A stretch of 64,000 nt of DNA, taken from positions 558,001 through 622,000 of the forward strand of contig JCKJ01000001.1 in assembly GCA_000525025.1 (NCBI GenBank). The letters are read 5' to 3'. The notes under the pieces were generated by a model. It ran no database searches, was not told the origin of the DNA, and was given only the letters and a program-made list of their open reading frames with translations. Below, piece by piece: positions 1 through 64,000 of this stretch. The position numbers were made by a program, and so were the translations under genes. Source of the DNA: Methylophilaceae bacterium 11. Its GTDB lineage: Bacteria > Pseudomonadota > Gammaproteobacteria > Burkholderiales > Methylophilaceae. The first letter of the stretch is position 1, and every line of letters starts with the position of its first letter.

Positions 1-780
<780 letters not shown>

Positions 781-950
781 CTAAGTAATCCTTGTGATTT
801 TAACATAGTCGCACTTGGCTCACTTTGAATCTTTCAACTTGGAATCTTTAGCTTGTGCCGAAGCCTTAGGCTTTGATACGTAAAATGATGTGGATGCGCC
901 AGACTTGATTTATACTTAGCCCATCACGTTAATCTACGATTGTGTAAAAC

Positions 951-1736
951 ATGGCAGAACCAAGACAGCGTCTATCCAGAAGAAATGCAGATAACCCAAG
1001 CTTGCGCGAGCGCGGCATCTATTTATTGCCCAATTTATTTACCTCTGCGGCTTTGTTTGCTGGATTCTATGCGATTGTACAAGCCATGAACGGGCACTTT
1101 GAGCAATCGGCCGTTGCGATTTTTATTGCCATGGTGATGGATGGTTTAGATGGACGTGTTGCGCGTATGACCAATACGCAAAGTGCATTTGGTGCAGAAT
1201 ATGACAGCTTGTCGGATATGGTGTCGTTTGGTGTAGCGCCGGCGTTGATTATGTACGTATGGGCACTCAAACCCATGAATAAATTAGGATGGATTGCCGC
1301 CTTTATCTATTGTGCTTGCGCAGCTTTAAGGTTGGCACGATTCAACACTAAATTAGATGACCCGCATCAAGATAAGCGTTTTTTCCAAGGCTTACCTAGC
1401 CCGGCTGCCGCTGCCTTGTTGGCGGGATTCGTTTGGGTTTCTTATGAATACAATGTGGATGGCCGCGAGATATTTTTTGGTGCCTTACAAATGAAATGGA
1501 TCGCTTGGGGAATTACGGTGTTTGCAGCAGGTTCAATGGTGTCGGATTTACGCTTTTACAGTGGTAAAGACATTAATTTAAAAGCCAGTATTCCATTTGT
1601 AGCCGTGCTGGCCATCATGCTGGCATTTGTGCTAATTTCTTACAGCCCACCAGAAGTGCTGTTTACCGTAGTATTTGTCTACTCGCTCTCAGGCTACTAT
1701 TTGTGGCTTAAACAGAAGGTGAAAAAAGAAATTTAG
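951..1736 (+). CDS. pssA: CDP-diacylglycerol--serine O-phosphatidyltransferase
   Basis: Integral membrane enzyme that makes phosphatidylserine from CDP-diacylglycerol and serine, the first step to phosphatidylethanolamine. The CDP-alcohol phosphotransferase signature D-G-x2-A-R-x8-G-x3-D-x3-D is complete: D64, D67, A71, R72, G81, D85 and D89. Several hydrophobic segments follow, including one near the C-terminus, as in the type II PssA of Gram-positives and many betaproteobacteria rather than the soluble E. coli type. The length of 261 residues is usual for that type. It stands alone between tgt and the leuA leader region. In betaproteobacteria pssA is often found close to leuA, which supports the call. 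Confidence 0.95.
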   Translation: MAEPRQRLSRRNADNPSLRERGIYLLPNLFTSAALFAGFYAIVQAMNGHFEQSAVAIFIAMVMDGLDGRVARMTNTQSAFGAEYDSLSDMVSFGVAPALIMYVWALKPMNKLGWIAAFIYCACAALRLARFNTKLDDPHQDKRFFQGLPSPAAAALLAGFVWVSYEYNVDGREIFFGALQMKWIAWGITVFAAGSMVSDLRFYSGKDINLKASIPFVAVLAIMLAFVLISYSPPEVLFTVVFVYSLSGYYLWLKQKVKKEI

Positions 1737-1795
1737 CGCACGCAGCGATGGCTGCAGTGGTCTTGTCGGCCACGCGGATTTCATGATTTTTATGA

Positions 1796-1824
1796 TTGAA
1801 GTTCTGCGCAAAGTCAGTTATAGT
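1796..1824 (+). promoter_or_regulatory. Likely sigma-70 promoter of the leuA leader transcript
   Basis: TTGAAG at 1796-1801, a 17-bp spacer, then TATAGT at 1819-1824. This would start transcription at about 1831, giving leuA a 5' untranslated region of roughly 285 nt that contains a leucine-rich small ORF. Call by eye, no transcription data. Confidence 0.5.
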
Positions 1825-1830
1825 TAATCC

Positions 1831-2001
1831 ATGTTCAATCCAAGCACAGATCAAACAGTGATTTCTCAGGCAGCCGCCATGGCCGCTTGTACTGTTTCGC
1901 CTGCTGCAACTGAATTTCATTTAGCACACCTGTCAGTTACTCTGCTGCGCCGTATAAACGCGCTACATCCAGCTTTGCTGCTGCGCGCAAGCGCACACTA
2001 A
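1831..2001 (+). CDS. Possible leucine leader peptide upstream of leuA
   Basis: A 56-codon ORF from ATG 1831 (or 40 codons from ATG 1879, which has an AGG eight bases upstream) to TAA 1999-2001. Its last half is rich in leucine: LL-R-R, then ALHPALLLRASAH at the very end, with three Leu codons in a row (ttg ctg ctg) seven codons before the stop. A short ACTT/AAGT hairpin followed by seven T residues (2068-2074) lies between it and leuA. Leucine-codon clusters just before the stop, then a T-run, then leuA, is the arrangement of a transcription-attenuation leader. It resembles leuL in logic, not in sequence. The rest of the 379-bp gap between pssA and leuA holds nothing else I can name. Alternative: a chance ORF. 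Confidence 0.4.
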   Translation: MFNPSTDQTVISQAAAMAACTVSPAATEFHLAHLSVTLLRRINALHPALLLRASAH

Positions 2002-2067
2002 AACCAACCCAAAATCTCTAAGTATTTCCATGTCCGCGCCGATAAAACGCGTGACTTAAACTCGAAG

Positions 2068-2074
2068 TTTTTTT
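2068..2074 (+). terminator. T-run of the possible leuA attenuator
   Basis: Seven T residues preceded at 2053-2067 by a weak 4-bp stem (ACTT/AAGT). Upstream, 2032-2056 can fold as GTC-CGCG / CGCG-T-GAC with one bulged T. These could be alternative attenuator structures; the pairing is weak enough that the call is tentative. Confidence 0.3.
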
Positions 2075-2115
2075 GCATTGCGAGTAAAATCGCTGCAACT
2101 GATTAGGAATCCTGT

Positions 2116-3672
2116 ATGAAAGACCAAAACCAAATTATTATTTTTGATACTACCTTACGTGATGGTGAACAAAGCCCAGGCGCTGCCATGACCAAAGAGG
2201 AGAAAATCCGTATTGCGCGCCAATTGGAAAAGTTGGGCGTTGATGTGATTGAGGCCGGCTTTGCGGCAGCAAGTCCTGGTGATTTTGATGCTATCCATAC
2301 CATTGCTGGCTTAATTACCAAATCCAAAGTGTGCTCATTAGCACGTGCGAGTGAGAATGACGTGCGCCGCGCCGGAGAAGCGATTCAACCCGCCATGCAG
2401 CACACGGAAAAAAATGGCCGTATCCATACATTTATTGCGACCAGCAAAATCCACATGGAGAACAAACTCCGTATGACGGAGGAGCAAGTGTTAGCACGTG
2501 CGGTGCAAGCAGTGAAATGGGCGTTGGAATATACACATGATGTAGAGTTCTCTGCCGAAGATGCGGTGCGATCAGATATCGATTTCTTAGTGCGTGTGTT
2601 TGATGCAGTGATCGAAGCCGGCGCTAAAACCATTAATGTGCCTGATACCGTGGGCTATAGTATCCCAGCTGTATGGGGTGAGCGCATGGCGATGTTGATT
2701 CAACGCGTGAAGAATAGCGATAAAGTGGTGTGGTCTACACATTGTCACAATGACTTAGGCATGGCCGTAGCTAACTCTTTGGCTGCCGTGATGAATGGTG
2801 CACGCCAAGTGGAATGTACCATCAATGGCTTAGGCGAACGTGCGGGGAATGCCAGCTTGGAAGAAGTGGTCATGGCGATTAAAACACGCAGTGATATCTT
2901 CAACTTAACTACACGTATCGATACCACACAAATTGTGCCTGCAAGTAAATTGGTTTCAACCATCACCGGTTATCCGGTACAGCCGAACAAAGCGATTGTG
3001 GGCGCCAATGCGTTTGCTCACGAAAGTGGTATTCACCAAGATGGCGTGTTAAAACACCGCGAAACCTATGAAATTATGCGTGCTGAAGACGTAGGCTGGA
3101 ATGCCAACAAATTAACATTAGGTAAATTGTCTGGCCGTAATGCGTTTAGAACGCGCTTGAAAGAGTTAGGCATTGAGTTATCGAGTGAAGATGCGTTAAA
3201 TGCAGCGTTTGCTCGCTTTAAAGATTTAGCAGATAAAAAATCTGAGATTTTTGACGAAGACTTACATGCCTTAGTAAGCGATGAGTTTGTACATGAAGCT
3301 TCAGAAAGCTACAAATTAGTATACTTACAAGTGGCTTCGCAAACTGGTGAAACGCCGCATGCGTTAATCACTTTGTCGGAAGAAGGGGCTGAGAAACGCT
3401 CTGAATCCAACGGTGGTGGGCCAGTGGATGCAACCTTTAAAGCCATTGAGAAAATTGTGAATAGCGAAGCTGAGTTATTGCTTTATTCTGTAAACAACAT
3501 TACCAGCGGCACGGATGCGCAAGGTGAAGTGACGGTACGTTTGGCTAAGGGCGGCCGTATTGTCAATGGACAGGGTGCCGATACCGATATCGTGGTGGCT
3601 TCTGCCAAGGCTTACTTAAATGGCTTAAATAAACTTTATGCTAAATCTGAGAAATTGAATCCACAGGTTTAA
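2116..3672 (+). CDS. leuA: 2-isopropylmalate synthase
   Basis: Condenses acetyl-CoA with 2-oxoisovalerate, the first committed step of leucine synthesis. The HMGL-like barrel opens with TTLRDGEQ (residues 12-19), and the metal-binding HCHND lies at 209-213. The C-terminal ~120 residues are the LeuA regulatory domain that binds leucine for feedback inhibition ([12 protein letters not shown], then [12 protein letters not shown]). The 518 residues match the family. The ribosome-binding site TTAGGAAT sits 7-8 bases before the ATG. The upstream leader ORF and T-run suggest a second, transcriptional level of leucine control. The gene is monocistronic as far as can be seen; ilv genes and leuBCD are not in the window. 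Confidence 0.97.
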
Positions 3673-3830
3673 TCAGCATGCTGAGCGACTGATCTATGGC
3701 GAGTGCCGATTGTGTAGCTACGGTCTCGCTTGTTGTCATCCGCTTGGCTTTTCTCACTTTGGTCAGGTGCAAGCTAGCATGGTTGATGCCATGTTGCTTG
3801 CATTTTTCATGACTCTAAAAATGCGTGACT

Positions 3831-4706
3831 ATGTCTAGTAAAAATCAAACATTGTTGATCGTTGCCGCACTGTTCTGCACCTATTTTATTTGGGGGTCGA
3901 CTTATCTCGCCATCCGTTTTGGCATTCAAAGTTTTCCGCCATTTTTGATGGGTGGCATTCGCTTTACGCTGGCCGGGATCATCATGTATATCGTCATGCG
4001 TTGTTTGGGTAGCCCAAATCCAACGCGCCAAGAATGGCTGGGTGCGACTATCGTTGGTATTTTATTGCCAGCCCTTGGCAACGGTACGGTGTGTTATGTA
4101 CAACAAACCGTCAGCTCCAGCGTGGCGGCGCTTGCCATTGCCACCGCCCCCATTTGGATGGCAATATTCTCTTCGTTCTGGGGGCATAAAATTACAGGGC
4201 GCGAGTGGCTGGGCATCGCCATTGGGGTGCTAGGTATTGTGTTATTGAATATTGGCGGTAGTTTGCACGGTGATATTACTAGCGCGCTATTGTTAATTTT
4301 TGCTGCTGCAACGTGGTCATTCGGATCGGTCTGGGGTAAGCATTTGGCCATGCCTAAAGGTTTGATGGGCGCAGGCTGTCAGATGTTGGCCGGTGGTGTT
4401 GCCTTGATGTTGGCGAGTACTTACACCGGTGAGACTTGGCCTCAAACCATTAGTGTGAAGTCTTGGGGCGCTATATTGTTTTTAATCGTATTAGGTTCGT
4501 TAGTGGCTTACAGTGCTTATCAATACTTGCTTAAGACCGTGCGTCCATTAGTTGCCAGCAGCAATACATTTGTGAATCCAGTGGTGGCATTTGCACTGGG
4601 TATTTGGCTGGCCGATGAGCAAGTCACCCACAATGAATATGTTGCGCTAGCCGTAATTTTAGTTGGCGTGTTTTTAGTATTAACCACAGAGAATAAAGAA
4701 GTATGA
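3831..4706 (+). CDS. yedA: YedA-like drug/metabolite exporter (EamA family)
   Basis: Ten-TM transporter with two EamA repeats of about 140 residues each. YFIWGSTYLAIRFGI at the start, then ALGNG, the mid-protein WSFGSVWGKHL and the C-terminal VNPVVAFALGIWLADE closely track E. coli YedA. The substrate is unknown; YedA has been linked to export of small metabolites and drugs. I start at ATG 3831; a GTG two codons upstream (3825) is equally possible, and neither has a clear Shine-Dalgarno. The stop overlaps the start of the next gene by 4 bp (ATGA), so the two are probably co-translated. Confidence 0.85.
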   Translation: MSSKNQTLLIVAALFCTYFIWGSTYLAIRFGIQSFPPFLMGGIRFTLAGIIMYIVMRCLGSPNPTRQEWLGATIVGILLPALGNGTVCYVQQTVSSSVAALAIATAPIWMAIFSSFWGHKITGREWLGIAIGVLGIVLLNIGGSLHGDITSALLLIFAAATWSFGSVWGKHLAMPKGLMGAGCQMLAGGVALMLASTYTGETWPQTISVKSWGAILFLIVLGSLVAYSAYQYLLKTVRPLVASSNTFVNPVVAFALGIWLADEQVTHNEYVALAVILVGVFLVLTTENKEV

Positions 4707-5377
4707 CCACACAGAATTTAGCCTTATTTGATTTAGACAACACCCTGCTGGCAGGCGATAGTGACTACAACTGGAGTTTGTTTTTAATAGAAGAAGGTTT
4801 GCTGGACGCCAAAACGCATCATGATCGTAACGAGCAATTTTATGTCGATTACAAAAACGGGTGTTTGGATATTTATGCATTCTTGAAATTCCAGTTACAG
4901 CCTTTGTCACAGCACCCCAAAACATTTTTGGATAAACTGCACCTTAAGTATATGGAAAAAGTCATTCGTCCGATGATGACTGATAAAGCAAAAGCATTGG
5001 TGGATGCGCACAAAGCCAAAGGTGATTTATGCTTGGTGATTACTGCCACCAATAGCTTTGTCACTAAGCCGATTGCAACCGCCTACGGTATTGAACATTT
5101 GATTGGTACAGACCCTGAAATGGTGAATGGTGAATATACGGGTGGGGTGAGTGGCGTGCCTAGTTTTCAGGCAGGTAAAGTGACGCGCTTAAATCAATGG
5201 TTAACCGAGCGTGGTAAACAACTGAAGGATTTTTCTATCAGCTATTTTTACAGTGATTCACATAACGATTTACCGCTTATGCAATTGGTGACGAATCCGG
5301 TGGCGGTAGATGCAGACCCAACGTTGACTGAGTATGCCAATGCTCACCAGTGGCCACATATCAGCTTAAGAGACTAA
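4703..5377 (+). CDS. HAD-superfamily phosphatase, subfamily IB (SerB-like)
   Basis: All four HAD motifs are visible: FDLDNT with the nucleophile Asp near residue 10, ITATNS as motif II, a lysine in GKVTRLNQW as motif III, and YSDSHNDLP as motif IV. The length of 224 residues and the alpha-helical cap between motifs I and II fit HAD-IB enzymes such as phosphoserine or histidinol-phosphate phosphatases. In beta- and gammaproteobacteria close relatives are annotated only as HAD-IB family phosphatases, and I cannot assign the substrate. It overlaps the exporter gene by 4 bp. No signal peptide, so cytoplasmic. Confidence 0.85.
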   Translation: MTTQNLALFDLDNTLLAGDSDYNWSLFLIEEGLLDAKTHHDRNEQFYVDYKNGCLDIYAFLKFQLQPLSQHPKTFLDKLHLKYMEKVIRPMMTDKAKALVDAHKAKGDLCLVITATNSFVTKPIATAYGIEHLIGTDPEMVNGEYTGGVSGVPSFQAGKVTRLNQWLTERGKQLKDFSISYFYSDSHNDLPLMQLVTNPVAVDADPTLTEYANAHQWPHISLRD

Positions 5378-5477
5378 ATGTAATCTAGTCCCTCCAATTT
5401 AGGTGCTTGTGTTTTACGATAATTAGCCCTAGGCTTCGCATTATCAGTACTTCACGATTCACAATTGCGGAGGGTGT

Positions 5478-6677
5478 ATGGCTAAGAATATTGTTTTCTG
5501 CGCAGATGGCACTTGGAATAACGCAGGCCAAGATGCAAAGAATGATGATGCCACCAATGTATTAAAGCTCTATCAGTTATTGGCGGGTGACATTGTCGGG
5601 GGGAGTGAGTTTTTACGGGGTGATCCGCCAGAGATTGTCGAAGGCGAGAAAGTGCTGAAGGCTGCAGACGGTAGCACGTTGCAGGTTGCCAAATACATCA
5701 ACGGCGTTGGTAATTCAGCCAATATTATCAAAAAGCTATTCAGCGGCGCATTCGGCGCCGGTGTCGTGCAGCGCATTGTGCGCGGCTACACATATATCTC
5801 TAGAAACTATCAACCGGGCGATCATATTTTTATCATTGGCTTTAGCCGTGGCGCCTATACTGCACGAGCACTTGCAGGCATGATCGCCACACAAGGCTTA
5901 CTCAAAACATCATTCAAAAGCGGTAGCCAAGAATCGTATCAAGCCGCCACAGATGCTTGGTTTTATTATCGCAATACGGTCAAAGTCAAAGATGAGGATT
6001 TATTGGCTGATTTGATGACAGCCGTATTGAACAAAGGCTTATGGTCTTTGGTAAAGAGTGTATTTAACCCGCATCTTTCATCCGATGATTTTATTGCGGT
6101 GGATCACATTGCCAGTGTGGCTGTCTGGGATACGGTTGGCGCGATGGGAATACCCAAATTCAATATACAGAATAAAGAATTGGTCGATGCCTTTAGGTTT
6201 GCAGATGAAGTACTCAGTAAAAAAGTGCGATTGGGTTTGCATGCGATTGCGTTAGACGAAAAGCGCGAGCTATTCAAACCTACGCTTTGGAATGCGGGTG
6301 GTAATGTGTTGCAACGTGTATTTATCGGCGGGCATGCCGATGTGGGTGGTGGGTATACAGAAAAAGGTTTGTCAGACATTGCATTGGAATGGATGGCCAC
6401 ACAGTTGACCCAAGCGCCTTTGCTGATTGGATCTCGCGCGCTATTTGCCCCAAACTACAATACAAAACTACAGCCTAATTTTAAAGCCCCTGCACACCAA
6501 GAGCTCCATAACCTAGCGCAATACACCCGTCAATTTAAATCGTCGAGCCAAATTGAAGCACATGCTTCAATCAAGCAACGCAAGGGGGCTGGCAATGTGG
6601 TGCACCGACGAGACGATGAGCATAATAAAGATTATGATGTCAGGCTATACGATCCAACCAATTGGCCGCCGGTTTAG
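5478..6677 (+). CDS. DUF2235 alpha/beta-hydrolase (Tle1-type phospholipase-like domain)
   Basis: A 399-residue protein that is nearly all one DUF2235 domain. It opens with FCADGTWNN, carries the lipase elbow GFSRGAYTAR (nucleophile Ser about residue 123), an Asp-containing SVAVWDTVGAMG stretch and a late IGGHADVGGGY that would supply the catalytic His. This domain is the catalytic part of type VI secretion effector Tle1 in other bacteria. Here no VgrG, Hcp, PAAR or immunity gene is adjacent, there is no signal peptide, and a good ribosome-binding site (GGAGGG) precedes the ATG. It could be a housekeeping or stress lipase rather than an effector. Its role is unassigned. Confidence 0.8.
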   Translation: MAKNIVFCADGTWNNAGQDAKNDDATNVLKLYQLLAGDIVGGSEFLRGDPPEIVEGEKVLKAADGSTLQVAKYINGVGNSANIIKKLFSGAFGAGVVQRIVRGYTYISRNYQPGDHIFIIGFSRGAYTARALAGMIATQGLLKTSFKSGSQESYQAATDAWFYYRNTVKVKDEDLLADLMTAVLNKGLWSLVKSVFNPHLSSDDFIAVDHIASVAVWDTVGAMGIPKFNIQNKELVDAFRFADEVLSKKVRLGLHAIALDEKRELFKPTLWNAGGNVLQRVFIGGHADVGGGYTEKGLSDIALEWMATQLTQAPLLIGSRALFAPNYNTKLQPNFKAPAHQELHNLAQYTRQFKSSSQIEAHASIKQRKGAGNVVHRRDDEHNKDYDVRLYDPTNWPPV

Positions 6678-6678
6678 C

Positions 6679-7500
6679 TTATCTTCCGAGCAATATGTGG
6701 AGTACGAAACGGCTGCCGACGTAAGCCAATAGCAAGAGTACAAAGCCAAATAGCGTCCAGCGGATGGCGGTTTTTCCACGCCATCCATAACGGTAACGCC
6801 CATAGAGTAGCCAAGCGTAAATTAACCAAGAGGCAATCGAGAAGATGGTTTTGTGATTCCATTGCAGTGGTTTGCCAAACACTTGTTCTGAGAACAGCAT
6901 GCCACTGATGAGCGTAATAGTAAGCAATACAAAGCCCAACTTAATGACTTTAAACAGCAGACTATCCATCACAATGAGCGGTGGAAAGCTGGGGAGTTTG
7001 ATTAATGTGGGTTGTTTGTGCAAGGTGCGCTCTGCAATGGTCATGAGTAATGCATGCAGCGCCGCAAACGTAAATAAGCTATAGGCGAGGATGGCAATCG
7101 CAATGTGCGCCATAAATAAATTCGCTTCTGCAGTCGGTAGGTAATAGTTTTCGATAGCAAATGCGGGTAACAATACAAATATTGCTGCTGGCGGTAACAC
7201 AAAAGCCTGTAGGCTATGCAGCGCATGTTTCAAATCTGCTATCCAGTAAATCAGCACCGTGAGCCAAAGAATGGCAGAGAGTGCGTAATAAAACCCTAGG
7301 TTGAACCCACCTACTGCAAATATATCGCGGTACAACAAGTAACCATGCAGCATCAACCCCAGCGCAATCATGGCGCTATGTAGGCTGTGTGAACTGGCGC
7401 TGGCGCTCATATCTAAACTGGATTTGGCAGAACGCCAAAAATCAGCCGCTACGGCAATATAAATGAATGCGACGACAAGATAAGGAATGTATTGATGCAT
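6679..7500 (-). CDS. CcsA/YpjD-family inner-membrane cytochrome c assembly-like protein
   Basis: A very hydrophobic 273-residue protein with about eight membrane segments. It contains the WxxxKxxFS-like stretch QWNHKTIFSIASWLIYAWLL and YGWRGKTAIRWTLFGF, matching the CcsA/CcmF/YpjD cytochrome c assembly family. It is divergent from ffh, the same neighbourhood as ypjD-ffh in E. coli. Whether YpjD-type members really handle haem is unproved. I start at ATG 7500 (MHQYIPYLVVAF, a clean first membrane helix); the longer reading from 7539 adds a cysteine-rich stretch that looks untranslated. It is convergent with the DUF2235 gene with one base between stops. Confidence 0.8.
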   Translation of the reverse strand: MHQYIPYLVVAFIYIAVAADFWRSAKSSLDMSASASSHSLHSAMIALGLMLHGYLLYRDIFAVGGFNLGFYYALSAILWLTVLIYWIADLKHALHSLQAFVLPPAAIFVLLPAFAIENYYLPTAEANLFMAHIAIAILAYSLFTFAALHALLMTIAERTLHKQPTLIKLPSFPPLIVMDSLLFKVIKLGFVLLTITLISGMLFSEQVFGKPLQWNHKTIFSIASWLIYAWLLYGRYRYGWRGKTAIRWTLFGFVLLLLAYVGSRFVLHILLGR

Positions 7501-7578
7501 GGTGCAATTATGGCAAAAGTCGCGATAAACGCATAGCATGATGTAAAATTACTGCTCTTCAATAAGGTAACTATAGAT

Positions 7579-8943
7579 ATGTTAGAAAACTTAACGGGTC
7601 GTCTTCAGGGTGTGATTAAAAACCTGCGTGGTCAAGCGCGCTTAACCGAAGAAAATATCGCGGATGCGATGCGCGAAGTACGCATGGCCTTGTTAGAGGC
7701 AGACGTCGCGTTGCCCGTGGTGAAAGATTTTGTTGCCAAAGTGAAAGCGCGTGCGCAAGGGCGTGAGGTATTGCAAAGCTTGACACCTGGTCAAGCGGTG
7801 ATTGAGGTGGTGAACGAAGAGCTGACCGAGTTGATGGGCAAAGCCAATACGCCGCTCAATTTATCTGCGGTGCCGCCGGTGATTATTTTAATGGCGGGCT
7901 TACAGGGCTCCGGTAAAACCACTACATCTGCCAAACTGGCTAAATTGCTGAAAGAGCAGAAAAAGAAAGTGCTGCTGGCCAGTGCCGACGTCTATCGTCC
8001 CGCAGCCATCACCCAACTACAAACGCTTGCCAAACAATTAGAAGTAGATTGCTTTGACAGCAATGCGCAGCAGAAACCGAGTGAGATTGCAGCGCAGACA
8101 CTAGAGTACGCCAAAAAGAACTACTACGAAGTCGTCATTTTTGATACGGCAGGCCGATTGGGTATTGATGAAGTCATGATGGCGGAAATCAAAGCCTTAC
8201 ATTCACAACTGAATCCAACAGAGACTTTGTTTGTGGTCGATGCGATGCAGGGACAAGACGCCATCAACACTGCCAAAGCCTTTGGCGAAACCTTACCGTT
8301 GACCGGTGTGGTGCTGACCAAACTGGATGGTGATGCACGCGGTGGTGCTGCATTGTCCGTACGTCACGTGACGGGCAAGCCGATTAAGTTTATTGGCGTC
8401 AGTGAAAAGGTCGATGGGCTAGAGCCATTCCATCCCGAACGTATGGCGGGGCGTATCTTGGGTATGGGTGACGTGCTTGGGCTAATTGAGCAAGCACATA
8501 AAAATGTGGACATGGCCGAGGCGCAAAAAGTCGCCGATAAGATTAAGTCCGGCAGTAAGTTTGATTTAGAAGACTTTAAAAGTCAGATGATGCAAATGCG
8601 TAAGATGGGCGGCATGGGTGCGTTGATGGATAAGATGCCAGCGCAATTAGCAGGCATGGCACAAAAAGTGAATAACGAAGATGCGGATAAGTCTTTGCGT
8701 CGTATAGAAGGTATTATTAATAGCATGACGCCGTTGGAGCGTCGCAAGCCGGAGCTGATTAAGGCCACGCGCAAAAAGCGCATTGCAGCCGGTAGCGGTG
8801 TGCAAGTGCAAGAAGTGAACCGTTTGTTGAACCAGTTTGAAGAAACGCAAAAAATGATGAAGATGTTCAGCAAAGGTGGCATGGCAAAAATGATGCGTGG
8901 CATGGGCGGATTGATGGGCGGCAAGTTCCCGGGGATGCGCTAA
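7579..8943 (+). CDS. ffh: Signal recognition particle protein Ffh
   Basis: GTPase that binds signal sequences of inner-membrane proteins together with 4.5S RNA and delivers them to FtsY. The N domain comes first, then the NG GTPase: P-loop GLQGSGKT at 107-114, DTAGRL, and TKLDGDARGG. The C-terminal third is the methionine-rich M domain (MMQMRKMGGMGALMDKM and a Met/Gly tail GGMAKMMRGMGG), with the RNA-binding GSG loop. 454 residues, as in E. coli (453). It is divergent from the YpjD-type gene. Confidence 0.98.
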   Translation: MLENLTGRLQGVIKNLRGQARLTEENIADAMREVRMALLEADVALPVVKDFVAKVKARAQGREVLQSLTPGQAVIEVVNEELTELMGKANTPLNLSAVPPVIILMAGLQGSGKTTTSAKLAKLLKEQKKKVLLASADVYRPAAITQLQTLAKQLEVDCFDSNAQQKPSEIAAQTLEYAKKNYYEVVIFDTAGRLGIDEVMMAEIKALHSQLNPTETLFVVDAMQGQDAINTAKAFGETLPLTGVVLTKLDGDARGGAALSVRHVTGKPIKFIGVSEKVDGLEPFHPERMAGRILGMGDVLGLIEQAHKNVDMAEAQKVADKIKSGSKFDLEDFKSQMMQMRKMGGMGALMDKMPAQLAGMAQKVNNEDADKSLRRIEGIINSMTPLERRKPELIKATRKKRIAAGSGVQVQEVNRLLNQFEETQKMMKMFSKGGMAKMMRGMGGLMGGKFPGMR

Positions 8944-9030
8944 TGCCATTTCTAGCGCGTGCAGAATTTCTGCAAATATTAAAAAATATACGATTTACAC
9001 AGAAAATGTGACAAAAAGCGAAAACAGCCA

Positions 9031-9059
9031 TTGACCAGGTAGCCTCTTTAACGCATAAT
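9031..9059 (+). promoter_or_regulatory. Sigma-70 promoter of tRNA-Lys
   Basis: TTGACC at 9031-9036, a 17-bp spacer and CATAAT at 9054-9059, placing the start near 9066 and about 40 bases before the mature tRNA. Strong consensus match by eye. Confidence 0.65.
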
Positions 9060-9107
9060 CGCGGTCTTGCATTTTTGGGCAACAACTCAAAAGCAAAGTA
9101 CCAAAAT

Positions 9108-9183
9108 GGGGTGTTAGCTCAGCTGGTAGAGCAGCGGACTTTTAATCCGTTTGTCGTGGGTTCGATCCCCGCACACCCTACCA
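9108..9183 (+). tRNA. tRNA-Lys (anticodon TTT), CCA encoded
   Basis: A 76-nt cloverleaf. Acceptor GGGGTGT pairs with ACACCCT, the D stem is GCTC/GAGC, the anticodon arm is GCGGA-CTTTTAA-TCCGT, the T arm is GTGGG-TTCGATC-CCCGC, then discriminator A and encoded CCA. The first acceptor pair is G1-U72, a wobble; E. coli tRNA-Lys has G-C there. The last 12 nt (9172-9183) plus the following terminator are repeated exactly at 14861-14915, so this tRNA forms one edge of a cassette carrying fecI-fecR and a TonB receptor. Confidence 0.96.
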
Positions 9184-9226
9184 AAATTTAAACGGGTTCC
9201 AGTAATGGAACCCGTTTTTCATTTCT
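9172..9226. repeat. 55-bp direct repeat, tRNA-proximal copy (att-like)
   Basis: Fifty-five bases identical to 14861-14915. They span the last 12 nt of tRNA-Lys including CCA, an AT-rich linker, the tRNA terminator hairpin and TTTCATTTCT. The flanking bases differ (G/T on the left, G/A on the right), so 55 bp is the full extent. Its position at a tRNA 3' end is typical of integrase attachment sites. Confidence 0.95.
9191..9219 (+). terminator. Rho-independent terminator after tRNA-Lys
   Basis: Perfect 11-bp stem AACGGGTTCCA (9191-9201) / TGGAACCCGTT (9206-9216) with a GTAA loop, followed by TTTTT. It lies inside the 55-bp repeat. Confidence 0.9.
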
Positions 9227-9282
9227 GATGAATGCTACTTGATTGTAGTTCGCAAGCTTTTGAATCTAGCTGTATATATAAA

Positions 9283-9349
9283 TGGCCAAAAAGTCAGTCA
9301 ATAGCCAATAAATGGCTGAAATAAACCAGCCTTGGCTAAAGTCAGCCAA
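9283..9349. promoter_or_regulatory. Cluster of AGCCA/TGGCT dyads upstream of fecI (possible enhancer sites)
   Basis: Six short elements: TGGCCA (9283), AGCCAA (9303), TGGCTGA (9313), AGCC (9328), TTGGCT (9332) and TCAGCCA (9342). They form overlapping inverted repeats, for example AGCCA-N5-TGGCT at 9303-9317, AGCC-TT-GGCT at 9328-9337, and TGGCTGA-N22-TCAGCCA. They lie about 75-140 bp before the predicted sigma-54 start, the usual place for enhancer-binding-protein sites. The binding protein is unknown. Confidence 0.45.
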
Positions 9350-9398
9350 TTGAAAATAGTGGATGTATAAAAATCAAGTGATTATACGCATCTAGGGT

Positions 9399-9414
9399 TG
9401 GCACTTTAATTGCA
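9399..9414 (+). promoter_or_regulatory. Sigma-54 (RpoN) promoter of fecI
   Basis: TGGCAC-TTTAA-TTGCA: an exact match to the -24/-12 consensus TGGCAC-N5-TTGCA, with GG (9400-9401) and GC (9412-9413) ten bases apart. Transcription would start at about 9424-9425, directly at the fecI ATG (9426). Confidence 0.75.
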
Positions 9415-9425
9415 GTTATTCAAGT

Positions 9426-9929
9426 ATGGATAACAAGTTATATTGGTGCGGTGTGGATTTGCTATGGGCATATAAAACGCTATTGCCCAGTATCGCCAGA
9501 AAAACGCAATGCAAGCATCATGCAAAAGATATACTACATGACGGTTTTTTGTGTTTTGCTTTATCCAGCAACCCTAGCCGATTGCAAGAGCCGCACGCAT
9601 ACTTACGCACAATCGTTCAGCATTTGGTGGTTGAAAAGTACCGTAAAGACACACGCTCACAAAATTATTTAGATTCTATCGAGTTTGAAGAGGCGAGTGT
9701 TCCATCTCCAGAGCACTTGGCGGATATAAAACAGCGACTCATGTTGTTAAACCAAATTATTCAAGATCTTCCACCGCGCTGTCGTGAAGCATTTATTCTT
9801 TTTAAAATCGAAGGTCTCAGTCAAAAGCAGATTGCAGTCAATCTTGGTATCAGTTTGAATATGGTAGAGCGTCATCTTATTCGTGCTTTATTAGATATTC
9901 GCTCTGCTAGAGAGCAATTGCTTAGCTGA
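9426..9929 (+). CDS. fecI: FecI-like ECF sigma factor
   Basis: A 167-residue sigma-70 family protein: region 2 (AKDILHDGF ... LRTIVQHLVVEKYRKD) and region 4 helix-turn-helix (LPPRCREAFILFKIEGLSQKQIA, NLGISLNMVERHL). With fecR and a receptor bearing an N-terminal signalling domain, it should transcribe the receptor gene when the ligand binds at the cell surface. The sigma-54 promoter start coincides with ATG 9426, so translation would be leaderless or begin at an in-frame GTG (9453) or TTG (9459), which still precede region 2. The stop overlaps the fecR start by one base (TGATG). Region 2 is divergent, with few of the usual acidic residues. Confidence 0.85.
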   Translation: MDNKLYWCGVDLLWAYKTLLPSIARKTQCKHHAKDILHDGFLCFALSSNPSRLQEPHAYLRTIVQHLVVEKYRKDTRSQNYLDSIEFEEASVPSPEHLADIKQRLMLLNQIIQDLPPRCREAFILFKIEGLSQKQIAVNLGISLNMVERHLIRALLDIRSAREQLLS

Positions 9930-10903
9930 TGAGTAAGCAAACTAAATTAAGAACAACAGCTGCGCGTTGGTTTATTCGTATGCAAGAGGCAGAGCCAGAT
10001 GCCCCCGAGCGCACACAGTTTGAAGCTTGGCTGCTACAAAGTCCGTTGCATCAACAAGAGTACGCAAGCTTCAGCCAAAGTTGGGATGATATAGACTCAA
10101 TTGCAGAACTAAAGGCAATGGTGCATGCTAAAGAGGTGGCCCATTTTATTGGTAAAGATAAACGCGTAAAAAAAGTCAAAAATGCGGCAGCCGTACTCGG
10201 TACTTGTTTAGTGATGCTTGTGGGGGGGGTGGTCGGTCAGCAGCAATATAAAGAATGGCAAACTTCTCCCACTCTGCAGCTTGCAGCACAAACCATTGCA
10301 TCGCAACTTACCACCAAAACTTTTGAGGATGGAACACAGGTAACCCTTAATGCAAGTAGCAGTATGGATGTAGCCTATTATCGCCATCAACGCCATGTGC
10401 AGTTAAATCAAGGAGAAGCCATCTTTGAGGTAACAAAAGATACCCAGCGACCATTTATTGTTGAAACGGATACGGCCAAAATAACAGTGCTGGGCACTCG
10501 TTTTGCTGTAAACAAACTAGATAACTTTGTGCGCGTCAGCGTGGATCATGGTCAAGTGCGCGTGGAATCTAAAGATTCGCTAAGCACGGTTTTGCTTGGC
10601 AATGGGCAGGTTGCCGAGGTACCAAAACATCAACCTATTCAGCGTATGAATACACAAGCAAATGATTATTTTAAATTTGTAGATGGCTTAATTGTGTTTA
10701 ATCAATCAAATATATATGAGATTGCAGAAGTGCTCTCTCGATATCGCGCAACGAAGGTCATTGCGCAAGGCGCGCCCCATGAAAAGATCAGTGCAATTAT
10801 AGAAGTTAAAGATACGGAAGTGTTTATAGATACGCTCCCAAAAATTGCCAACGTTAAAGTGGTGAATGCTGCAACGCAACGCGTTATTCAAGCAAAGGAA
10901 TAA
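9929..10903 (+). CDS. fecR: FecR-type anti-sigma regulator
   Basis: Inner-membrane protein of 324 residues that passes the receptor signal to FecI. The N-terminal cytosolic DUF4880-like helix region has AARWFIRMQEAEPDAPERTQFEAWL. One membrane segment follows (AAVLGTCLVMLVGGVVGQ, around residues 88-106), then a periplasmic FecR domain (TFEDGTQVTLNASS, VLGTRFAVN, VDHGQVRVES) and a C-terminal STN-like module. The membrane segment is encoded across an eight-G tract (10222-10229), a possible slippage site that would truncate the protein and release or inactivate the sigma factor. It is translationally coupled to fecI. Confidence 0.88.
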   Translation: MSKQTKLRTTAARWFIRMQEAEPDAPERTQFEAWLLQSPLHQQEYASFSQSWDDIDSIAELKAMVHAKEVAHFIGKDKRVKKVKNAAAVLGTCLVMLVGGVVGQQQYKEWQTSPTLQLAAQTIASQLTTKTFEDGTQVTLNASSSMDVAYYRHQRHVQLNQGEAIFEVTKDTQRPFIVETDTAKITVLGTRFAVNKLDNFVRVSVDHGQVRVESKDSLSTVLLGNGQVAEVPKHQPIQRMNTQANDYFKFVDGLIVFNQSNIYEIAEVLSRYRATKVIAQGAPHEKISAIIEVKDTEVFIDTLPKIANVKVVNAATQRVIQAKE

Positions 10904-10990
10904 TATTTAAAATTTTTTGATACCAATATCAGGGTTTTGCATTTTCAAACATCAAGCCAATAAGAACCGATTTTTCTGAAAGGCAATTCC

Positions 10991-13900
10991 TTGAAATCTA
11001 CTCGCCCAACTGTGCGTGCAATCGTAGCTATCGCCAGTATTAGCACTGCTGGTTTTACGCTCTCTATCGCAAATGCCGCAACGCTAAATACAAAACTCCC
11101 CAGCGAGTCTCAAGCGATATTAAATTTACCGGTTACGGTTAATCAACCTAGTCAGCCCTTAGCCTCAGCGCTCAAAGTATTGAGTGCCACCATGGGGGTG
11201 AATATCACGTTTAATGACGCTTTGACCTCTGGTAAAAATGCACCAGCCATCAAGGGAGTCATGACTAGAAAAGAGGCGCTGCAAAAGCTACTGGGTAACT
11301 CTGGGCTAGAGGCAAAACTCAACGAAACCACTATTTATATTCAGCAAGTAGCAGATACTGCAGATAAAACACTTCAGCTTGATCAAATCAGTGTCCGTGC
11401 TAAACGCTCTTATGACATTGGGCCAATGCCAGGCTTAGGTCTCACCAAAGAGGAAATTCCAGGCAATGTGCAAAGTATTACTGCCAAAGAAATTAAAGAG
11501 TCGCATGCGCTTAGCTTAACCGATTTGATGAACAGCAAGCTGCAATCGGTGACGGTGAATGATTATCAAAGTAATCCTTTTCAGATGGATCTGCAATATC
11601 GTGGTTTCACCGCATCACCTCAGCTAGGTACAGCACAAGGTATCTCGGTGTTTTTAGATGGGATTCGTGTGAATGAACCATTTGGTGATGTGGTGAACTG
11701 GGACATGTTGCCGCTCAATGCGTTAAGTGGTCTGGATATCTTTCCTGGCTCTAATCCAATCTTTGGCTTAGGCACGTTAGGTGGAGCCTTGGCTATGCGT
11801 ACTAAGAGTGGTTTTGATGGTCAATCATTAGATGCTGAAGTACTGACCGGATCATTTGGTCGTAAGCAATTGCAACTATCTGCAGGTGGTAATAACGGTG
11901 TGATTGCAGGCTTTGTCTCAGGCAATTTCTTTATGGAAGATGGTTGGCGAGACAACTCACCTAGTAAGGTCAATCAACTATTCGGAAAGGCAGAATGGCA
12001 AAATGAACGGGCACGCATGGGGCTTTCCATGTTGTATGCAGGCAATAAGCTAACAGGTAATGGCTTGCTGCCAGAGCAAATGGTGGATCAAAGCCCTAAG
12101 CAAGTCTATACCTCACCAGACAAGAGCAAGAATGATCTTTTGCAGTTTCAGTTGAGTGGTGTTTGGGATGTAACCGACACATTCAATATCACTGGCCAGA
12201 TTTATAACCGCAAGAGTAAGCGCAAAACAAAAACGACGGATGTGAACGAAAATTTTTCTGGCTACTACACGCCGAATGCTCAAGGTCGGCAAGTGCTATA
12301 TGGGTATTCAGATATCAATAACGATGGGCTACCCGACTACAACACCTATGCGCTGAATGTTGCTGCGGATGCCAATGGCTTTGCATTAGATATTAATGGC
12401 AATCCAGCGCAAGTAGATGATGGGTCTGGCAACTTTATCCCCAATGCTGCATTTGATGTCAACAACCTTGCAATTGGTACTAACTTTGACACACCTGTTG
12501 CAGGGGTGGGGCAGGCCACTATTCCGCGTAATGATGGGTTAGCTGGGCCAGATGTACCTAGATGGACCGCTGACCCGAGGATGATCGATAACAACGTGAT
12601 CTATAACTTTACAACGCCAGCAACTATATTAGGTTTGGGTCAATTTAATAATCCATTACCTACAGCGTTTTATCAGCTCGCACTCAATTATTTTCAAAAT
12701 CAGGCTGCAAATGCAGGTGTGGCAAGTGCAGGTCAAGGCGGTGGTGCTTTTGCTGGGACCAATGAGTTTGGCGGACCTGTCATTGCTAAATATTACTTAG
12801 CTGCGTATGCAGAGTTTCAGGGATTTGATATCGATAACAGCTATGTGGATGACAACGGCTTTTTTAATCGGTTGATTATCCTTGACCCGGTTAATTTGGC
12901 TTTACGTGACCCTGATGTGTATGTTGGAGGCTGTGATGGAACGCTGTTGGGTGTTTGTGCATATGATGCAAACGGATATCAGATAAACAGGGATGGTGCC
13001 TATGGAGGCATGGATTCCCAGACCGGTCTAGGTACCGGTACGGGTGTCATAGACGGTACACCCACCGCCATTATCAGTGAAACCGAAGTAGATCAACTGG
13101 GCAAAGGTGCGGCGGTGCAGTTCAACTGGAATTTGGATAAGCACAAGTTTATGTTAGGCACTTCTGTTGATATGGCCGATGCCGGCTATACCAGTGGCCA
13201 ATACTTGGGGATGTTAGATGCAAAACGCAATGGCTATGAAGCGCCTAATGAATTGGGCTATGAATTTTATGCCAGAGATGCAGCACATGCTTTACGTTTA
13301 AATGATTTTAGTGGTGACTCTATCACCAAGAGCATCTACGCCAGCGAAACTTGGAAGCCGATTGAAACCTTAAGTGTTACGGCCGCGGCACGCTTTAACT
13401 GGACTAACGTAAAAAACAGCCTGGATGTGAATAGTATCTCTAAGTTTCTTGAGGCATCTTTAGGTAGTCTACGTAACGAAATTAACCCTTTAGCCTTATG
13501 TCGAGGAGTGGACAATGACGGCGATGGTTTGGTCGATGGGACATTCTGCCCAACAGGTATAGACAGTGGAATTTATCCCTTTGATCCCAATGCTCCATTT
13601 TCTAATTTAGCGCAATTAGAAACAACGCCTACTGAAAAGTTTAAGTACCGCTCGTTCAATCCGTCGTTTGGGGCGACTTGGCAAGCGCGTGAGGATCTGA
13701 ATCTATATGGCAATTGGAGCCGTGGGGCCAGAACACCCACCAATATTGAGTTGGGCTGTGCATACGATGCTACGTTGGTACCCCTACCAGGAACAAGTCC
13801 AGTGATTTATCAAGAGCGTTCTATAGCCGACAGGCGCACTTGTAATTTGCCTACCACTATGTCTGGAGACCCGCATTTAAAACAAGTAAGGTCTACGAGT

Positions 13901-14791
13901 ATGGAGTTTGGTGCACGTGGCACTTGGGGCCCCAATATCGAGTGGAACACCAGTATTTACCGTACCGACTTAACAGATGATATTTACTTTGTCAGCATTG
14001 CAGCTAGCCGCAGCTTTTTTCAAAACATTGGAGATACTAAGCGCCAAGGCTTGGAAATGGGCGTGAAAGGGAAATGGGGTAACGCCAGCTTTGGGGTGAA
14101 CTACGCATTAACGGATGCTACATTTCAATCCAGTTTTGACATGCTTAGCCCCTACAACAGTACAGCGTATAGCGACAATACACAGTCTGGTACTTACGTA
14201 ATAGATGGCAAAGAGGTGAAAGTTAATAACTTTGGCAAAATCAGAGTGAATAAAGGTAGCCGTATGCCAGGGGTGCCATTACATAATCTTAACTTTAACT
14301 TTGGCTACGAGCTAACAAGCAAATGGCATATAGGGCTAAACGCTGTGGTGCACTCCGAAGCCTTTATACGGGGTAATGAGAACAACAAGCACCGTGCGGG
14401 TCCTGCTAGCACCATCCGGACAGATTGCATCATCCCTGATCCTAATAATCCAGGCCCCGGCAACTTTATCTCAACTGTTTGTGATATCCCACGTGCAAAT
14501 TGGCGAGATGGCAAGACTGCGGGTTACACCGTGTTTAATTTACAATCCAGCTACCAGCTATCCCCAGAATGGACCTTGGGTATGCAAATCAATAATTTGT
14601 TTGATAAGGAATATGCATCTGCCGGTCGATTGGGATTGAACGCATTTTCCCCTGGTGTGAATGGCGCTATCGGACCAAGTGGTTTTAACTATAACAGCAG
14701 CGAGTGGCAAGGCACCAGTTTTTTGGGGACAGGTGCACCGAGATCAGCCTTTTTTACGTTGAGTTATCAGTTTAAACCGGATGCATTATAA
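10991..14791 (+). CDS. Large FecA-type TonB-dependent receptor with STN signalling domain
   Basis: An outer-membrane receptor of 1,266 residues, much longer than the usual 700-800. It opens at a TTG with a signal peptide, then an STN domain (LPVTVNQPSQPLASALKVLS, about residues 45-118) that would contact FecR. The plug (EIPGNVQSITAKEI to GTLGGALAMRTKSGF, about 155-275) and a 22-strand barrel follow. The extra length lies in extracellular loops with several cysteine pairs and acidic motifs: DINNDGLPD at 441-449, and C837-RGV-DNDGDGLVD (841-849)-GTF-C853, an EF-hand-like loop flanked by cysteines. The substrate is unknown; iron chelates are the default. In methylotrophs lanthanide or calcium chelates are a speculative alternative. 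It is 87 bp downstream of fecR and ends 69 bp before the distal repeat. Confidence 0.9.
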   Translation: MKSTRPTVRAIVAIASISTAGFTLSIANAATLNTKLPSESQAILNLPVTVNQPSQPLASALKVLSATMGVNITFNDALTSGKNAPAIKGVMTRKEALQKLLGNSGLEAKLNETTIYIQQVADTADKTLQLDQISVRAKRSYDIGPMPGLGLTKEEIPGNVQSITAKEIKESHALSLTDLMNSKLQSVTVNDYQSNPFQMDLQYRGFTASPQLGTAQGISVFLDGIRVNEPFGDVVNWDMLPLNALSGLDIFPGSNPIFGLGTLGGALAMRTKSGFDGQSLDAEVLTGSFGRKQLQLSAGGNNGVIAGFVSGNFFMEDGWRDNSPSKVNQLFGKAEWQNERARMGLSMLYAGNKLTGNGLLPEQMVDQSPKQVYTSPDKSKNDLLQFQLSGVWDVTDTFNITGQIYNRKSKRKTKTTDVNENFSGYYTPNAQGRQVLYGYSDINNDGLPDYNTYALNVAADANGFALDINGNPAQVDDGSGNFIPNAAFDVNNLAIGTNFDTPVAGVGQATIPRNDGLAGPDVPRWTADPRMIDNNVIYNFTTPATILGLGQFNNPLPTAFYQLALNYFQNQAANAGVASAGQGGGAFAGTNEFGGPVIAKYYLAAYAEFQGFDIDNSYVDDNGFFNRLIILDPVNLALRDPDVYVGGCDGTLLGVCAYDANGYQINRDGAYGGMDSQTGLGTGTGVIDGTPTAIISETEVDQLGKGAAVQFNWNLDKHKFMLGTSVDMADAGYTSGQYLGMLDAKRNGYEAPNELGYEFYARDAAHALRLNDFSGDSITKSIYASETWKPIETLSVTAAARFNWTNVKNSLDVNSISKFLEASLGSLRNEINPLALCRGVDNDGDGLVDGTFCPTGIDSGIYPFDPNAPFSNLAQLETTPTEKFKYRSFNPSFGATWQAREDLNLYGNWSRGARTPTNIELGCAYDATLVPLPGTSPVIYQERSIADRRTCNLPTTMSGDPHLKQVRSTSMEFGARGTWGPNIEWNTSIYRTDLTDDIYFVSIAASRSFFQNIGDTKRQGLEMGVKGKWGNASFGVNYALTDATFQSSFDMLSPYNSTAYSDNTQSGTYVIDGKEVKVNNFGKIRVNKGSRMPGVPLHNLNFNFGYELTSKWHIGLNAVVHSEAFIRGNENNKHRAGPASTIRTDCIIPDPNNPGPGNFISTVCDIPRANWRDGKTAGYTVFNLQSSYQLSPEWTLGMQINNLFDKEYASAGRLGLNAFSPGVNGAIGPSGFNYNSSEWQGTSFLGTGAPRSAFFTLSYQFKPDAL

Positions 14792-14860
14792 TTAAGTTGA
14801 GGGATGGTTTAATGGTGGAAGTGGTGGATGGTTAGTATATTTGTTATGAGTTACCTTCTT

Positions 14861-14915
14861 CACACCCTACCAAAATTTAAACGGGTTCCAGTAATGGAAC
14901 CCGTTTTTCATTTCT
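14861..14915. repeat. 55-bp direct repeat, distal copy (att-like)
   Basis: Perfect copy of 9172-9226: the last 12 nt of tRNA-Lys, linker and terminator. No tRNA body precedes it. It marks the far end of the fecIR-receptor cassette, 13 bp from the stop of the convergent EamA gene. Confidence 0.95.
14880..14908 (+). terminator. Duplicated terminator between the receptor gene and EamA gene
   Basis: Same 11-bp stem and GTAA loop as the tRNA terminator, followed by TTTTT. The opposite strand reads TTAAATTTT after the stem, so it can serve both the receptor gene and the convergent EamA gene. Confidence 0.85.
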
Positions 14916-14928
14916 ACCTAGTCTGGCG

Positions 14929-15861
14929 TTAACTCTCCTGCTGTTCGGTTGGTAGCGTGATAGACAGAACTCCAGCCAATACTAAAGCAGTGCCAATTAT
15001 CTGATTGAAAGTCACGGGCTCACCAAGAAATATAGCAGCCAGTAATATGGTGGAAACCGGTCCTATACTACCAATGAGCGATGCTTTGCTGCTGCCTACT
15101 CTCCGTATGCCAGCATTGAGCAAGATTACTGGAAGTATTGTGGACACAATTGCCATTCCCAGCCCCAATTGATATACACCCATAGGCAGTTTTAACGAGG
15201 CCACCGAATGTGTGAGGGCAAAGTGGGTGACACAGGCAGTGCAAGCAATAATCATCGTATATGCGGTAAATCGCTGCGTGCCAATCTTATGAAGCATGTT
15301 GCTACTTCCTACCAAGTAGCAGGCGTATGTCAATGCACTGAGTAATATAAACCCAGCCCCTAGCAGGGTGGCGCTGGTACTGCTAAATGAAATGTCATGC
15401 ATAGCAATCAAGATGATTCCAGCGTAGCTTAGCGCTAGCGCCAATATTTCGCGTTTACCTATGGGTTTCTTCGCCAGTAGCGCAGTAATGATGACGACAA
15501 ATGTGGGATAAAGGAAAAGGATGGTGCGCTCTGTGCCAGCGGATACGTAGCTTAAGCCAATGAAATCGAACAGGGATGATAAGTACATTCCGCCTAAGCC
15601 CAATACAAACAGGGAACCCCAGTCATTCATGCTCAAGCGTGAGGAGGAGGTATTGTTTTTAGTTGCAATCACTGCCATCACTATAAAAAATGGTGTCGCA
15701 AGTAACATTCTTAATGCGAGCAAGGTGACGGCATCTACGGGATATTGGTAAGCCAGTTTGATAAAAATTGCTTTGGCAGAAAATGCAATTGCCGAGATGA
15801 ATACGAAGGAAGCGCCTATGAGTGCCTGATTATTTTTTGACGTGATGGTGTTGTTGTGCAT
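14929..15861 (-). CDS. EamA-family (DMT) transporter
   Basis: A ten-TM protein of 310 residues with two EamA halves (ALIGASFVFISAIAFSAKAIF; GLGMAIVSTILPVILLNAGI, then SLIGSIGPVSTILLAAIFLGE). The closest named relatives are general small-metabolite exporters; no substrate can be read from the sequence. ATG 15861 is preferred over 15885 because AAGAAAGGG lies six to eight bases before it. It is preceded by a consensus promoter and a 30-codon ORF ending in NNCCFS. It lies just outside the distal 55-bp repeat and is therefore probably ancestral to this locus. Confidence 0.85.
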   Translation of the reverse strand: MHNNTITSKNNQALIGASFVFISAIAFSAKAIFIKLAYQYPVDAVTLLALRMLLATPFFIVMAVIATKNNTSSSRLSMNDWGSLFVLGLGGMYLSSLFDFIGLSYVSAGTERTILFLYPTFVVIITALLAKKPIGKREILALALSYAGIILIAMHDISFSSTSATLLGAGFILLSALTYACYLVGSSNMLHKIGTQRFTAYTMIIACTACVTHFALTHSVASLKLPMGVYQLGLGMAIVSTILPVILLNAGIRRVGSSKASLIGSIGPVSTILLAAIFLGEPVTFNQIIGTALVLAGVLSITLPTEQQES

Positions 15862-15908
15862 GTAGCCCTTTCTTTTGCGGGCCATCTCTGCAGAGGTCTT
15901 GTGTTCAC

Positions 15909-15932
15909 CAACCGCGGAGAGGCTCGCGGTTG
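15909..15932. promoter_or_regulatory. 8-bp stem-loop in the leader of the EamA gene
   Basis: CAACCGCG (15909-15916) pairs with CGCGGTTG (15925-15932) around an 8-nt loop, between the small leader ORF and the EamA start on the minus strand. No T-run follows on either strand, so it is not an obvious terminator; it could affect translation. The remaining gap to rplU shows only the promoters listed. Confidence 0.4.
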
Positions 15933-15945
15933 CTTGTTTAAAATA

Positions 15946-16038
15946 CTAAGAAAAACAGCAGTTGTTGCGAGCGGAAACGGCCAGTAGCCATAGGGCCTGA
16001 CGATATTGTTTGCTGACGACTTGAGTGCTGATAAACAT
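15946..16038 (-). CDS. Possible 30-codon leader ORF upstream of the EamA gene
   Basis: ATG at 16038 to TAG at 15946 gives a 30-residue peptide with WLLA in the middle and tandem Cys codons (tgc tgt) near the end (NNCCFS). It begins about a dozen bases after the -10 of a strong minus-strand promoter and ends 85 bp before the transporter gene. It might be an amino-acid-sensing leader, as seen for cysteine-related genes in some betaproteobacteria, but there is no clear Shine-Dalgarno and it could be chance. Confidence 0.25.
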   Translation of the reverse strand: MFISTQVVSKQYRQALWLLAVSARNNCCFS

Positions 16039-16045
16039 GCCAATA

Positions 16046-16073
16046 ATTCTACCTTTAAATGCTAGAGTGTCAA
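16046..16073 (-). promoter_or_regulatory. Sigma-70 promoter of the EamA gene
   Basis: On the minus strand TTGACA (16073-16068), a 16-bp spacer and TAGAAT (16051-16046). It reads toward the leader ORF and the EamA transporter. Confidence 0.6.
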
Positions 16074-16129
16074 ACTGTAGATGTCAGCAAACAAGCCGTA
16101 AAATAATGTGCTAAAAATGCAATTGAGAT

Positions 16130-16157
16130 TTGCATTCTGTAGTGAATTGCGTATAAT
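16130..16157 (+). promoter_or_regulatory. Sigma-70 promoter of rplU-rpmA
   Basis: TTGCAT at 16130-16135, 16-bp spacer, exact TATAAT at 16152-16157. The start would lie about 30 bases before rplU. Confidence 0.75.
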
Positions 16158-16194
16158 GCCCAGTTCTCTAAAAGATGATGTTTAAGGCTTTATT

Positions 16195-16509
16195 ATGTAC
16201 GCAGTAATTAAAACAGGCGGCAAGCAATACAAAGTGGCTGCTGGTGACAAGCTAAAAGTTGAAAAATTAGTGGGTGACGTGGGTAGCAAAGTAGTCATCG
16301 ACAAAGTGTTGTTGATTGCAGATGGCGAAAAAACCACCATTGGTGCTCCGTTAGTTGCTGGCGCGAAAGTAAACGCAACAGTAGTTTCACACGGCCGTGC
16401 TGATAAAGTGATGATTTTCAAATTCCGTCGTCGTAAACATTATCGTAAAACACAAGGCCATCGCCAAAGTTTTACAGAAATTCAAATTGATACGATTGCT
16501 GCTAAATAA
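16195..16509 (+). CDS. rplU: 50S ribosomal protein L21
   Basis: Full-length L21 (104 residues): [14 protein letters not shown] at the start, then the basic [20 protein letters not shown] segment that contacts 23S rRNA. It is first in rplU-rpmA, with 24 bp between the two genes, the near-universal arrangement. A TATAAT promoter lies just upstream. Confidence 0.98.
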
Positions 16510-16533
16510 GCAGTTTAGAAATAAGGACTCGAC

Positions 16534-16791
16534 ATGGCACACAAAAAAGCAGGCGGTAGTTCACGTAACGGTCGCGACTCACAAGCTAAACGTTTAGGCG
16601 TTAAAGCATTTGGTGAAACAGTAGTTTCTGCAGGTAGCATTATCGTGCGTCAGCGCGGTACAAGAATGCATGCCGGTGAAAACGTAGGCATGGGTAAAGA
16701 CCATACACTTTTCGCAAAAATCGACGGTAAAGTCACTTTTGCAGTAAAAGGCGCGTTAAAACGCCATACTGTTAGTATCGTTGCAGTTTAA
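16534..16791 (+). CDS. rpmA: 50S ribosomal protein L27
   Basis: L27 of 85 residues, starting [20 protein letters not shown], the glycine/lysine-rich tail that reaches the peptidyl-transferase centre. [24 protein letters not shown] is the family core. It is followed by a strong terminator, which separates it from obgE. Confidence 0.98.
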
Positions 16792-16808
16792 GTTTGTTTG
16801 ATTTTGCA

Positions 16809-19027
<2,219 letters not shown>

Positions 19028-19087
19028 CAAGAATAAACTTTTGATTGATTTCGATAAAGCATGAAAGCCTCCTGATTAAGGAACAAT

Positions 19088-19588
19088 ATGGATAATAAAC
19101 AAGCATTAGTAGCCATCATTATGGGCTCAGACAGCGATTGGCCAGTGATGAAAAATGCTGCGCAAATGTTGGCTGATTTTGGGGTGCCGTATGTGGCCAA
19201 AGTCGTGTCTGCACATCGCACACCAGACTTGATGTTTACTTTTGCAGAAAATGCAGCCGGTTTGGGCTATCAGGTGATTATTGCTGGTGCTGGAGGTGCT
19301 GCGCACTTGCCAGGAATGGTTGCAGCCAAAACGACTTTACCCGTGTTAGGCGTACCCGTACCATCCAAACATTTACAAGGGCAGGATTCTTTACTCTCTA
19401 TCGTACAAATGCCAAAAGGTATTCCGGTTGCAACTTTTGCGATTGGTGATGCCGGTGCAGCCAATGCAGGCTTATTTGCGATTTCTATGTTGGCCAATCA
19501 TGACGCAACTTTGGCCGGCAAGTTAGCGCAGTTTAGAGCAAAGCAATCAGAAAAAGTACATGCAATGGAGTTAAATGACCAACCATGA
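19088..19588 (+). CDS. purE: N5-carboxyaminoimidazole ribonucleotide mutase
   Basis: Class I PurE (166 residues) converts N5-CAIR to CAIR in purine synthesis. The phosphate-binding [10 protein letters not shown] at the N-terminus, the catalytic SAHRTP and the [15 protein letters not shown] loop are all intact. Ribosome-binding site AAGGA precedes ATG. The gene overlaps purK by 4 bp, as expected since PurK makes its labile substrate. Confidence 0.97.
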
Positions 19589-20745
19589 AGTCCGTAGAAG
19601 TTAAAAAAACAGGCGTGATTAACCCACCGGCTATGTTGGGTATGTTAGGTGGCGGTCAGTTGGGCCGCTTTTTTGTGATTGCAGCACACGAGATGGGCTA
19701 CCAAGTGACCGTGCTGGATCCAGATCAAAATAGTCCGGCAGGCAGCATTGCCGATGTGCATTTGTGTGCGAATTATGATGATGCTCATGCGCTTAAGCAA
19801 ATGGCTGACACTTGCCAGGCGGTGACTACAGAGTTTGAAAATGTACCAGCGACTACACTAGAGCAGTTAGCGCAAGCAACCACCGTGCACCCAAGTGCGC
19901 AATCTGTGGCGATTGCACAAAACCGCGTGCTGGAAAAAAACTTTATCCGTGATGCGGGTTTGCCCGTAGCGCCGTTTGTGGTTATCCAACAGGTAGCTGA
20001 CTTGCCGGCCGATGGTGATGCGATCTACCCTGCGATATTGAAAGTCGCGCGCTTTGGCTACGATGGCAAAGGCCAAGCGCGTGTCAAAAATCAAGCAGAA
20101 GCATTTGCTGCATTTGCCTCTTTTAAACAGGAGGTATGTGTATTGGAACATATGCTGCCGCTGGATTTGGAAGTATCTGTAGTGCTGGCGCGCGATGTGC
20201 ATGGCAATATCGCTGCTTTCCCAACCGCTGAAAATAGCCATTTAAATGGTATTTTAGATGTGAGTATTGTGCCTGCGCGTTGCTCCGAAGTGATTAAAGC
20301 GAATGCGCAAGAGTTAGCCAAAAAACTGGCCAAAGAGCTAAATTATGTGGGCGTGCTAGGCGTAGAGTTTTTTGTGGTGGGCACACAGTTGCTGGTCAAT
20401 GAGATTGCGCCGCGTCCGCATAATTCTGGGCATTACACCATTGATGCTTGTGTGACCAATCAGTTTGAACAGCAAGTACGTGTAACAGCCGGTTTGCCGT
20501 TGGGTGATGCGCATCTGCATAGTGAGGCTGTCATGGTCAATATTCTAGGGGATAGCTGGGTGGATGGTAAAAATCCAGATTGGCATAAAGCGTTTGCACA
20601 CCCCAACCTAAAATTACATCTATATGGCAAACATGAGCCGCGTAAGGCTAGAAAAATGGGGCATTTTACGGTGATTGGCAAAGACAAAGAAGCAGTATTG
20701 AACGTGGCAAGGATTGCACGTGGCGAATTACATATCGGGGTTTAA
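19585..20745 (+). CDS. purK: N5-carboxyaminoimidazole ribonucleotide synthase
   Basis: ATP-grasp enzyme making N5-CAIR from AIR, bicarbonate and ATP. The dinucleotide-like [13 protein letters not shown] starts the fold. [35 protein letters not shown] and QFEQQVR are the ATP-grasp and PurK signatures. 386 residues against about 355 in E. coli, with an extended N-terminus of about ten residues. Translationally coupled to purE. Confidence 0.97.
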
Positions 20746-20767
20746 CACATTCTAACAGGGAGCAACA

Positions 20768-21598
20768 ATGGCAATCATCAGTCCGAATCTTCAAGTAAGC
20801 GCATTTCCGAATGTCATTAAATATGTTGTGCTGGCGATAGTGGTGTTAGTGTTGCTGTCTTGGTTGAATCCTTTTGTTGTGATTAATGCCGGGCATCGCG
20901 GCGTGATTACTACGTTTGGTAAAGTGAATCAGACAGTACTAGAGGAAGGACTGCACTTCCGCATTCCTATCGTGCAGCAAGTGCGCGAGATTAATGTGCA
21001 GATTCAAAAGGCGGAAGGTGATGGTGATGCAGCTTCACGCGATTTACAACAAGTGCACACCAAAATCGCATTGAATTACCATTTGATTCCTACTCGTGTG
21101 GCTGAGACGTTCCAATTGGTAGGCGATTTAAATTCTGTAGGCGACCGTATTATTGTGCCAGCAGTGCAAGAAGCCTTTAAAGCCACCACCGCAAAATATA
21201 CGGCGGAAGAGCTCATCAGTAAACGTCCAGAGGTGCGCGATCAAATTAGTCAATTTATGAAAGATCGACTATTGCGACATGGCATTACGATTGATGAGTT
21301 CAGTATCGTGAATTTCCGCTTCTCAGAAAGTTTTAATCAGGCGATTGAAGGCAAGACCACGGCGGATCAGCTGAAATTAAAAGCTGAGCGCGATTTAGAG
21401 CGGATTAAAGTCGAAGCTGAGCAAAAAATTGCGTCTGCCAAAGCAGAAGCCGAATCGCTAAGATTGCAAAAACAAGAGATCACACCAGACTTGCTGAAAC
21501 TGCGTGAAATTGAAAATCAAAGGTTAGCGTTGGAGAAGTGGAACGGGCAGTTGCCACAAGTCACCGGTGGCTCTGTGCCGCTGATTAATATTAAGTGA
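20768..21598 (+). CDS. Prohibitin-like SPFH/Band 7 membrane protein
   Basis: A single N-terminal membrane helix (VIKYVVLAIVVLVLLSWL, about 18-35) followed by an SPFH domain (NAGHRGVITTFGKVNQTVLEEGLHF) and a long charged coiled coil (KLKAERDLERIKVEAEQKIASAKAEAESLRLQKQ, about 205-238). It closely resembles mitochondrial and bacterial prohibitins, which scaffold membrane domains and restrain FtsH. There is no adjacent hflK, and it is not HflC by sequence. The stop is followed by a strong bidirectional terminator. Confidence 0.88.
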   Translation: MAIISPNLQVSAFPNVIKYVVLAIVVLVLLSWLNPFVVINAGHRGVITTFGKVNQTVLEEGLHFRIPIVQQVREINVQIQKAEGDGDAASRDLQQVHTKIALNYHLIPTRVAETFQLVGDLNSVGDRIIVPAVQEAFKATTAKYTAEELISKRPEVRDQISQFMKDRLLRHGITIDEFSIVNFRFSESFNQAIEGKTTADQLKLKAERDLERIKVEAEQKIASAKAEAESLRLQKQEITPDLLKLREIENQRLALEKWNGQLPQVTGGSVPLINIK

Positions 21599-21660
21599 GC
21601 TGATTCTCATTGGCTCGAATATCGAACGCTTAATTGAGCAAGCGCTTAATTGAGCATAAT

Positions 21661-21690
21661 AAAAAAGCCGAACATTTGTTCGGCTTTTTT
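21661..21690. terminator. Bidirectional terminator between the prohibitin gene and rpsT
   Basis: AAAAAAGCCGAAC (21661-21673) pairs with GTTCGGCTTTTTT (21678-21690) around ATTT. Poly-A on the left and poly-T on the right let it end both convergent genes. Just before it, CGCTTAATTGAGCA is repeated at 21627 and 21643. Confidence 0.92.
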
Positions 21691-21719
21691 GTGTCTGGTT
21701 GTTTAATCCCTGCGCTACA

Positions 21720-22124
21720 TTACTCAGCTTTTGCTTTTTTTGGTTTAGCAGCGGCTTTTGGTTTTGCTTCAGCTTTTGGCTTAGCCGCCGCTTTGGCTGG
21801 TTTTGCGGCAGCTTTAGGCGCTACCGCTTTTTTAACAGAAGCCAAAGTCACAGATGCGTCACCGGCTAATGCTTTGATTGCAGCAGTTAAACGGCTCTTA
21901 TGACGAGCAGCTTTATTTTTATGAATGATTTTTTTATCGGCAATGCGATCAATGATGCCAACATTCTCTTGGTATGAAGCTACTGCAGCAGCTTTATCAC
22001 CTGTTTCAATCGCTTTAATCACTTTTTTAATTGCAGTACGCAAAGTAGAACGCAACGCTGCGTTGTGCGCATTCACTTTTACGGACTGGCGCGCGCGTTT
22101 GCGTGCTTGTGCGGTATTTGCCAT
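21720..22124 (-). CDS. rpsT: 30S ribosomal protein S20 with long Lys/Ala/Pro tail
   Basis: The first ~90 residues are ordinary S20: [20 protein letters not shown] ... [18 protein letters not shown]. The remaining 44 residues are a low-complexity tail of K, A and P (repeats of AAAKP and KPKAEAK) resembling histone H1 C-termini; E. coli S20 ends at 87. The tail is in frame and ends just before the terminator, so it is probably real and not a frameshift. It is divergent from murJ, the common arrangement. Confidence 0.95.
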
Positions 22125-22169
22125 GTTTGATTATCCTAATGCTGTAAGGGTATAAATACGAAACCGTGC

Positions 22170-22198
22170 ATAATAATGTTTTTGTGTTTGTTTTGCAA
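22170..22198 (-). promoter_or_regulatory. Sigma-70 promoter of rpsT
   Basis: On the minus strand TTGCAA (22198-22193), a 17-bp spacer and TATTAT (22175-22170), about 45 bases before the rpsT ATG. Confidence 0.5.
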
Positions 22199-22282
22199 GG
22201 TTTAATTATGTTTCTGCATGCAGCAACAAAGCCTAGCATGATAAAATCTCGCCATTAAAATAATTATCCATTCCATCTCTTC

Positions 22283-23847
22283 ATGAACTTGCTCAAAGTC
22301 CTCGCTAAAGTAGGGAGTATGACGTTTGTCTCGCGCATTTTAGGCTTTGTGCGTGATACGCTGATTGCGCGTGCTTTTGGTGCGAGCATGCTGAGCGATG
22401 CGTTTATTGTAGCGTTTAAAATTCCCAATCTATTGCGGCGTATTTCAGCAGAGGGCGCATTCAGTCAGGCTTTTGTGCCTATTTTGGGGGAATATAAAAC
22501 GCAGCGGGGGTTTGATGAAACGCATGCACTTATCAATCGGGTGGCCACTTGGCTAGGCCTGATTTTGGTGGTGGTGACGTTGCTGGGTATGTTAGCCGCA
22601 CCGTTTATCGTGACATTGATTGCACCTGGTTTTCAAACCAACCCAGTCAAAATGCAACTGACGATTGAGCTGTTGAGAATTACCTTCCCTTATATCTTTT
22701 TTATCTCGCTGGTCTCGATGGCGGGTGGCGTGCTGAATACCTACAATAAATTTGGTATCCCCGCATTTACACCAGTATGGCTCAATGTATCTATGATTGC
22801 GGCGGTATTGTTCTTTGCCGATTACTTTGCAGAACCCATCAAAGTTTTGCAGAACCCATCAAAGTATTGGCATGGGCCGTGTTTGTGGGTGGCTTTTTAC
22901 AACTGATATTTCAAATCCCATTTTTAAAACAAATTGGCTTATTACCCCGCTTGGACTTTAAGCGAGACGATGAGGGTGTCTGGCGCATATTGAAACTGAT
23001 GGGACCTGCGTTGTTAGGCGTGTCTGTGGCGCAAATCTCATTGATTTTAAATACCATTTTTGCTTCGTTCTTGGCCACGGGCAGTGTGAGCTGGCTGTAT
23101 TATGCAGATCGTCTGATGGAGTTCCCGACAGGGGTATTGGGCGTTGCGTTGGGTACCATTTTATTGCCTAGTTTATCTAAAGCCTATGCTAGCAAAAACG
23201 AGAGTGAGTATGGCCAGCTATTGGATTGGGGTCTGCGGCTCACGTTTATTTTGGCGGCGCCAGCGGCTGTGGCATTGGCAATACTGGCAACGCCACTGGT
23301 CTGCACGTTATTTTATTACGGTAAATTTACGCCAACAGACGTTGCCATGACACAGCAAGCATTGATTGCCTATAGTGTTGGTTTACTGGGGATGATTCTA
23401 GTCAAGATTTTAGCGCCTGGTTTTTATGCACGGCAAAATATTAAAACACCCGTCAAAGTGGCTATTTTTACTTTGGTATTAACACAAGTCATGAATGTGA
23501 TATTTGTCTATGTGTTGCATTTGAATCATGCAGGTTTGGCCCTTGCGCTTGGCTTGGGTGCCTGCGCAAACGCTGCATTGCTATATTACCATTTGCGCAA
23601 ATCAAAGTTATATCAGCCCCAAGCTGGCTGGTGGGTGTTTTTATTCAAACTTGCTTTTGCTTTGGCAGTGATGGGCACAGTATTACATGTTGCAATGGGT
23701 GATGCTGCGACTTGGCTAGAGTTCAGTGTCATGAAACGGTTAATGCATTTGTCCTTATTAGTTGTGTTGGGCATGGGTGTCTATTTTGCGGTGTTATTTA
23801 TCTTGGGTTTCCGCCCCAAAGATTTTTCGCGCAGAGCGCTCCATTAG
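22283..23847 (+). pseudogene. murJ: Lipid II flippase MurJ, frameshifted by a 20-bp tandem duplication
   Basis: MurJ moves lipid II across the inner membrane and is usually essential. The first frame (22283-22906) gives a normal MurJ N-terminus (SMTFVSRILGFVRDTLIARA, KIPNLLRRISAEGAFSQAF) up to [10 protein letters not shown], then goes off and stops. The second frame (readable from 22777) resumes with [19 protein letters not shown] and continues to 23847. Between them, TTTGCAGAACCCATCAAAGT is present twice in tandem at 22826-22845 and 22846-22865. Removing one 20-bp copy joins the frames exactly and gives a 514-residue protein, the normal length (E. coli 511). So either the strain carries a disabling duplication or the assembly has an error. 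No other defect is seen. Confidence 0.9.
22826..22865. repeat. Tandem duplication, 2 x 20 bp, inside murJ
   Basis: Two exact adjacent copies (22826-22845, 22846-22865). Twenty is not a multiple of three, so the second copy shifts the murJ frame. Confidence 0.95.
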
Positions 23848-23852
23848 CTTAT

Positions 23853-23907
23853 GGACTTAACACATGGACTTAACACTACGGACTTAACCTAATACTACGG
23901 ACTTAAT
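23853..23907. repeat. Four GGACTTAA repeats between murJ and ribF
   Basis: GGACTTAA starts at 23853, 23866, 23880 and 23899, each preceded by AT or AC(T)ACG/CATG-like bases. It fills most of the 75-bp murJ-ribF gap. Function unknown; likely slippage products. Confidence 0.7.
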
Positions 23908-23922
23908 CTCAGGCCATTCATT

Positions 23923-24825
23923 TTGCAAGTATTCAGACATTCACCTACCACGCATCCAGCACCATTGGCATTGGCCATTGGTAACTTTGATGGTTTGCAT
24001 TTGGGGCATCAGGCGTTATTGGCTAAATTGGTAGAGACGGCGCGTCAGTATCAAATCACACCTGCCGTGATGACCTTTGAGCCGCATCCACGCGAGTTTT
24101 TTACGCCACATAATGCGCCTGCGCGTTTATCCTCAATGCGTGAAAAGCTGGAATGCTTTGAAGAAGTAGGTGTGGAAAAAGTGTTCGTATGCCGCTTTAA
24201 TCAAGCGTTTGCAGCCATTACTGCAGAAGCGTTTATGCAGGATGTTTTGCGGCACGATTTAAATGCCAATACGATTTTGGTGGGCGGCGATTTTTGTTTT
24301 GGCGCCAAACGTCAGGGCACTACACAAAGTTTTATTGATAACGGCTTTCAATTGGTTGATTTTCCACCAGTGCAAGTGGCGGGCCAGCGCGTGTCCAGCA
24401 CCCTAGTGCGGGAGGCTTTGGCGGCGGGTGATTTAATACGTGCTGAAGCTTTACTGGGCAGGCCTTACAGTATTAGTGGCAAAGTGGTGCATGGCGCAAA
24501 ACTCGGGCGGCATTTGGGCTACCCCACGGCCAATGTGCACATGCGTCACGAACGGCCTGCATTAACCGGGGTTTATGCGGTAAAATTAGACGGTTTGAAT
24601 GGCGTTGCTAATTTGGGTGTGCGGCCTACCATTGGCGGTGTGCCAAAGTTAAAATTGGAAGTATATGTCTTTGATTTTGATGGTAATTTGTATGATTGCC
24701 ATGTGCATGTACAGTTTTTCCATAAAATCCGCGATGAAATGAAGTTTGAAAGTTTAGATGCACTCAAGGCACAAATTGCGCGGGATGCAAGCGCTGCAAA
24801 AGATTATTTTAAAAACCGTAGTTAA
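23923..24825 (+). CDS. ribF: Bifunctional riboflavin kinase / FAD synthetase
   Basis: Makes FMN from riboflavin and then FAD. The N-terminal adenylyltransferase has AIGNFDGLHLGHQALL (about 18-33) and SSTLVREALAAGD; the C-terminal flavokinase domain has GAKLGRHLGYPTANV and GVYAVKL. 300 residues, normal. It begins at TTG 23923; no in-frame ATG precedes the nucleotide-binding motif. Part of the murJ-ribF-ileS-lspA run. Confidence 0.95.
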   Translation: MQVFRHSPTTHPAPLALAIGNFDGLHLGHQALLAKLVETARQYQITPAVMTFEPHPREFFTPHNAPARLSSMREKLECFEEVGVEKVFVCRFNQAFAAITAEAFMQDVLRHDLNANTILVGGDFCFGAKRQGTTQSFIDNGFQLVDFPPVQVAGQRVSSTLVREALAAGDLIRAEALLGRPYSISGKVVHGAKLGRHLGYPTANVHMRHERPALTGVYAVKLDGLNGVANLGVRPTIGGVPKLKLEVYVFDFDGNLYDCHVHVQFFHKIRDEMKFESLDALKAQIARDASAAKDYFKNRS

Positions 24826-24847
24826 GAATATAGTTAAGAATTAAGTC

Positions 24848-27682
24848 ATGACTGACAACAAAGATACCAAATACAAACTCAACTTACCGGAAACCAGTTT
24901 CCCCATGCGCGGCGATCTCGCCAAACGTGAACCGGCATGGCTGGCGCAGTGGCAAGCAAAAAAGCTGTATGAAAAAATCAGAATAGCGCGCAAGGGTGCA
25001 AAAAAATTCATTCTGCATGATGGCCCGCCGTACGCGAATGGTGATATTCACATTGGTCATGCTGTCAATAAAATCCTGAAAGACATCATTGTTAAATCCA
25101 AAACCATGAGTGGTTTTGATGCGCCTTATGTACCAGGCTGGGATTGTCACGGGTTACCCATAGAGTTGGTGGTGGAAAAAGCGCATGGCAAAAATATTGA
25201 GCCAGCCAAGTTCCGCGAGCTTTGCCGTGCTTATGCGGCTGAACAAGTGGAAAGACAAAAAAAGGATTTCGTGCGTTTGGGGGTGTTGGGTGATTGGGAT
25301 CATCCTTACCTGACCATGGATTTTAAGACCGAAGCCGACATCATGCGCGCGCTGGGTGAAATCTATCAAAATGGTTATTTGTATCAGGGTAGCAAACCCG
25401 TACATTGGTGTGTGGATTGCGGCTCAGCGCTGGCTGAGGCCGAGGTGGAATACGAGGATGTGAACTCGCCAGCAATTGATGTGGGATTTAAAGTGGCGGA
25501 TAACGCAGCTTTAAGTAAAGCATTTGGTGTGGAAGTGACAGATGATGCATTTGCAGTGATCTGGACAACGACGCCTTGGACATTGCCGGCGAATCAGGCG
25601 GTTAGTGTGCATCCTGAATTGACATATGACTTAGTGCAGACGAGTAAAGGCTTATTGATACTGGTACATGAGTTAGTGGAAGCGACACTCAAGCGTTATG
25701 GCGAAGAGAATACACAAGTATTGGCAAGCACCATAGGCGCGACTTTGAAGGGCTTGTTGCTACAACACCCGTTCGATAACCGCCAAGTGCCTATCATTAC
25801 TGGCGACCATGTGACGACTGAAGCCGGTACTGGCTTAGTCCACACCGCTGCTGCACACGGTAACGACGACTGGCTGGTGATGCGTGCCAATTTCCCCAAT
25901 GAAAAACCACGCGTATTGATTGGTGGCGATGGTAAATTCTTTACCAGTGATTTGGTCGAGTTTGCGGAAATTCGTGGCTTAAGTCGCCAAGAAGCGAACA
26001 AAGTGATTTTGGCCAAGATGCAAGAGAATGGCACCTTGTTGGCCAGTGCACGTTTGAATCACAGTTTTCCACATTGCTGGCGCCATAAAACGCCGTTGAT
26101 GCAATTGGCCACACACCAATGGTTCATTGGTATGAATGCACAAGATGCAAACGGCAAGTCTTTACGAGAGCATGCCAATAACGCAGTGGATGCGACTGAA
26201 TTTTTCCCAAGTTGGGGACGCGCACGCTTAGAGGCGATGATTAAAAACCGTCCAGATTGGTGTGTATCGCGCCAGCGTAACTGGGGCGTGCCAATGCCAT
26301 TATTTGTGCACAAAGAAACAGGCGAATTGCATCCGCAAACGCCAGCGCTGCTAGAAAAAGCCTGCTTGCAGGTTGAGCAGCAAGGGGTTGAGGCTTGGTT
26401 TAGCCTGGATGGCGCCGCTTTCTTAAACGCCAACGCGCCAGAGAGTGCAGATCAGTACAAAAAAGTAACGGATACTTTAGACGTCTGGTTCGATTCTGGC
26501 TCCACGCATGCTGCGGTATTAAAGCGTCGCCCCGAATTGCAGTTCCCAGCTGATTTATATCTCGAAGGTTCAGATCAGCATCGCGGCTGGTTCCAATCTA
26601 GTTTACTGACGGGTTGTGCCATTGATGGCCGTGCGCCGTATCACGCATTGCTAACGCATGGCTTTGTGGTGGATGGCGCTGGTCACAAAATGAGTAAATC
26701 TAAAGGCAACGTAGTCGCGCCGCAAAAAGTGATGGATACCTATGGTGCAGATATTCTACGTTTATGGGTGGCCAGCACGGACTACTCAGGCGAGTTAACG
26801 ATTTCTGATGAAATCTTAAAACGTGTGGCAGATAGCTATCGTAAGATTCGCAATACCTTACGCTTCTTATTAGCGAATGTGGCTGATTTTGATGCAAGCA
26901 CACAGTCCGTATCCTATGAACACTTATTAGAAATTGACCGTTATGCGCTAGGTTTATTGAGCGAGCTTTCCAACACCTGTCATGGCGCATATGACGTGTA
27001 TGAGTTGCATCGCGTGGCGCAAGCCTTGCAGCATTTCTGTGCCGAAGATTTAGGGGCTTTCTACTTAGATATTCTGAAAGACCGTCTGTATACCAATGCA
27101 GAAAATTCGCATGACCGACGTGCAGCGCAAACCGTGCTGTTAAAAATCACACAAGTGTTAGCTGGCTTGATGGCGCCTATTTTGAGCTACACCGCAGAAG
27201 AAATTTGGCAAACGCTGACACCTAATACCGAAGACTTTGTAGTGTTACACAATTGGGCAGATAGCCAAGATGTGATTAGTGCGACACAGCATGCCGACTA
27301 TGTTGTATTAAAGACAAAATGGGATGCTATACGTGCACTGCGTGCGCAAGCGGCAAAAGAGATCGAAGTGTTGCGTGGTGCAGGGCAGGTTGGGTCGTCA
27401 TTACAAGCTGAACTTGATTTCAATGTGACTGCAACAGACTTTGATGCGTTGACTAGCTTAGGTGAGGATTTGCGTTTTGTGACAATCACTTCCGCAGCAA
27501 ACGTGTATAAAGTAGCAACTGACGCTGAACAAGCAATACTGGTCAAACCAAGCCAGCATACCAAGTGTGAGCGTTGCTGGCATTATGTGGCCGACGTAGG
27601 CAGTCATGCTGATCATCCCACCATTTGTGGTCGTTGCGTAAGCAATATCTCTGGCAAATCACAGTCACGTAAATATGCATAA
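24848..27682 (+). CDS. ileS: Isoleucyl-tRNA synthetase
   Basis: Class I synthetase charging tRNA-Ile, with editing of mischarged valine. HIGH is at H68-H71, the CP1 editing domain follows ([17 protein letters not shown], then [15 protein letters not shown]), and KMSKS is at K614-S618. The C-terminal zinc site has CERCW and CGRCV. 944 residues, as in E. coli (938). It overlaps lspA by 8 bp. Confidence 0.98.
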
Positions 27683-28139
27683 ATGGCTAAGTGTTAGCGC
27701 GGTGGTGATTGCGTTGGATTTATATACCAAGCACTTGGTGCAGCAAGCGTTTGCCTATGGTGAGCATCTAGCAGTGACGCCATTTTTTGATTTGGTGCGT
27801 TACCATAATGAAGGCGCTGCTTTCAGCTTTTTGGCAGATGCGGGTGGCTGGCAGAAGTGGTTTTTTACTGCAATTTCTGTCGTGGCGTCTGTCGTCATTG
27901 TCTATCTGTTAAAAAAGAATGCGAACAACAAACTTTTTTGCTGGGGGCTGGCCTTAGTATTAGGTGGCGCATTAGGTAATTTATATGACCGCATTACGCT
28001 AGGCTATGTAGTTGATTTTCTGTATTTTTACTATCAACAGTTTGCATGGCCGGCATTTAATGTAGCCGATAGTGCTATTTGTGTAGGTGTGGGGATTTTG
28101 CTGCTAGACAGCGTTGTTAACAATAAAACACAACAATAA
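27675..28139 (+). CDS. lspA: Lipoprotein signal peptidase (signal peptidase II)
   Basis: Four-TM aspartic protease that cleaves prolipoproteins after lipidation. The family blocks are [40 protein letters not shown] with one catalytic Asp, and [13 protein letters not shown] with the other. 154 residues. Overlaps ileS, the widespread arrangement. Its substrates here include the two lipoproteins at 44.2 and 45.8 kb. Confidence 0.97.
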
Positions 28140-28181
28140 GAATATTGCTAGGCTCGTACCAGGCGAGCCAAAAGGGGTGAT

Positions 28182-28838
28182 ATGCCGGATTGGAAAAAAC
28201 TGATTGAAGGTAAGATCGCGCTAGCCAAAAAAGGCCGGTTGCTGGGGAACAAAACCAGCAAGCCTAGTGAAAATGCACGTATTCCATCAGGTCAAAAGCA
28301 AGTCACTAACTTTCCCGTACTTGATTTGGGCATTCGCCCCAATCTCAACACCACTAACTGGTCGCTGCGCATCTATGGCTTGGTTGAGCATGAGCTGAAC
28401 CTAAAATGGATGGATTTCCGCGATCTGCCGCAAATTAAAGATACCTCAGACTTTCACTGTGTGACACGCTGGAGCCAATTAGATATGGATTGGGAAGGCG
28501 TTTCTGCGCGCGAGTTGTTGATGCAGGCGAATCCGCTGCCGAATGCCAAATTTGTTACCTTGCATAGTTACGATGGCTATACCACTAACCTACCGCTGGA
28601 AGCTTTGCTGGACGATGATGTCATCATCGCGCATAGTGTATTTGGCAAATCGCTCACTGCAGAGCATGGCGGGCCGGTGCGTATGGTGGTACCAAAACGC
28701 TATGCCTGGAAAAGCGCAAAATGGCTAAAAAGTATTGAGTTGCATGAATTTGACCGCCCCGGTTTTTGGGAAGTGCGCGGCTATCACAATGATGCGTTTC
28801 CATTTTTAGAGCAGCGCTTTACGGATGACGATTATTAG
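28182..28838 (+). CDS. Sulfite-oxidase-like molybdopterin oxidoreductase, cytoplasmic type
   Basis: A single oxidoreductase molybdopterin-binding domain of 218 residues. FHCVTRWSQLDMDWEGVS contains the cysteine (C93) expected to ligate molybdenum; LHSYDGYTTNLPLEAL, GGPVRMVVPKRYAWKSAKWL and RPGFWEVRGYH are further family blocks. It is shorter than MsrP/YedY and lacks a Tat signal, so it is probably cytoplasmic. No haem-binding partner gene is adjacent. The natural substrate is not known. Confidence 0.85.
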   Translation: MPDWKKLIEGKIALAKKGRLLGNKTSKPSENARIPSGQKQVTNFPVLDLGIRPNLNTTNWSLRIYGLVEHELNLKWMDFRDLPQIKDTSDFHCVTRWSQLDMDWEGVSARELLMQANPLPNAKFVTLHSYDGYTTNLPLEALLDDDVIIAHSVFGKSLTAEHGGPVRMVVPKRYAWKSAKWLKSIELHEFDRPGFWEVRGYHNDAFPFLEQRFTDDDY

Positions 28839-28943
28839 TTGACGGTTTTGTGACAAGAAACTGCAAATCTTAGTCTGATTGGCGCATGGAAGAGGGTATA
28901 TATATTGTTTAAAGTAAGTAATTAAAAGTGCTCTCTTAAATAT

Positions 28944-29552
28944 ATGCAAATTACCTTTAAAACTGTCTTAGCTATTGTCTTACTGTTACCAGAGATAGTG
29001 TCGGCATCCACGGAAATAGTGATATTAGACGATTTTTATCTAAGTGATCCGCCTAGAGGTTCAAAACTAATTTCTGCTACGACAGAAGCTTTAGCAAAGA
29101 ATGTGATTCTAAGCAGCGGTATTAGACCCATTTCGGAAGTATACTCAGATACGAATATCGTTTTTGATGACGGTTTACAGCTATTGAACACTGAGGTTGG
29201 TGTAGAGCAGATTGCTGCGAGGTGGGGTACTCGCTTGCCTTCGGCACCAATCATTACGCCTGTATCATCAAACGGATTAAGTATTGCAAATCATCAGTCT
29301 CTATCTCTGAGTAGTTTTGGAGCATTATCATTAAACAATGGCGGCGACATTTATCTTCGCTCTGATAATACTGCCATATTAGCTGGTATCGTTTTTAGTT
29401 CATCTCAATCTATACTCAGTGGGAACATATCATTATCATCAGGGGCTGCTCTCGTACTTACAGCAGTTCCAGAGCCATCCAATTTGAGCATGCTAGTGAT
29501 AGGGTTGTTGGCTATTAGCTTAGTTAATCGTCGTAAGTTCCAGAAACCTTAA
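28944..29552 (+). CDS. PEP-CTERM sorting-domain protein
   Basis: A 202-residue exported protein: signal peptide (FKTVLAIVLLLPEIVSA), a body rich in Ser, Asn and Leu, and a C-terminal VPEPS followed by a hydrophobic helix (LSMLVIGLLAISLV) and NRRK. That is the PEP-CTERM signal, recognised by exosortase EpsH/XrtA-type enzymes for delivery to the surface or exopolysaccharide. No exosortase or exopolysaccharide gene is in the window. The body has no family I recognise. Confidence 0.8.
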   Translation: MQITFKTVLAIVLLLPEIVSASTEIVILDDFYLSDPPRGSKLISATTEALAKNVILSSGIRPISEVYSDTNIVFDDGLQLLNTEVGVEQIAARWGTRLPSAPIITPVSSNGLSIANHQSLSLSSFGALSLNNGGDIYLRSDNTAILAGIVFSSSQSILSGNISLSSGAALVLTAVPEPSNLSMLVIGLLAISLVNRRKFQKP

Positions 29553-30508
29553 GCTTTGCTCGGTATTAACTTCTTACCCAACTCAAATAACGCAACACAA
29601 ATCGCACCTACTTTTAAGCCGATAATCCCATCAATGATGATCGGTGAAATTACAGACAACGCGCTTCCCACCACTGGTAGTGTTTGTAAATAACCTGAGA
29701 TGTCCTCGGTGAAATGGTGAAGCACGGGGATACCATGGCCGATAATGCTGCCACCCACCATAAACATGGCGGCAGTACCTAAAATAGAGAGTAAGCGCAT
29801 TAAATAGGGTGTGACTGCGAGTAGCTTTTCACCCACTTTGCGCTGCACTTGGCGATACACGCTTTGCCCTTTTTTCAGCATTAAATGCAAGCCTAAGTCA
29901 TCTAACTTAACAATGCCTGCCACCAAGCCATATACGCCTACCGTCATAATGATAGCAATGGCCGAGACCACAGCCACTTGTTTACCAAAGCTGGCAGCAG
30001 CTACTGTGCCCAAGGCAATGACAATGATTTCTGCCGATAAAATAAAGTCGGTGGTAATGGCGCCTTTGATTTTTTCTTTTTCCAGCGCAACCAAATCTAC
30101 GTTGGCATCTTCAACCGCATGCGCCAATGCGGATTGATGGGCTGCGTCTTCCTCTTTATGCAAGAATTTATGCGCGATTTTCTCAAATCCCTCAAAGCAC
30201 AAAAATGCGCCACCAATCATTAACAGGGCTGGGATAATCCAATGAATGCCGAATTTAGCCGAGAAATAACTCAGTAATAAGGCTGTGGGGACTAAGATAA
30301 GTTTGTTGATAAATGAGCCTTTAGCCACGGCCCATACTACGGGTAATTCACGCTCTGCTGCCACGCCGGAGACTTGTTGGGCATTCAACGCCAGATCATC
30401 GCCCAATACGCCAGCGGTCTTCTTAGCCGCCACTTGGGTCATGACAGAAACGTCATCTAAAATCGTTGCAATGTCGTCTAAAAGTGCAAGTAAGCTACCA
30501 ACGGCCAT
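29549..30508 (-). CDS. DUF808 (YedI-type) inner-membrane protein
   Basis: Starts MAVGSLLALLDDIATILDDVSVM, the hallmark of YedI/DUF808 proteins. About six membrane segments (e.g. FGIHWIIPALLMIGGAFLCFEGFE) with KKTAGVLGDDLALNA in the N-terminal cytosolic part. The family's function is unknown. An upstream reading to 30634 exists, but AGGA just before the tandem ATGs at 30511/30508 points to the shorter form of 319 residues. Convergent with the PEP-CTERM gene, overlapping it by 4 bp at the stops. Confidence 0.88.
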   Translation of the reverse strand: MAVGSLLALLDDIATILDDVSVMTQVAAKKTAGVLGDDLALNAQQVSGVAAERELPVVWAVAKGSFINKLILVPTALLLSYFSAKFGIHWIIPALLMIGGAFLCFEGFEKIAHKFLHKEEDAAHQSALAHAVEDANVDLVALEKEKIKGAITTDFILSAEIIVIALGTVAAASFGKQVAVVSAIAIIMTVGVYGLVAGIVKLDDLGLHLMLKKGQSVYRQVQRKVGEKLLAVTPYLMRLLSILGTAAMFMVGGSIIGHGIPVLHHFTEDISGYLQTLPVVGSALSVISPIIIDGIIGLKVGAICVALFELGKKLIPSKA

Positions 30509-30570
30509 CATATTCCTAGGATTGATTATAGAAGTTTTGAATTTTACGCGACTAGGGCTAAAATGCGCGT

Positions 30571-30999
30571 ATGTTGTCGCAAAAATTATTCCGCTGGATG
30601 CATCGTATCGCTTTGATCGCGATGATGTTTGCATCGCTGGCGCCTAGCGTATCGCACGCGCTGGCCGGGCAAGGCAGCACGAGCGGATTTTTGCAGGAAA
30701 TTTGTAGCACCGGCGGCAAAAAACTATTTATTCAAGTAGTGACCACGCAAGGCAACACCTTGCAAGCTGGTTTGGATGTCAAACCAAGTAGTCAGCCAGC
30801 GTCTATCAGTCACCACCTTAATCATTGTCCGTTTTGCCATGCCGGCACTGCGGATGTTGCATTACCCAGTTTTAACCCAGCATTTGCACTGTATTTAGCA
30901 GCACAAGAAAAAGCCGTTCGCTTTGATTATGCTGCGCCAGTACAACTCCATTTTGTCCACACTGCGCATCCCACGCGCGCACCTCCAGTTTTACTCTAA
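30571..30999 (+). CDS. DUF2946-type small exported protein with HCPFCH motif
   Basis: A 142-residue protein: signal or membrane anchor (LFRWMHRIALIAMMFASLAPSVSHALA), CSTGGKK, and HHLNHCPFCHAG near residues 87-98, a CxxC flanked by histidines typical of DUF2946 proteins. The motif looks metal-binding. It sits directly before a TonB receptor and a PepSY membrane protein, which suggests a metal-uptake unit; copper or iron is my inference from the ligands. It is divergent from the DUF808 gene across 62 bp. Confidence 0.75.
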   Translation: MLSQKLFRWMHRIALIAMMFASLAPSVSHALAGQGSTSGFLQEICSTGGKKLFIQVVTTQGNTLQAGLDVKPSSQPASISHHLNHCPFCHAGTADVALPSFNPAFALYLAAQEKAVRFDYAAPVQLHFVHTAHPTRAPPVLL

Positions 31000-31016
31000 A
31001 AATAAATCACTGCATT

Positions 31017-31050
31017 GCACCCGATGATTGTGGGTGCGTTTTATATTTTT
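31017..31050 (+). terminator. Possible terminator or attenuator between the DUF2946 and TonB receptor genes
   Basis: GCACCC (31017-31022) pairs with GGGTGC (31032-31037), a 9-nt loop, then GTTTTATATTTTTT. Placed inside an apparent operon it would lower expression of the downstream genes. The stem is short. Confidence 0.4.
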
Positions 31051-31064
31051 TGGAGTAACACACC

Positions 31065-33407
31065 ATGTTAAAACAACAAGGTTTAAACAAACAGATTTTA
31101 ACTGCTGTATTAGCAGTGCTGCCGGCGCTGGCATATGCCGACCACAACGAAGCCATTGAATTAGATGATATTCACGTGACCGGCACCATTGATAGCCGGA
31201 TCATCAAACATCCTGCAACGGTAGAGACATACACCAAGCAGCAGATTCAAGAGTCCGTCAATGCGACTACCTCGCAACAAACGCTCAAATACTTACCCAG
31301 TTTTCAGGTGCGTGAGCGCTATATTGGTGATCGTAATGGACCTTTAGCCACACGTACCACAGGCACGCTCTCTAGTGCACAAACCATGGTGTATGCCGAT
31401 GGCATTTTGCTGTCCAATTTGTTGGGTAACTCGTTCAGCTTTCCGCCACGCTGGGGCATGGTCAGCCCAGAGGAAATTGAGAGTGTGAGCATTTTATACG
31501 GCCCATTTTCAGCGCTGTATGCGGGTAACTCGTTTGGCGGAGTGGTGAGCATGAACACCCGCATGCCGACCAAATTTGAAGCGCATGCCACAGCACAGGC
31601 ATTTGCACAGAGTTTTGAGTTGTACGGTACCGACAAAACCTTTAAGGGCAATCACGAGACCGCTTCATTTGGCGATAAAGTTAACGACTTGAGTTTTTGG
31701 CTAGGCGTAGACCGTTTGGAAAATGAGAGTCAGCCAATGCAGTTTGCCAATGCACTGCTATCGACCACTGCGCCTGCTGGTGCGCCGGTAGTGACAGGTG
31801 CTTATTCGGACCGCAATGAGAGAAACCAAAACAGAGTAACCTTTGGTGCGACGGGCATAGACCATACCGAACAACTGAATGTGAAGCTAAAAGCAGCTTA
31901 CGATATTAGCCCGAACATACGTGCGACCTATACGTTGGGGCTGTGGGATTTGGATAGCCGCACCGATGTGGACAGCTATATTAAAGATGCTGCGGGCAAC
32001 CCGGTGTATAACGGGCGTGTCAGTGTTAATGGGCAGCGTTACGATATTTCAGGATTCAGTCCGGCGGAAGTGGAAGCTTTTCATGTGATGCAGGCCATTG
32101 ATTTAAAAAGCAATACCAAAGGATTTTTTGACTGGAATCTGACGCTGTCTGACTACGATTATCAAAAAGATAAAAATAGCAGTGCAAATGCGCCTTCTAC
32201 CGGCACAACTGCGGCGGGTAATCCTTATATCAATAAAATCGGCCGAGTGGTTGACCAAAGTGGCACTGGCTGGACAGTACTGGATGCGCGCGGCACATTG
32301 CGTCCTACGGATGGTAATGGTGACAAACATGAGATTGATGTGGGCTACCACGTTGACCTATATAAACTGGTCAGTGATACGAATAACACCGCGGATTGGT
32401 CTACTGGCAACAAGGGGACATTGAATGCAAGCTCGCGTGGTGAGACCCAAACGCAGGCGATTTATGCGCAAGATAAATGGCAATTGAATCCTGCATGGGC
32501 GGTGACATTTGGCGGACGTTTTGAGCATTGGGAAGCTAATGATGGACGTAATCAAACGACGACTGGCACTGGCTTGCAGACTAGTCGCTATGCCGATAAG
32601 ACTGACAATAAATTCTCGCCCAAGCTTTCTATTAGTTTTGAACCGATGCCAGAGTGGGGATTTAGAGCGGCATTTGGTCAGGCATTTCGCTTTCCAACGG
32701 TCAGTGAGTTGTATCAACAAATTACCACTGGTACTGCGCTAGTACAAAACAATCCGGATTTGAAGACGGAAGAAGTGATCTCCAGTGAGCTGACAGCAGA
32801 GCGTAGGTTTGCCACTGGCCTAGTGCGTGCCAGTTTCTTTCATGAGAATAAATATGATGCGCTCGTCTCGCAAACCACGACTAACGGTAACCCGGTTCCA
32901 TTTGGCACCGGTACGTGTACGGCAGGGGCAGCGGGATGTACTTTTATTCAGAATATCGACCAAGTGCGTACTTACGGCGTGGAACTTGCCAGTGAGTGGC
33001 AAGACGTAGGCGTACATGGTTTGGATTTAATGGGCAGTGCTACGTTTACCCATGCTGAGATTGTGAAGAATGATGCCAACCCGCAGTTTGAAGGCAATAA
33101 GCCATTACGCATCCCAAGGGCGATGATCAAAGGCGTAGCTACTTACCACCAAGGCAGTAATATCTCCTATAGTTTGGCGGCGCGCTACAGTGGCAGGCAA
33201 TATTTTTATCTAGATAATAGCGATAGCAACCCAGATGTGTTTGGCGGGGGTAGCAAATTTTTTATCATGGATGTGAAAGCCAATTACAAGTTCGATAAGC
33301 GTTGGACAGCTTCTGTTGGTGTGGACAATCTGAATAATTACAAAGCGTATATCTTTCACCCATATCCGCAACGTACCGGTTATGTGCAAGTAAAGTTTAA
33401 TTACTAG
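31065..33407 (+). CDS. TonB-dependent outer-membrane receptor
   Basis: 780 residues: signal peptide ending AYA, no STN domain, TonB-box region (IELDDIHVTG), plug (ATVETYTKQQIQES to SFGGVVSMNTRMP) and a 22-strand barrel ending VQVKFNY with the terminal aromatic. Good ribosome-binding site (GGAG). Unlike the receptor at 11-14.8 kb it has no sigma/anti-sigma pair. With DUF2946 before it and PepSY after it, uptake of a metal chelate is likely; the ligand cannot be read from the sequence. Confidence 0.9.
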   Translation: MLKQQGLNKQILTAVLAVLPALAYADHNEAIELDDIHVTGTIDSRIIKHPATVETYTKQQIQESVNATTSQQTLKYLPSFQVRERYIGDRNGPLATRTTGTLSSAQTMVYADGILLSNLLGNSFSFPPRWGMVSPEEIESVSILYGPFSALYAGNSFGGVVSMNTRMPTKFEAHATAQAFAQSFELYGTDKTFKGNHETASFGDKVNDLSFWLGVDRLENESQPMQFANALLSTTAPAGAPVVTGAYSDRNERNQNRVTFGATGIDHTEQLNVKLKAAYDISPNIRATYTLGLWDLDSRTDVDSYIKDAAGNPVYNGRVSVNGQRYDISGFSPAEVEAFHVMQAIDLKSNTKGFFDWNLTLSDYDYQKDKNSSANAPSTGTTAAGNPYINKIGRVVDQSGTGWTVLDARGTLRPTDGNGDKHEIDVGYHVDLYKLVSDTNNTADWSTGNKGTLNASSRGETQTQAIYAQDKWQLNPAWAVTFGGRFEHWEANDGRNQTTTGTGLQTSRYADKTDNKFSPKLSISFEPMPEWGFRAAFGQAFRFPTVSELYQQITTGTALVQNNPDLKTEEVISSELTAERRFATGLVRASFFHENKYDALVSQTTTNGNPVPFGTGTCTAGAAGCTFIQNIDQVRTYGVELASEWQDVGVHGLDLMGSATFTHAEIVKNDANPQFEGNKPLRIPRAMIKGVATYHQGSNISYSLAARYSGRQYFYLDNSDSNPDVFGGGSKFFIMDVKANYKFDKRWTASVGVDNLNNYKAYIFHPYPQRTGYVQVKFNY

Positions 33408-33435
33408 CACGCAGCACAGCAGATTGGATGACATC

Positions 33436-34800
33436 ATGAAGTTACGTCGCTGGCCGGCCCATCAAATTGTTTGGCGCTGGCATTTTTATGCAGGGTTATT
33501 CTGCATCCCTTTTATGCTATTGCTGTCCGTCACTGGCGGCATCTATCTATTTAAGCCGCAGGTAGAAGCTGCGCTGGATGCGCCTTACGAGCATCTAGTC
33601 CTGACTGGGACTGCTGCGCTTGCGCATCAGCAGGTGCAGGCAGCACTAGAAGCTGTACCGGGTGCTGTGTTGCATGCCTATGAATTGCAGGCCAACCCGC
33701 AATCGGCAGTACGGGTGTTGGTCAAGCAAGGGGCTGTGATTTCACGCGTGTATGTGCATCCGCAGACTTTGCAAATACTCAATATTGCACGCGAGGATAG
33801 CAAGCTGATGCGCATTGTGCACGAGCTGCATGGCAATTTATTGCTAGGCGCGCGCGGATCTTACTTGGTAGAGCTGGCTGCCTCTTGGGCAATTGTCATG
33901 GTCATCACTGGCTTGTATTTATGGTGGCCCAAAGCAGGGCAGGGTCTGGCGGGTGTGGTCTATCCGCGCATGCGCAAGAGCAGCAGAGTGTTTTGGCGTG
34001 ACCTGCACGGTGTGGTGGGATTTTGGATATCGTTCTTCACCTTGTTTCTATTGATTTCCGGGCTGCCATGGACCAAATCTTGGGGTGGCATGTTAAAAGA
34101 AATCCGGCAAATACAAACGATGCATGTCCAAACGGGGAACATCAAAATACAGCCCCAAGACTGGACGGTAGGTGGCGTAGCCGCTGGCGAACATGCAGCG
34201 CATGAAGGACATGCCATGCAGTCGCATGCGCACCACCATGCACAGGATTATCGCCTGTTGGATCAGCTGGTGGCTACGGTCGCACCATTACAATTGGCGC
34301 CGCCAGTGCTGATTGCGCCACCTTCTAATAAATCTGCAGATTGGACAGCGCGTTCTGATGCGCAGAATAGACCTTTGCGTGTGAATATCCGTTTTGATAC
34401 CGTCGGTAACATGATTGAACGGAAAAACTTTGCTGACAGACCATGGTTGGACCGCCTGATTGGCATGGGTGTCGCCATACACGAAGGCCAATTATTCGGG
34501 TGGTTCAATCAGTTGCTAGGTGTGGTCACCGCTTTGGGCTTGGTGTTGCTCTCCGTGAGTGCAGTGGTGCTGTGGTGGAAGCGCTTAGCCAACGCTTCGC
34601 TATTCCGTACGTTGGGAGCGCCACCCAATAGCCAACGTCCAGCACGCTTTGCTTGGGCAATGATCGCGGTAGTGCTTAGTTTGGGTGTATTGCTACCGTT
34701 TTTTGGGCTATCGTTATTGCTGGTGTTGCTGATGGAGCGCTACGTCATGCCTTATTTTCCAATGCTGGCAAACTACCTTGGGCTACGTCAGGCCAAATAA
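33436..34800 (+). CDS. PepSY-domain membrane protein (putative metal-siderophore reductase)
   Basis: Four TM segments in the PepSY-TM pattern: HFYAGLFCIPFMLLLSVTGGIYLF first, then a PepSY segment, AIVMVITGLYLWWP, DLHGVVGFWISFFTLFLLISGLPW, and a C-terminal pair. A periplasmic loop carries GEHAAHEGHAMQSHAHHHAQ, strongly histidine-rich, around residues 250-270. The family is often found beside TonB receptors and some members are ferric-siderophore reductases. ATG 33436 is chosen over the in-frame TTG at 33424. Third gene of the apparent operon. Confidence 0.85.
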   Translation: MKLRRWPAHQIVWRWHFYAGLFCIPFMLLLSVTGGIYLFKPQVEAALDAPYEHLVLTGTAALAHQQVQAALEAVPGAVLHAYELQANPQSAVRVLVKQGAVISRVYVHPQTLQILNIAREDSKLMRIVHELHGNLLLGARGSYLVELAASWAIVMVITGLYLWWPKAGQGLAGVVYPRMRKSSRVFWRDLHGVVGFWISFFTLFLLISGLPWTKSWGGMLKEIRQIQTMHVQTGNIKIQPQDWTVGGVAAGEHAAHEGHAMQSHAHHHAQDYRLLDQLVATVAPLQLAPPVLIAPPSNKSADWTARSDAQNRPLRVNIRFDTVGNMIERKNFADRPWLDRLIGMGVAIHEGQLFGWFNQLLGVVTALGLVLLSVSAVVLWWKRLANASLFRTLGAPPNSQRPARFAWAMIAVVLSLGVLLPFFGLSLLLVLLMERYVMPYFPMLANYLGLRQAK

Positions 34801-34804
34801 ATAA

Positions 34805-34834
34805 AGGCTATCTTATTTGTTAGTAAGATAGCCT
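34805..34834. terminator. Hairpin between the PepSY gene and HD-GYP gene
   Basis: AGGCTATCTTA (34805-34815) pairs with TAAGATAGCCT (34824-34834). The minus strand runs into TTTATTTATTT, so it chiefly terminates the HD-GYP gene; on the plus strand the T-run is weak. Confidence 0.75.
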
Positions 34835-34864
34835 GTTGTTCGTACCAGAAATAGTAAAGCGAGT

Positions 34865-36166
34865 TTAAGCTGCCGCTGTTTCTGGCGCTTGATCCACAAA
34901 GTAACTGACCCGTTTACGCGGATTGATTTGCTTCAATACCTCGGCTGGGATTTGCGCATGTTTTAAGCAAGCAGTAATGTTGATATTCACTTCTTCACGT
35001 AAATCCACAATTACATCCTCTTCATCCTTGCCTTGTCTTGAATGTATTTTGACATAAGGTTTCAGTGGATAATTGGGGTTCACTGAGACTACCGTTGCAT
35101 ATTGCTCATTAGACAATTTGACTATGCTGCCTGGCGGGTACACGCCAAGTGATTTGATTAAGCGTTTGAGTAAGTCTTCATCAAACTTGGAGCGTTGGTG
35201 TGCAAACATATAGGCCAACGCTTCATAAGGCGTTTTAGCCCCAGACATATTTTTAGGGTTGCATAGGCTGTCGTAATTATTGGCCAAGACAATGATCCTA
35301 GCCAGCGGATCCGTTTGTTCTGCCTTCAGCCCTGCAGGATAACCAGAGCCATCAGCCAGTTCATGATGTTGCAGTACAATTTTGGAGATTCTGGGCGAGA
35401 GGCCTATGGACTTGACCATGCGCGCACCAAATTCCGAATGCAATTGATAGTGGGCATGCTCGCCGTGGGTGAGCGGGTCTTTCTTCAATAAAATCTTATC
35501 GCTGACTTCTAGCTTGCCGATGTCGTGAAGAATAGCGGCCAACCCAAGCAGTTGCGCATCTTCTCTGGAGATTTCAATCGATTTTGCCAAAATCATCGAT
35601 AGTACCGTGACATTGAGCGCGTGCTGATAATGCGCATCACTAGAGCGGTTGCCGTTGAGTGCATGAATAGCAATATCACCTTCGCACAGTGTGCTTTCCA
35701 CAATGTCATTGACGAGTAGTGTCGCTTGTTCCAGGCACTGCTTGGAGGATGACAGGATATTGCGTTGAATATTTTTAATGGTATCACTGGCGACGACAAA
35801 TTTTTTCTCACTTTCATCAATCGCATGGTGCAATTGTTTGTGCCGCAATAACTTTGCGTCAATCACAGGCTCAGTTGTTTCTGCCAGTACGGCAGACTCT
35901 TCGGCATGCGCTAGTGCTTGCTCCGCTGCCAGTACTGGTTTGATCAGATTTAAATTGGATTTGACAGGGAGCGGTGGGCAATCACTGCGTTTTGGATCAT
36001 AACGTAGCGTTTTTAAACCAATGCCTTTGATTTTTTGAATTTGTTCTTCATTGTGTAATTTAAAGTTGCTTAGTGTAAATGGGTGATCCATCCATCCTAA
36101 ATCCAGATGGACGTACAATCCAACTCGCAGTTGATTCACATCAATGGTGCAAGTACTAGTAGACAT
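34865..36166 (-). CDS. HD-GYP cyclic-di-GMP phosphodiesterase
   Basis: 433 residues. An N-terminal DUF3391-like region (VNQLRVGLYVHLDLGWMDHPF) precedes an HD-GYP domain with LHDIGKLEVSDKIL (H214-D215) and HHELADGSGYPAGL, so the metal ligands and GYP are intact. It should hydrolyse c-di-GMP. No membrane segment. The start has AGGAAG upstream. It lies downstream of, and overlaps by 11 bp, the GGDEF-EAL gene, making a two-gene c-di-GMP operon. Confidence 0.92.
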   Translation of the reverse strand: MSTSTCTIDVNQLRVGLYVHLDLGWMDHPFTLSNFKLHNEEQIQKIKGIGLKTLRYDPKRSDCPPLPVKSNLNLIKPVLAAEQALAHAEESAVLAETTEPVIDAKLLRHKQLHHAIDESEKKFVVASDTIKNIQRNILSSSKQCLEQATLLVNDIVESTLCEGDIAIHALNGNRSSDAHYQHALNVTVLSMILAKSIEISREDAQLLGLAAILHDIGKLEVSDKILLKKDPLTHGEHAHYQLHSEFGARMVKSIGLSPRISKIVLQHHELADGSGYPAGLKAEQTDPLARIIVLANNYDSLCNPKNMSGAKTPYEALAYMFAHQRSKFDEDLLKRLIKSLGVYPPGSIVKLSNEQYATVVSVNPNYPLKPYVKIHSRQGKDEEDVIVDLREEVNINITACLKHAQIPAEVLKQINPRKRVSYFVDQAPETAAA

Positions 36167-39100
36167 GGTAACTTCCTTTTTCTTCTTTATTTTTATTAAT
36201 CAATAGCGAAAATTCATCTGCTGTAATGGGTTTGCTATAGAGGTAGCCTTGCGCCTCAATACATCCCATTTTTCTTAAAAACTGTACTTGCTCTGCGGTT
36301 TCTACTCCTTCTGCAATCACTGAAAAACCAAGGCTGTTGGCCATGGCATAAATAGCGCTGGCAATGGCCGCGTCGTCTAAATCATCGGGTAAATCACGTA
36401 CAAAAGATCGGTCAATCTTCAGCTTATCTAACGGCAGGCGTTTAAGGTTGGAGAGCGAAGAGTAGCCAGTGCCAAAGTCATCAATAGCAAGGCGCACGCC
36501 CAAACTTTTAATGCGGTCAAAAGTGCTAATCACATGCTCGGTATTCTGCATGACCGTACTTTCGGTAATTTCTAACTCTAACATCGATGGCACGCAGTCA
36601 GAGTGAATCAGCACACCGTAGACCGTATCGGCAAAATTACTTTGCATGATTTGAATGCCGGACACATTCACAGCAATCCGCTTCAGCGAGTTGCTGCCAT
36701 CTATCCACTCTTTTGCGCGCATAGCCGCTTGTGTCAATACCCATTCGCCTATCTGTAAAATAATGCCAGTCTCTTCTGCCAAAGGGATAAATTTGGCCGG
36801 TGAAACAAGACCATATTCCGGATGATTCCAACGCACCAGCGCTTCTGCGCCAATGATTTCCCCAGTCTGTAGAGAGACTTGCGGTTGGTAGTACACCTCA
36901 AACTGTTGGCGTTCTAATGCGCGCCGCAGTTGATTCTCAAGATTAAAGCGTTCCAGTACATCGGCACTGTGTTTTTTGGTGTAATAGCAATAGTTGTTTT
37001 TGCCCATGTTCTTGACTTGATACATGGCTATATCGGCCGCTTTAATCACACTGTCCACATCTTTGCCATCGTCCGGATATAGCGAGATACCAATGCTAGC
37101 GCTGATATACAACTCTTTATTATCAATCAAAAACTCCGATTGCAGGGCGGTGAGAATACTCTTGGCTTTATGCGCAGCGTCGTCTATGTCATGCAAGTTA
37201 TCCATCATGACAATAAACTCATCGCCACCCAAACGGCCGACCACATCACTCTCGCGGATGGATTGTTTGATTCTGCGCGATACTTCAAATAACAACTGAT
37301 CGCCTACCGGATGCCCCAGACTATCGTTAATAGCTTTGAAGCGATCCAGATCAATAAACAGCAACGCAATTTGGCGTGACTCGCGTTCTGCGCGTTTAAT
37401 GGCGTGTTCCAATAACTCGTTGATGAGTCGCCGATTTGGCAAACCGGTGAGTGGGTCATGATTCACCAACTCGTAAAGTTTGTTTTGTGACTGCTTCACC
37501 TCGGTGACGTCAGCAAACACCCCCACGTAATTGGTAATCTGGTGCTCGTGGTTTTTGACGACAGTAATCGTCAGCCACTCATGATATTCCTCACCGTTTT
37601 TGCGATGGTTAATCACTTCGCCGCACCATTTGCCTTCACTAGATAGGCTTTTCCACAAATCGTGTTTGCCTTGCTGAAATACAATCGGCGTAGCACCCAA
37701 AATCTCTTCTTCACTATAGCCGGTAATATCGCTAAAGCCTTTGTTGATACCAATGATGCTGCCGTTGGTGTCAATAATCATAATGCCTTCGCTCGCACTA
37801 TCAAACGCAATTTTAGCCAAATTTAAGCTACGGCCAGTGTGTTCGCGCTGAATGGCTACGCTGAGCGAGCGGCCTATTGCCATTAGAGAGCCTAGTTCTT
37901 GCGAGCTGGTTTTATCTGTATCGTAACAACGTTCAATGATGATATTGCCCCACCACTGATGCTCCACAAACAGCGGGACAATCGCAATGCAGATGCTGTC
38001 GTGTTGCTTCAGTAGCTGACGCTCTGCTTTGGGTAAATCGCTCATCTCGCTAAAGACCGGATTGCCTTTTTGCAGAATCTCTTTCCAGCGGCCCAAGCGC
38101 GCATCGTCAAAATTAATGGCTTCCAGGTTGTTCACTGGCACCATAAATCCAGGGGTAGACCATTGATACAGTAGCTTGGAGTAAGTATCCGTGCTCTCGT
38201 CATATGGTATATTTTTAAGGATAGCAGCGCGCGTAAAGCGCAGTGCCAGACAAGATTGCTGCAATACGGTTTTAGCGACTGAGTGCCAAGAATCGGCAGA
38301 GTGTAATAACCAGTCGCAAGAAATCAGCGCATCCAGAATCGCGCTGCGGTTGTGTAATTGCTTTTCAATAAACTTCTGTTCGCTGATATCCTGGGCGTAC
38401 ATCACCAAATGCTGGCGTGAGGCATCACTGTTAAACGTGGCAATCTTGCTCACATCCAATGTTTTTTCAGAGCCTTGCGGTAAATAGATGATTTCCTCAT
38501 TGCGATACGCTTTTTGTGTTCGCCAAGTCGTTTCATCGGATTTTTCTGAGTACTCAAACGCGGTTTTAAATACCGGGTGAATGCCAGATGCAATATCAAA
38601 ATTAGTTTGATACGCGTAATCTTGCATGGGTATTTGGAATAAGCTGAGTAACTTTTGATTGGCGCGAAGCCAGCGATTGTTGCCATCTTTGATGCAAATG
38701 TAATCCGGACTGGTATCAATCACGGTTTGTAATAATTGCTCGGTTTGCCGTAGCTTAATTTCAGATAGCACTTGGCCGGTAGTATCGAACATATACAGCA
38801 ATTGCAAGTGCTCTTGCTGATTCAGCAGATCAATCACATAGACTTTGAGGGTGCGCACTTGCCGTTCTAGGGCATATTGCAACGTGAATTCAGATTGCTG
38901 TTCCTTAATCTTTTCCAGCAGATGCTCCAGCATGCTGGTGGCTGGATGACGCTTGCGTGACTTGCTCGCAGGTTGGTCAAGATTAAAAATTCTACGTGCA
39001 AATGTGTTGGTGTAATTAATCGTGCCGTTATCTCTGAGCGTCATTACCGCCACTTCATGCAAGGCATCCAGCAATTGCCAAGCCAATGGCTGACCATCCT

Positions 39101-39173
39101 GTGGTATCGCCTCAGCGTCCACCGGCTTGACCTTGTCGGTTTGAATCTTGTGAATTTTCTTTGAATGCTGCAC
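36156..39173 (-). CDS. PAS-GAF-PAS-GGDEF-EAL cyclic-di-GMP regulator
   Basis: A soluble sensor of 1,005 residues. PAS-like modules come first (about 25-140; YICIKDGNNRWLRANQKLL at about 155-270), then a GAF-like region (about 285-440), a PAS (DSASEGIMIIDTNGSIIGIN, GYSEEEILG), GGDEF at 649-653 within GRLGGDEF, and EAL at 777-779 with DDFGTGYSSL. The inhibitory RxxD site (RESD) lies five residues before GGDEF. Both catalytic domains look competent, so the net direction cannot be predicted. It begins at a GTG, and the next Met is inside the first PAS. Co-operonic with the HD-GYP gene. Confidence 0.92.
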   Translation of the reverse strand: MQHSKKIHKIQTDKVKPVDAEAIPQDGQPLAWQLLDALHEVAVMTLRDNGTINYTNTFARRIFNLDQPASKSRKRHPATSMLEHLLEKIKEQQSEFTLQYALERQVRTLKVYVIDLLNQQEHLQLLYMFDTTGQVLSEIKLRQTEQLLQTVIDTSPDYICIKDGNNRWLRANQKLLSLFQIPMQDYAYQTNFDIASGIHPVFKTAFEYSEKSDETTWRTQKAYRNEEIIYLPQGSEKTLDVSKIATFNSDASRQHLVMYAQDISEQKFIEKQLHNRSAILDALISCDWLLHSADSWHSVAKTVLQQSCLALRFTRAAILKNIPYDESTDTYSKLLYQWSTPGFMVPVNNLEAINFDDARLGRWKEILQKGNPVFSEMSDLPKAERQLLKQHDSICIAIVPLFVEHQWWGNIIIERCYDTDKTSSQELGSLMAIGRSLSVAIQREHTGRSLNLAKIAFDSASEGIMIIDTNGSIIGINKGFSDITGYSEEEILGATPIVFQQGKHDLWKSLSSEGKWCGEVINHRKNGEEYHEWLTITVVKNHEHQITNYVGVFADVTEVKQSQNKLYELVNHDPLTGLPNRRLINELLEHAIKRAERESRQIALLFIDLDRFKAINDSLGHPVGDQLLFEVSRRIKQSIRESDVVGRLGGDEFIVMMDNLHDIDDAAHKAKSILTALQSEFLIDNKELYISASIGISLYPDDGKDVDSVIKAADIAMYQVKNMGKNNYCYYTKKHSADVLERFNLENQLRRALERQQFEVYYQPQVSLQTGEIIGAEALVRWNHPEYGLVSPAKFIPLAEETGIILQIGEWVLTQAAMRAKEWIDGSNSLKRIAVNVSGIQIMQSNFADTVYGVLIHSDCVPSMLELEITESTVMQNTEHVISTFDRIKSLGVRLAIDDFGTGYSSLSNLKRLPLDKLKIDRSFVRDLPDDLDDAAIASAIYAMANSLGFSVIAEGVETAEQVQFLRKMGCIEAQGYLYSKPITADEFSLLINKNKEEKGSYHVY

Positions 39174-39349
39174 CGCTCACATTGCCTCGTTAGATTGCAT
39201 ACTGCAAGGCTGCTAGTTAGCAATGCCTTGACGCCCATTTTTTTGATACTTGATATAGATAGCTTAACGGTGCAATTTACATAAAACTTTAGGCTATGCA
39301 TCGATAAAATTACACGATTTAAAAACGCACATTCCTCTAAAAAAAGCAG

Positions 39350-40582
39350 ATGAAATGCGTTACCATATTGACCATGTATACATCAATCCTTATCCCAGTA
39401 TTGGCGCTGTTTATGGCCGTGTTTTGCCATGTCGCTAATGCGCATGAAGCCCATACCCAATATCAAGCCAATCACCTTGCCGTTAGCGTGACCATAGACC
39501 CACAGGGCCAGCTATGGCGGGCAAGCGTTAAAAACGGCTATGTGTGGGTAGATAAAAGTGCAGATTTAGGTAAAACCTTTACTGCTGCGGTGAAAGTAAA
39601 TCCGGTTGCCATGAAAATCGCTGCCGATGGTGAAGCGAGGCCTAAAATTGCGGTTTCGCCAGAAGGATTTATCTACCTGAGTTGGACCGAATCACTCAAA
39701 GCGCCCTATGCCGGCTATATCTGGTTTGCGCGTTCTACCAGCCAAGGCAAGCAATTTGATGCGCCCATCATTGTGCATCAAGACCGTGCTGAGATTACGC
39801 ATCGTTTTGATGCCTTGCATGTTGCGCCCAATGGCCGTATTACGGTGACATGGGTAGATAAACGCGACTTACTGGCGGCAAAGGCTGCGAACAAACCGTA
39901 TGAGGGCGCTGCCATTTACTATGCAATATCTACCGATAAAGGCAGCTCTTTCCAAGTAGAACAAAAGTTAGCGGATAACAGTTGCGAATGCTGCCGCATT
40001 GCCACCACACACAAACCCGATGGCACGGTGGTTGCCTTATGGCGACATGTGTTTGAGGGGAGCGAGCGCGACCATATGATTGCAGAGATTCCTTTACAAA
40101 AACAAACGGTTATGCCACATCGTGCAACGTTTGGACGTTGGAAAATCGACGGTTGCCCACATCATGGGGCAGCATTGGCCAGCGGTGGTGAGGGCGCTGA
40201 TTGGTGGGGTTACCACATGGCTTATTTTGATGGTAACGATAAGAATCCTGGTTTGTATTACAGCCGCATGGATGGTACGGCATGGGTGTCTTCACCAGCC
40301 AAAAAGTTTGGCGATAATACCAAGCAAGCTGGACACCCGGCCGTGGTCAGTGTGGGTAAACAAGTATGGCTAGTATGGCGTGAAATCAAAGACGGCCAAT
40401 ACAGCATCTGGGGCATGCAGTCAGATGATGAGGGCAAGACATGGCAAGCCCCTAAGTCGTGGTTGACCAGCAGCCAGAAATTAGACTACCCCGTATTATT
40501 GGTGCATCGGCAGCGACCTTATTTAGCCTGCAATGGCGAACAGTTTGGATTAACCCTACTTTCATTGTTGACATCGTATTGA
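39350..40582 (+). CDS. Secreted sialidase-fold (BNR repeat) protein with CxCC motif
   Basis: Signal peptide (ILIPVLALFMAVFCHVANA) then a six-bladed propeller with at least four Asp-box-like repeats: SADLGKTF, STSQGKQF, STDKGSSF and SDDEGKTW. The sialidase active-site arginine triad cannot be confirmed by eye. DNSCECCRIA plus CPHHG are unusual for a sialidase and suggest metal binding or disulfides. 410 residues, periplasmic or secreted. It is followed directly by clpB, whose heat-shock promoter overlaps this gene's stop codon. Function unassigned. Confidence 0.7.
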   Translation: MKCVTILTMYTSILIPVLALFMAVFCHVANAHEAHTQYQANHLAVSVTIDPQGQLWRASVKNGYVWVDKSADLGKTFTAAVKVNPVAMKIAADGEARPKIAVSPEGFIYLSWTESLKAPYAGYIWFARSTSQGKQFDAPIIVHQDRAEITHRFDALHVAPNGRITVTWVDKRDLLAAKAANKPYEGAAIYYAISTDKGSSFQVEQKLADNSCECCRIATTHKPDGTVVALWRHVFEGSERDHMIAEIPLQKQTVMPHRATFGRWKIDGCPHHGAALASGGEGADWWGYHMAYFDGNDKNPGLYYSRMDGTAWVSSPAKKFGDNTKQAGHPAVVSVGKQVWLVWREIKDGQYSIWGMQSDDEGKTWQAPKSWLTSSQKLDYPVLLVHRQRPYLACNGEQFGLTLLSLLTSY

Positions 40583-40605
40583 AAAATGCAAAAACCGCCC
40601 CACCT
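40579..40605 (+). promoter_or_regulatory. RpoH (sigma-32) heat-shock promoter of clpB
   Basis: TTGAAA (40579-40584), 13-bp spacer, CCCCACCT (40598-40605), close to the sigma-32 consensus CTTGAAA / CCCCATNT. The -35 element overlaps the preceding stop codon. Confidence 0.7.
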
Positions 40606-40635
40606 TAATAACAGACAAAGATTAAGGAGGCGATA

Positions 40636-43221
40636 ATGCGTTTCGATAAGTTAACCACTAAATTCCAACAGGCCTTGGCCGATGCACAAAGCATTGCGCT
40701 GGGCGCCGATAATCCCACCATAGAAGCACAGCATTTATTGCTGGCCATGCTGAATCAAGATGACGCCAGTACTGGTGCGCTATTGGCGCGTGCTGGTGCG
40801 CAAGTCAATCCACTAAAAGCAGCGTTAAATCAATCCATTAGTAATTTACCTAAAGCCACAGAAGCCAATGGCGAAATTGCTATCTCTCGTGATTTAAACA
40901 ACTTACTGAATGTGACAGACAAGCTCGCACAAAAGCGCAATGATGCATACATTGCCAGTGAGATGTTCTTATTAGCATTGGCCGAAGACAAAGGCGAGAC
41001 GGGTAAGCTACTAAAATCTAATGGCCTGACCAAAGCGGCACTAGAAGCAGCGGTGCAAACGGTACGTGGCGATCACCATGTGGACAGCCAAGAAGCGGAA
41101 GGACAACGCGAAGCACTGAAAAAATACACCATGGATTTAACCGAGCGTGCACGCATGGGTAAGCTAGACCCAGTGATTGGCCGTGACGATGAGATTCGCC
41201 GTGCGATTCAAATTTTAGGCCGCCGCACCAAAAATAACCCCGTGTTGATTGGTGAACCAGGCGTCGGTAAAACTGCCATTGTTGAAGGCTTGGCGCAACG
41301 TATTGTGGATGGTGAAGTCCCTGATACCCTCAAAAACAAAAAAGTATTAAGCCTAGACATGGCCGCTTTATTGGCGGGCGCTAAATATCGTGGCGAGTTT
41401 GAAGAGCGCTTGAAATCCGTGCTCAAAGAGTTGGCACAAGATGAAGGCCAAACCATTGTGTTTATTGATGAAATTCATACCATGGTGGGCGCCGGTAAAG
41501 CGGAAGGTGCGATGGATGCTGGCAATATGCTCAAGCCTGCCTTGGCGCGCGGTGAGCTGCATTGCGTGGGCGCGACCACTTTGGATGAGTATCGCAAATA
41601 CATCGAAAAAGATGCGGCGCTAGAACGCCGTTTCCAAAAAGTGCTGGTGGATGAACCTTCAGTAGAAGCCACTATTGCCATTTTGCGCGGCTTGCAAGAG
41701 AAGTACGAATTGCACCATGGCGTAGAGATTACCGACCCGGCGATTGTCGCAGCGGCGGAATTATCACATCGTTATATTACGGATCGGTTTTTGCCAGATA
41801 AAGCCATTGACTTGATTGATGAGGCGGCCAGCCGCATCAAGATGGAAATCGACAGCAAGCCAGAAGTCATGGATAAGTTGGATAGACGCTTGATTCAATT
41901 GAAAATTGAGCGTGAAGCCGTGCGCCGTGAAAAAGACGAAGGTAGTAAAAAGCGCTTTGAATTGATTGAAGAAGAAATCGCCAAACTCGAAAGAGAATAT
42001 GCGGATTTAGAGGAAATCTGGAAAGCAGAAAAAGCGCAGGTACAAGGTTCTGCGCATATTAAAGAAGCCATTGAAAAGATTAAATTTGAGATGGAAGAAG
42101 CCACACGTAAAGGCGAATGGCAGAAAGTATCGGAGCTGCAATATGGCAAATTACCAGCGTTAGAAGCACAGTTAAAACAAGCCTCTACCGCAGAAGCCAA
42201 CGTGGGTGAAGTGAAACACAAAATGTTGCGTACCGAAGTGGGTGCTGATGAAATTGCCGAAGTGGTGAGCCGTGCCACAGGCATTCCAGTCAGCAAAATG
42301 TTGACGGGTGAGCGCGATAAATTGCTGACCATGGAAACCAAATTGCATGAGCGTGTAGTGGGGCAAGATGAAGCCGTGCGTTTGGTGTCGGATGCCATTC
42401 GACGCTCTCGCTCAGGTTTGGGCGATCCGAATCGCCCCTACGGCAGCTTTTTGTTTTTGGGCCCGACTGGTGTGGGTAAAACTGAGCTATGTAAAGCATT
42501 GGCTGGTTTCCTGTTCGATTCGGAAGACCATTTGATTCGTATCGACATGAGTGAGTTTATGGAGAAGCATTCTGTCGCACGTATGATTGGTGCGCCTCCT
42601 GGCTATGTGGGTTATGAAGAAGGCGGTACGCTGACCGAAGCAGTACGTCGCAAACCTTATTCCGTGATTTTGCTGGATGAGGTGGAAAAAGCGCACCCCG
42701 ATGTATTCAATGTATTGCTACAAGTGTTGGATGATGGCCGTTTAACCGATGGCCAAGGCCGCACGGTAGATTTTAAAAATACCGTGATTATCATGACCAG
42801 CAACTTGGGTAGTCAGATGATCCAAAGCATGACCGGCGATGACTATCAACTGGTGAAACTGGCGGTGATGGGCGAAGTGAAAAGTCATTTCAGACCGGAG
42901 TTCGTTAACCGGATTGACGAAGTGGTGGTGTTCCACGCCCTAGGCGAAGCGCATGTGAAATCGATTGCCGGTATCCAGTTGCAATACTTGGCCAAACGCT
43001 TGAATGCAATGGATATGCAATTGACGGTGACTGATGCTGCCATGGCAGAAATCGCCAGTGCCGGCTTTGATCCGGTGTATGGTGCAAGACCATTGAAGCG
43101 TGCAATCCAGAGCGAAATCGAGAATCCATTGGCACGCGAAATTTTAAGTGGGAATTTTGTGGTCAAAGATACTGTCGTAGTAGATTGTAAGGCAGGAAAA
43201 ATGATGTTCAGCAAAGGTTAA
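40636..43221 (+). CDS. clpB: ATP-dependent disaggregase ClpB
   Basis: Hexameric chaperone that, with DnaK, rescues aggregated proteins. The N domain (two Clp-N repeats), first AAA+ with Walker A GEPGVGKT (K212), a long M-domain coiled coil (about 405-525, typical of ClpB and absent from ClpA), second AAA+ with GPTGVGKT (K615), and a C-terminal D2-small domain. 861 residues, as in E. coli (857). Strong ribosome-binding site AAGGAGG. Heat-shock promoter just upstream. Confidence 0.98.
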
Positions 43222-43263
43222 GCCACACGCAGTAACCACATAGGGGTGATACGCACGACGCAT

Positions 43264-44220
43264 ATGATGAATACGAAGGGCTATATCACCTCTATTTTAT
43301 TGGCTGTGGGATGTGCCAGCGCACCGGCGTGGGCATTTACTTCTAGCCAGCTGGAAACTTTCGATAATGAGCCGCCGCTGGTGCGCGGTATGCTAGAGCG
43401 CGCCAGTTTATTGTTAGATGAGGACGAAGAAGAGGCTGCCTGGAAAGCGGCCGATTTGTATTGTCAGGCTTCACGCTATGGTAGCGCAGAAGGCGCATAC
43501 CGCTTAGGTATGTTGTACGCACTGGGGCGTGGTGTGCCAGCAAACCGTGATTATGCCGCCAATTTGTTTGGCATTGCCTCGGCGCATGGCCATGCAGAAG
43601 CACAAAAAATGCTGGAAACCGTGGCGTTGACCACGCAACAAGCGCCTGCATGCGTACTGAGTGAAGTTTCCCCAGAAAAATCACCAGATACAACTGCACC
43701 GCGACAATCTGCAGCGATTGATGCCTACATTGCTACATTGCCCAAGCATAAACGCTGGGTGGTGGAGTTGGCAGACAAAATTGCCAGTTGGCATCAGGTA
43801 GATAGCAAACTGGTGCTGTCTATCATTACGGCAGAATCAAACTTTACCATTGCCGCACAATCCAACAAGGATGCACAGGGGCTCATGCAATTGATTCCGG
43901 CGACTGCAGAACGCTTTAATGTAAAAAATGCTTATAACGCTAGCCAAAATATTAAAGGTGGTGTGAAATATTTGCGTTGGCTGTTGTCTTATTTTAGGGG
44001 GGATGTAGCCTTAGCCGTGGCCGCCTATAATGCAGGAGAGCGTACCGTTGATCGCTACCATGGCATCCCGCCTTATAAAGAAACGAAAGCCTATGTGAAA
44101 AAAGTCATGGGCTTGTACCAGTCGCCGTACCACGTGTTTGATGCCAGTATTACAGCGCCATCGCCGATCATCAGCACATTAAAAACACAGTCCAAAGCAA
44201 AGAAAGCGAGAGTGTTATGA
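43264..44220 (+). CDS. Lytic transglycosylase with Sel1 repeats
   Basis: Signal peptide (SILLAVGCASAPAWA), two Sel1-like repeats (AADLYCQASRYGSAEGAYRLGMLYALGRG, then AANLFGIASAHGHAEAQKML) and a C-terminal SLT domain: ITAESNFTIAAQSNKDAQGL with the catalytic Glu about residue 191, MQLIPATAERF and AYNAGERTVDRYHG. It cleaves peptidoglycan to anhydromuropeptides. The Sel1-SLT pairing may localise it to an envelope complex. ATG 43264 gives the better signal peptide; a GTG at 43246 is possible. Overlaps the next gene by 4 bp. Confidence 0.88.
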   Translation: MMNTKGYITSILLAVGCASAPAWAFTSSQLETFDNEPPLVRGMLERASLLLDEDEEEAAWKAADLYCQASRYGSAEGAYRLGMLYALGRGVPANRDYAANLFGIASAHGHAEAQKMLETVALTTQQAPACVLSEVSPEKSPDTTAPRQSAAIDAYIATLPKHKRWVVELADKIASWHQVDSKLVLSIITAESNFTIAAQSNKDAQGLMQLIPATAERFNVKNAYNASQNIKGGVKYLRWLLSYFRGDVALAVAAYNAGERTVDRYHGIPPYKETKAYVKKVMGLYQSPYHVFDASITAPSPIISTLKTQSKAKKARVL

Positions 44221-44768
44221 AACAACTATTATCGATATTGATGGCTACATCCGTACTCTTGATGCTGGCGGGTTGTGCCACCACAGGTAACAGCCCGACA
44301 CAAGCTGAAGTAGAACGTATTTCGCCGGAGGAGCTGGAGAAGTTGATCCCACCGGCCGTTGCCACTGTAAGTTTGGAAGAGTTGGTGGCCGATGGCAAAC
44401 AGGGGAAAACGCCGGATGAGATTATCGAAAAAATTAAGGCCAGCAATTCGCGCTATGACCTCACGCCCGCGCAAAGTCTAGATTTGAACAAACGGGGCTT
44501 GGATATTAAAGTGTTAGAATATATTCATCAATCCAACGAGCTTGCACGCCAAAATGCGTTGGCAGATGAAATCAATAAGCGTGAACAAGCGCGTAGGCTG
44601 AGCGAGAAAAAGTTGAAACGTGAACGCGACCTTGCACAGATGCGTGGATATGATCCCTATTGGGGCTTTTATTATGGCAGACCTTGGTATGGTGGACCGT
44701 TCGGGTATTCTCCGTTTGGCTACCGCTATGGACCAAGATTCGGCTGGGGTATGGGTTATGGTTGGTAA
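44217..44768 (+). CDS. Lipoprotein with Tyr/Gly/Pro-rich C-terminus
   Basis: A 183-residue lipoprotein: LMLAGC at the lipobox, a helical middle (ISPEELEKLIPPAVATVSLEE, IKASNSRYDLTPAQSLDLNKRG) and a charged segment EQARRLSEKKLKRERDLAQ. The tail has GYDPYWGFYYGRPWYGGPFG and repeats of YGP/FGY. No family assigned. Overlap with the transglycosylase suggests shared envelope function. Confidence 0.75.
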   Translation: MKQLLSILMATSVLLMLAGCATTGNSPTQAEVERISPEELEKLIPPAVATVSLEELVADGKQGKTPDEIIEKIKASNSRYDLTPAQSLDLNKRGLDIKVLEYIHQSNELARQNALADEINKREQARRLSEKKLKRERDLAQMRGYDPYWGFYYGRPWYGGPFGYSPFGYRYGPRFGWGMGYGW

Positions 44769-44786
44769 GTCATTGTTTGGAGTCAC

Positions 44787-45206
44787 ATGCGTCAAAGTAC
44801 AGAAACACTGGTAGTCAAAGCACAAGGCCGCCGCTTATACGATATCACACCGCAAGTCATGCAATGGGCGAATGCGCAAGGATTACAAACCGGATTGTTG
44901 ACGCTGTATATTCAACATACGTCGGCCAGCCTGCTGATTAATGAAAATTACGACAGCGATGTACTGGTCGATATGGAAGCATTTTTTAATCGGCTAGTGC
45001 CAGATGGTGACGAGCTATTTATCCATACGGTGGAAGGCCCTGACGACATGCCTGCGCATGTGCGCACAGCGCTCACGCAAACCAGTCTATCTATCCCGCT
45101 ATTAGAAGGCAAAGTGGCATTGGGGCAATGGCAGGGTATTTTTTTGTTTGAACACCGGCATATGCCAGCGACACGACGCGTGTTGATGCATGTGATTGGT
45201 GCGTAG
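44787..45206 (+). CDS. YjbQ-family protein (secondary thiamine-phosphate synthase fold)
   Basis: Compact 139-residue protein with the YjbQ/UPF0047 signature: LTLYIQHTSASLLINENYD (His ligand in HTSAS), DDMPAHVRTAL, then GQWQGIFLFEHR. Some members complement thiamine-phosphate synthase weakly; the true role is unclear. 18 bp after the lipoprotein gene. Confidence 0.9.
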   Translation: MRQSTETLVVKAQGRRLYDITPQVMQWANAQGLQTGLLTLYIQHTSASLLINENYDSDVLVDMEAFFNRLVPDGDELFIHTVEGPDDMPAHVRTALTQTSLSIPLLEGKVALGQWQGIFLFEHRHMPATRRVLMHVIGA

Positions 45207-45215
45207 CGTTTCTCC

Positions 45216-45602
45216 GTGTTAAATAGTTGGATAAGTGGGGTGCGACAGCAAGGGCGTCCGCTGACGGTTAGTGAGCGTGATACGTTTAACCCCTATTTTT
45301 CTAGTGTGGTGATTGAACAAGCGCGCATCATTGAAGGCGCCGTGCCAATGTGGCTAAGTAGGCGTATGTGTGCGGTGGTGTTGCAACATCGTATTTTTTT
45401 CAGGGCTGGCGTGTATCAGCCTAATACTAGGCAGGGTACAGAACTGCTGGGGCATGAGTTGGTGCATGTATCGCAGTTTTTACATGGCATGACGTTATTG
45501 AAGTACCTTTGGTCCTGTCGGCGTGGTTATCGACATAGTGTCTACGAGCTAGAAGCTTATGCAAAAGGCGCGATGATAGCGCGAGATGTAGGAGCAATCT
45601 GA
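45216..45602 (+). CDS. Small DUF4157-type protein with HELVH motif
   Basis: 128 residues, with TELLGHELVHVSQF about residues 74-87 (an HExxH zinc-protease-like motif) and a basic body. DUF4157 domains often sit at the N-terminus of large toxin or polymorphic proteins; here only the domain is present. Starts at GTG 45216, ten bases after yjbQ. Activity unproven. Confidence 0.65.
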   Translation: MLNSWISGVRQQGRPLTVSERDTFNPYFSSVVIEQARIIEGAVPMWLSRRMCAVVLQHRIFFRAGVYQPNTRQGTELLGHELVHVSQFLHGMTLLKYLWSCRRGYRHSVYELEAYAKGAMIARDVGAI

Positions 45603-45667
45603 CTTAAATTTAGAGAGTTCACCTACTGTTTTTGTGTGGTGCGCAATGTAGGATTGTTGATACTAAT

Positions 45668-45687
45668 CACAATATCGTGGTATTGTG
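45668..45687. promoter_or_regulatory. Inverted repeat upstream of the Ala-rich lipoprotein gene
   Basis: CACAATA (45668-45674) and TATTGTG (45681-45687), separated by TCGTGG, about 75 bp before the gene. Possible operator; the regulator is unknown. Confidence 0.35.
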
Positions 45688-45762
45688 TTAGAAACATTGG
45701 CTAAGTCTTTGTATATAAATAGTATATAAATAAATATTTGCAATTATTTTTTTGGAGGGTAT

Positions 45763-46053
45763 ATGAAATTTACATCATCAGTTTTGGTTTCTGCATTATT
45801 GGCAAGCTTGTTATTAACTGCTTGTGGTGAGAAGGCGGAAGAAGCACCAGCGGCACCTGCTGCTGAGGCGGCACCGGCAGCTGCAGCGCCAGAAGCGGCT
45901 CCAGCAGCGCCTGTGGCAGGTGGTTACGAGCCAACAGCAGAAGAGCGCGTACCAGGCATCACATTAACTGCAGAAGAGTTGGCAGGTGCAGCACCAGCAG
46001 AAGCACCGGCTGCGGAAGCGGCACCAGCAGAGGCCCCAGCAGAAGGTAGCTAA
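45763..46053 (+). CDS. Small Ala/Pro/Glu-rich lipoprotein
   Basis: A 96-residue protein with signal peptide and lipobox LLTAC, then low-complexity blocks of A, P and E around one less-repetitive stretch (GGYEPTAEERVPGITLTAEELAG). Looks like an extended periplasmic or outer-membrane spacer lipoprotein. Good ribosome-binding site GGAGGG. No homologue recognised. Confidence 0.7.
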   Translation: MKFTSSVLVSALLASLLLTACGEKAEEAPAAPAAEAAPAAAAPEAAPAAPVAGGYEPTAEERVPGITLTAEELAGAAPAEAPAAEAAPAEAPAEGS

Positions 46054-46100
46054 GTATTAGCTTGCTGCAGTCTCACTGAGCTATAGTCTTATTTAGCAAT

Positions 46101-46142
46101 ATATCCACTTAATCGTCTCACTTAATCGTATTAAGTGGATAT
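46101..46142. repeat. 13-bp inverted repeat and internal direct repeat after the lipoprotein gene
   Basis: ATATCCACTTAAT (46101-46113) is the inverse of ATTAAGTGGATAT (46130-46142). CACTTAATCGT also occurs twice directly (46106 and 46119). It stands just before the terminator; function unknown. Confidence 0.5.
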
Positions 46143-46149
46143 CGGTAAT

Positions 46150-46178
46150 AAAAAAGCGCACTTGCAGTGCGCTTTTTT
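46150..46178. terminator. Bidirectional terminator between the lipoprotein gene and envC
   Basis: AAAAAAGCGCACT (46150-46162) pairs with AGTGCGCTTTTTT (46166-46178) around TGC. Confidence 0.92.
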
Positions 46179-46230
46179 TATGTGGGCTTTACTCAGTATG
46201 CATCGCACAACACCCATGCACTATTATCTA

Positions 46231-47526
46231 CTAGCGCACATTGCTCCAACTCAACGGGTCAAACGGTACGCTGTTTCTGCGCAGCTCATAATACAGTCCA
46301 TTGCTTTCATTGCCACCACTATTGCCTACTGCCGCAATCGTGTCACCACCGCTGACTTTCTCTCCCACATTTTTGAGCAAGGCTTGATTATTTCCGTATA
46401 AACTCATATAGCCGCTGCCGTGATCCACAATGATTAAATTGCCAAAACCACGCATCCAATCTGCAAACACAATGCGGCCACTAGCAATTGATTTCACTTC
46501 ATTGCCTTCATTGGCACGAATAAATAGGCCTTTCCAGCTTACACCGGTGTCAGAGCGTACCGCGCCAAAACGATTGCTTACTTCGCCGCGTACAGGCAAC
46601 CGCAATTTTCCGCGCAAGCTGGGAAAGTGCACACCATCCACATCATTGTCCGGCAAGGTCTCGTTACGTGCGATGGTTTGATTTTCTGGTGCTGGTTGCG
46701 TTGTATTAGATGGCGTTGTGTTGGGTCGACCAGAAGCTTTTTTTGCGGATTTTGCTTTGGCTTTTTGCTGGGCGAGTTGTTTTTTCTTTTGTGCAGCCGC
46801 AAGTTTTGCTAACCGCTCAACTAGGTTGGACAGATTTTTCTCATCACGTTTGAGTTTGCTGATTTCACTGCGCTGCGCTGCGATTTTTTGTGAGAGTGAT
46901 TGGACGACTTTGGCTTTTTCTTGCTTTTGTTGCAGTAACGCTTTCTTTTCTTCTTCCTGTTTTTGTTTGAGTGAGGCCACTTCATTCAACTTTGCCGCAG
47001 TTTCATCATTCAGGCTTTCTACTTTACGCAAATTGCCCTGCATCTCATTTATTAACTGGCTGCGTGCCTTGGCAATATAGGCAAAGTATTTCAAATCACG
47101 TGCGATTGCATTGGGGTCTTTGTTTTCCAACATCAGTTGCGTATAGCTTTGGTTGCCATGTAAATATTGTTGATATAGCTGTTGGCTTAACTGCTGTTGT
47201 TGGTCAGATAGCGCGTCATTGATGCGCAGCGATTGCTGCTTGAGTTGTGTGAGTGTGACACTATTCTGTTTTTGCTTGAGACTGATTTCGTGTATTTTTT
47301 TTTGCGCTTTGCTAATGGCAGTTTCTGATGCTTTGAGTGCGTCCGCCGCATCTTTATGCGCATCGGTAGACGCGTCTAATTCTTTCTTAAGCGACTCGAT
47401 TTTTTCATGCACATCTTTTAAATCATCTTTGGCAGCATCTGCTTTCTTGGCTGCCAACACAGAGTGCGCAGCTAACAAACCAAGCATAAGCCAAGTACAT
47501 CGCCAAAACACTTTTTTTAGTATCAT
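46231..47526 (-). CDS. envC: EnvC-like murein hydrolase activator
   Basis: Signal peptide (LMLGLLAAHSVLA), a long coiled coil (about 30-260, many K/Q/E heptads), a Lys/Ala/Pro linker, and a C-terminal LytM/M23 domain (VDHGSGYMSLYGNNQALLKN ... GGNESNGLYYELRRNSVPFDPLSW). The usual M23 YAHL is YGNN and HxH is YYE, so zinc ligands are missing, as in E. coli EnvC, which activates amidases and is not itself a hydrolase. ATG 47526 preferred over TTG 47529. Directly downstream of gpmI (10 bp), as in many proteobacteria. Confidence 0.93.
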   Translation of the reverse strand: MILKKVFWRCTWLMLGLLAAHSVLAAKKADAAKDDLKDVHEKIESLKKELDASTDAHKDAADALKASETAISKAQKKIHEISLKQKQNSVTLTQLKQQSLRINDALSDQQQQLSQQLYQQYLHGNQSYTQLMLENKDPNAIARDLKYFAYIAKARSQLINEMQGNLRKVESLNDETAAKLNEVASLKQKQEEEKKALLQQKQEKAKVVQSLSQKIAAQRSEISKLKRDEKNLSNLVERLAKLAAAQKKKQLAQQKAKAKSAKKASGRPNTTPSNTTQPAPENQTIARNETLPDNDVDGVHFPSLRGKLRLPVRGEVSNRFGAVRSDTGVSWKGLFIRANEGNEVKSIASGRIVFADWMRGFGNLIIVDHGSGYMSLYGNNQALLKNVGEKVSGGDTIAAVGNSGGNESNGLYYELRRNSVPFDPLSWSNVR

Positions 47527-47536
47527 CAACGGTGCT

Positions 47537-49081
47537 TCAACTACCGAAATGCACTAAACTTTTGCCTGTCATTTCTTTGGGCTGTGGTATCCCCATTAAC
47601 TGCAACAGGGTAGGGGCAATATCCGAGAGAGCGCCCGTGTTTTGTAGCGTGGCCGGTCTACCCACGTAAATAAACGGTACCAAATTGGTGGTGTGTTGAG
47701 TATGCGCCTGATCACTGCCTGGGTCATACATCATTTCTGCATTGCCGTGGTCTGCGGTAATAATCACTTCCGCACCTGTAGCTTGTGCAGCAGCTACTAC
47801 ACGCCCTAAGCAAGTATCCAGTGTCTCCACTGCCTGAATCGCCGCTTGCAGGTTGCCAGTGTGGCCGACCATATCGCCATTGGCGTAATTGCAAATCACG
47901 GCTTGGTAATGTTTAGATAAAATGGCTTCCACCAATTTATCGGTCACTTCTGGCGCGCTCATTTCCGGCTGTAAATCATATGTGGACACTTTAGGGGATG
48001 GCACCATAATGCGGTCTTCGCCAGCAAACACCGTTTCTTCTCCACCATTAAAGAAAAAAGTCACGTGTGGATATTTCTCGGTTTCGGCAATGCGTAATTG
48101 GTTAAGTCCAAGTTGAGACACATATTCGCCAAAGGTATTCGGTACGCTAAATGGTGCAAATACGGGCAGTGCTTTGGTTTGATTTTGATCGTACTGTGTC
48201 AGCGTGAAATAGTAAGATAAAGCAGGCACACGACCACGCTCAAAACCATTGAAAGCCGGGTTAAGTAGCGCATCGGTGATTTGGCGCGCGCGGTCACTTC
48301 TAAAGTTCATATAGATCACGGCATCGCCATCCTCCATAGTGATGGCTGGGCTGCCTGCATCGTGAATCGCTGTACATTTAACGAACTCATCTGACTCATT
48401 ACGTGCATAAGCTTGTTCTAATGCCGCGGTCGCCGTGGGCGCCACGAATTCCGCCACACCATCTACTAACATATGGTAAGCAGGCGCGACACGCTCCCAG
48501 CGCTTATCCCTATCCATGCTATAAAAGCGACCACTGACAGAGGCGACTTTGCCAACACCGATAGACTGAATGTGAGCCTCCAGCGCCGTGATATAAGGCT
48601 TAGCACTAATCGGTGGTGTATCACGGCCATCTAAGAATGCGTGTACATATACTTTTTGCAGGCCTTGCTGCGCTGCCATGGTCAGCATGGCGTGAATATG
48701 CGATTGGTGGCTATGCACACCGCCATCGGATAATAAGCCAAAAATATGTAAGGCTTTATTGCTGGCTTTGAGCGTTTGAATGGCATTGACGAGCGCTGGA
48801 ATTTGATAAAACTCACCGCTACTGATGCTGTTATTGATGCGCTCGAAATCTTGAAATACGATACGCCCCGCACCAATGTTCAAATGCCCGACTTCTGAGT
48901 TGCCCATCTGTCCATCCGGTAGTCCGACATAATGCTCGGAAGCATTAATCAAGGTGTTCGGGTAAGTCTTTTTCAGCGCGTCCAAATGTGGCGTGTTGGC
49001 TTGTGCAACAGCATTGTTTTCCCATTGGGTGCTGTACCCAAAGCCATCTAAAATTAATAGAATTACAGGAGTGGTTTGCAT
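47537..49081 (-). CDS. gpmI: Cofactor-independent phosphoglycerate mutase
   Basis: Glycolytic interconversion of 3- and 2-phosphoglycerate, Mn-dependent. LLILDGFG (metal Asp about residue 12), QMGNSEVGHLNIGAG with catalytic S62, DGRDTPP, GRFYSMDRDKRWER and the C-terminal ITADHGNAE. 514 residues, normal. Divergent from the rhodanese gene. Confidence 0.98.
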   Translation of the reverse strand: MQTTPVILLILDGFGYSTQWENNAVAQANTPHLDALKKTYPNTLINASEHYVGLPDGQMGNSEVGHLNIGAGRIVFQDFERINNSISSGEFYQIPALVNAIQTLKASNKALHIFGLLSDGGVHSHQSHIHAMLTMAAQQGLQKVYVHAFLDGRDTPPISAKPYITALEAHIQSIGVGKVASVSGRFYSMDRDKRWERVAPAYHMLVDGVAEFVAPTATAALEQAYARNESDEFVKCTAIHDAGSPAITMEDGDAVIYMNFRSDRARQITDALLNPAFNGFERGRVPALSYYFTLTQYDQNQTKALPVFAPFSVPNTFGEYVSQLGLNQLRIAETEKYPHVTFFFNGGEETVFAGEDRIMVPSPKVSTYDLQPEMSAPEVTDKLVEAILSKHYQAVICNYANGDMVGHTGNLQAAIQAVETLDTCLGRVVAAAQATGAEVIITADHGNAEMMYDPGSDQAHTQHTTNLVPFIYVGRPATLQNTGALSDIAPTLLQLMGIPQPKEMTGKSLVHFGS

Positions 49082-49228
49082 GCGGTAATCTCGTCTGTTT
49101 CAGGTTATTTCCATTATAATGGTTAGCTGTACTTAACGCATACTATCCGGCTAGGATTGCGCAATTTTCCTTGAAAATCTGCAGTGCCGTCACCATATTG
49201 AAATCAATCACACATTAAAGGATACGCG

Positions 49229-49645
49229 TTGGAATTTATTAAAGAAAATGCCTTGCTCATTGGCTTGGCGATTGGTTCTGGCCTGACATTGTTATGGCCT
49301 ATGCTCAACCGTGGAGCAGCCGGTGTGCCCAATATCTCACCAACCGAAGCCGTGATGTTGATGAGTCGCTCCAAACCGTTGGTGTTGGATGTGCGCGATG
49401 CGGCAGAGTTTGAAGCCGGTCATATCCAAGGTGCTAAGCATATTCCGCTGGCTGAGTTGCCTAATCGCCTGAAAGAAATTGAAAAATTCAAACAAAAACC
49501 AGTGCTGGTGCATTGCCAAAAAGGTATGCGTGCTAAAACAGCATGTACTATTCTGCGTGCGCAAGAATTCACGCAGTTGCATCAATTGCAAGGTGGCTTG
49601 GCTGCATGGCAAGAAGCCAAATTGCCCATCGTTAAAACGGCTTAG
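49229..49645 (+). CDS. Membrane-anchored rhodanese-like protein
   Basis: N-terminal hydrophobic helix (ALLIGLAIGSGLTLLWPM) and a rhodanese domain with active cysteine C96 in VHCQKGMRAK, hence a probable sulfurtransferase at the inner membrane. Starts at TTG 49229; AAAGGA precedes it. First of rhodanese-grxC-secB-gpsA, a conserved betaproteobacterial/gammaproteobacterial run. Confidence 0.88.
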   Translation: MEFIKENALLIGLAIGSGLTLLWPMLNRGAAGVPNISPTEAVMLMSRSKPLVLDVRDAAEFEAGHIQGAKHIPLAELPNRLKEIEKFKQKPVLVHCQKGMRAKTACTILRAQEFTQLHQLQGGLAAWQEAKLPIVKTA

Positions 49646-49668
49646 TTTATTGGATATCGGAATCAGGT

Positions 49669-49926
49669 ATGTCTAAAGTACGCATGTACACCAGCGCAGT
49701 TTGCCCATATTGCATCAATGCAGAACGTTTGTTGCGCAATAAGGGCGTCAATGAGATTGAGAAAATTCGCGTAGATTTACAGCCGGAACTTAGGCAGGAA
49801 ATGATGGAGAAAACAGGCCGTCGTACTGTACCGCAAATCTACATTGATGAGCGCCATATTGGCGGCTTTGATGATTTGCGTGCCTTGGATTTGGCAGGCG
49901 AGTTAGACCCATTATTGACGGTGTAA
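49669..49926 (+). CDS. grxC: Glutaredoxin 3
   Basis: 85-residue glutaredoxin with dithiol CPYC (C12-C15), TVPQIYI (cis-Pro) and GGFDDLRAL at the glutathione site. Reduces protein disulfides and glutathione adducts. Adjacent to secB as in E. coli. Confidence 0.97.
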   Translation: MSKVRMYTSAVCPYCINAERLLRNKGVNEIEKIRVDLQPELRQEMMEKTGRRTVPQIYIDERHIGGFDDLRALDLAGELDPLLTV

Positions 49927-50018
49927 ATTTTAATAGTTTTGTCATGGATTAAACGTTAAAATACGGCACACTTTTTATCAACAAACAGCAGTAAAGAATT
50001 TAACTTCAGGGATTTAAC

Positions 50019-50495
50019 ATGGCAAAAGAAGATAACGCAAACCAAGCCGCAGTGAATGAACAACCAGCGTTTGGTATTGAAAAACTATACATTAAAGATG
50101 CTTCTATCGAAGTGCCTAATGCCCCACAGATTTTTACCGATCGCACACCACCGCAAGTGAGCGTTGAGTTAGCCAATGCCGCACAAAAACTGGAAGAGGG
50201 CATTTTTGATGTGTCAATTAAAGTCACTGTGACCGCAAAAGTTGGTGACAAAACTGCATTCTTGGTAGAAGTGGCGCAAGCAGGTATTTTTGTCATTCGC
50301 AATATGCCAGAAGAAAATCTGGAGCCAGTGTTGGCTGTAGCATGCCCAAATATCTTGTTCCCATATGCCCGTGAAGCGGTGTCAGACATGGTGACACGTG
50401 CAGGTTTTGCGCCAGTATTGCTCAACCCAATTAATTTTGAAGCATTGTATATGCAGCAAAAGCAAGCGGCTGAAACTGGTGCGCAACTCAACTAA
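50019..50495 (+). CDS. secB: Export chaperone SecB
   Basis: Tetrameric chaperone that holds preproteins for Sec[21 protein letters not shown], the [20 protein letters not shown] strand pair and [20 protein letters not shown] are diagnostic. 158 residues. Its last 17 bp overlap the next gene. Confidence 0.98.
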
Positions 50496-50949
50496 ATACG
50501 TGCGTTCTGCGCTTCACATTGGCTTTGCTGCGTTAGGGCTATTGCTCGCTGTTCAAGCGCAAGCGCTAGAGTTCCGTTCAGTGGCTATCAGCAAAGCGGT
50601 GTTGTACGATGCGCCTTCTACCGAGGCCAAAAAGCTATATCTGATTGGCAGTGGTTACCCGGTCGAAGTGATTGTGAATTTGGGTGAGTGGATTAAAATC
50701 CGCGATCACTTTGGCACTCTCAGTTGGGTGCAAGGCAAACAGCTGAGCGCTAAACGTACCGCATTGATTGTGGGCGAACAAGCGGAACTTAAACAAGCGG
50801 ATGAAGACGGCGCGCCGCTAGTGGCCACGTTGGAAAAAGATGTAGTCGTAGAGATTATTACAGCGTCCACAAAAAGTGGCTGGATCAAAGTAAAACACCG
50901 CGATGGTCTCTCTGGTTTTGTGCGCACTACCGCCGTGTGGGGCAATTAA
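50479..50949 (+). CDS. Periplasmic SH3-domain protein
   Basis: From GTG 50479: signal peptide ([19 protein letters not shown]), then two bacterial SH3 modules ([21 protein letters not shown] ... [32 protein letters not shown] ... [21 protein letters not shown]). 156 residues. The family is commonly found between secB and gpsA in betaproteobacteria. Likely cell-wall associated; exact role unknown. Longer upstream readings inside secB lack a sensible leader. Confidence 0.82.
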
Positions 50950-51057
50950 TCTTTTAGCAGGTATGCGCAATCAATTAAGTACGCGCGCGGACATAGCACT
51001 ACAGTCTTTACGTATAGTCGACATTAACAATAACGATGAATAGCAGGGGTTTCAATC

Positions 51058-52050
51058 ATGGCTAAAGTGGCGGTACTTGGCGCAGGCGCTTGGGGTACCG
51101 CGCTGGCGATGCATATCAGTCAGCAACATGATGTTGCGCTGTGGGCACGTAATAGCGGCCACGTTTCCGGCATGCGTAAAGCACGCGCCAATCCGCTTTA
51201 TCTGGGCGATTTCACCTTTAATGACCGCTTGGAAGTGGAAGATGACTTGGCTACGGCCATTCAACATGCCGATATCGTGTTATCAGTGGTACCTACCGCT
51301 GGTTTTCGCCCGATACTCAAAGCACTGGCGGATTTACATGCCACTCAGCCGATTATTTGGGCCCATAAAGGCTTGGAACCAGAAACTGCCAAACTCCCAT
51401 TTGAGGTGGCACAAGAAGAGTTGGGTCATGACCGCCATTGGGGTGCACTCTCTGGCCCCAGCTTTGCTGCGGAATTGGTACGCGGTTTACCTACGGCTGT
51501 CACGCTGGCCGCCAATAATGCAGACTTTGCGCAACACGCGGCCAATCTGATTCATGGTGGGTGTTTGCGTGTATATAACAGCACCGATGTCGTTGGCGTG
51601 TCGGTGGGTGGTGCCATCAAAAACGTGATGGCGATTGCTGCCGGTATTTCCGACGGCATGGGGTTTGGCAACAATGCACGTGCCGCAATGATTACACGCG
51701 GGTTGGCCGAAATTACACGGTTTGGTATTGCATTAGGTGCCAAAGCGGAAACGTTTATGGGGTTGGCAGGCGCGGGCGATTTAATTCTCACTTGTACCGG
51801 ACAGTACTCCAGAAACCGCGAAGTTGGTTTGCAATTGGCCACAGGCAAGCCGTTAGAGGATATCTTAAAAGGATTGGGTCATGTTGCGGAAGGCGTAAAT
51901 ACTGCACGCGAAGTGATGCGCAGAGCTGATTTAATTAAGGTGGATATGCCCATTACTTATGAAGTGAATCAAGCACTTACGCACGGTAAGTCGGCGCGTG
52001 ATGCCGTGATGGATTTGCTGGGCCGCGAGCAAAAACCAGAGGGCATTTAA
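51058..52050 (+). CDS. gpsA: Glycerol-3-phosphate dehydrogenase [NAD(P)+]
   Basis: Makes sn-glycerol-3-phosphate from DHAP for phospholipids. Rossmann GAGAWGTALA at 8-17, WAHKGLEPET, GPSFAAEL, GGAIKNVMAIAAGISDG with the catalytic Lys, and GAGDLILTCTG. 330 residues. Confidence 0.98.
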   Translation: MAKVAVLGAGAWGTALAMHISQQHDVALWARNSGHVSGMRKARANPLYLGDFTFNDRLEVEDDLATAIQHADIVLSVVPTAGFRPILKALADLHATQPIIWAHKGLEPETAKLPFEVAQEELGHDRHWGALSGPSFAAELVRGLPTAVTLAANNADFAQHAANLIHGGCLRVYNSTDVVGVSVGGAIKNVMAIAAGISDGMGFGNNARAAMITRGLAEITRFGIALGAKAETFMGLAGAGDLILTCTGQYSRNREVGLQLATGKPLEDILKGLGHVAEGVNTAREVMRRADLIKVDMPITYEVNQALTHGKSARDAVMDLLGREQKPEGI

Positions 52051-52070
52051 GGTTAGGCAGGGCTGCGTAA

Positions 52071-52535
52071 CTAAATGCCGTGACTATAGCTTTTGGTAGA
52101 GCCTTTTAAAAAGTGGTTGATGGAGGCTTTTCTGCGGTCTTTGCGGATGCGTTTATCTGCATAAATCTTGGCATTCATCACTGCATCTGCGGAACGATCG
52201 CGGCGATCTTCACCAGAACGACGGTCATCAAATCGCAAAAATTTACAGTTACATTGCGCAACGTTGCATTCTGCCAAAGGCAATCTTGGCGCATCGTTGA
52301 CCAAAATAGGTTTGGCTTGGTACATGTGCACTTGCTGGCACGCTTGTTGGCCAATTTCAATTTTCACACAACGGTAGCTCGGCTTTGCGAGCGAGGCTTC
52401 TGAAGCTTCAAGCATTTCGTTGAGGCGACGCTCAGCACTACGCATGGTGTGCCAATAATAGGCCACGCACAGTACAAATCCCCCAAGAATGATGACTTCG
52501 ATCATATGTTGATGTGTAATAGCAAAAAGGCTCAT
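52071..52535 (-). CDS. Hypothetical membrane-anchored protein with RRSGEDRR motifs
   Basis: About 154 residues from ATG 52535: an N-terminal membrane helix (MIEVIILGGFVLCVAYYW), a cysteine-containing middle (QQACQQVHMYQ, AECNVAQCNCKFLRF), then DDRRSGEDRRDRS and a second basic stretch DKRIRKDRRKAS. A longer reading to 52565 starts at TTG. I do not recognise a family. The paired R-R-x-x-x-R-R clusters are the striking part. Convergent with gpsA. Confidence 0.6.
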   Translation of the reverse strand: MSLFAITHQHMIEVIILGGFVLCVAYYWHTMRSAERRLNEMLEASEASLAKPSYRCVKIEIGQQACQQVHMYQAKPILVNDAPRLPLAECNVAQCNCKFLRFDDRRSGEDRRDRSADAVMNAKIYADKRIRKDRRKASINHFLKGSTKSYSHGI

Positions 52536-52587
52536 AACATTAGCGAGATTTTTGAAAAAAATCAATGACTTTGCATCGTTTTAACAA

Positions 52588-53052
52588 TTATTGACCATGG
52601 ACAAAATCAATCTGCCGCCATGCCTCATACAGCAAAATGGCGGCGGAGTTAGATAGATTCAGGCTACGGCTATCGGGCAGCATCGGTAGGCGCACACGGT
52701 GCTCCGCTAAAAACTCATCTCTAATTTCCTGTGGCAATCCACGTGTTTCCGGGCCAAATACAAACACATCGCCTGCTTTAAATTGCAGATTAGTATGGCG
52801 CGTACTGCCTTTGGTGGTGAGTGCAAACATGCGTTTACCAGCCAGTGCCGCTTTGCATGCAGCCCAGTCTTCGTGCACCTGTAAACTGGCGTATTCGTGA
52901 TAATCCAAGCCAGCGCGCTTGAGCTGTTTGTTTTCCAAACTAAACCCTAATGGTTTGACCAAATGTAGTTGTGCGCCGGTATTGGCACATAGGCGGATGA
53001 TATTGCCTGTATTGGGTGGAATTTCCGGCTCATAAAGCACAATATCAAACAC
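52588..53052 (-). CDS. trmL: tRNA (cytidine(34)-2'-O)-methyltransferase
   Basis: SPOUT methyltransferase of 154 residues acting on the wobble base of tRNA-Leu. PEIPPNTGNIIRLCANTGAQLHL, FVFGPETRGLPQEI and MLPDSRSLNLSNSAAILLYEAWRQ are the family's three blocks including the knotted SAM site. Begins at GTG 53052. Confidence 0.95.
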   Translation of the reverse strand: MFDIVLYEPEIPPNTGNIIRLCANTGAQLHLVKPLGFSLENKQLKRAGLDYHEYASLQVHEDWAACKAALAGKRMFALTTKGSTRHTNLQFKAGDVFVFGPETRGLPQEIRDEFLAEHRVRLPMLPDSRSLNLSNSAAILLYEAWRQIDFVHGQ

Positions 53053-53131
53053 ATTCAGCCCTTTGTTCTTGAAATTAAGATGGTAGTGAGAGCGCTATGA
53101 TAATTCAGAGTGAACAATTATTGGGTGGATT

Positions 53132-54850
53132 ATGGCGCGTCCGGAAAAAATTAGATTAGGCGAAATTCTGATACAACAGAATTTGTTGTCGCCTGAGCAG
53201 CTGGAACTTGCGCTGGTCGAGCAAAAACGTACTGGGCGTAAACTAGGCCGCGTATTTATAGACAGCGGCTTTGTCACGGAAAAGCAAATTTCCGAGGCAT
53301 TAGCACGCCAACTCAATATTCCCTTTATCGATTTAAATGATTTCAATGTGAAATCACACGAAGTGCAGAAGTTGCCTGAGGCGCAGGCGCGTCGGTTCCG
53401 AGCCATTGTGTTAGAAGACAGGGGCGGTACTTATTTTGTGGGGATGGCAGACCCCTCTGATTTATTTGCTTACGATGAACTGACCCGTGTACTCAAGCAC
53501 GAAATTGAGTTGGCTGTGGTGCAGGAAAGCATGTTGCTGCAGGTGATTGATCGCACCTATCGCTTGACCGATGAAATTAGCCATTTAGCCATGGAGCTGC
53601 AACAAGATCTAGGCGAGAACACCTTAGATTTTGTGAGCTTAGGCACAAGCAATAGCGCAGAAGAAGCGCCGGTTGTTAAGTTATTACAAACCATTTTTGA
53701 TGATGCCGTACAAGTACGCGCATCGGATATCCATATCGAACCACAAGAAAACAAGCTACACATTCGTTTCCGTATCGATGGCGTGATGCATCTGCAGACA
53801 CAATCGGATATGAAAATTGCGACCGCACTGGTGTTGCGGCTTAAGCTTATGTCTGGCCTAGATATCTCAGAGAAACGCCTGCCACAAGATGGCCGCTTTG
53901 GCATCAAAGTGAAAGCCTTGCCTGTCGACATTCGTATTTCCACCATGCCTACGCAGTATGGCGAATCCGTAGTGATGCGTTTGCTGATTCAAAATGCAGG
54001 TAATTTTGCATTAGACAAACTGGGCATGCCGGCTGATATGTTGGCACGTTTTAGAAAATTGATTCATAGACCCAGCGGCATGGTGCTGGTGACTGGCCCG
54101 ACCGGCAGCGGTAAAACCACCACGTTGTACGCAGCCCTTAACGAGTTGAATTCACATGCCAATAAAATCATCACGGTAGAAGACCCGGTGGAATATCGGT
54201 TGCCTGGCATTAACCAAGTGCAAGTGAATGAAAAGATTGATTTGGATTTTCCGCGTGTATTGCGCACCACTTTACGTCAAGACCCGGACATTATTCTGGT
54301 GGGTGAGATGCGTGATGAAGCCACAGCACAAACTGGCTTGCGTGCTGCGATGACCGGCCACTTAGTGCTCTCTACTTTGCATACCAATGATGCCATCACC
54401 GCGCCGGTGCGCCTGATTGACATGGGTGCGCCACGATTTATGGTGGCCATGTCTTTGTTGGGTGTAGTTGCCCAGCGCCTGGTGCGCATCGTGTGCGATC
54501 ACTGTAAATCATCTTATGTGCCCACGCCGAATGAACAGCTTTGGTTAAAGCAAGAACTTAGCAATCAGGCGCTCGGCAATCAGACACAGGAGCAGTCCTT
54601 TGTGCATGGTAAAGGGTGTAGTCATTGTAATCAAACTGGCTATCAAGGGCGCGTGGGCGTGTATGAGTTGCTAGAGATGACCAATGAATTGGTGGAAGCC
54701 GCCAATCATCAGGATACCAACACGTTTATTCAGCAAGCGCGTGCACGCATGCAGGGGCAAACCTTACGTAGCCAGTCTATCCAGCTTGCATTGGATCAGC
54801 GTACTACCGTGGCTGAAATCATGCGTATTAATAATCAATTGGATGCCTAA
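53132..54850 (+). CDS. mshE: MSHA pilus assembly ATPase MshE, c-di-GMP-binding type
   Basis: GspE/PilB-family hexameric ATPase (572 residues). Residues 8-60 are two 24-residue MshEN motifs, RLGEILIQQNLL...ALVEQ and KLGRVFIDSGFV...ALARQ, separated by five residues. This is the arrangement shown to bind c-di-GMP in Vibrio MshE. Then Walker A GPTGSGKT (322-329), Asp box TVEDPVEYRLPG, Walker B IILVGEMRDEATAQ and a zinc tetra-Cys (CDHC...CSHC). First gene of the pilus locus. Confidence 0.94.
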   Translation: MARPEKIRLGEILIQQNLLSPEQLELALVEQKRTGRKLGRVFIDSGFVTEKQISEALARQLNIPFIDLNDFNVKSHEVQKLPEAQARRFRAIVLEDRGGTYFVGMADPSDLFAYDELTRVLKHEIELAVVQESMLLQVIDRTYRLTDEISHLAMELQQDLGENTLDFVSLGTSNSAEEAPVVKLLQTIFDDAVQVRASDIHIEPQENKLHIRFRIDGVMHLQTQSDMKIATALVLRLKLMSGLDISEKRLPQDGRFGIKVKALPVDIRISTMPTQYGESVVMRLLIQNAGNFALDKLGMPADMLARFRKLIHRPSGMVLVTGPTGSGKTTTLYAALNELNSHANKIITVEDPVEYRLPGINQVQVNEKIDLDFPRVLRTTLRQDPDIILVGEMRDEATAQTGLRAAMTGHLVLSTLHTNDAITAPVRLIDMGAPRFMVAMSLLGVVAQRLVRIVCDHCKSSYVPTPNEQLWLKQELSNQALGNQTQEQSFVHGKGCSHCNQTGYQGRVGVYELLEMTNELVEAANHQDTNTFIQQARARMQGQTLRSQSIQLALDQRTTVAEIMRINNQLDA

Positions 54851-54855
54851 ACTAA

Positions 54856-56082
54856 ATGCCAGCATACGCATATAAAGGACGGGATGCCAACGGCGCGCAA
54901 GTGAACGGCGTCATGGAGGCAACGGATACCAATTCGATGGTGAACCTGCTGCTGACCAGCAATATCACGCCGATTGATATTGTGGCCACCAACAATAAAA
55001 CTGCCGCTCCAAAAACTGCAAAGCAGGGCTTGTTTCAAGAGAAAATTACTTCGCTAGACATCATGTTATTTAGCCGGCAAATGTACACCTTGTTGAAAGC
55101 TGGCATTCCCATTATGCAGGCCTTAGGTGGTTTGCAGGCCTCTACCAAAAACGCGCGTATGGCCGCTGTGGTGGGGGATTTAAGACAGAGTTTAGACGGT
55201 GGGCGCGAGTTGTCGGCAGCCATGACAGAACACCCAACCGTATTCAGCGGTTTTTACGTCAGCATGGTGCGTGTGGGGGAAACCACAGGCTTGCTGGACA
55301 ATATTTTCTTACGGTTATTCAACCACTTAGAGTTTGAGCGCTTTATGCACGGCCAAATCAAAGCGGCACTACGCTACCCCAGTTTTGTGGTGATGGCGAT
55401 GGCCGTGGCGATTGTGGTGATTAATATTGTTGTCATTCCGGCATTTGCCAAAGTGTTTGACAGCATGCATGCCGAGCTACCGTTACTGACACGCATGTTG
55501 CTAGGATTTTCTAATTTCATGTTGGCCTATTGGCCCATATTGATTGCAGCTAGCGTGGGCATCGCATTTCTATTCAAGCGCTATATCAGTACCACAACAG
55601 GTCGCTTTAAGTGGGACACCTTCAAACTCAATATCCCGATTGCTGGAAAAATTGTACAAAAAGGCACCATGGCACGCTTTGCCAGAAGCTTTGCGCTGGC
55701 CAGCAAAAGTGGGGTGCCCATTACCAACGCGCTAAAGTTAGTGGCGCAAACGGTCGATAACGAATATATCGCCAGCAAAGTGGACGGCATGCGCGCGGGT
55801 ATTGAGCGCGGCGAGAGCATTTTGCGTACTGCGAATAATGCCGGGGTATTTAATCCCTTGGTGTTGCAGATGATTGCCGTGGGCGAGGAATCTGGTGCAT
55901 TGGATGATCTGATGCAAGAAATTGCTGATATGTATCAACGCGATATGGAATACGAGATTAAAACATTAGGCGCACAGATTGAGCCGATTTTGATCGTGTT
56001 CCTCGGCGTGATGGTACTGATACTGGCCTTGGGTATTTTCTTGCCGGTATGGGATTTAGGCAAAGTAGCCTTGCATAAATAG
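54856..56082 (+). CDS. mshG: MSHA inner-membrane platform protein MshG
   Basis: GspF/PilC family, 408 residues, with an N-terminal YKGRDANG block and two T2SSF domains (FSRQMYTLLKAGIPIMQAL and FARSFALASKSGVPITNAL) with three membrane helices. It couples the ATPase to pilin assembly. Five bases after mshE. Confidence 0.93.
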   Translation: MPAYAYKGRDANGAQVNGVMEATDTNSMVNLLLTSNITPIDIVATNNKTAAPKTAKQGLFQEKITSLDIMLFSRQMYTLLKAGIPIMQALGGLQASTKNARMAAVVGDLRQSLDGGRELSAAMTEHPTVFSGFYVSMVRVGETTGLLDNIFLRLFNHLEFERFMHGQIKAALRYPSFVVMAMAVAIVVINIVVIPAFAKVFDSMHAELPLLTRMLLGFSNFMLAYWPILIAASVGIAFLFKRYISTTTGRFKWDTFKLNIPIAGKIVQKGTMARFARSFALASKSGVPITNALKLVAQTVDNEYIASKVDGMRAGIERGESILRTANNAGVFNPLVLQMIAVGEESGALDDLMQEIADMYQRDMEYEIKTLGAQIEPILIVFLGVMVLILALGIFLPVWDLGKVALHK

Positions 56083-56083
56083 T

Positions 56084-56371
56084 ATGCGGTTACCGAGTTA
56101 TTTAATGCGTGATTCCTTGGTGGGTGTAGCACGCGGGGTGTATGTCGTCGCCGGTGTGTTGATGTGCATCGTGATGGGCTATCTGCTGGTGTATATCGCA
56201 TCACTCAATGCGGATATAGCACAGGCCAATACACAGGCAGATTTAGAACGGCAGTGCGCGCATGCGCTAGAAGCATGGGTACACCGACAGGTAGCACCGG
56301 GAGAGTTGACCCAGCCTGAGGCATTGGATGCAGTAAAGGATAAAGCTTGCAGAACGAAGTTAGTGCTGTAG
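56084..56371 (+). CDS. Small membrane protein at the mshF position
   Basis: 95 residues: membrane helix VVAGVLMCIVMGYLLVYIASL (about 21-41) and a short periplasmic part with two cysteines. In Vibrio the gene after mshG is mshF, also a small single-TM protein; I infer equivalence by place, not sequence. One base after mshG. Confidence 0.6.
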   Translation: MRLPSYLMRDSLVGVARGVYVVAGVLMCIVMGYLLVYIASLNADIAQANTQADLERQCAHALEAWVHRQVAPGELTQPEALDAVKDKACRTKLVL

Positions 56372-56432
56372 GCAGCGTTTGATGATGGCTTTTGATGACT
56401 AAGACTTTTGATTATTAAGTGGAGTAGGTGAA

Positions 56433-56978
56433 ATGAAAAAACTGAGTGGCTTTACCCTGATTGAATTGATTGTGGTGATTGTGATTTTGGCGACGTTGGC
56501 AGCGCTAGCACTACCTAGATTTACCAGCCTGCAGCGCGATGCCCGCATTGCCAAACTGAATGCGGCACGCGGCGCTGTGGCTACAGCCTCTGCTTTGACG
56601 CATGCCACGGTCATTGCCAAGAACAATATTGCTGACCCAGCTGCCTGCCCCGCGGGTGGCGGTACGGCCAATAACTTGAATGGCGCAGCGGGCACGCTGT
56701 GCACGGAAGCAGGCATTGTGCGCATGGTATTCGGTTATCCGGATGTCACCGCCATTGGCACTGCTGGCTTACTTTCAGCCGCAGGTTTATCGGCCAGTTT
56801 TAACCCAAGCTTGGCTGAGTTGAATGCAGATGGTTACAACTATACCGCGACTGGTACAGCGGCTACCTTTCAGATTCAAGGTGCGACCACGCCAGCCAGT
56901 TGCCAGTTCACTTACACAGAGCCAGCTGCTGCCAATGCCGCGCCTGTGATTAGTGCGATTACGACGACAGGTTGCTAA
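56433..56978 (+). CDS. mshB: MSHA-type pilin (MshB-like)
   Basis: Type IV pilin with the prepilin motif G-FTLIEL after a six-residue leader (MKKLSG), hydrophobic helix VVIVILATLAALALP and a C-terminal disulfide pair (PASCQFTY ... TTGC). 181 residues. Good ribosome-binding site. Immediately followed by a second pilin, so one is the major subunit and one minor. Confidence 0.85.
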   Translation: MKKLSGFTLIELIVVIVILATLAALALPRFTSLQRDARIAKLNAARGAVATASALTHATVIAKNNIADPAACPAGGGTANNLNGAAGTLCTEAGIVRMVFGYPDVTAIGTAGLLSAAGLSASFNPSLAELNADGYNYTATGTAATFQIQGATTPASCQFTYTEPAAANAAPVISAITTTGC

Positions 56979-57038
56979 GAATATCAATGTAGTGGATATG
57001 AGATGTTTAATGAAGTGTCATTTTTAAGGAGCAATATC

Positions 57039-57479
57039 ATGAATAAGCAGTCAGGTTTTACGTTAGTGGAGTTAATTGTAGTGATTGTCGTATTGGGCAT
57101 TTTGGCAGCGACTGCGTTGCCTAAGTTTATTAATGTGAGTAAAGAGGCCAGATCCGCTTCGGTCAATGGTGTAACGGGTGCTTTGCGCTCAGCCGTTTCT
57201 TTAGTGCAGGCTAAATACTATGCAGCGGGTAGCACAACTGCAACCACTGTGACGATGCAAGATAACTCAACCGTGACCGTAGCTGCATCGACTGGTGTAC
57301 CTGCAGGAACAGCAGCTGGCATTGGTGCAGCATTGCAATCGACAGAAGGCTTTACCGTGGATTACACCACGGCAACAGCGGTAACATTTAGACCAACTAA
57401 TGGTGGTAGCGCTACATGCCAAGTCACTTATAACGGTACAACTGGTGCTATTAGTGTACCTGATGTAAGTGGTTGCTAA
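57039..57479 (+). CDS. mshA: MSHA major pilin-like protein
   Basis: From ATG 57039 (AAGGAG upstream): leader MNKQSG, F-TLVEL prepilin site, helix VVIVVLGILAATALP, Thr/Ala-rich body, and C-terminal disulfide (ATCQVTY ... VSGC) as in MshA. 146 residues. A longer reading from 57003 has no ribosome-binding site. Probable major pilin from position and lower complexity. Confidence 0.88.
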   Translation: MNKQSGFTLVELIVVIVVLGILAATALPKFINVSKEARSASVNGVTGALRSAVSLVQAKYYAAGSTTATTVTMQDNSTVTVAASTGVPAGTAAGIGAALQSTEGFTVDYTTATAVTFRPTNGGSATCQVTYNGTTGAISVPDVSGC

Positions 57480-57504
57480 CTATTGCTGATAGCGGTATGC
57501 GCTG

Positions 57505-58005
57505 ATGGTACAACGCAACTTTATACAGCGCGGGTTTACACTAAAGCACGTACAGTGCGGATTTACCTTGGTTGAGCTTGTCGCAGTCATCACGATTGTG
57601 GGACTGCTGGCGGCAGTAGCGGGGCCAAAGTTTATCGGCAGTGCAACCTTTGAAACGCGTGGTGCGCAGGGTACATTGCTCGCGGCCTTGCGTTACGCCC
57701 AAAAAACGGCGGTGGCGCAGCGGCGATATGTATACCTTAACTTGAATACCACTACGCGTACATTATGTTTGGGGTATACCAGTAATTGCAGTAGCGCAGT
57801 CATTGATCCATCCACGCAAGTGGCGTATACCAAAGTGCTGCCGAGCACAGTTGCGCTCAGCACAACACAGGCGGCGTTGGCGTTTGATGGTTTAGGTCGC
57901 CCTGTACCCAACGCGAGTGCAAGTTATAGCCTGCAAAATGCCACTGACTTGAGCGAGGCGCCGCGCAACATCGTGGTGGAAGCAGAGACCGGTTATGTCC
58001 GCTAA
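57505..58005 (+). CDS. mshC: Minor pilin of the MSHA locus (MshC-like)
   Basis: Prepilin site CG-FTLVELVAVI after an unusually long leader of 19 residues, then a GspH-like body (LAALRYAQKTAVAQRRYVYL). 166 residues. Overlaps mshD by 11 bp. Confidence 0.85.
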   Translation: MVQRNFIQRGFTLKHVQCGFTLVELVAVITIVGLLAAVAGPKFIGSATFETRGAQGTLLAALRYAQKTAVAQRRYVYLNLNTTTRTLCLGYTSNCSSAVIDPSTQVAYTKVLPSTVALSTTQAALAFDGLGRPVPNASASYSLQNATDLSEAPRNIVVEAETGYVR

Positions 58006-58603
58006 TCTGCTCAAGTCAACAAGTCGTCAGTCTGGTGTCACGCTGATTGAGCTGATTGTATTTATTGTGATTGTCGGTGCCGCTTTGGCTGGCGTACTCA
58101 AAGTATTGCAAGTCACCAATCGCGATAGCGTAGACCCGTTGGTGCGTAAGCAAGCCTTATCCATTGCAGAATCTTTGCTGCTAGAAATTACCCAGCAACC
58201 GTTTACGTTGTGCGATCCGGATGATGCCAATGCTGCATCAGCGACTACGGTGGCGGATTGTACCAATTCGCAAGACAAAGGCGGTGGTGCATTGACCTCA
58301 CCCACGCCTGCGGCAGAGAGCCGTTACAGTAGTGCAGACCCTTTTGATAATGTGGCCGATTATGGCGGTTTTGTCATGCCCGGCGGCGGTTGCGCGGGCA
58401 TCTGCATACCGGGGGATAACACACCATTGGCAGGCCTCACTGGCTATGCGGCCAGTGTCAATATCGCACGCGCTGGCGGGGTAGCACCCTTTGCTGGTCT
58501 AGCTCCAGATGCTGTCCTTAAAATTACTGTCAATGTCACCGGCCCAGCCAATACGTTAGTGGCGCTAGTGGCTTACCGATTACGTTATGCGCCGACCATC
58601 TAA
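57995..58603 (+). CDS. mshD: Minor pilin of the MSHA locus (MshD-like)
   Basis: Prepilin site SG-VTLIELIVFIVI, then SVDPLVRKQALSIAESLLLEI, a block typical of MshD, and a cysteine-containing C-terminal half. 202 residues. Overlaps both neighbours (11 bp with mshC, 17 bp with mshO). Confidence 0.88.
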   Translation: MSANLLKSTSRQSGVTLIELIVFIVIVGAALAGVLKVLQVTNRDSVDPLVRKQALSIAESLLLEITQQPFTLCDPDDANAASATTVADCTNSQDKGGGALTSPTPAAESRYSSADPFDNVADYGGFVMPGGGCAGICIPGDNTPLAGLTGYAASVNIARAGGVAPFAGLAPDAVLKITVNVTGPANTLVALVAYRLRYAPTI

Positions 58604-59417
58604 ACCATACTTTGCTGCTGTAGCCAAAGGATTCACCATTGTCGAGATGATCGTGGTGATTACGGTAGTAGGCATTTTGGCAGCTGGTGCGGCCACGTTT
58701 ATTCGTAACCCTACCCAAGCTTATTTTGATGTGGAAAATTACGCCAATCTGACCGACCGTGCAGATACGGCCCTGCGCCGTATGTCGCGTGAGATGCGCA
58801 ATGCCTTGCCCAACAGCGTGCGCGCTACTACCAATGGCGCCGATAGTTTTATAGAGTTTATTCCAGTGACGGCTGCTGGACGTTACCGCGCAGAGGTTGG
58901 TACGAGTGCCAGTGATAATCCGCTGGATTTTAGTTTAAGCGCCGATAGCTTTGATGTATTGGGCACGCCGCTGCTGATTGCCGGTGGGCAGCAGTTGGTG
59001 ATTTATAACTTAGGCGTGACGGGTGTAGATGCTTACGAAGGCAGCAATCGGCGCACACTGACCACTGCCGGCACACTTAGCACGCTCAGTTTCAGTGGGA
59101 ATGCTTTTCCTCAGCCATCTCCTTCCAGCCGTTTTTATGTGGTGGCTACTGCCACTACGTTTGCTTGCGATATGACCAATCGTCGACTGATGATGTATAG
59201 CGGATACGCCATTCAAAGCGCGCAACCCGCAAGTATTGGCGCACTGAATGCATTGACAACCGGTCGTCAAATTGCGGCCAATGTGGCCAGTTGTCAGATG
59301 CGCTATATTCCCGGGGCGCTACAACGCAGCGGTATTGTGGTGATTTATTTAGGTCTGTCACAAGATACGGCCAGAGTGAATTTGATGCATCAAGTCAATG
59401 TGGTGAACTCGCCATGA
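58587..59417 (+). CDS. mshO: Minor pilin of the MSHA locus (MshO-like)
   Basis: Prepilin site KG-FTIVEMIVVITVVG after a 15-residue leader, then LTDRADTALRRMSREMRNALPNS, the MshO/GspJ-like block. 276 residues. Overlaps the next start by 4 bp (ATGA). Confidence 0.88.
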   Translation: MRRPSKPYFAAVAKGFTIVEMIVVITVVGILAAGAATFIRNPTQAYFDVENYANLTDRADTALRRMSREMRNALPNSVRATTNGADSFIEFIPVTAAGRYRAEVGTSASDNPLDFSLSADSFDVLGTPLLIAGGQQLVIYNLGVTGVDAYEGSNRRTLTTAGTLSTLSFSGNAFPQPSPSSRFYVVATATTFACDMTNRRLMMYSGYAIQSAQPASIGALNALTTGRQIAANVASCQMRYIPGALQRSGIVVIYLGLSQDTARVNLMHQVNVVNSP

Positions 59418-59974
59418 AAAACATCAAGCCTGATTTAAGCACACCTATTGTTGTCGCACCTTGCCGTACAAGATGTACTGTCTTCGGTGCGCCGTCCCGC
59501 CTGCGCCTCAATCAGACTAGGCGGACAGCAAAATACGCACAGGGCTTTCTATTACCCGCTGCCATTTTCTTGGTGGTCATATTGGCTGCCTTGGGTGCGT
59601 ATGCAGTCAATATCAGCACTTTGCAACAGGCGGGTTCCGCGCAAGATGTACAGGGTGCGCGCGCTTATCAAATGGCAAGGGCAGGGGTGGAGTGGGCGGC
59701 TTTTCAAGTGCTGGCGCCGGGTACGGCCAGTTTAGGTAATTGCCCGGCCAGCCCAACAGTATTGAATATGGAAGGGTTTGCCGTGAGTGTGACATGTACA
59801 CGCTCGGCAGATTACTTTGAGCAAGGCGCCGACCATACCATTGCAATGTACGATATTGTGGCCACTGCAGATTTTGGTACTGTTGGAACCGCCGGTCATA
59901 TCCAACGGCAAGTGATCGTGACATTGAGCAAATGCCGCGGTACCGATGCCAGCCCGGCATACCAATGCGGCTAA
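59414..59974 (+). CDS. mshP: MSHA biogenesis protein MshP
   Basis: 186 residues. QGFLLPAAIFLVVILAALGA is the PilX/MshP-like N-terminal helix, but it is preceded by a 43-residue basic leader rather than the usual ten or so. No in-frame ATG lies closer. A PilX-like body (ARAYQMARAGVEWAAFQVL) follows, and disulfide cysteines near the end. Coupled to mshO. Confidence 0.82.
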   Translation: MKNIKPDLSTPIVVAPCRTRCTVFGAPSRLRLNQTRRTAKYAQGFLLPAAIFLVVILAALGAYAVNISTLQQAGSAQDVQGARAYQMARAGVEWAAFQVLAPGTASLGNCPASPTVLNMEGFAVSVTCTRSADYFEQGADHTIAMYDIVATADFGTVGTAGHIQRQVIVTLSKCRGTDASPAYQCG

Positions 59975-60080
59975 GGCTGCGCAGCTGATTTACGGCATAA
60001 ACCTCCCCTTGTTTTAGGCTTTAATCTACACCGCCTAGTAGCATAATTTCTCAATCTACCATGATTGGGACTATGAGACT

Positions 60081-63065
60081 TTGGAAGCAACGCGATTACA
60101 ACAGTGGCTGAACAGGCGTGTAGGCGATGCACAAGCGGTGCAGCGTGCTGCCTGTTGGTTATTGCTGATGGTGCTATTTTGCGCGTATCAGCCTGCGTTA
60201 GCGGCTACCGTTGAATTCAATAGCACTGGCGGCACCTCTGCCACCAATGGTTTGCATTTCTATATCAATGAGAACACGCAGTTACAAGTGCGTCGCTTAA
60301 ATAATACGGGGCAAGTGTATTCCCCCACCGTACTGCCAGCCAGCACCAATCTAGATAACGGGATTTTCTTGCGTGCAAACGGTAACATTTATGGGCCTGA
60401 TCATAATGTCACCACCTTTGCTGCCACCGGTGGTATGTATAGCACGGCTACGATATCTGCTGTGTCTCCTCCAAACCCTTCTAGTGCTGGCGATCAACAA
60501 ATAGCCACTAGCAATTTTGGTATTACTTTAGGGCCACAAGTCAGTGTGGTTTGGAAATATACCAACCCCTATGATTTTATTACGGCAGAAGTCACTATCG
60601 TGATACCGCTGCTATATGCAGTGAGTGCTTCCAACCCTGTGCGTTACTATCATGTGGTCGATACGTATCTGGGCGGGAGCGATAACGGTTGTGGTGTACG
60701 CTATACCGATAGCAATGGTAAACAGGTGGTGGGTACCTATCCACCGGCTTCTGGTACGACATGTCCTTCCAGTACTGCCATTCCAACAGGCGTTAGCATT
60801 GTAGAGTCGTTTCGTGAGCGCAGCGGTATGACGTTTTCTAATTATTGCGCCAACACTTGGAGCAGCTTTTGGGTCAACGGTGGTGTCAATTGTTCTATCT
60901 TGCAGGCGGCCAACCTAAGCAATGCTATCAGCTCCACTTATCAAGATACCGGTGTAGGGATTCAATACAACTTTACGGCACCAGGCACGTATACCTTTAG
61001 TTATGATTTTGTGGTGGGATCACCCGCTGTACCGCCTTACGATCATTTGGAGATTCGCCACCCCGGTAGCACCACTTTGTGCCCAACCAATGTCACCGTA
61101 TTGGCCTGCACTTCCGCCACTGTGCCTTGCCCAGCGGCTAATATTGTCAGCTCCGGCAGCCTGTCTGGCAGTATTCGCGCTACGCCTGCCGCACCAACCA
61201 TTAACGAAAATCCAGACCCATTTACCGTTGGTTCAGGCTCACCGATTACCACAGTCAGCTTGACCGGCACCGGTGCTGGCACTTTCACGTTGTCCAGTAA
61301 CGGGCTCACTACAACTCCGCTCAATGGCACCAAATGCTGGAACACCAGTAACAACACAGCGAGCTGCGCATACACTATTAGCAATGTGGCATGCGTGAGT
61401 AATTTTGAGTGCTTGGAGACAGGTCTCACCTATCAAAATCTCAATAGCAGCCCATCCTCTCGCAATCCGCTTTACACCGAAGTATCAGGCGCTGGGTTTA
61501 AGTTTGATGTGGTGGCGCTGCAAAGTGATGGCTCGCAAGCCACAACCTATACCGCTAGCTCTGGTGTGACGGTAGAGCTGTTTGATGACAGCGCCACGCC
61601 GCAGCCTGCATGCAGTGCTTACAGTGGCGCCATTGCCAGCCAGAGCGTCACCTTTACCTCAGGCAATAATGGCCGTATTACGGTGCCCTCCAATTTTGTC
61701 TTAAACAATGCCTATCGCAAATTACGCTGTCGCGTGCGCGATACCGGTGTTGCTGTGTCCGGCTGCTCTTCAGATCAGTTTGCAGTGCGCCCGTCTAGCT
61801 TTACCGTAACTGCCACCGGTAGTGCCGATGCAGATACCAACGGTGTGAGTACCACGGCGACACCACGCGTGCGTGCAGGCGCCAACTTTAGCTTGACGGC
61901 AAGCACTGGCGTGGTGGGCTATAACGGCACGCCCCAAATCGACAATAGCAAGGTCACCGCACATGCAAGTGCTGTAGATGAGGGCACGGTTACAGGTCTC
62001 TTTAGCGTGGCCAATCCAACGACTGGCATCGCCACCGGCAGTGCATTTACCTACAGTGAGGTCGGCTATTTTAGGTTGTCCCAGTATGGGGTATTTGATA
62101 ATACGTTTACCTCGGTAGATTCAACAAATGGTGATTGCGCCACCGGCTTTAACAGCAGTGGCAGCAAGGTTGGCTGTAGCTTTGGTAATGCCGTCAACAC
62201 ATCTTATTTTGGACGATTTATCCCAGACCATTTTGCTGTGACTTTGCCAGCAGCAACCCCTGCTTGTAGTGCAGTGTTTACGTATTTTGGACAAGATGGA
62301 TTGAGCACAGCGTTTAGTTTGGCAGCACAAAGTGTGACCAATACCACCACGCAGAATTACAACGGTACCTATGCAAAATTAGGTGTGAACAGTTGGTCAA
62401 ACTTTAACTTTAGCGCAGCCACATTGCCATCTGGCAGTGCGCTGAGCGGTAGCGCTAACGCGCCTACTGGCACTTGGGCTAACGGCGTTGCTAGTGTAGT
62501 AGCCAAACATATTGTGGGCAGACCCACCGCTGCAACTGCACCAACCAATATCACCATCAGTGCTGCACCTATCGATGCTGATGGCGTGACCATGCCAGTC
62601 ACGGCTGTGGCGCCGGCTAGCCCATTCCGTTTTGGACGCTTATTTATAGCCAATAGCTATGGCTCTGAATTACTGCCCTTAACGGTGCCTGTGGAAGCGC
62701 AGTATTGGACTGGCTTGGCCTACCAGCGTAATCAAGATGATAGCTGTAGCGCTGTGCCCGCAACCAGTTTGGAAATGCGCAACTACCGCGTCAGTCTCAA
62801 TCCGTGTGAAACCCAATTAAGCGGTGCAGGCAGTATGAGTAATGGCAAGGCCAATTTACGTTTAAGCAAGCCGGGTGCTGGCAATAGCGGCAGTGTGGAG
62901 TTGAAAGCAAATCTGAATACGGCTACTGGCCAAACCTGTAATGGCGCTGTAGAAAGCTCGGCAATTTCTGCGGCAACCCCTTGGTTTGGTAACGTCAACC
63001 CAACGGCCCGTGCCACATTTGGTATTTATAAAAGCCCGGTGATTTATTTACGTGAGAATTTTTAG
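60081..63065 (+). CDS. mshQ: MshQ-like large pilus-locus adhesin/biogenesis protein (DUF6701)
   Basis: 994 residues, Ser/Thr/Ala/Gly-rich and exported (AACWLLLMVLFCAYQPALA signal, cleaved before ATVEF). The C-terminal ~500 residues are DUF6701-like (RNPLYTEVSGAGFKFDVVAL, RDTGVAVSGCSSDQFAVRPSSF, RFIPDHFAVTL, FGRLFIANSYGSELLPL). It lies after mshP as in Vibrio. Start uncertain: TTG 60081 or GTG 60138; the overlapping ATG 60073 is out of frame. Likely surface-exposed tip or adhesin, inferred. Confidence 0.82.
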   Translation: MEATRLQQWLNRRVGDAQAVQRAACWLLLMVLFCAYQPALAATVEFNSTGGTSATNGLHFYINENTQLQVRRLNNTGQVYSPTVLPASTNLDNGIFLRANGNIYGPDHNVTTFAATGGMYSTATISAVSPPNPSSAGDQQIATSNFGITLGPQVSVVWKYTNPYDFITAEVTIVIPLLYAVSASNPVRYYHVVDTYLGGSDNGCGVRYTDSNGKQVVGTYPPASGTTCPSSTAIPTGVSIVESFRERSGMTFSNYCANTWSSFWVNGGVNCSILQAANLSNAISSTYQDTGVGIQYNFTAPGTYTFSYDFVVGSPAVPPYDHLEIRHPGSTTLCPTNVTVLACTSATVPCPAANIVSSGSLSGSIRATPAAPTINENPDPFTVGSGSPITTVSLTGTGAGTFTLSSNGLTTTPLNGTKCWNTSNNTASCAYTISNVACVSNFECLETGLTYQNLNSSPSSRNPLYTEVSGAGFKFDVVALQSDGSQATTYTASSGVTVELFDDSATPQPACSAYSGAIASQSVTFTSGNNGRITVPSNFVLNNAYRKLRCRVRDTGVAVSGCSSDQFAVRPSSFTVTATGSADADTNGVSTTATPRVRAGANFSLTASTGVVGYNGTPQIDNSKVTAHASAVDEGTVTGLFSVANPTTGIATGSAFTYSEVGYFRLSQYGVFDNTFTSVDSTNGDCATGFNSSGSKVGCSFGNAVNTSYFGRFIPDHFAVTLPAATPACSAVFTYFGQDGLSTAFSLAAQSVTNTTTQNYNGTYAKLGVNSWSNFNFSAATLPSGSALSGSANAPTGTWANGVASVVAKHIVGRPTAATAPTNITISAAPIDADGVTMPVTAVAPASPFRFGRLFIANSYGSELLPLTVPVEAQYWTGLAYQRNQDDSCSAVPATSLEMRNYRVSLNPCETQLSGAGSMSNGKANLRLSKPGAGNSGSVELKANLNTATGQTCNGAVESSAISAATPWFGNVNPTARATFGIYKSPVIYLRENF

Positions 63066-63084
63066 AGTTTGAAAAGGCAACGAT

Positions 63085-63999
63085 ATGCAATGGTTTAAAC
63101 AACAGAAGCAGCAGGCATGGACCGCTATTCGTACCACCGGAGAGGTGACGACGATTGTGCAAGTGATGCGACGCACGGGCGAAAAGCCGCTGGTGAATTT
63201 TGCGCATATTGAGCCCAGCAATGCGCGTGAAACCAAAGACGCAATCGCCCTTGCCAAAAAGTACAAACTCAAACATGCACGTTGCAGCTTTGTGCTCAAC
63301 GCCAAAGATTACCAATTGCTGCAAGTGGAATCGCCCAACGTACCGGAACAAGAACGTAAAGAAGCATTGCGTTGGAAAATCAAAGACATGGTGGATTACC
63401 CAGTTGAGCAAGCCACGTTGGATTATATGAAGATTCCGCAAGATCCAGCTTACCCCAACAAGCAAGACTACGTGTATGCCATGGTCGCTAAAAATGTATT
63501 GGTGAGTCAGTTATACAACACCTTTGCCGATGCCGATATTCATTTACAGGCAATAGATGTGCGGGTGGCCGCGCAACGTAATATTGCCGCGTTATTGGAA
63601 GAGAAAGACCGTGGATTGGCCATGCTGAGCTTTGGGCGCGATGGCGGCTTACTCACTTTTACATCGGGCGGAGAGCTTTACCACACCCGTTTTATTGAGA
63701 TTGAAGAAGAACGCAGTGCCGGTGCGTATGAGCGCATTGCCTTAGAGCTGCAACGCTCGCTGGATAATTTTGACCGCCAGTTTCCATTCATTACGGTGAA
63801 TAAGTTACTGGTCGCGCCGTGCGAAGACCGCGATGCTTTGTTGCAGCATTTGAAAAGTGCGTTGTACACACAGGTAGCCAGCTTTGAATTGGAAGATGTT
63901 GTGGACTTTGCATCTGGTGTTGCTGTCGACGGGCTGACCAAACAGGCTTTGGTGTTACATACCATAGGCGCGGCATTACGTGAGGAGGTAGCAGCATGA
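63085..63999 (+). CDS. mshI: MSHA biogenesis protein MshI
   Basis: 304 residues, PilM-like actin-fold protein of the inner-membrane alignment complex. KKYKLKHARCSFVLNAKDYQ, VPEQERKEALRWKIKDMVDYPVEQA, and LELQRSLDNFDRQFP are typical. Here it follows mshQ, whereas in Vibrio mshI-N precede mshE. An overlapping ATG at 63996 with GAGGAGG upstream probably begins mshJ beyond the window. Confidence 0.88.
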   Translation: MQWFKQQKQQAWTAIRTTGEVTTIVQVMRRTGEKPLVNFAHIEPSNARETKDAIALAKKYKLKHARCSFVLNAKDYQLLQVESPNVPEQERKEALRWKIKDMVDYPVEQATLDYMKIPQDPAYPNKQDYVYAMVAKNVLVSQLYNTFADADIHLQAIDVRVAAQRNIAALLEEKDRGLAMLSFGRDGGLLTFTSGGELYHTRFIEIEEERSAGAYERIALELQRSLDNFDRQFPFITVNKLLVAPCEDRDALLQHLKSALYTQVASFELEDVVDFASGVAVDGLTKQALVLHTIGAALREEVAA

Positions 64000-64000
64000 G

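Follow-up and report, generated by a model that had tools for sequence, protein, structure and literature searches.

In Methylophilaceae bacterium 11 (strain 11), a methanol-eating bacterium from a lake, an operon encoding a FecI-like sigma factor, a FecR-like regulator and a TonB-dependent receptor stands directly behind tRNA-Lys(TTT), enclosed by two identical 55-bp copies of the tRNA 3' tip and its terminator and unaccompanied by an integrase. That this is a tRNA-site insertion without an integrase, as the earlier note on this DNA had proposed, is well supported, and relatives hold other cargo or a single repeat copy at the same place. Concerning its origin, the reading to which we give about half of our confidence is that the operon is the remnant of a tyrosine-recombinase element in tRNA-Lys, from which the enzyme gene and the inner part of the displaced right-hand fragment were later deleted. 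The features on which the argument rests are listed below by their positions in the window, by which we mean the whole stretch of 64,000 nucleotides that was analysed.

7579-8943, plus strand: ffh (SRP protein), the conserved left neighbour of tRNA-Lys, from same-genus loci
9108-9183, plus strand: intact tRNA-Lys(TTT), with its last 12 nt at 9172-9183
9172-9226, plus strand: left copy of the 55-bp repeat, made up of the final 12 nt of tRNA-Lys, a linker and a terminator hairpin
9190-9217, plus strand: left terminator-like hairpin of 12 pairs, that of tRNA-Lys
9290-9358, no strand: two imperfect 21-nt direct repeats (9290-9310 and 9338-9358, 81% alike), speculatively recombinase arm sites
9426-9929, plus strand: fecI-like ECF sigma factor, from ORF and Pfam scan
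9929-10903, plus strand: fecR-like anti-sigma regulator, from ORF and Pfam scan
10991-14791, plus strand: TonB-dependent receptor of 1266 aa with a TTG start, from ORF and Pfam scan
14792-14860, plus strand: spacer ending at the proposed deletion junction 14860/14861, with relatives searched in 187 family genomes
14861-14915, plus strand: right copy of the 55-bp repeat, matching the left copy
14879-14906, no strand: hairpin of the right copy, the proposed terminator of the operon (plus strand) and of eamA (other strand)
14929-15885, minus strand: EamA-family transporter, a convergent neighbour that seems accessory here, from ORF, Pfam and relatives
16195-16509, plus strand: rplU, the right border of the variable region, from relatives

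The perfect ends claimed in the earlier note were borne out, as positions 9172-9226 and 14861-14915 agree at 55 of 55 nucleotides with zero mismatches and are the sole occurrences of this sequence in the 2.79-Mb genome (2,786,829 in Table 3 of PMC4109929) when up to three mismatches are allowed. By our own arithmetic, the probability of a random identity of 55 nt within 64 kb is negligible (<1e-20). The hairpin of the repeat has 12 pairs followed by a T-rich tail, with a folding energy of -19.5 kcal/mol compared to a mean of -5.8 for shuffled sequences, and it is terminator-like in both copies, including on the opposite strand. Among 187 genomes of the Methylophilaceae family, searched with up to three mismatches, this hairpin is present in one, that of strain 11 itself, and no donor was found in this set. 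A 25-mer of the repeat, used as a probe for a viral attachment site, gave zero matches in viral contigs.

Between the two copies, the only open reading frames of at least 90 aa are the three of the operon, in agreement with the gene content first described. An ECF sigma factor, a FecR domain and a receptor with plug and barrel follow one another in operon-like order, as in FecI-FecR-TonB surface signalling; the STN domain of the receptor scores 26.4 bits, just under the Pfam cut-off of 28.4. Surface-signalling uptake of the FecIRA type is established for the FecI-FecR-receptor family, and by analogy this operon would be such a system, with a chelated metal probably as its substrate. A profile search across positions 8001-17000 of the window yielded no integrase-family open reading frame, consistent with the absence reported at the outset. 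The segment has a GC content of 44.1%, a small difference from the 46.4-46.6% of sampled flanks. The receptor is closest (70-73%) to genes of two metagenome-assembled genomes (MAGs), one labelled Methylotenera and one Pseudomonadota, and strain 11 has two further paralogues of it at 64 and 60%. FecI and FecR are 63 and 55% alike to those of Methylophilus sp. 14, compared to 49 and 42% for the one of the two receptor-bearing MAGs that has both on its contig; as these affinities differ from those of the receptor, the operon has a mixed history. The spacer at 14792-14860 has a full match only to itself, with partial matches of 22-26 nt in seven genomes, and a search with positions 14786-14862 found no relative along the whole length in the 187 family genomes.

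In order to place this locus within the genus, the tRNA-Lys region was collected from 20 of the 21 other genomes; that of G019 is cut at the tRNA, and several of the others are cut by contig ends. The ffh gene lies upstream of tRNA-Lys in 19 of the 20 loci, the exception (G020) starting at the tRNA, and rplU is reached in five of the 20. The tRNA-Lys gene is an insertion hot spot: counting copies that include part of the tRNA and lie downstream of the intact gene within 22 kb, eight of the 21 loci (the window included) hold 14 further Lys 3' copies, with four in G002, two each in G003, G008 and G021, and one each in G007, G011, G012 and the window. This count excludes two copies, in G002 and G007, that hold at most the last two tRNA bases, and it includes a second G003 copy that is 75% alike and 20 kb from its tRNA. 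The loci differ in cargo, which comprises PEP-CTERM proteins, an HNH protein, a hydrolase, a short-chain dehydrogenase with a LysR regulator, and others, with some genes, such as one of 386 aa, recurring between genomes. As in additive islands, the tRNA of the window is intact, its end is repeated on the far side of the insert, and relatives hold different cargo at the same tRNA. In addition, the four genomes nearest by Ffh (G001, G006, G015 and G016, 91-97%) carry four different hairpins behind tRNA-Lys, which is expected if inserts bring their own.

The earlier note had treated the lack of an integrase as unusual, a view that the genus does not uphold. Using a profile built from nine integrases, a tyrosine integrase was found in two of the 14 intervals (G007 and G011), and the other 12, including that of the window, have none. 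The G011 integrase, recognised by family search, lies directly beside tRNA-Lys, with the displaced copy 21.5 kb away. In G027, a genome of another genus, fragments of 88 and 92 aa are what is left of the integrase adjoining tRNA-Lys, so that loss of the enzyme at this site can be seen. The empty site with the EamA gene next to the tRNA, which the earlier note had predicted, is an arrangement seen in no relative. EamA homologues (45-59%) are found in 15 of 21 other genomes, yet the 20 tRNA-Lys regions collected contain none, and eamA therefore looks, by its distribution, to be acquired or accessory at this site as well. Two outcomes that the earlier note had named as contrary to its proposal did not appear: the operon, far from being shared by all relatives, was absent from the sequence collected at the 20 other loci (several contig-cut), and the repeat, far from being scattered, occurs only twice in the genome. 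Distant homologues of fecI and fecR (28-29%) lie 7-9 kb past the tRNA-Lys of G013.

We propose the following sequence of events for the locus. A tyrosine recombinase would have inserted an element into tRNA-Lys, leaving an intact tRNA on the left and the displaced tRNA 3' end with its terminator on the right. A later deletion, its right break at 14860/14861, would then have taken the recombinase gene together with the inner portion of the right fragment, so that the remaining cargo would be one operon that senses and imports a substrate. The left hairpin would still terminate tRNA-Lys, and the right hairpin may terminate both the operon and the convergent eamA.

The right copy has a sharp edge. 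When compared with the intact tRNA-Lys, it agrees at 15 of 29 positions upstream of tRNA position 65 and thereafter at 12 of 12 tRNA positions and 43 of 43 beyond them, whereas 17 other Lys copies, each compared with its own genome's intact gene, keep 22 to 29 of the 29 tRNA-half positions. These 17, from 32 other Lys copies tabulated, are copies with the intact gene in hand (the terminator of one is cut by a contig end), and the set excludes four others that start at position 65 or later. Among the starts of all 33 Lys copies, 23 fall at positions 26-36 and four at 43-51, one is at a contig edge, and five, including the window, are at 65 or later, so that the displaced fragment of the window starts at position 65 rather than at the 26-36 common in relatives. 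The four other late-starting copies are 82-97% alike to the query, and one of them, in G020, starts exactly at 65. Copies of the tip without the tRNA half follow gene ends at distances of 5 bp in G007, 35 bp in G002 and 41 bp in G020. Decay of a full-length right copy was rejected as the main account, given the 15 of 29 positions before and 55 of 55 after position 65 and the better-kept halves elsewhere. Positions 14797-14860 resemble tRNA-Lys weakly (p of 0.04 in one test and 0.07 to 0.23 in the other five), a resemblance that was dismissed as not significant over all six tests; if real, it would argue for decay.

A sharp edge with perfect identity beyond it can be explained by a deletion ending at 14860/14861 or by a recombinase crossing at the tRNA tip. 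We prefer the deletion, as most copies in the genus start at the anticodon loop, as G027 shows an integrase in fragments at its tRNA-Lys, and as tip-only copies occur both at tRNA-Phe and, in relatives, close behind genes. The earlier note had offered three origins, namely a cargo cassette mobilised in trans, a collapsed island and a passenger of homologous recombination; the collapsed island fits best, since the right copy is truncated rather than decayed, and the other two rank lower. Several observations count against a remnant. Neither an integrase trace nor the arm clusters of relatives surround the repeat, and no longer version of the element was found, the sharp edge being the one feature from which the deletion is deduced. 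The perfect identity of the copies moreover requires either a recent insertion or homogenisation.

Further evidence comes from integrases at other tRNA genes. In strain 11, islands of a similar style have integrases related to the G011 enzyme, which adjoin tRNA-Phe (69% alike) and tRNA-Arg (47%), and in relatives the same family adjoins tRNA-Asn, Pro or Arg. Members of the family were recorded at L203 4715-5707, L204 5612-6607, L207, L208, L209, L210, L212 and L043 2841-3857, beside tRNA-Phe, Arg, Asn, Pro or Lys. The displaced Arg copy of strain 11 (86 bp, 96.5%) runs from the anticodon loop and includes the terminator, and the displaced Phe copy (45 bp, 100%) runs from the anticodon loop to the CCA. 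Three further tRNA-Phe matches start at positions 57, 65 and 78, showing that copies consisting of nearly the tip and terminator only exist at a second tRNA of strain 11. At the tRNA-Phe island (L241, G000:C1 about 190795-193527), several graded copies of tRNA-Phe or its terminator lie near the far end.

The main competitor to the collapsed island is a cargo-only cassette that relied for its insertion on a recombinase supplied in trans, one that crosses over close to the tRNA-Lys 3' end; the whole attachment identity would then be the 55 bp, and the cassette may still excise. We consider this unlikely, but a serious contender. The rule of integrase-free intervals at tRNA-Lys (12 of 14) is in its favour, and the sharp edges and identical copies of the window suit it, as does the G020 copy beginning at 65, a start that crossing over close to the tip of the tRNA could equally produce. 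In G013, a unit of 1.4 kb just behind tRNA-Arg(CCG) (L083 10016-11693) has a single PhzF-like gene flanked by two Lys copies; one of its arms is homologous to an arm of the integrase element in G011, and it has the look expected of a unit mobilised in trans. The 386-aa gene, 91-94% alike between genomes, ends in a tail of the Lys type in G002, G008 and G003, where it lies near tRNA-Lys, and in one of the Met type in G013 (L034:11796-12953, L040:7966-9123, and L193 and L194 in reversed loci), so that units seem to change tRNA sites. On the other side, 28 of the 33 Lys copies begin before position 60, and the sole possible arm sites in the window are a weak repeat pair on one side, unlinked to the arm clusters of relatives' copies. 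Strain 11 has no other Lys attachment copy in its genome, and no integrase lies beside tRNA-Lys among seven of the eight listed in strain 11. Its tRNA-Leu integrase locus, a candidate for a recombinase of the 3' end, gave no second tRNA-Leu copy in about 68 kb.

Homologous recombination through short identity is improbable; the donor would have had two copies of the tRNA-Lys end with its terminator, or a single copy if it was circular. The varying cargo at the site and the mixed history of the operon speak for such an exchange, but an identity of 55 bp is short for RecA, as a matter of general knowledge, and the anticodon-loop starts of relatives, some with adjoining integrases, point to site-specific recombination. 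Least probable of all is that, in the absence of any mobile element, the tRNA end and its terminator were copied locally to a place behind the operon and retained there as a terminator, which is in line with the copies lacking a tRNA half just behind genes in G002 and G007 but leaves unexplained why operon and copy lie together at a known hot spot and why a search of the 20 other collected stretches, several of them contig-cut, did not find the operon.

Beyond the window, gene units with tRNA tails recur across the genus. A table of 68 non-intact Lys and Met copies in same-genus stretches, with duplicates dropped and other genera excluded, shows an upstream open reading frame at 66, with 50 of these frames pointing toward the copy. 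With duplicates kept and stretches longer than 6 kb considered, a co-directional frame ends within 45 bp of the copy in 25 of 67 cases, compared to 11.8% of 3651 intergenic positions (binomial p about 7e-8, which is indicative as the copies are not independent). In four genes with PEP-CTERM-like ends (L034 6362 and 8058, plus strand; L052 6294 and L086 10105, in reversed loci), the TAA stop is formed within the anticodon loop of a displaced tRNA-Lys half; a PEP-CTERM Pfam scan of two of the four placed one over and one just under the cut-off. Stacks of copies occur at L045 3990-14319 and L194 (both G013), L034 3142-13081 (G002) and L089 (G007), with Lys-type and Met-type 3' copies on one strand per stretch separating small gene units; downstream of its tRNA-Lys, G013 has seven partial Met-type copies and one that is near-complete. 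The arms beside the copies form two clusters, one of 21 downstream arms (from eight intact tRNA-Lys genes, 12 Lys copies and one Met-type copy) and one of 14 upstream arms that is Met-type only, and the repeat pair of the window falls in neither. The suggestion that Met-type repeats with the conserved upstream arm are dispersed genome-wide was rejected, as 17 of 22 genomes have between 1 and 17 matches each; many matches are near tRNA-Lys, or near intact tRNA-Met in G002, G010 and G013. From the two kinds of tail on the 386-aa gene, units may pass between tRNA sites. A much broader reading, which we regard as doubtful, is that Methylophilus runs an integron-like system on tRNA-Lys and tRNA-Met, in which genes or operons would carry tails of a tRNA 3' half and terminator, insertion would rebuild the tRNA and lend the cargo its terminator, recombinases would act in trans, units would swap sites, and the operon of the window would be a cassette with a shortened tail.

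As a general process, insertion at tRNA genes is known. Additive flexible genomic islands are described in Actinomarinales (PMC7771536) and Alteromonas (PMC5217437), and in the Methylophilaceae, fGI-2 of 'Ca. Methylopumilus' lies at tRNA-Lys(ctt) with a 20-bp repeat and sizes from 330 bp to 42 kb (PMC10872708). Like the window, these islands have variable cargo by one tRNA, a tRNA-Lys in the same family, and repeats of part of that tRNA, whereas the window has tRNA-Lys(TTT), 55 bp that include the terminator, and a single operon. The integrase-bearing tRNA islands of Islander (PMC4383910) likewise have a regenerated tRNA on one side and a displaced fragment on the other, but in the window there is no integrase and the fragment starts 12 nt before the tRNA end. 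Tycheposons (PMC10872708, PMC11389934) also place cargo at tRNA genes, in this family at tRNA-Met, and those of PMC10872708 carry a tyrosine recombinase, where the window has the tRNA without the recombinase. CALINs (PMC11389934) resemble the window, by their description, as integrase-free units possibly moved in trans; they are cassette arrays with attC sites, in contrast to tRNA 3' ends and a single unit. Strains 11 and 1P/1, whose AAI is 98.9, have been reported to hold 19 and 27 islands, the hot spots being associated with tRNA genes and tyrosine recombinases (PMC4109929), and the examined text of that paper, which concerns the same genome as the window, does not mention the fecI-fecR-receptor operon at tRNA-Lys. 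No published account of this operon at tRNA-Lys was found in a search that extended to text passages of PMC4109929 and not to its hot-spot supplement, and none of stacks of genes with tRNA tails in Methylophilus in the literature searched, which is not proof of absence.

As this family is already known to have additive islands in which a tRNA end is repeated, the window represents a further, very small member of the class, without an insertion enzyme. It is a clean tRNA-site insertion of one operon between identical ends, and it points to a genus in which units that lack an integrase and end in a tRNA half with a terminator are stacked at tRNA-Lys and tRNA-Met. These Methylophilus stacks are the more interesting context. 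They make testable both how small integrase-free units spread and whether captured tRNA terminators are of use to cargo genes.
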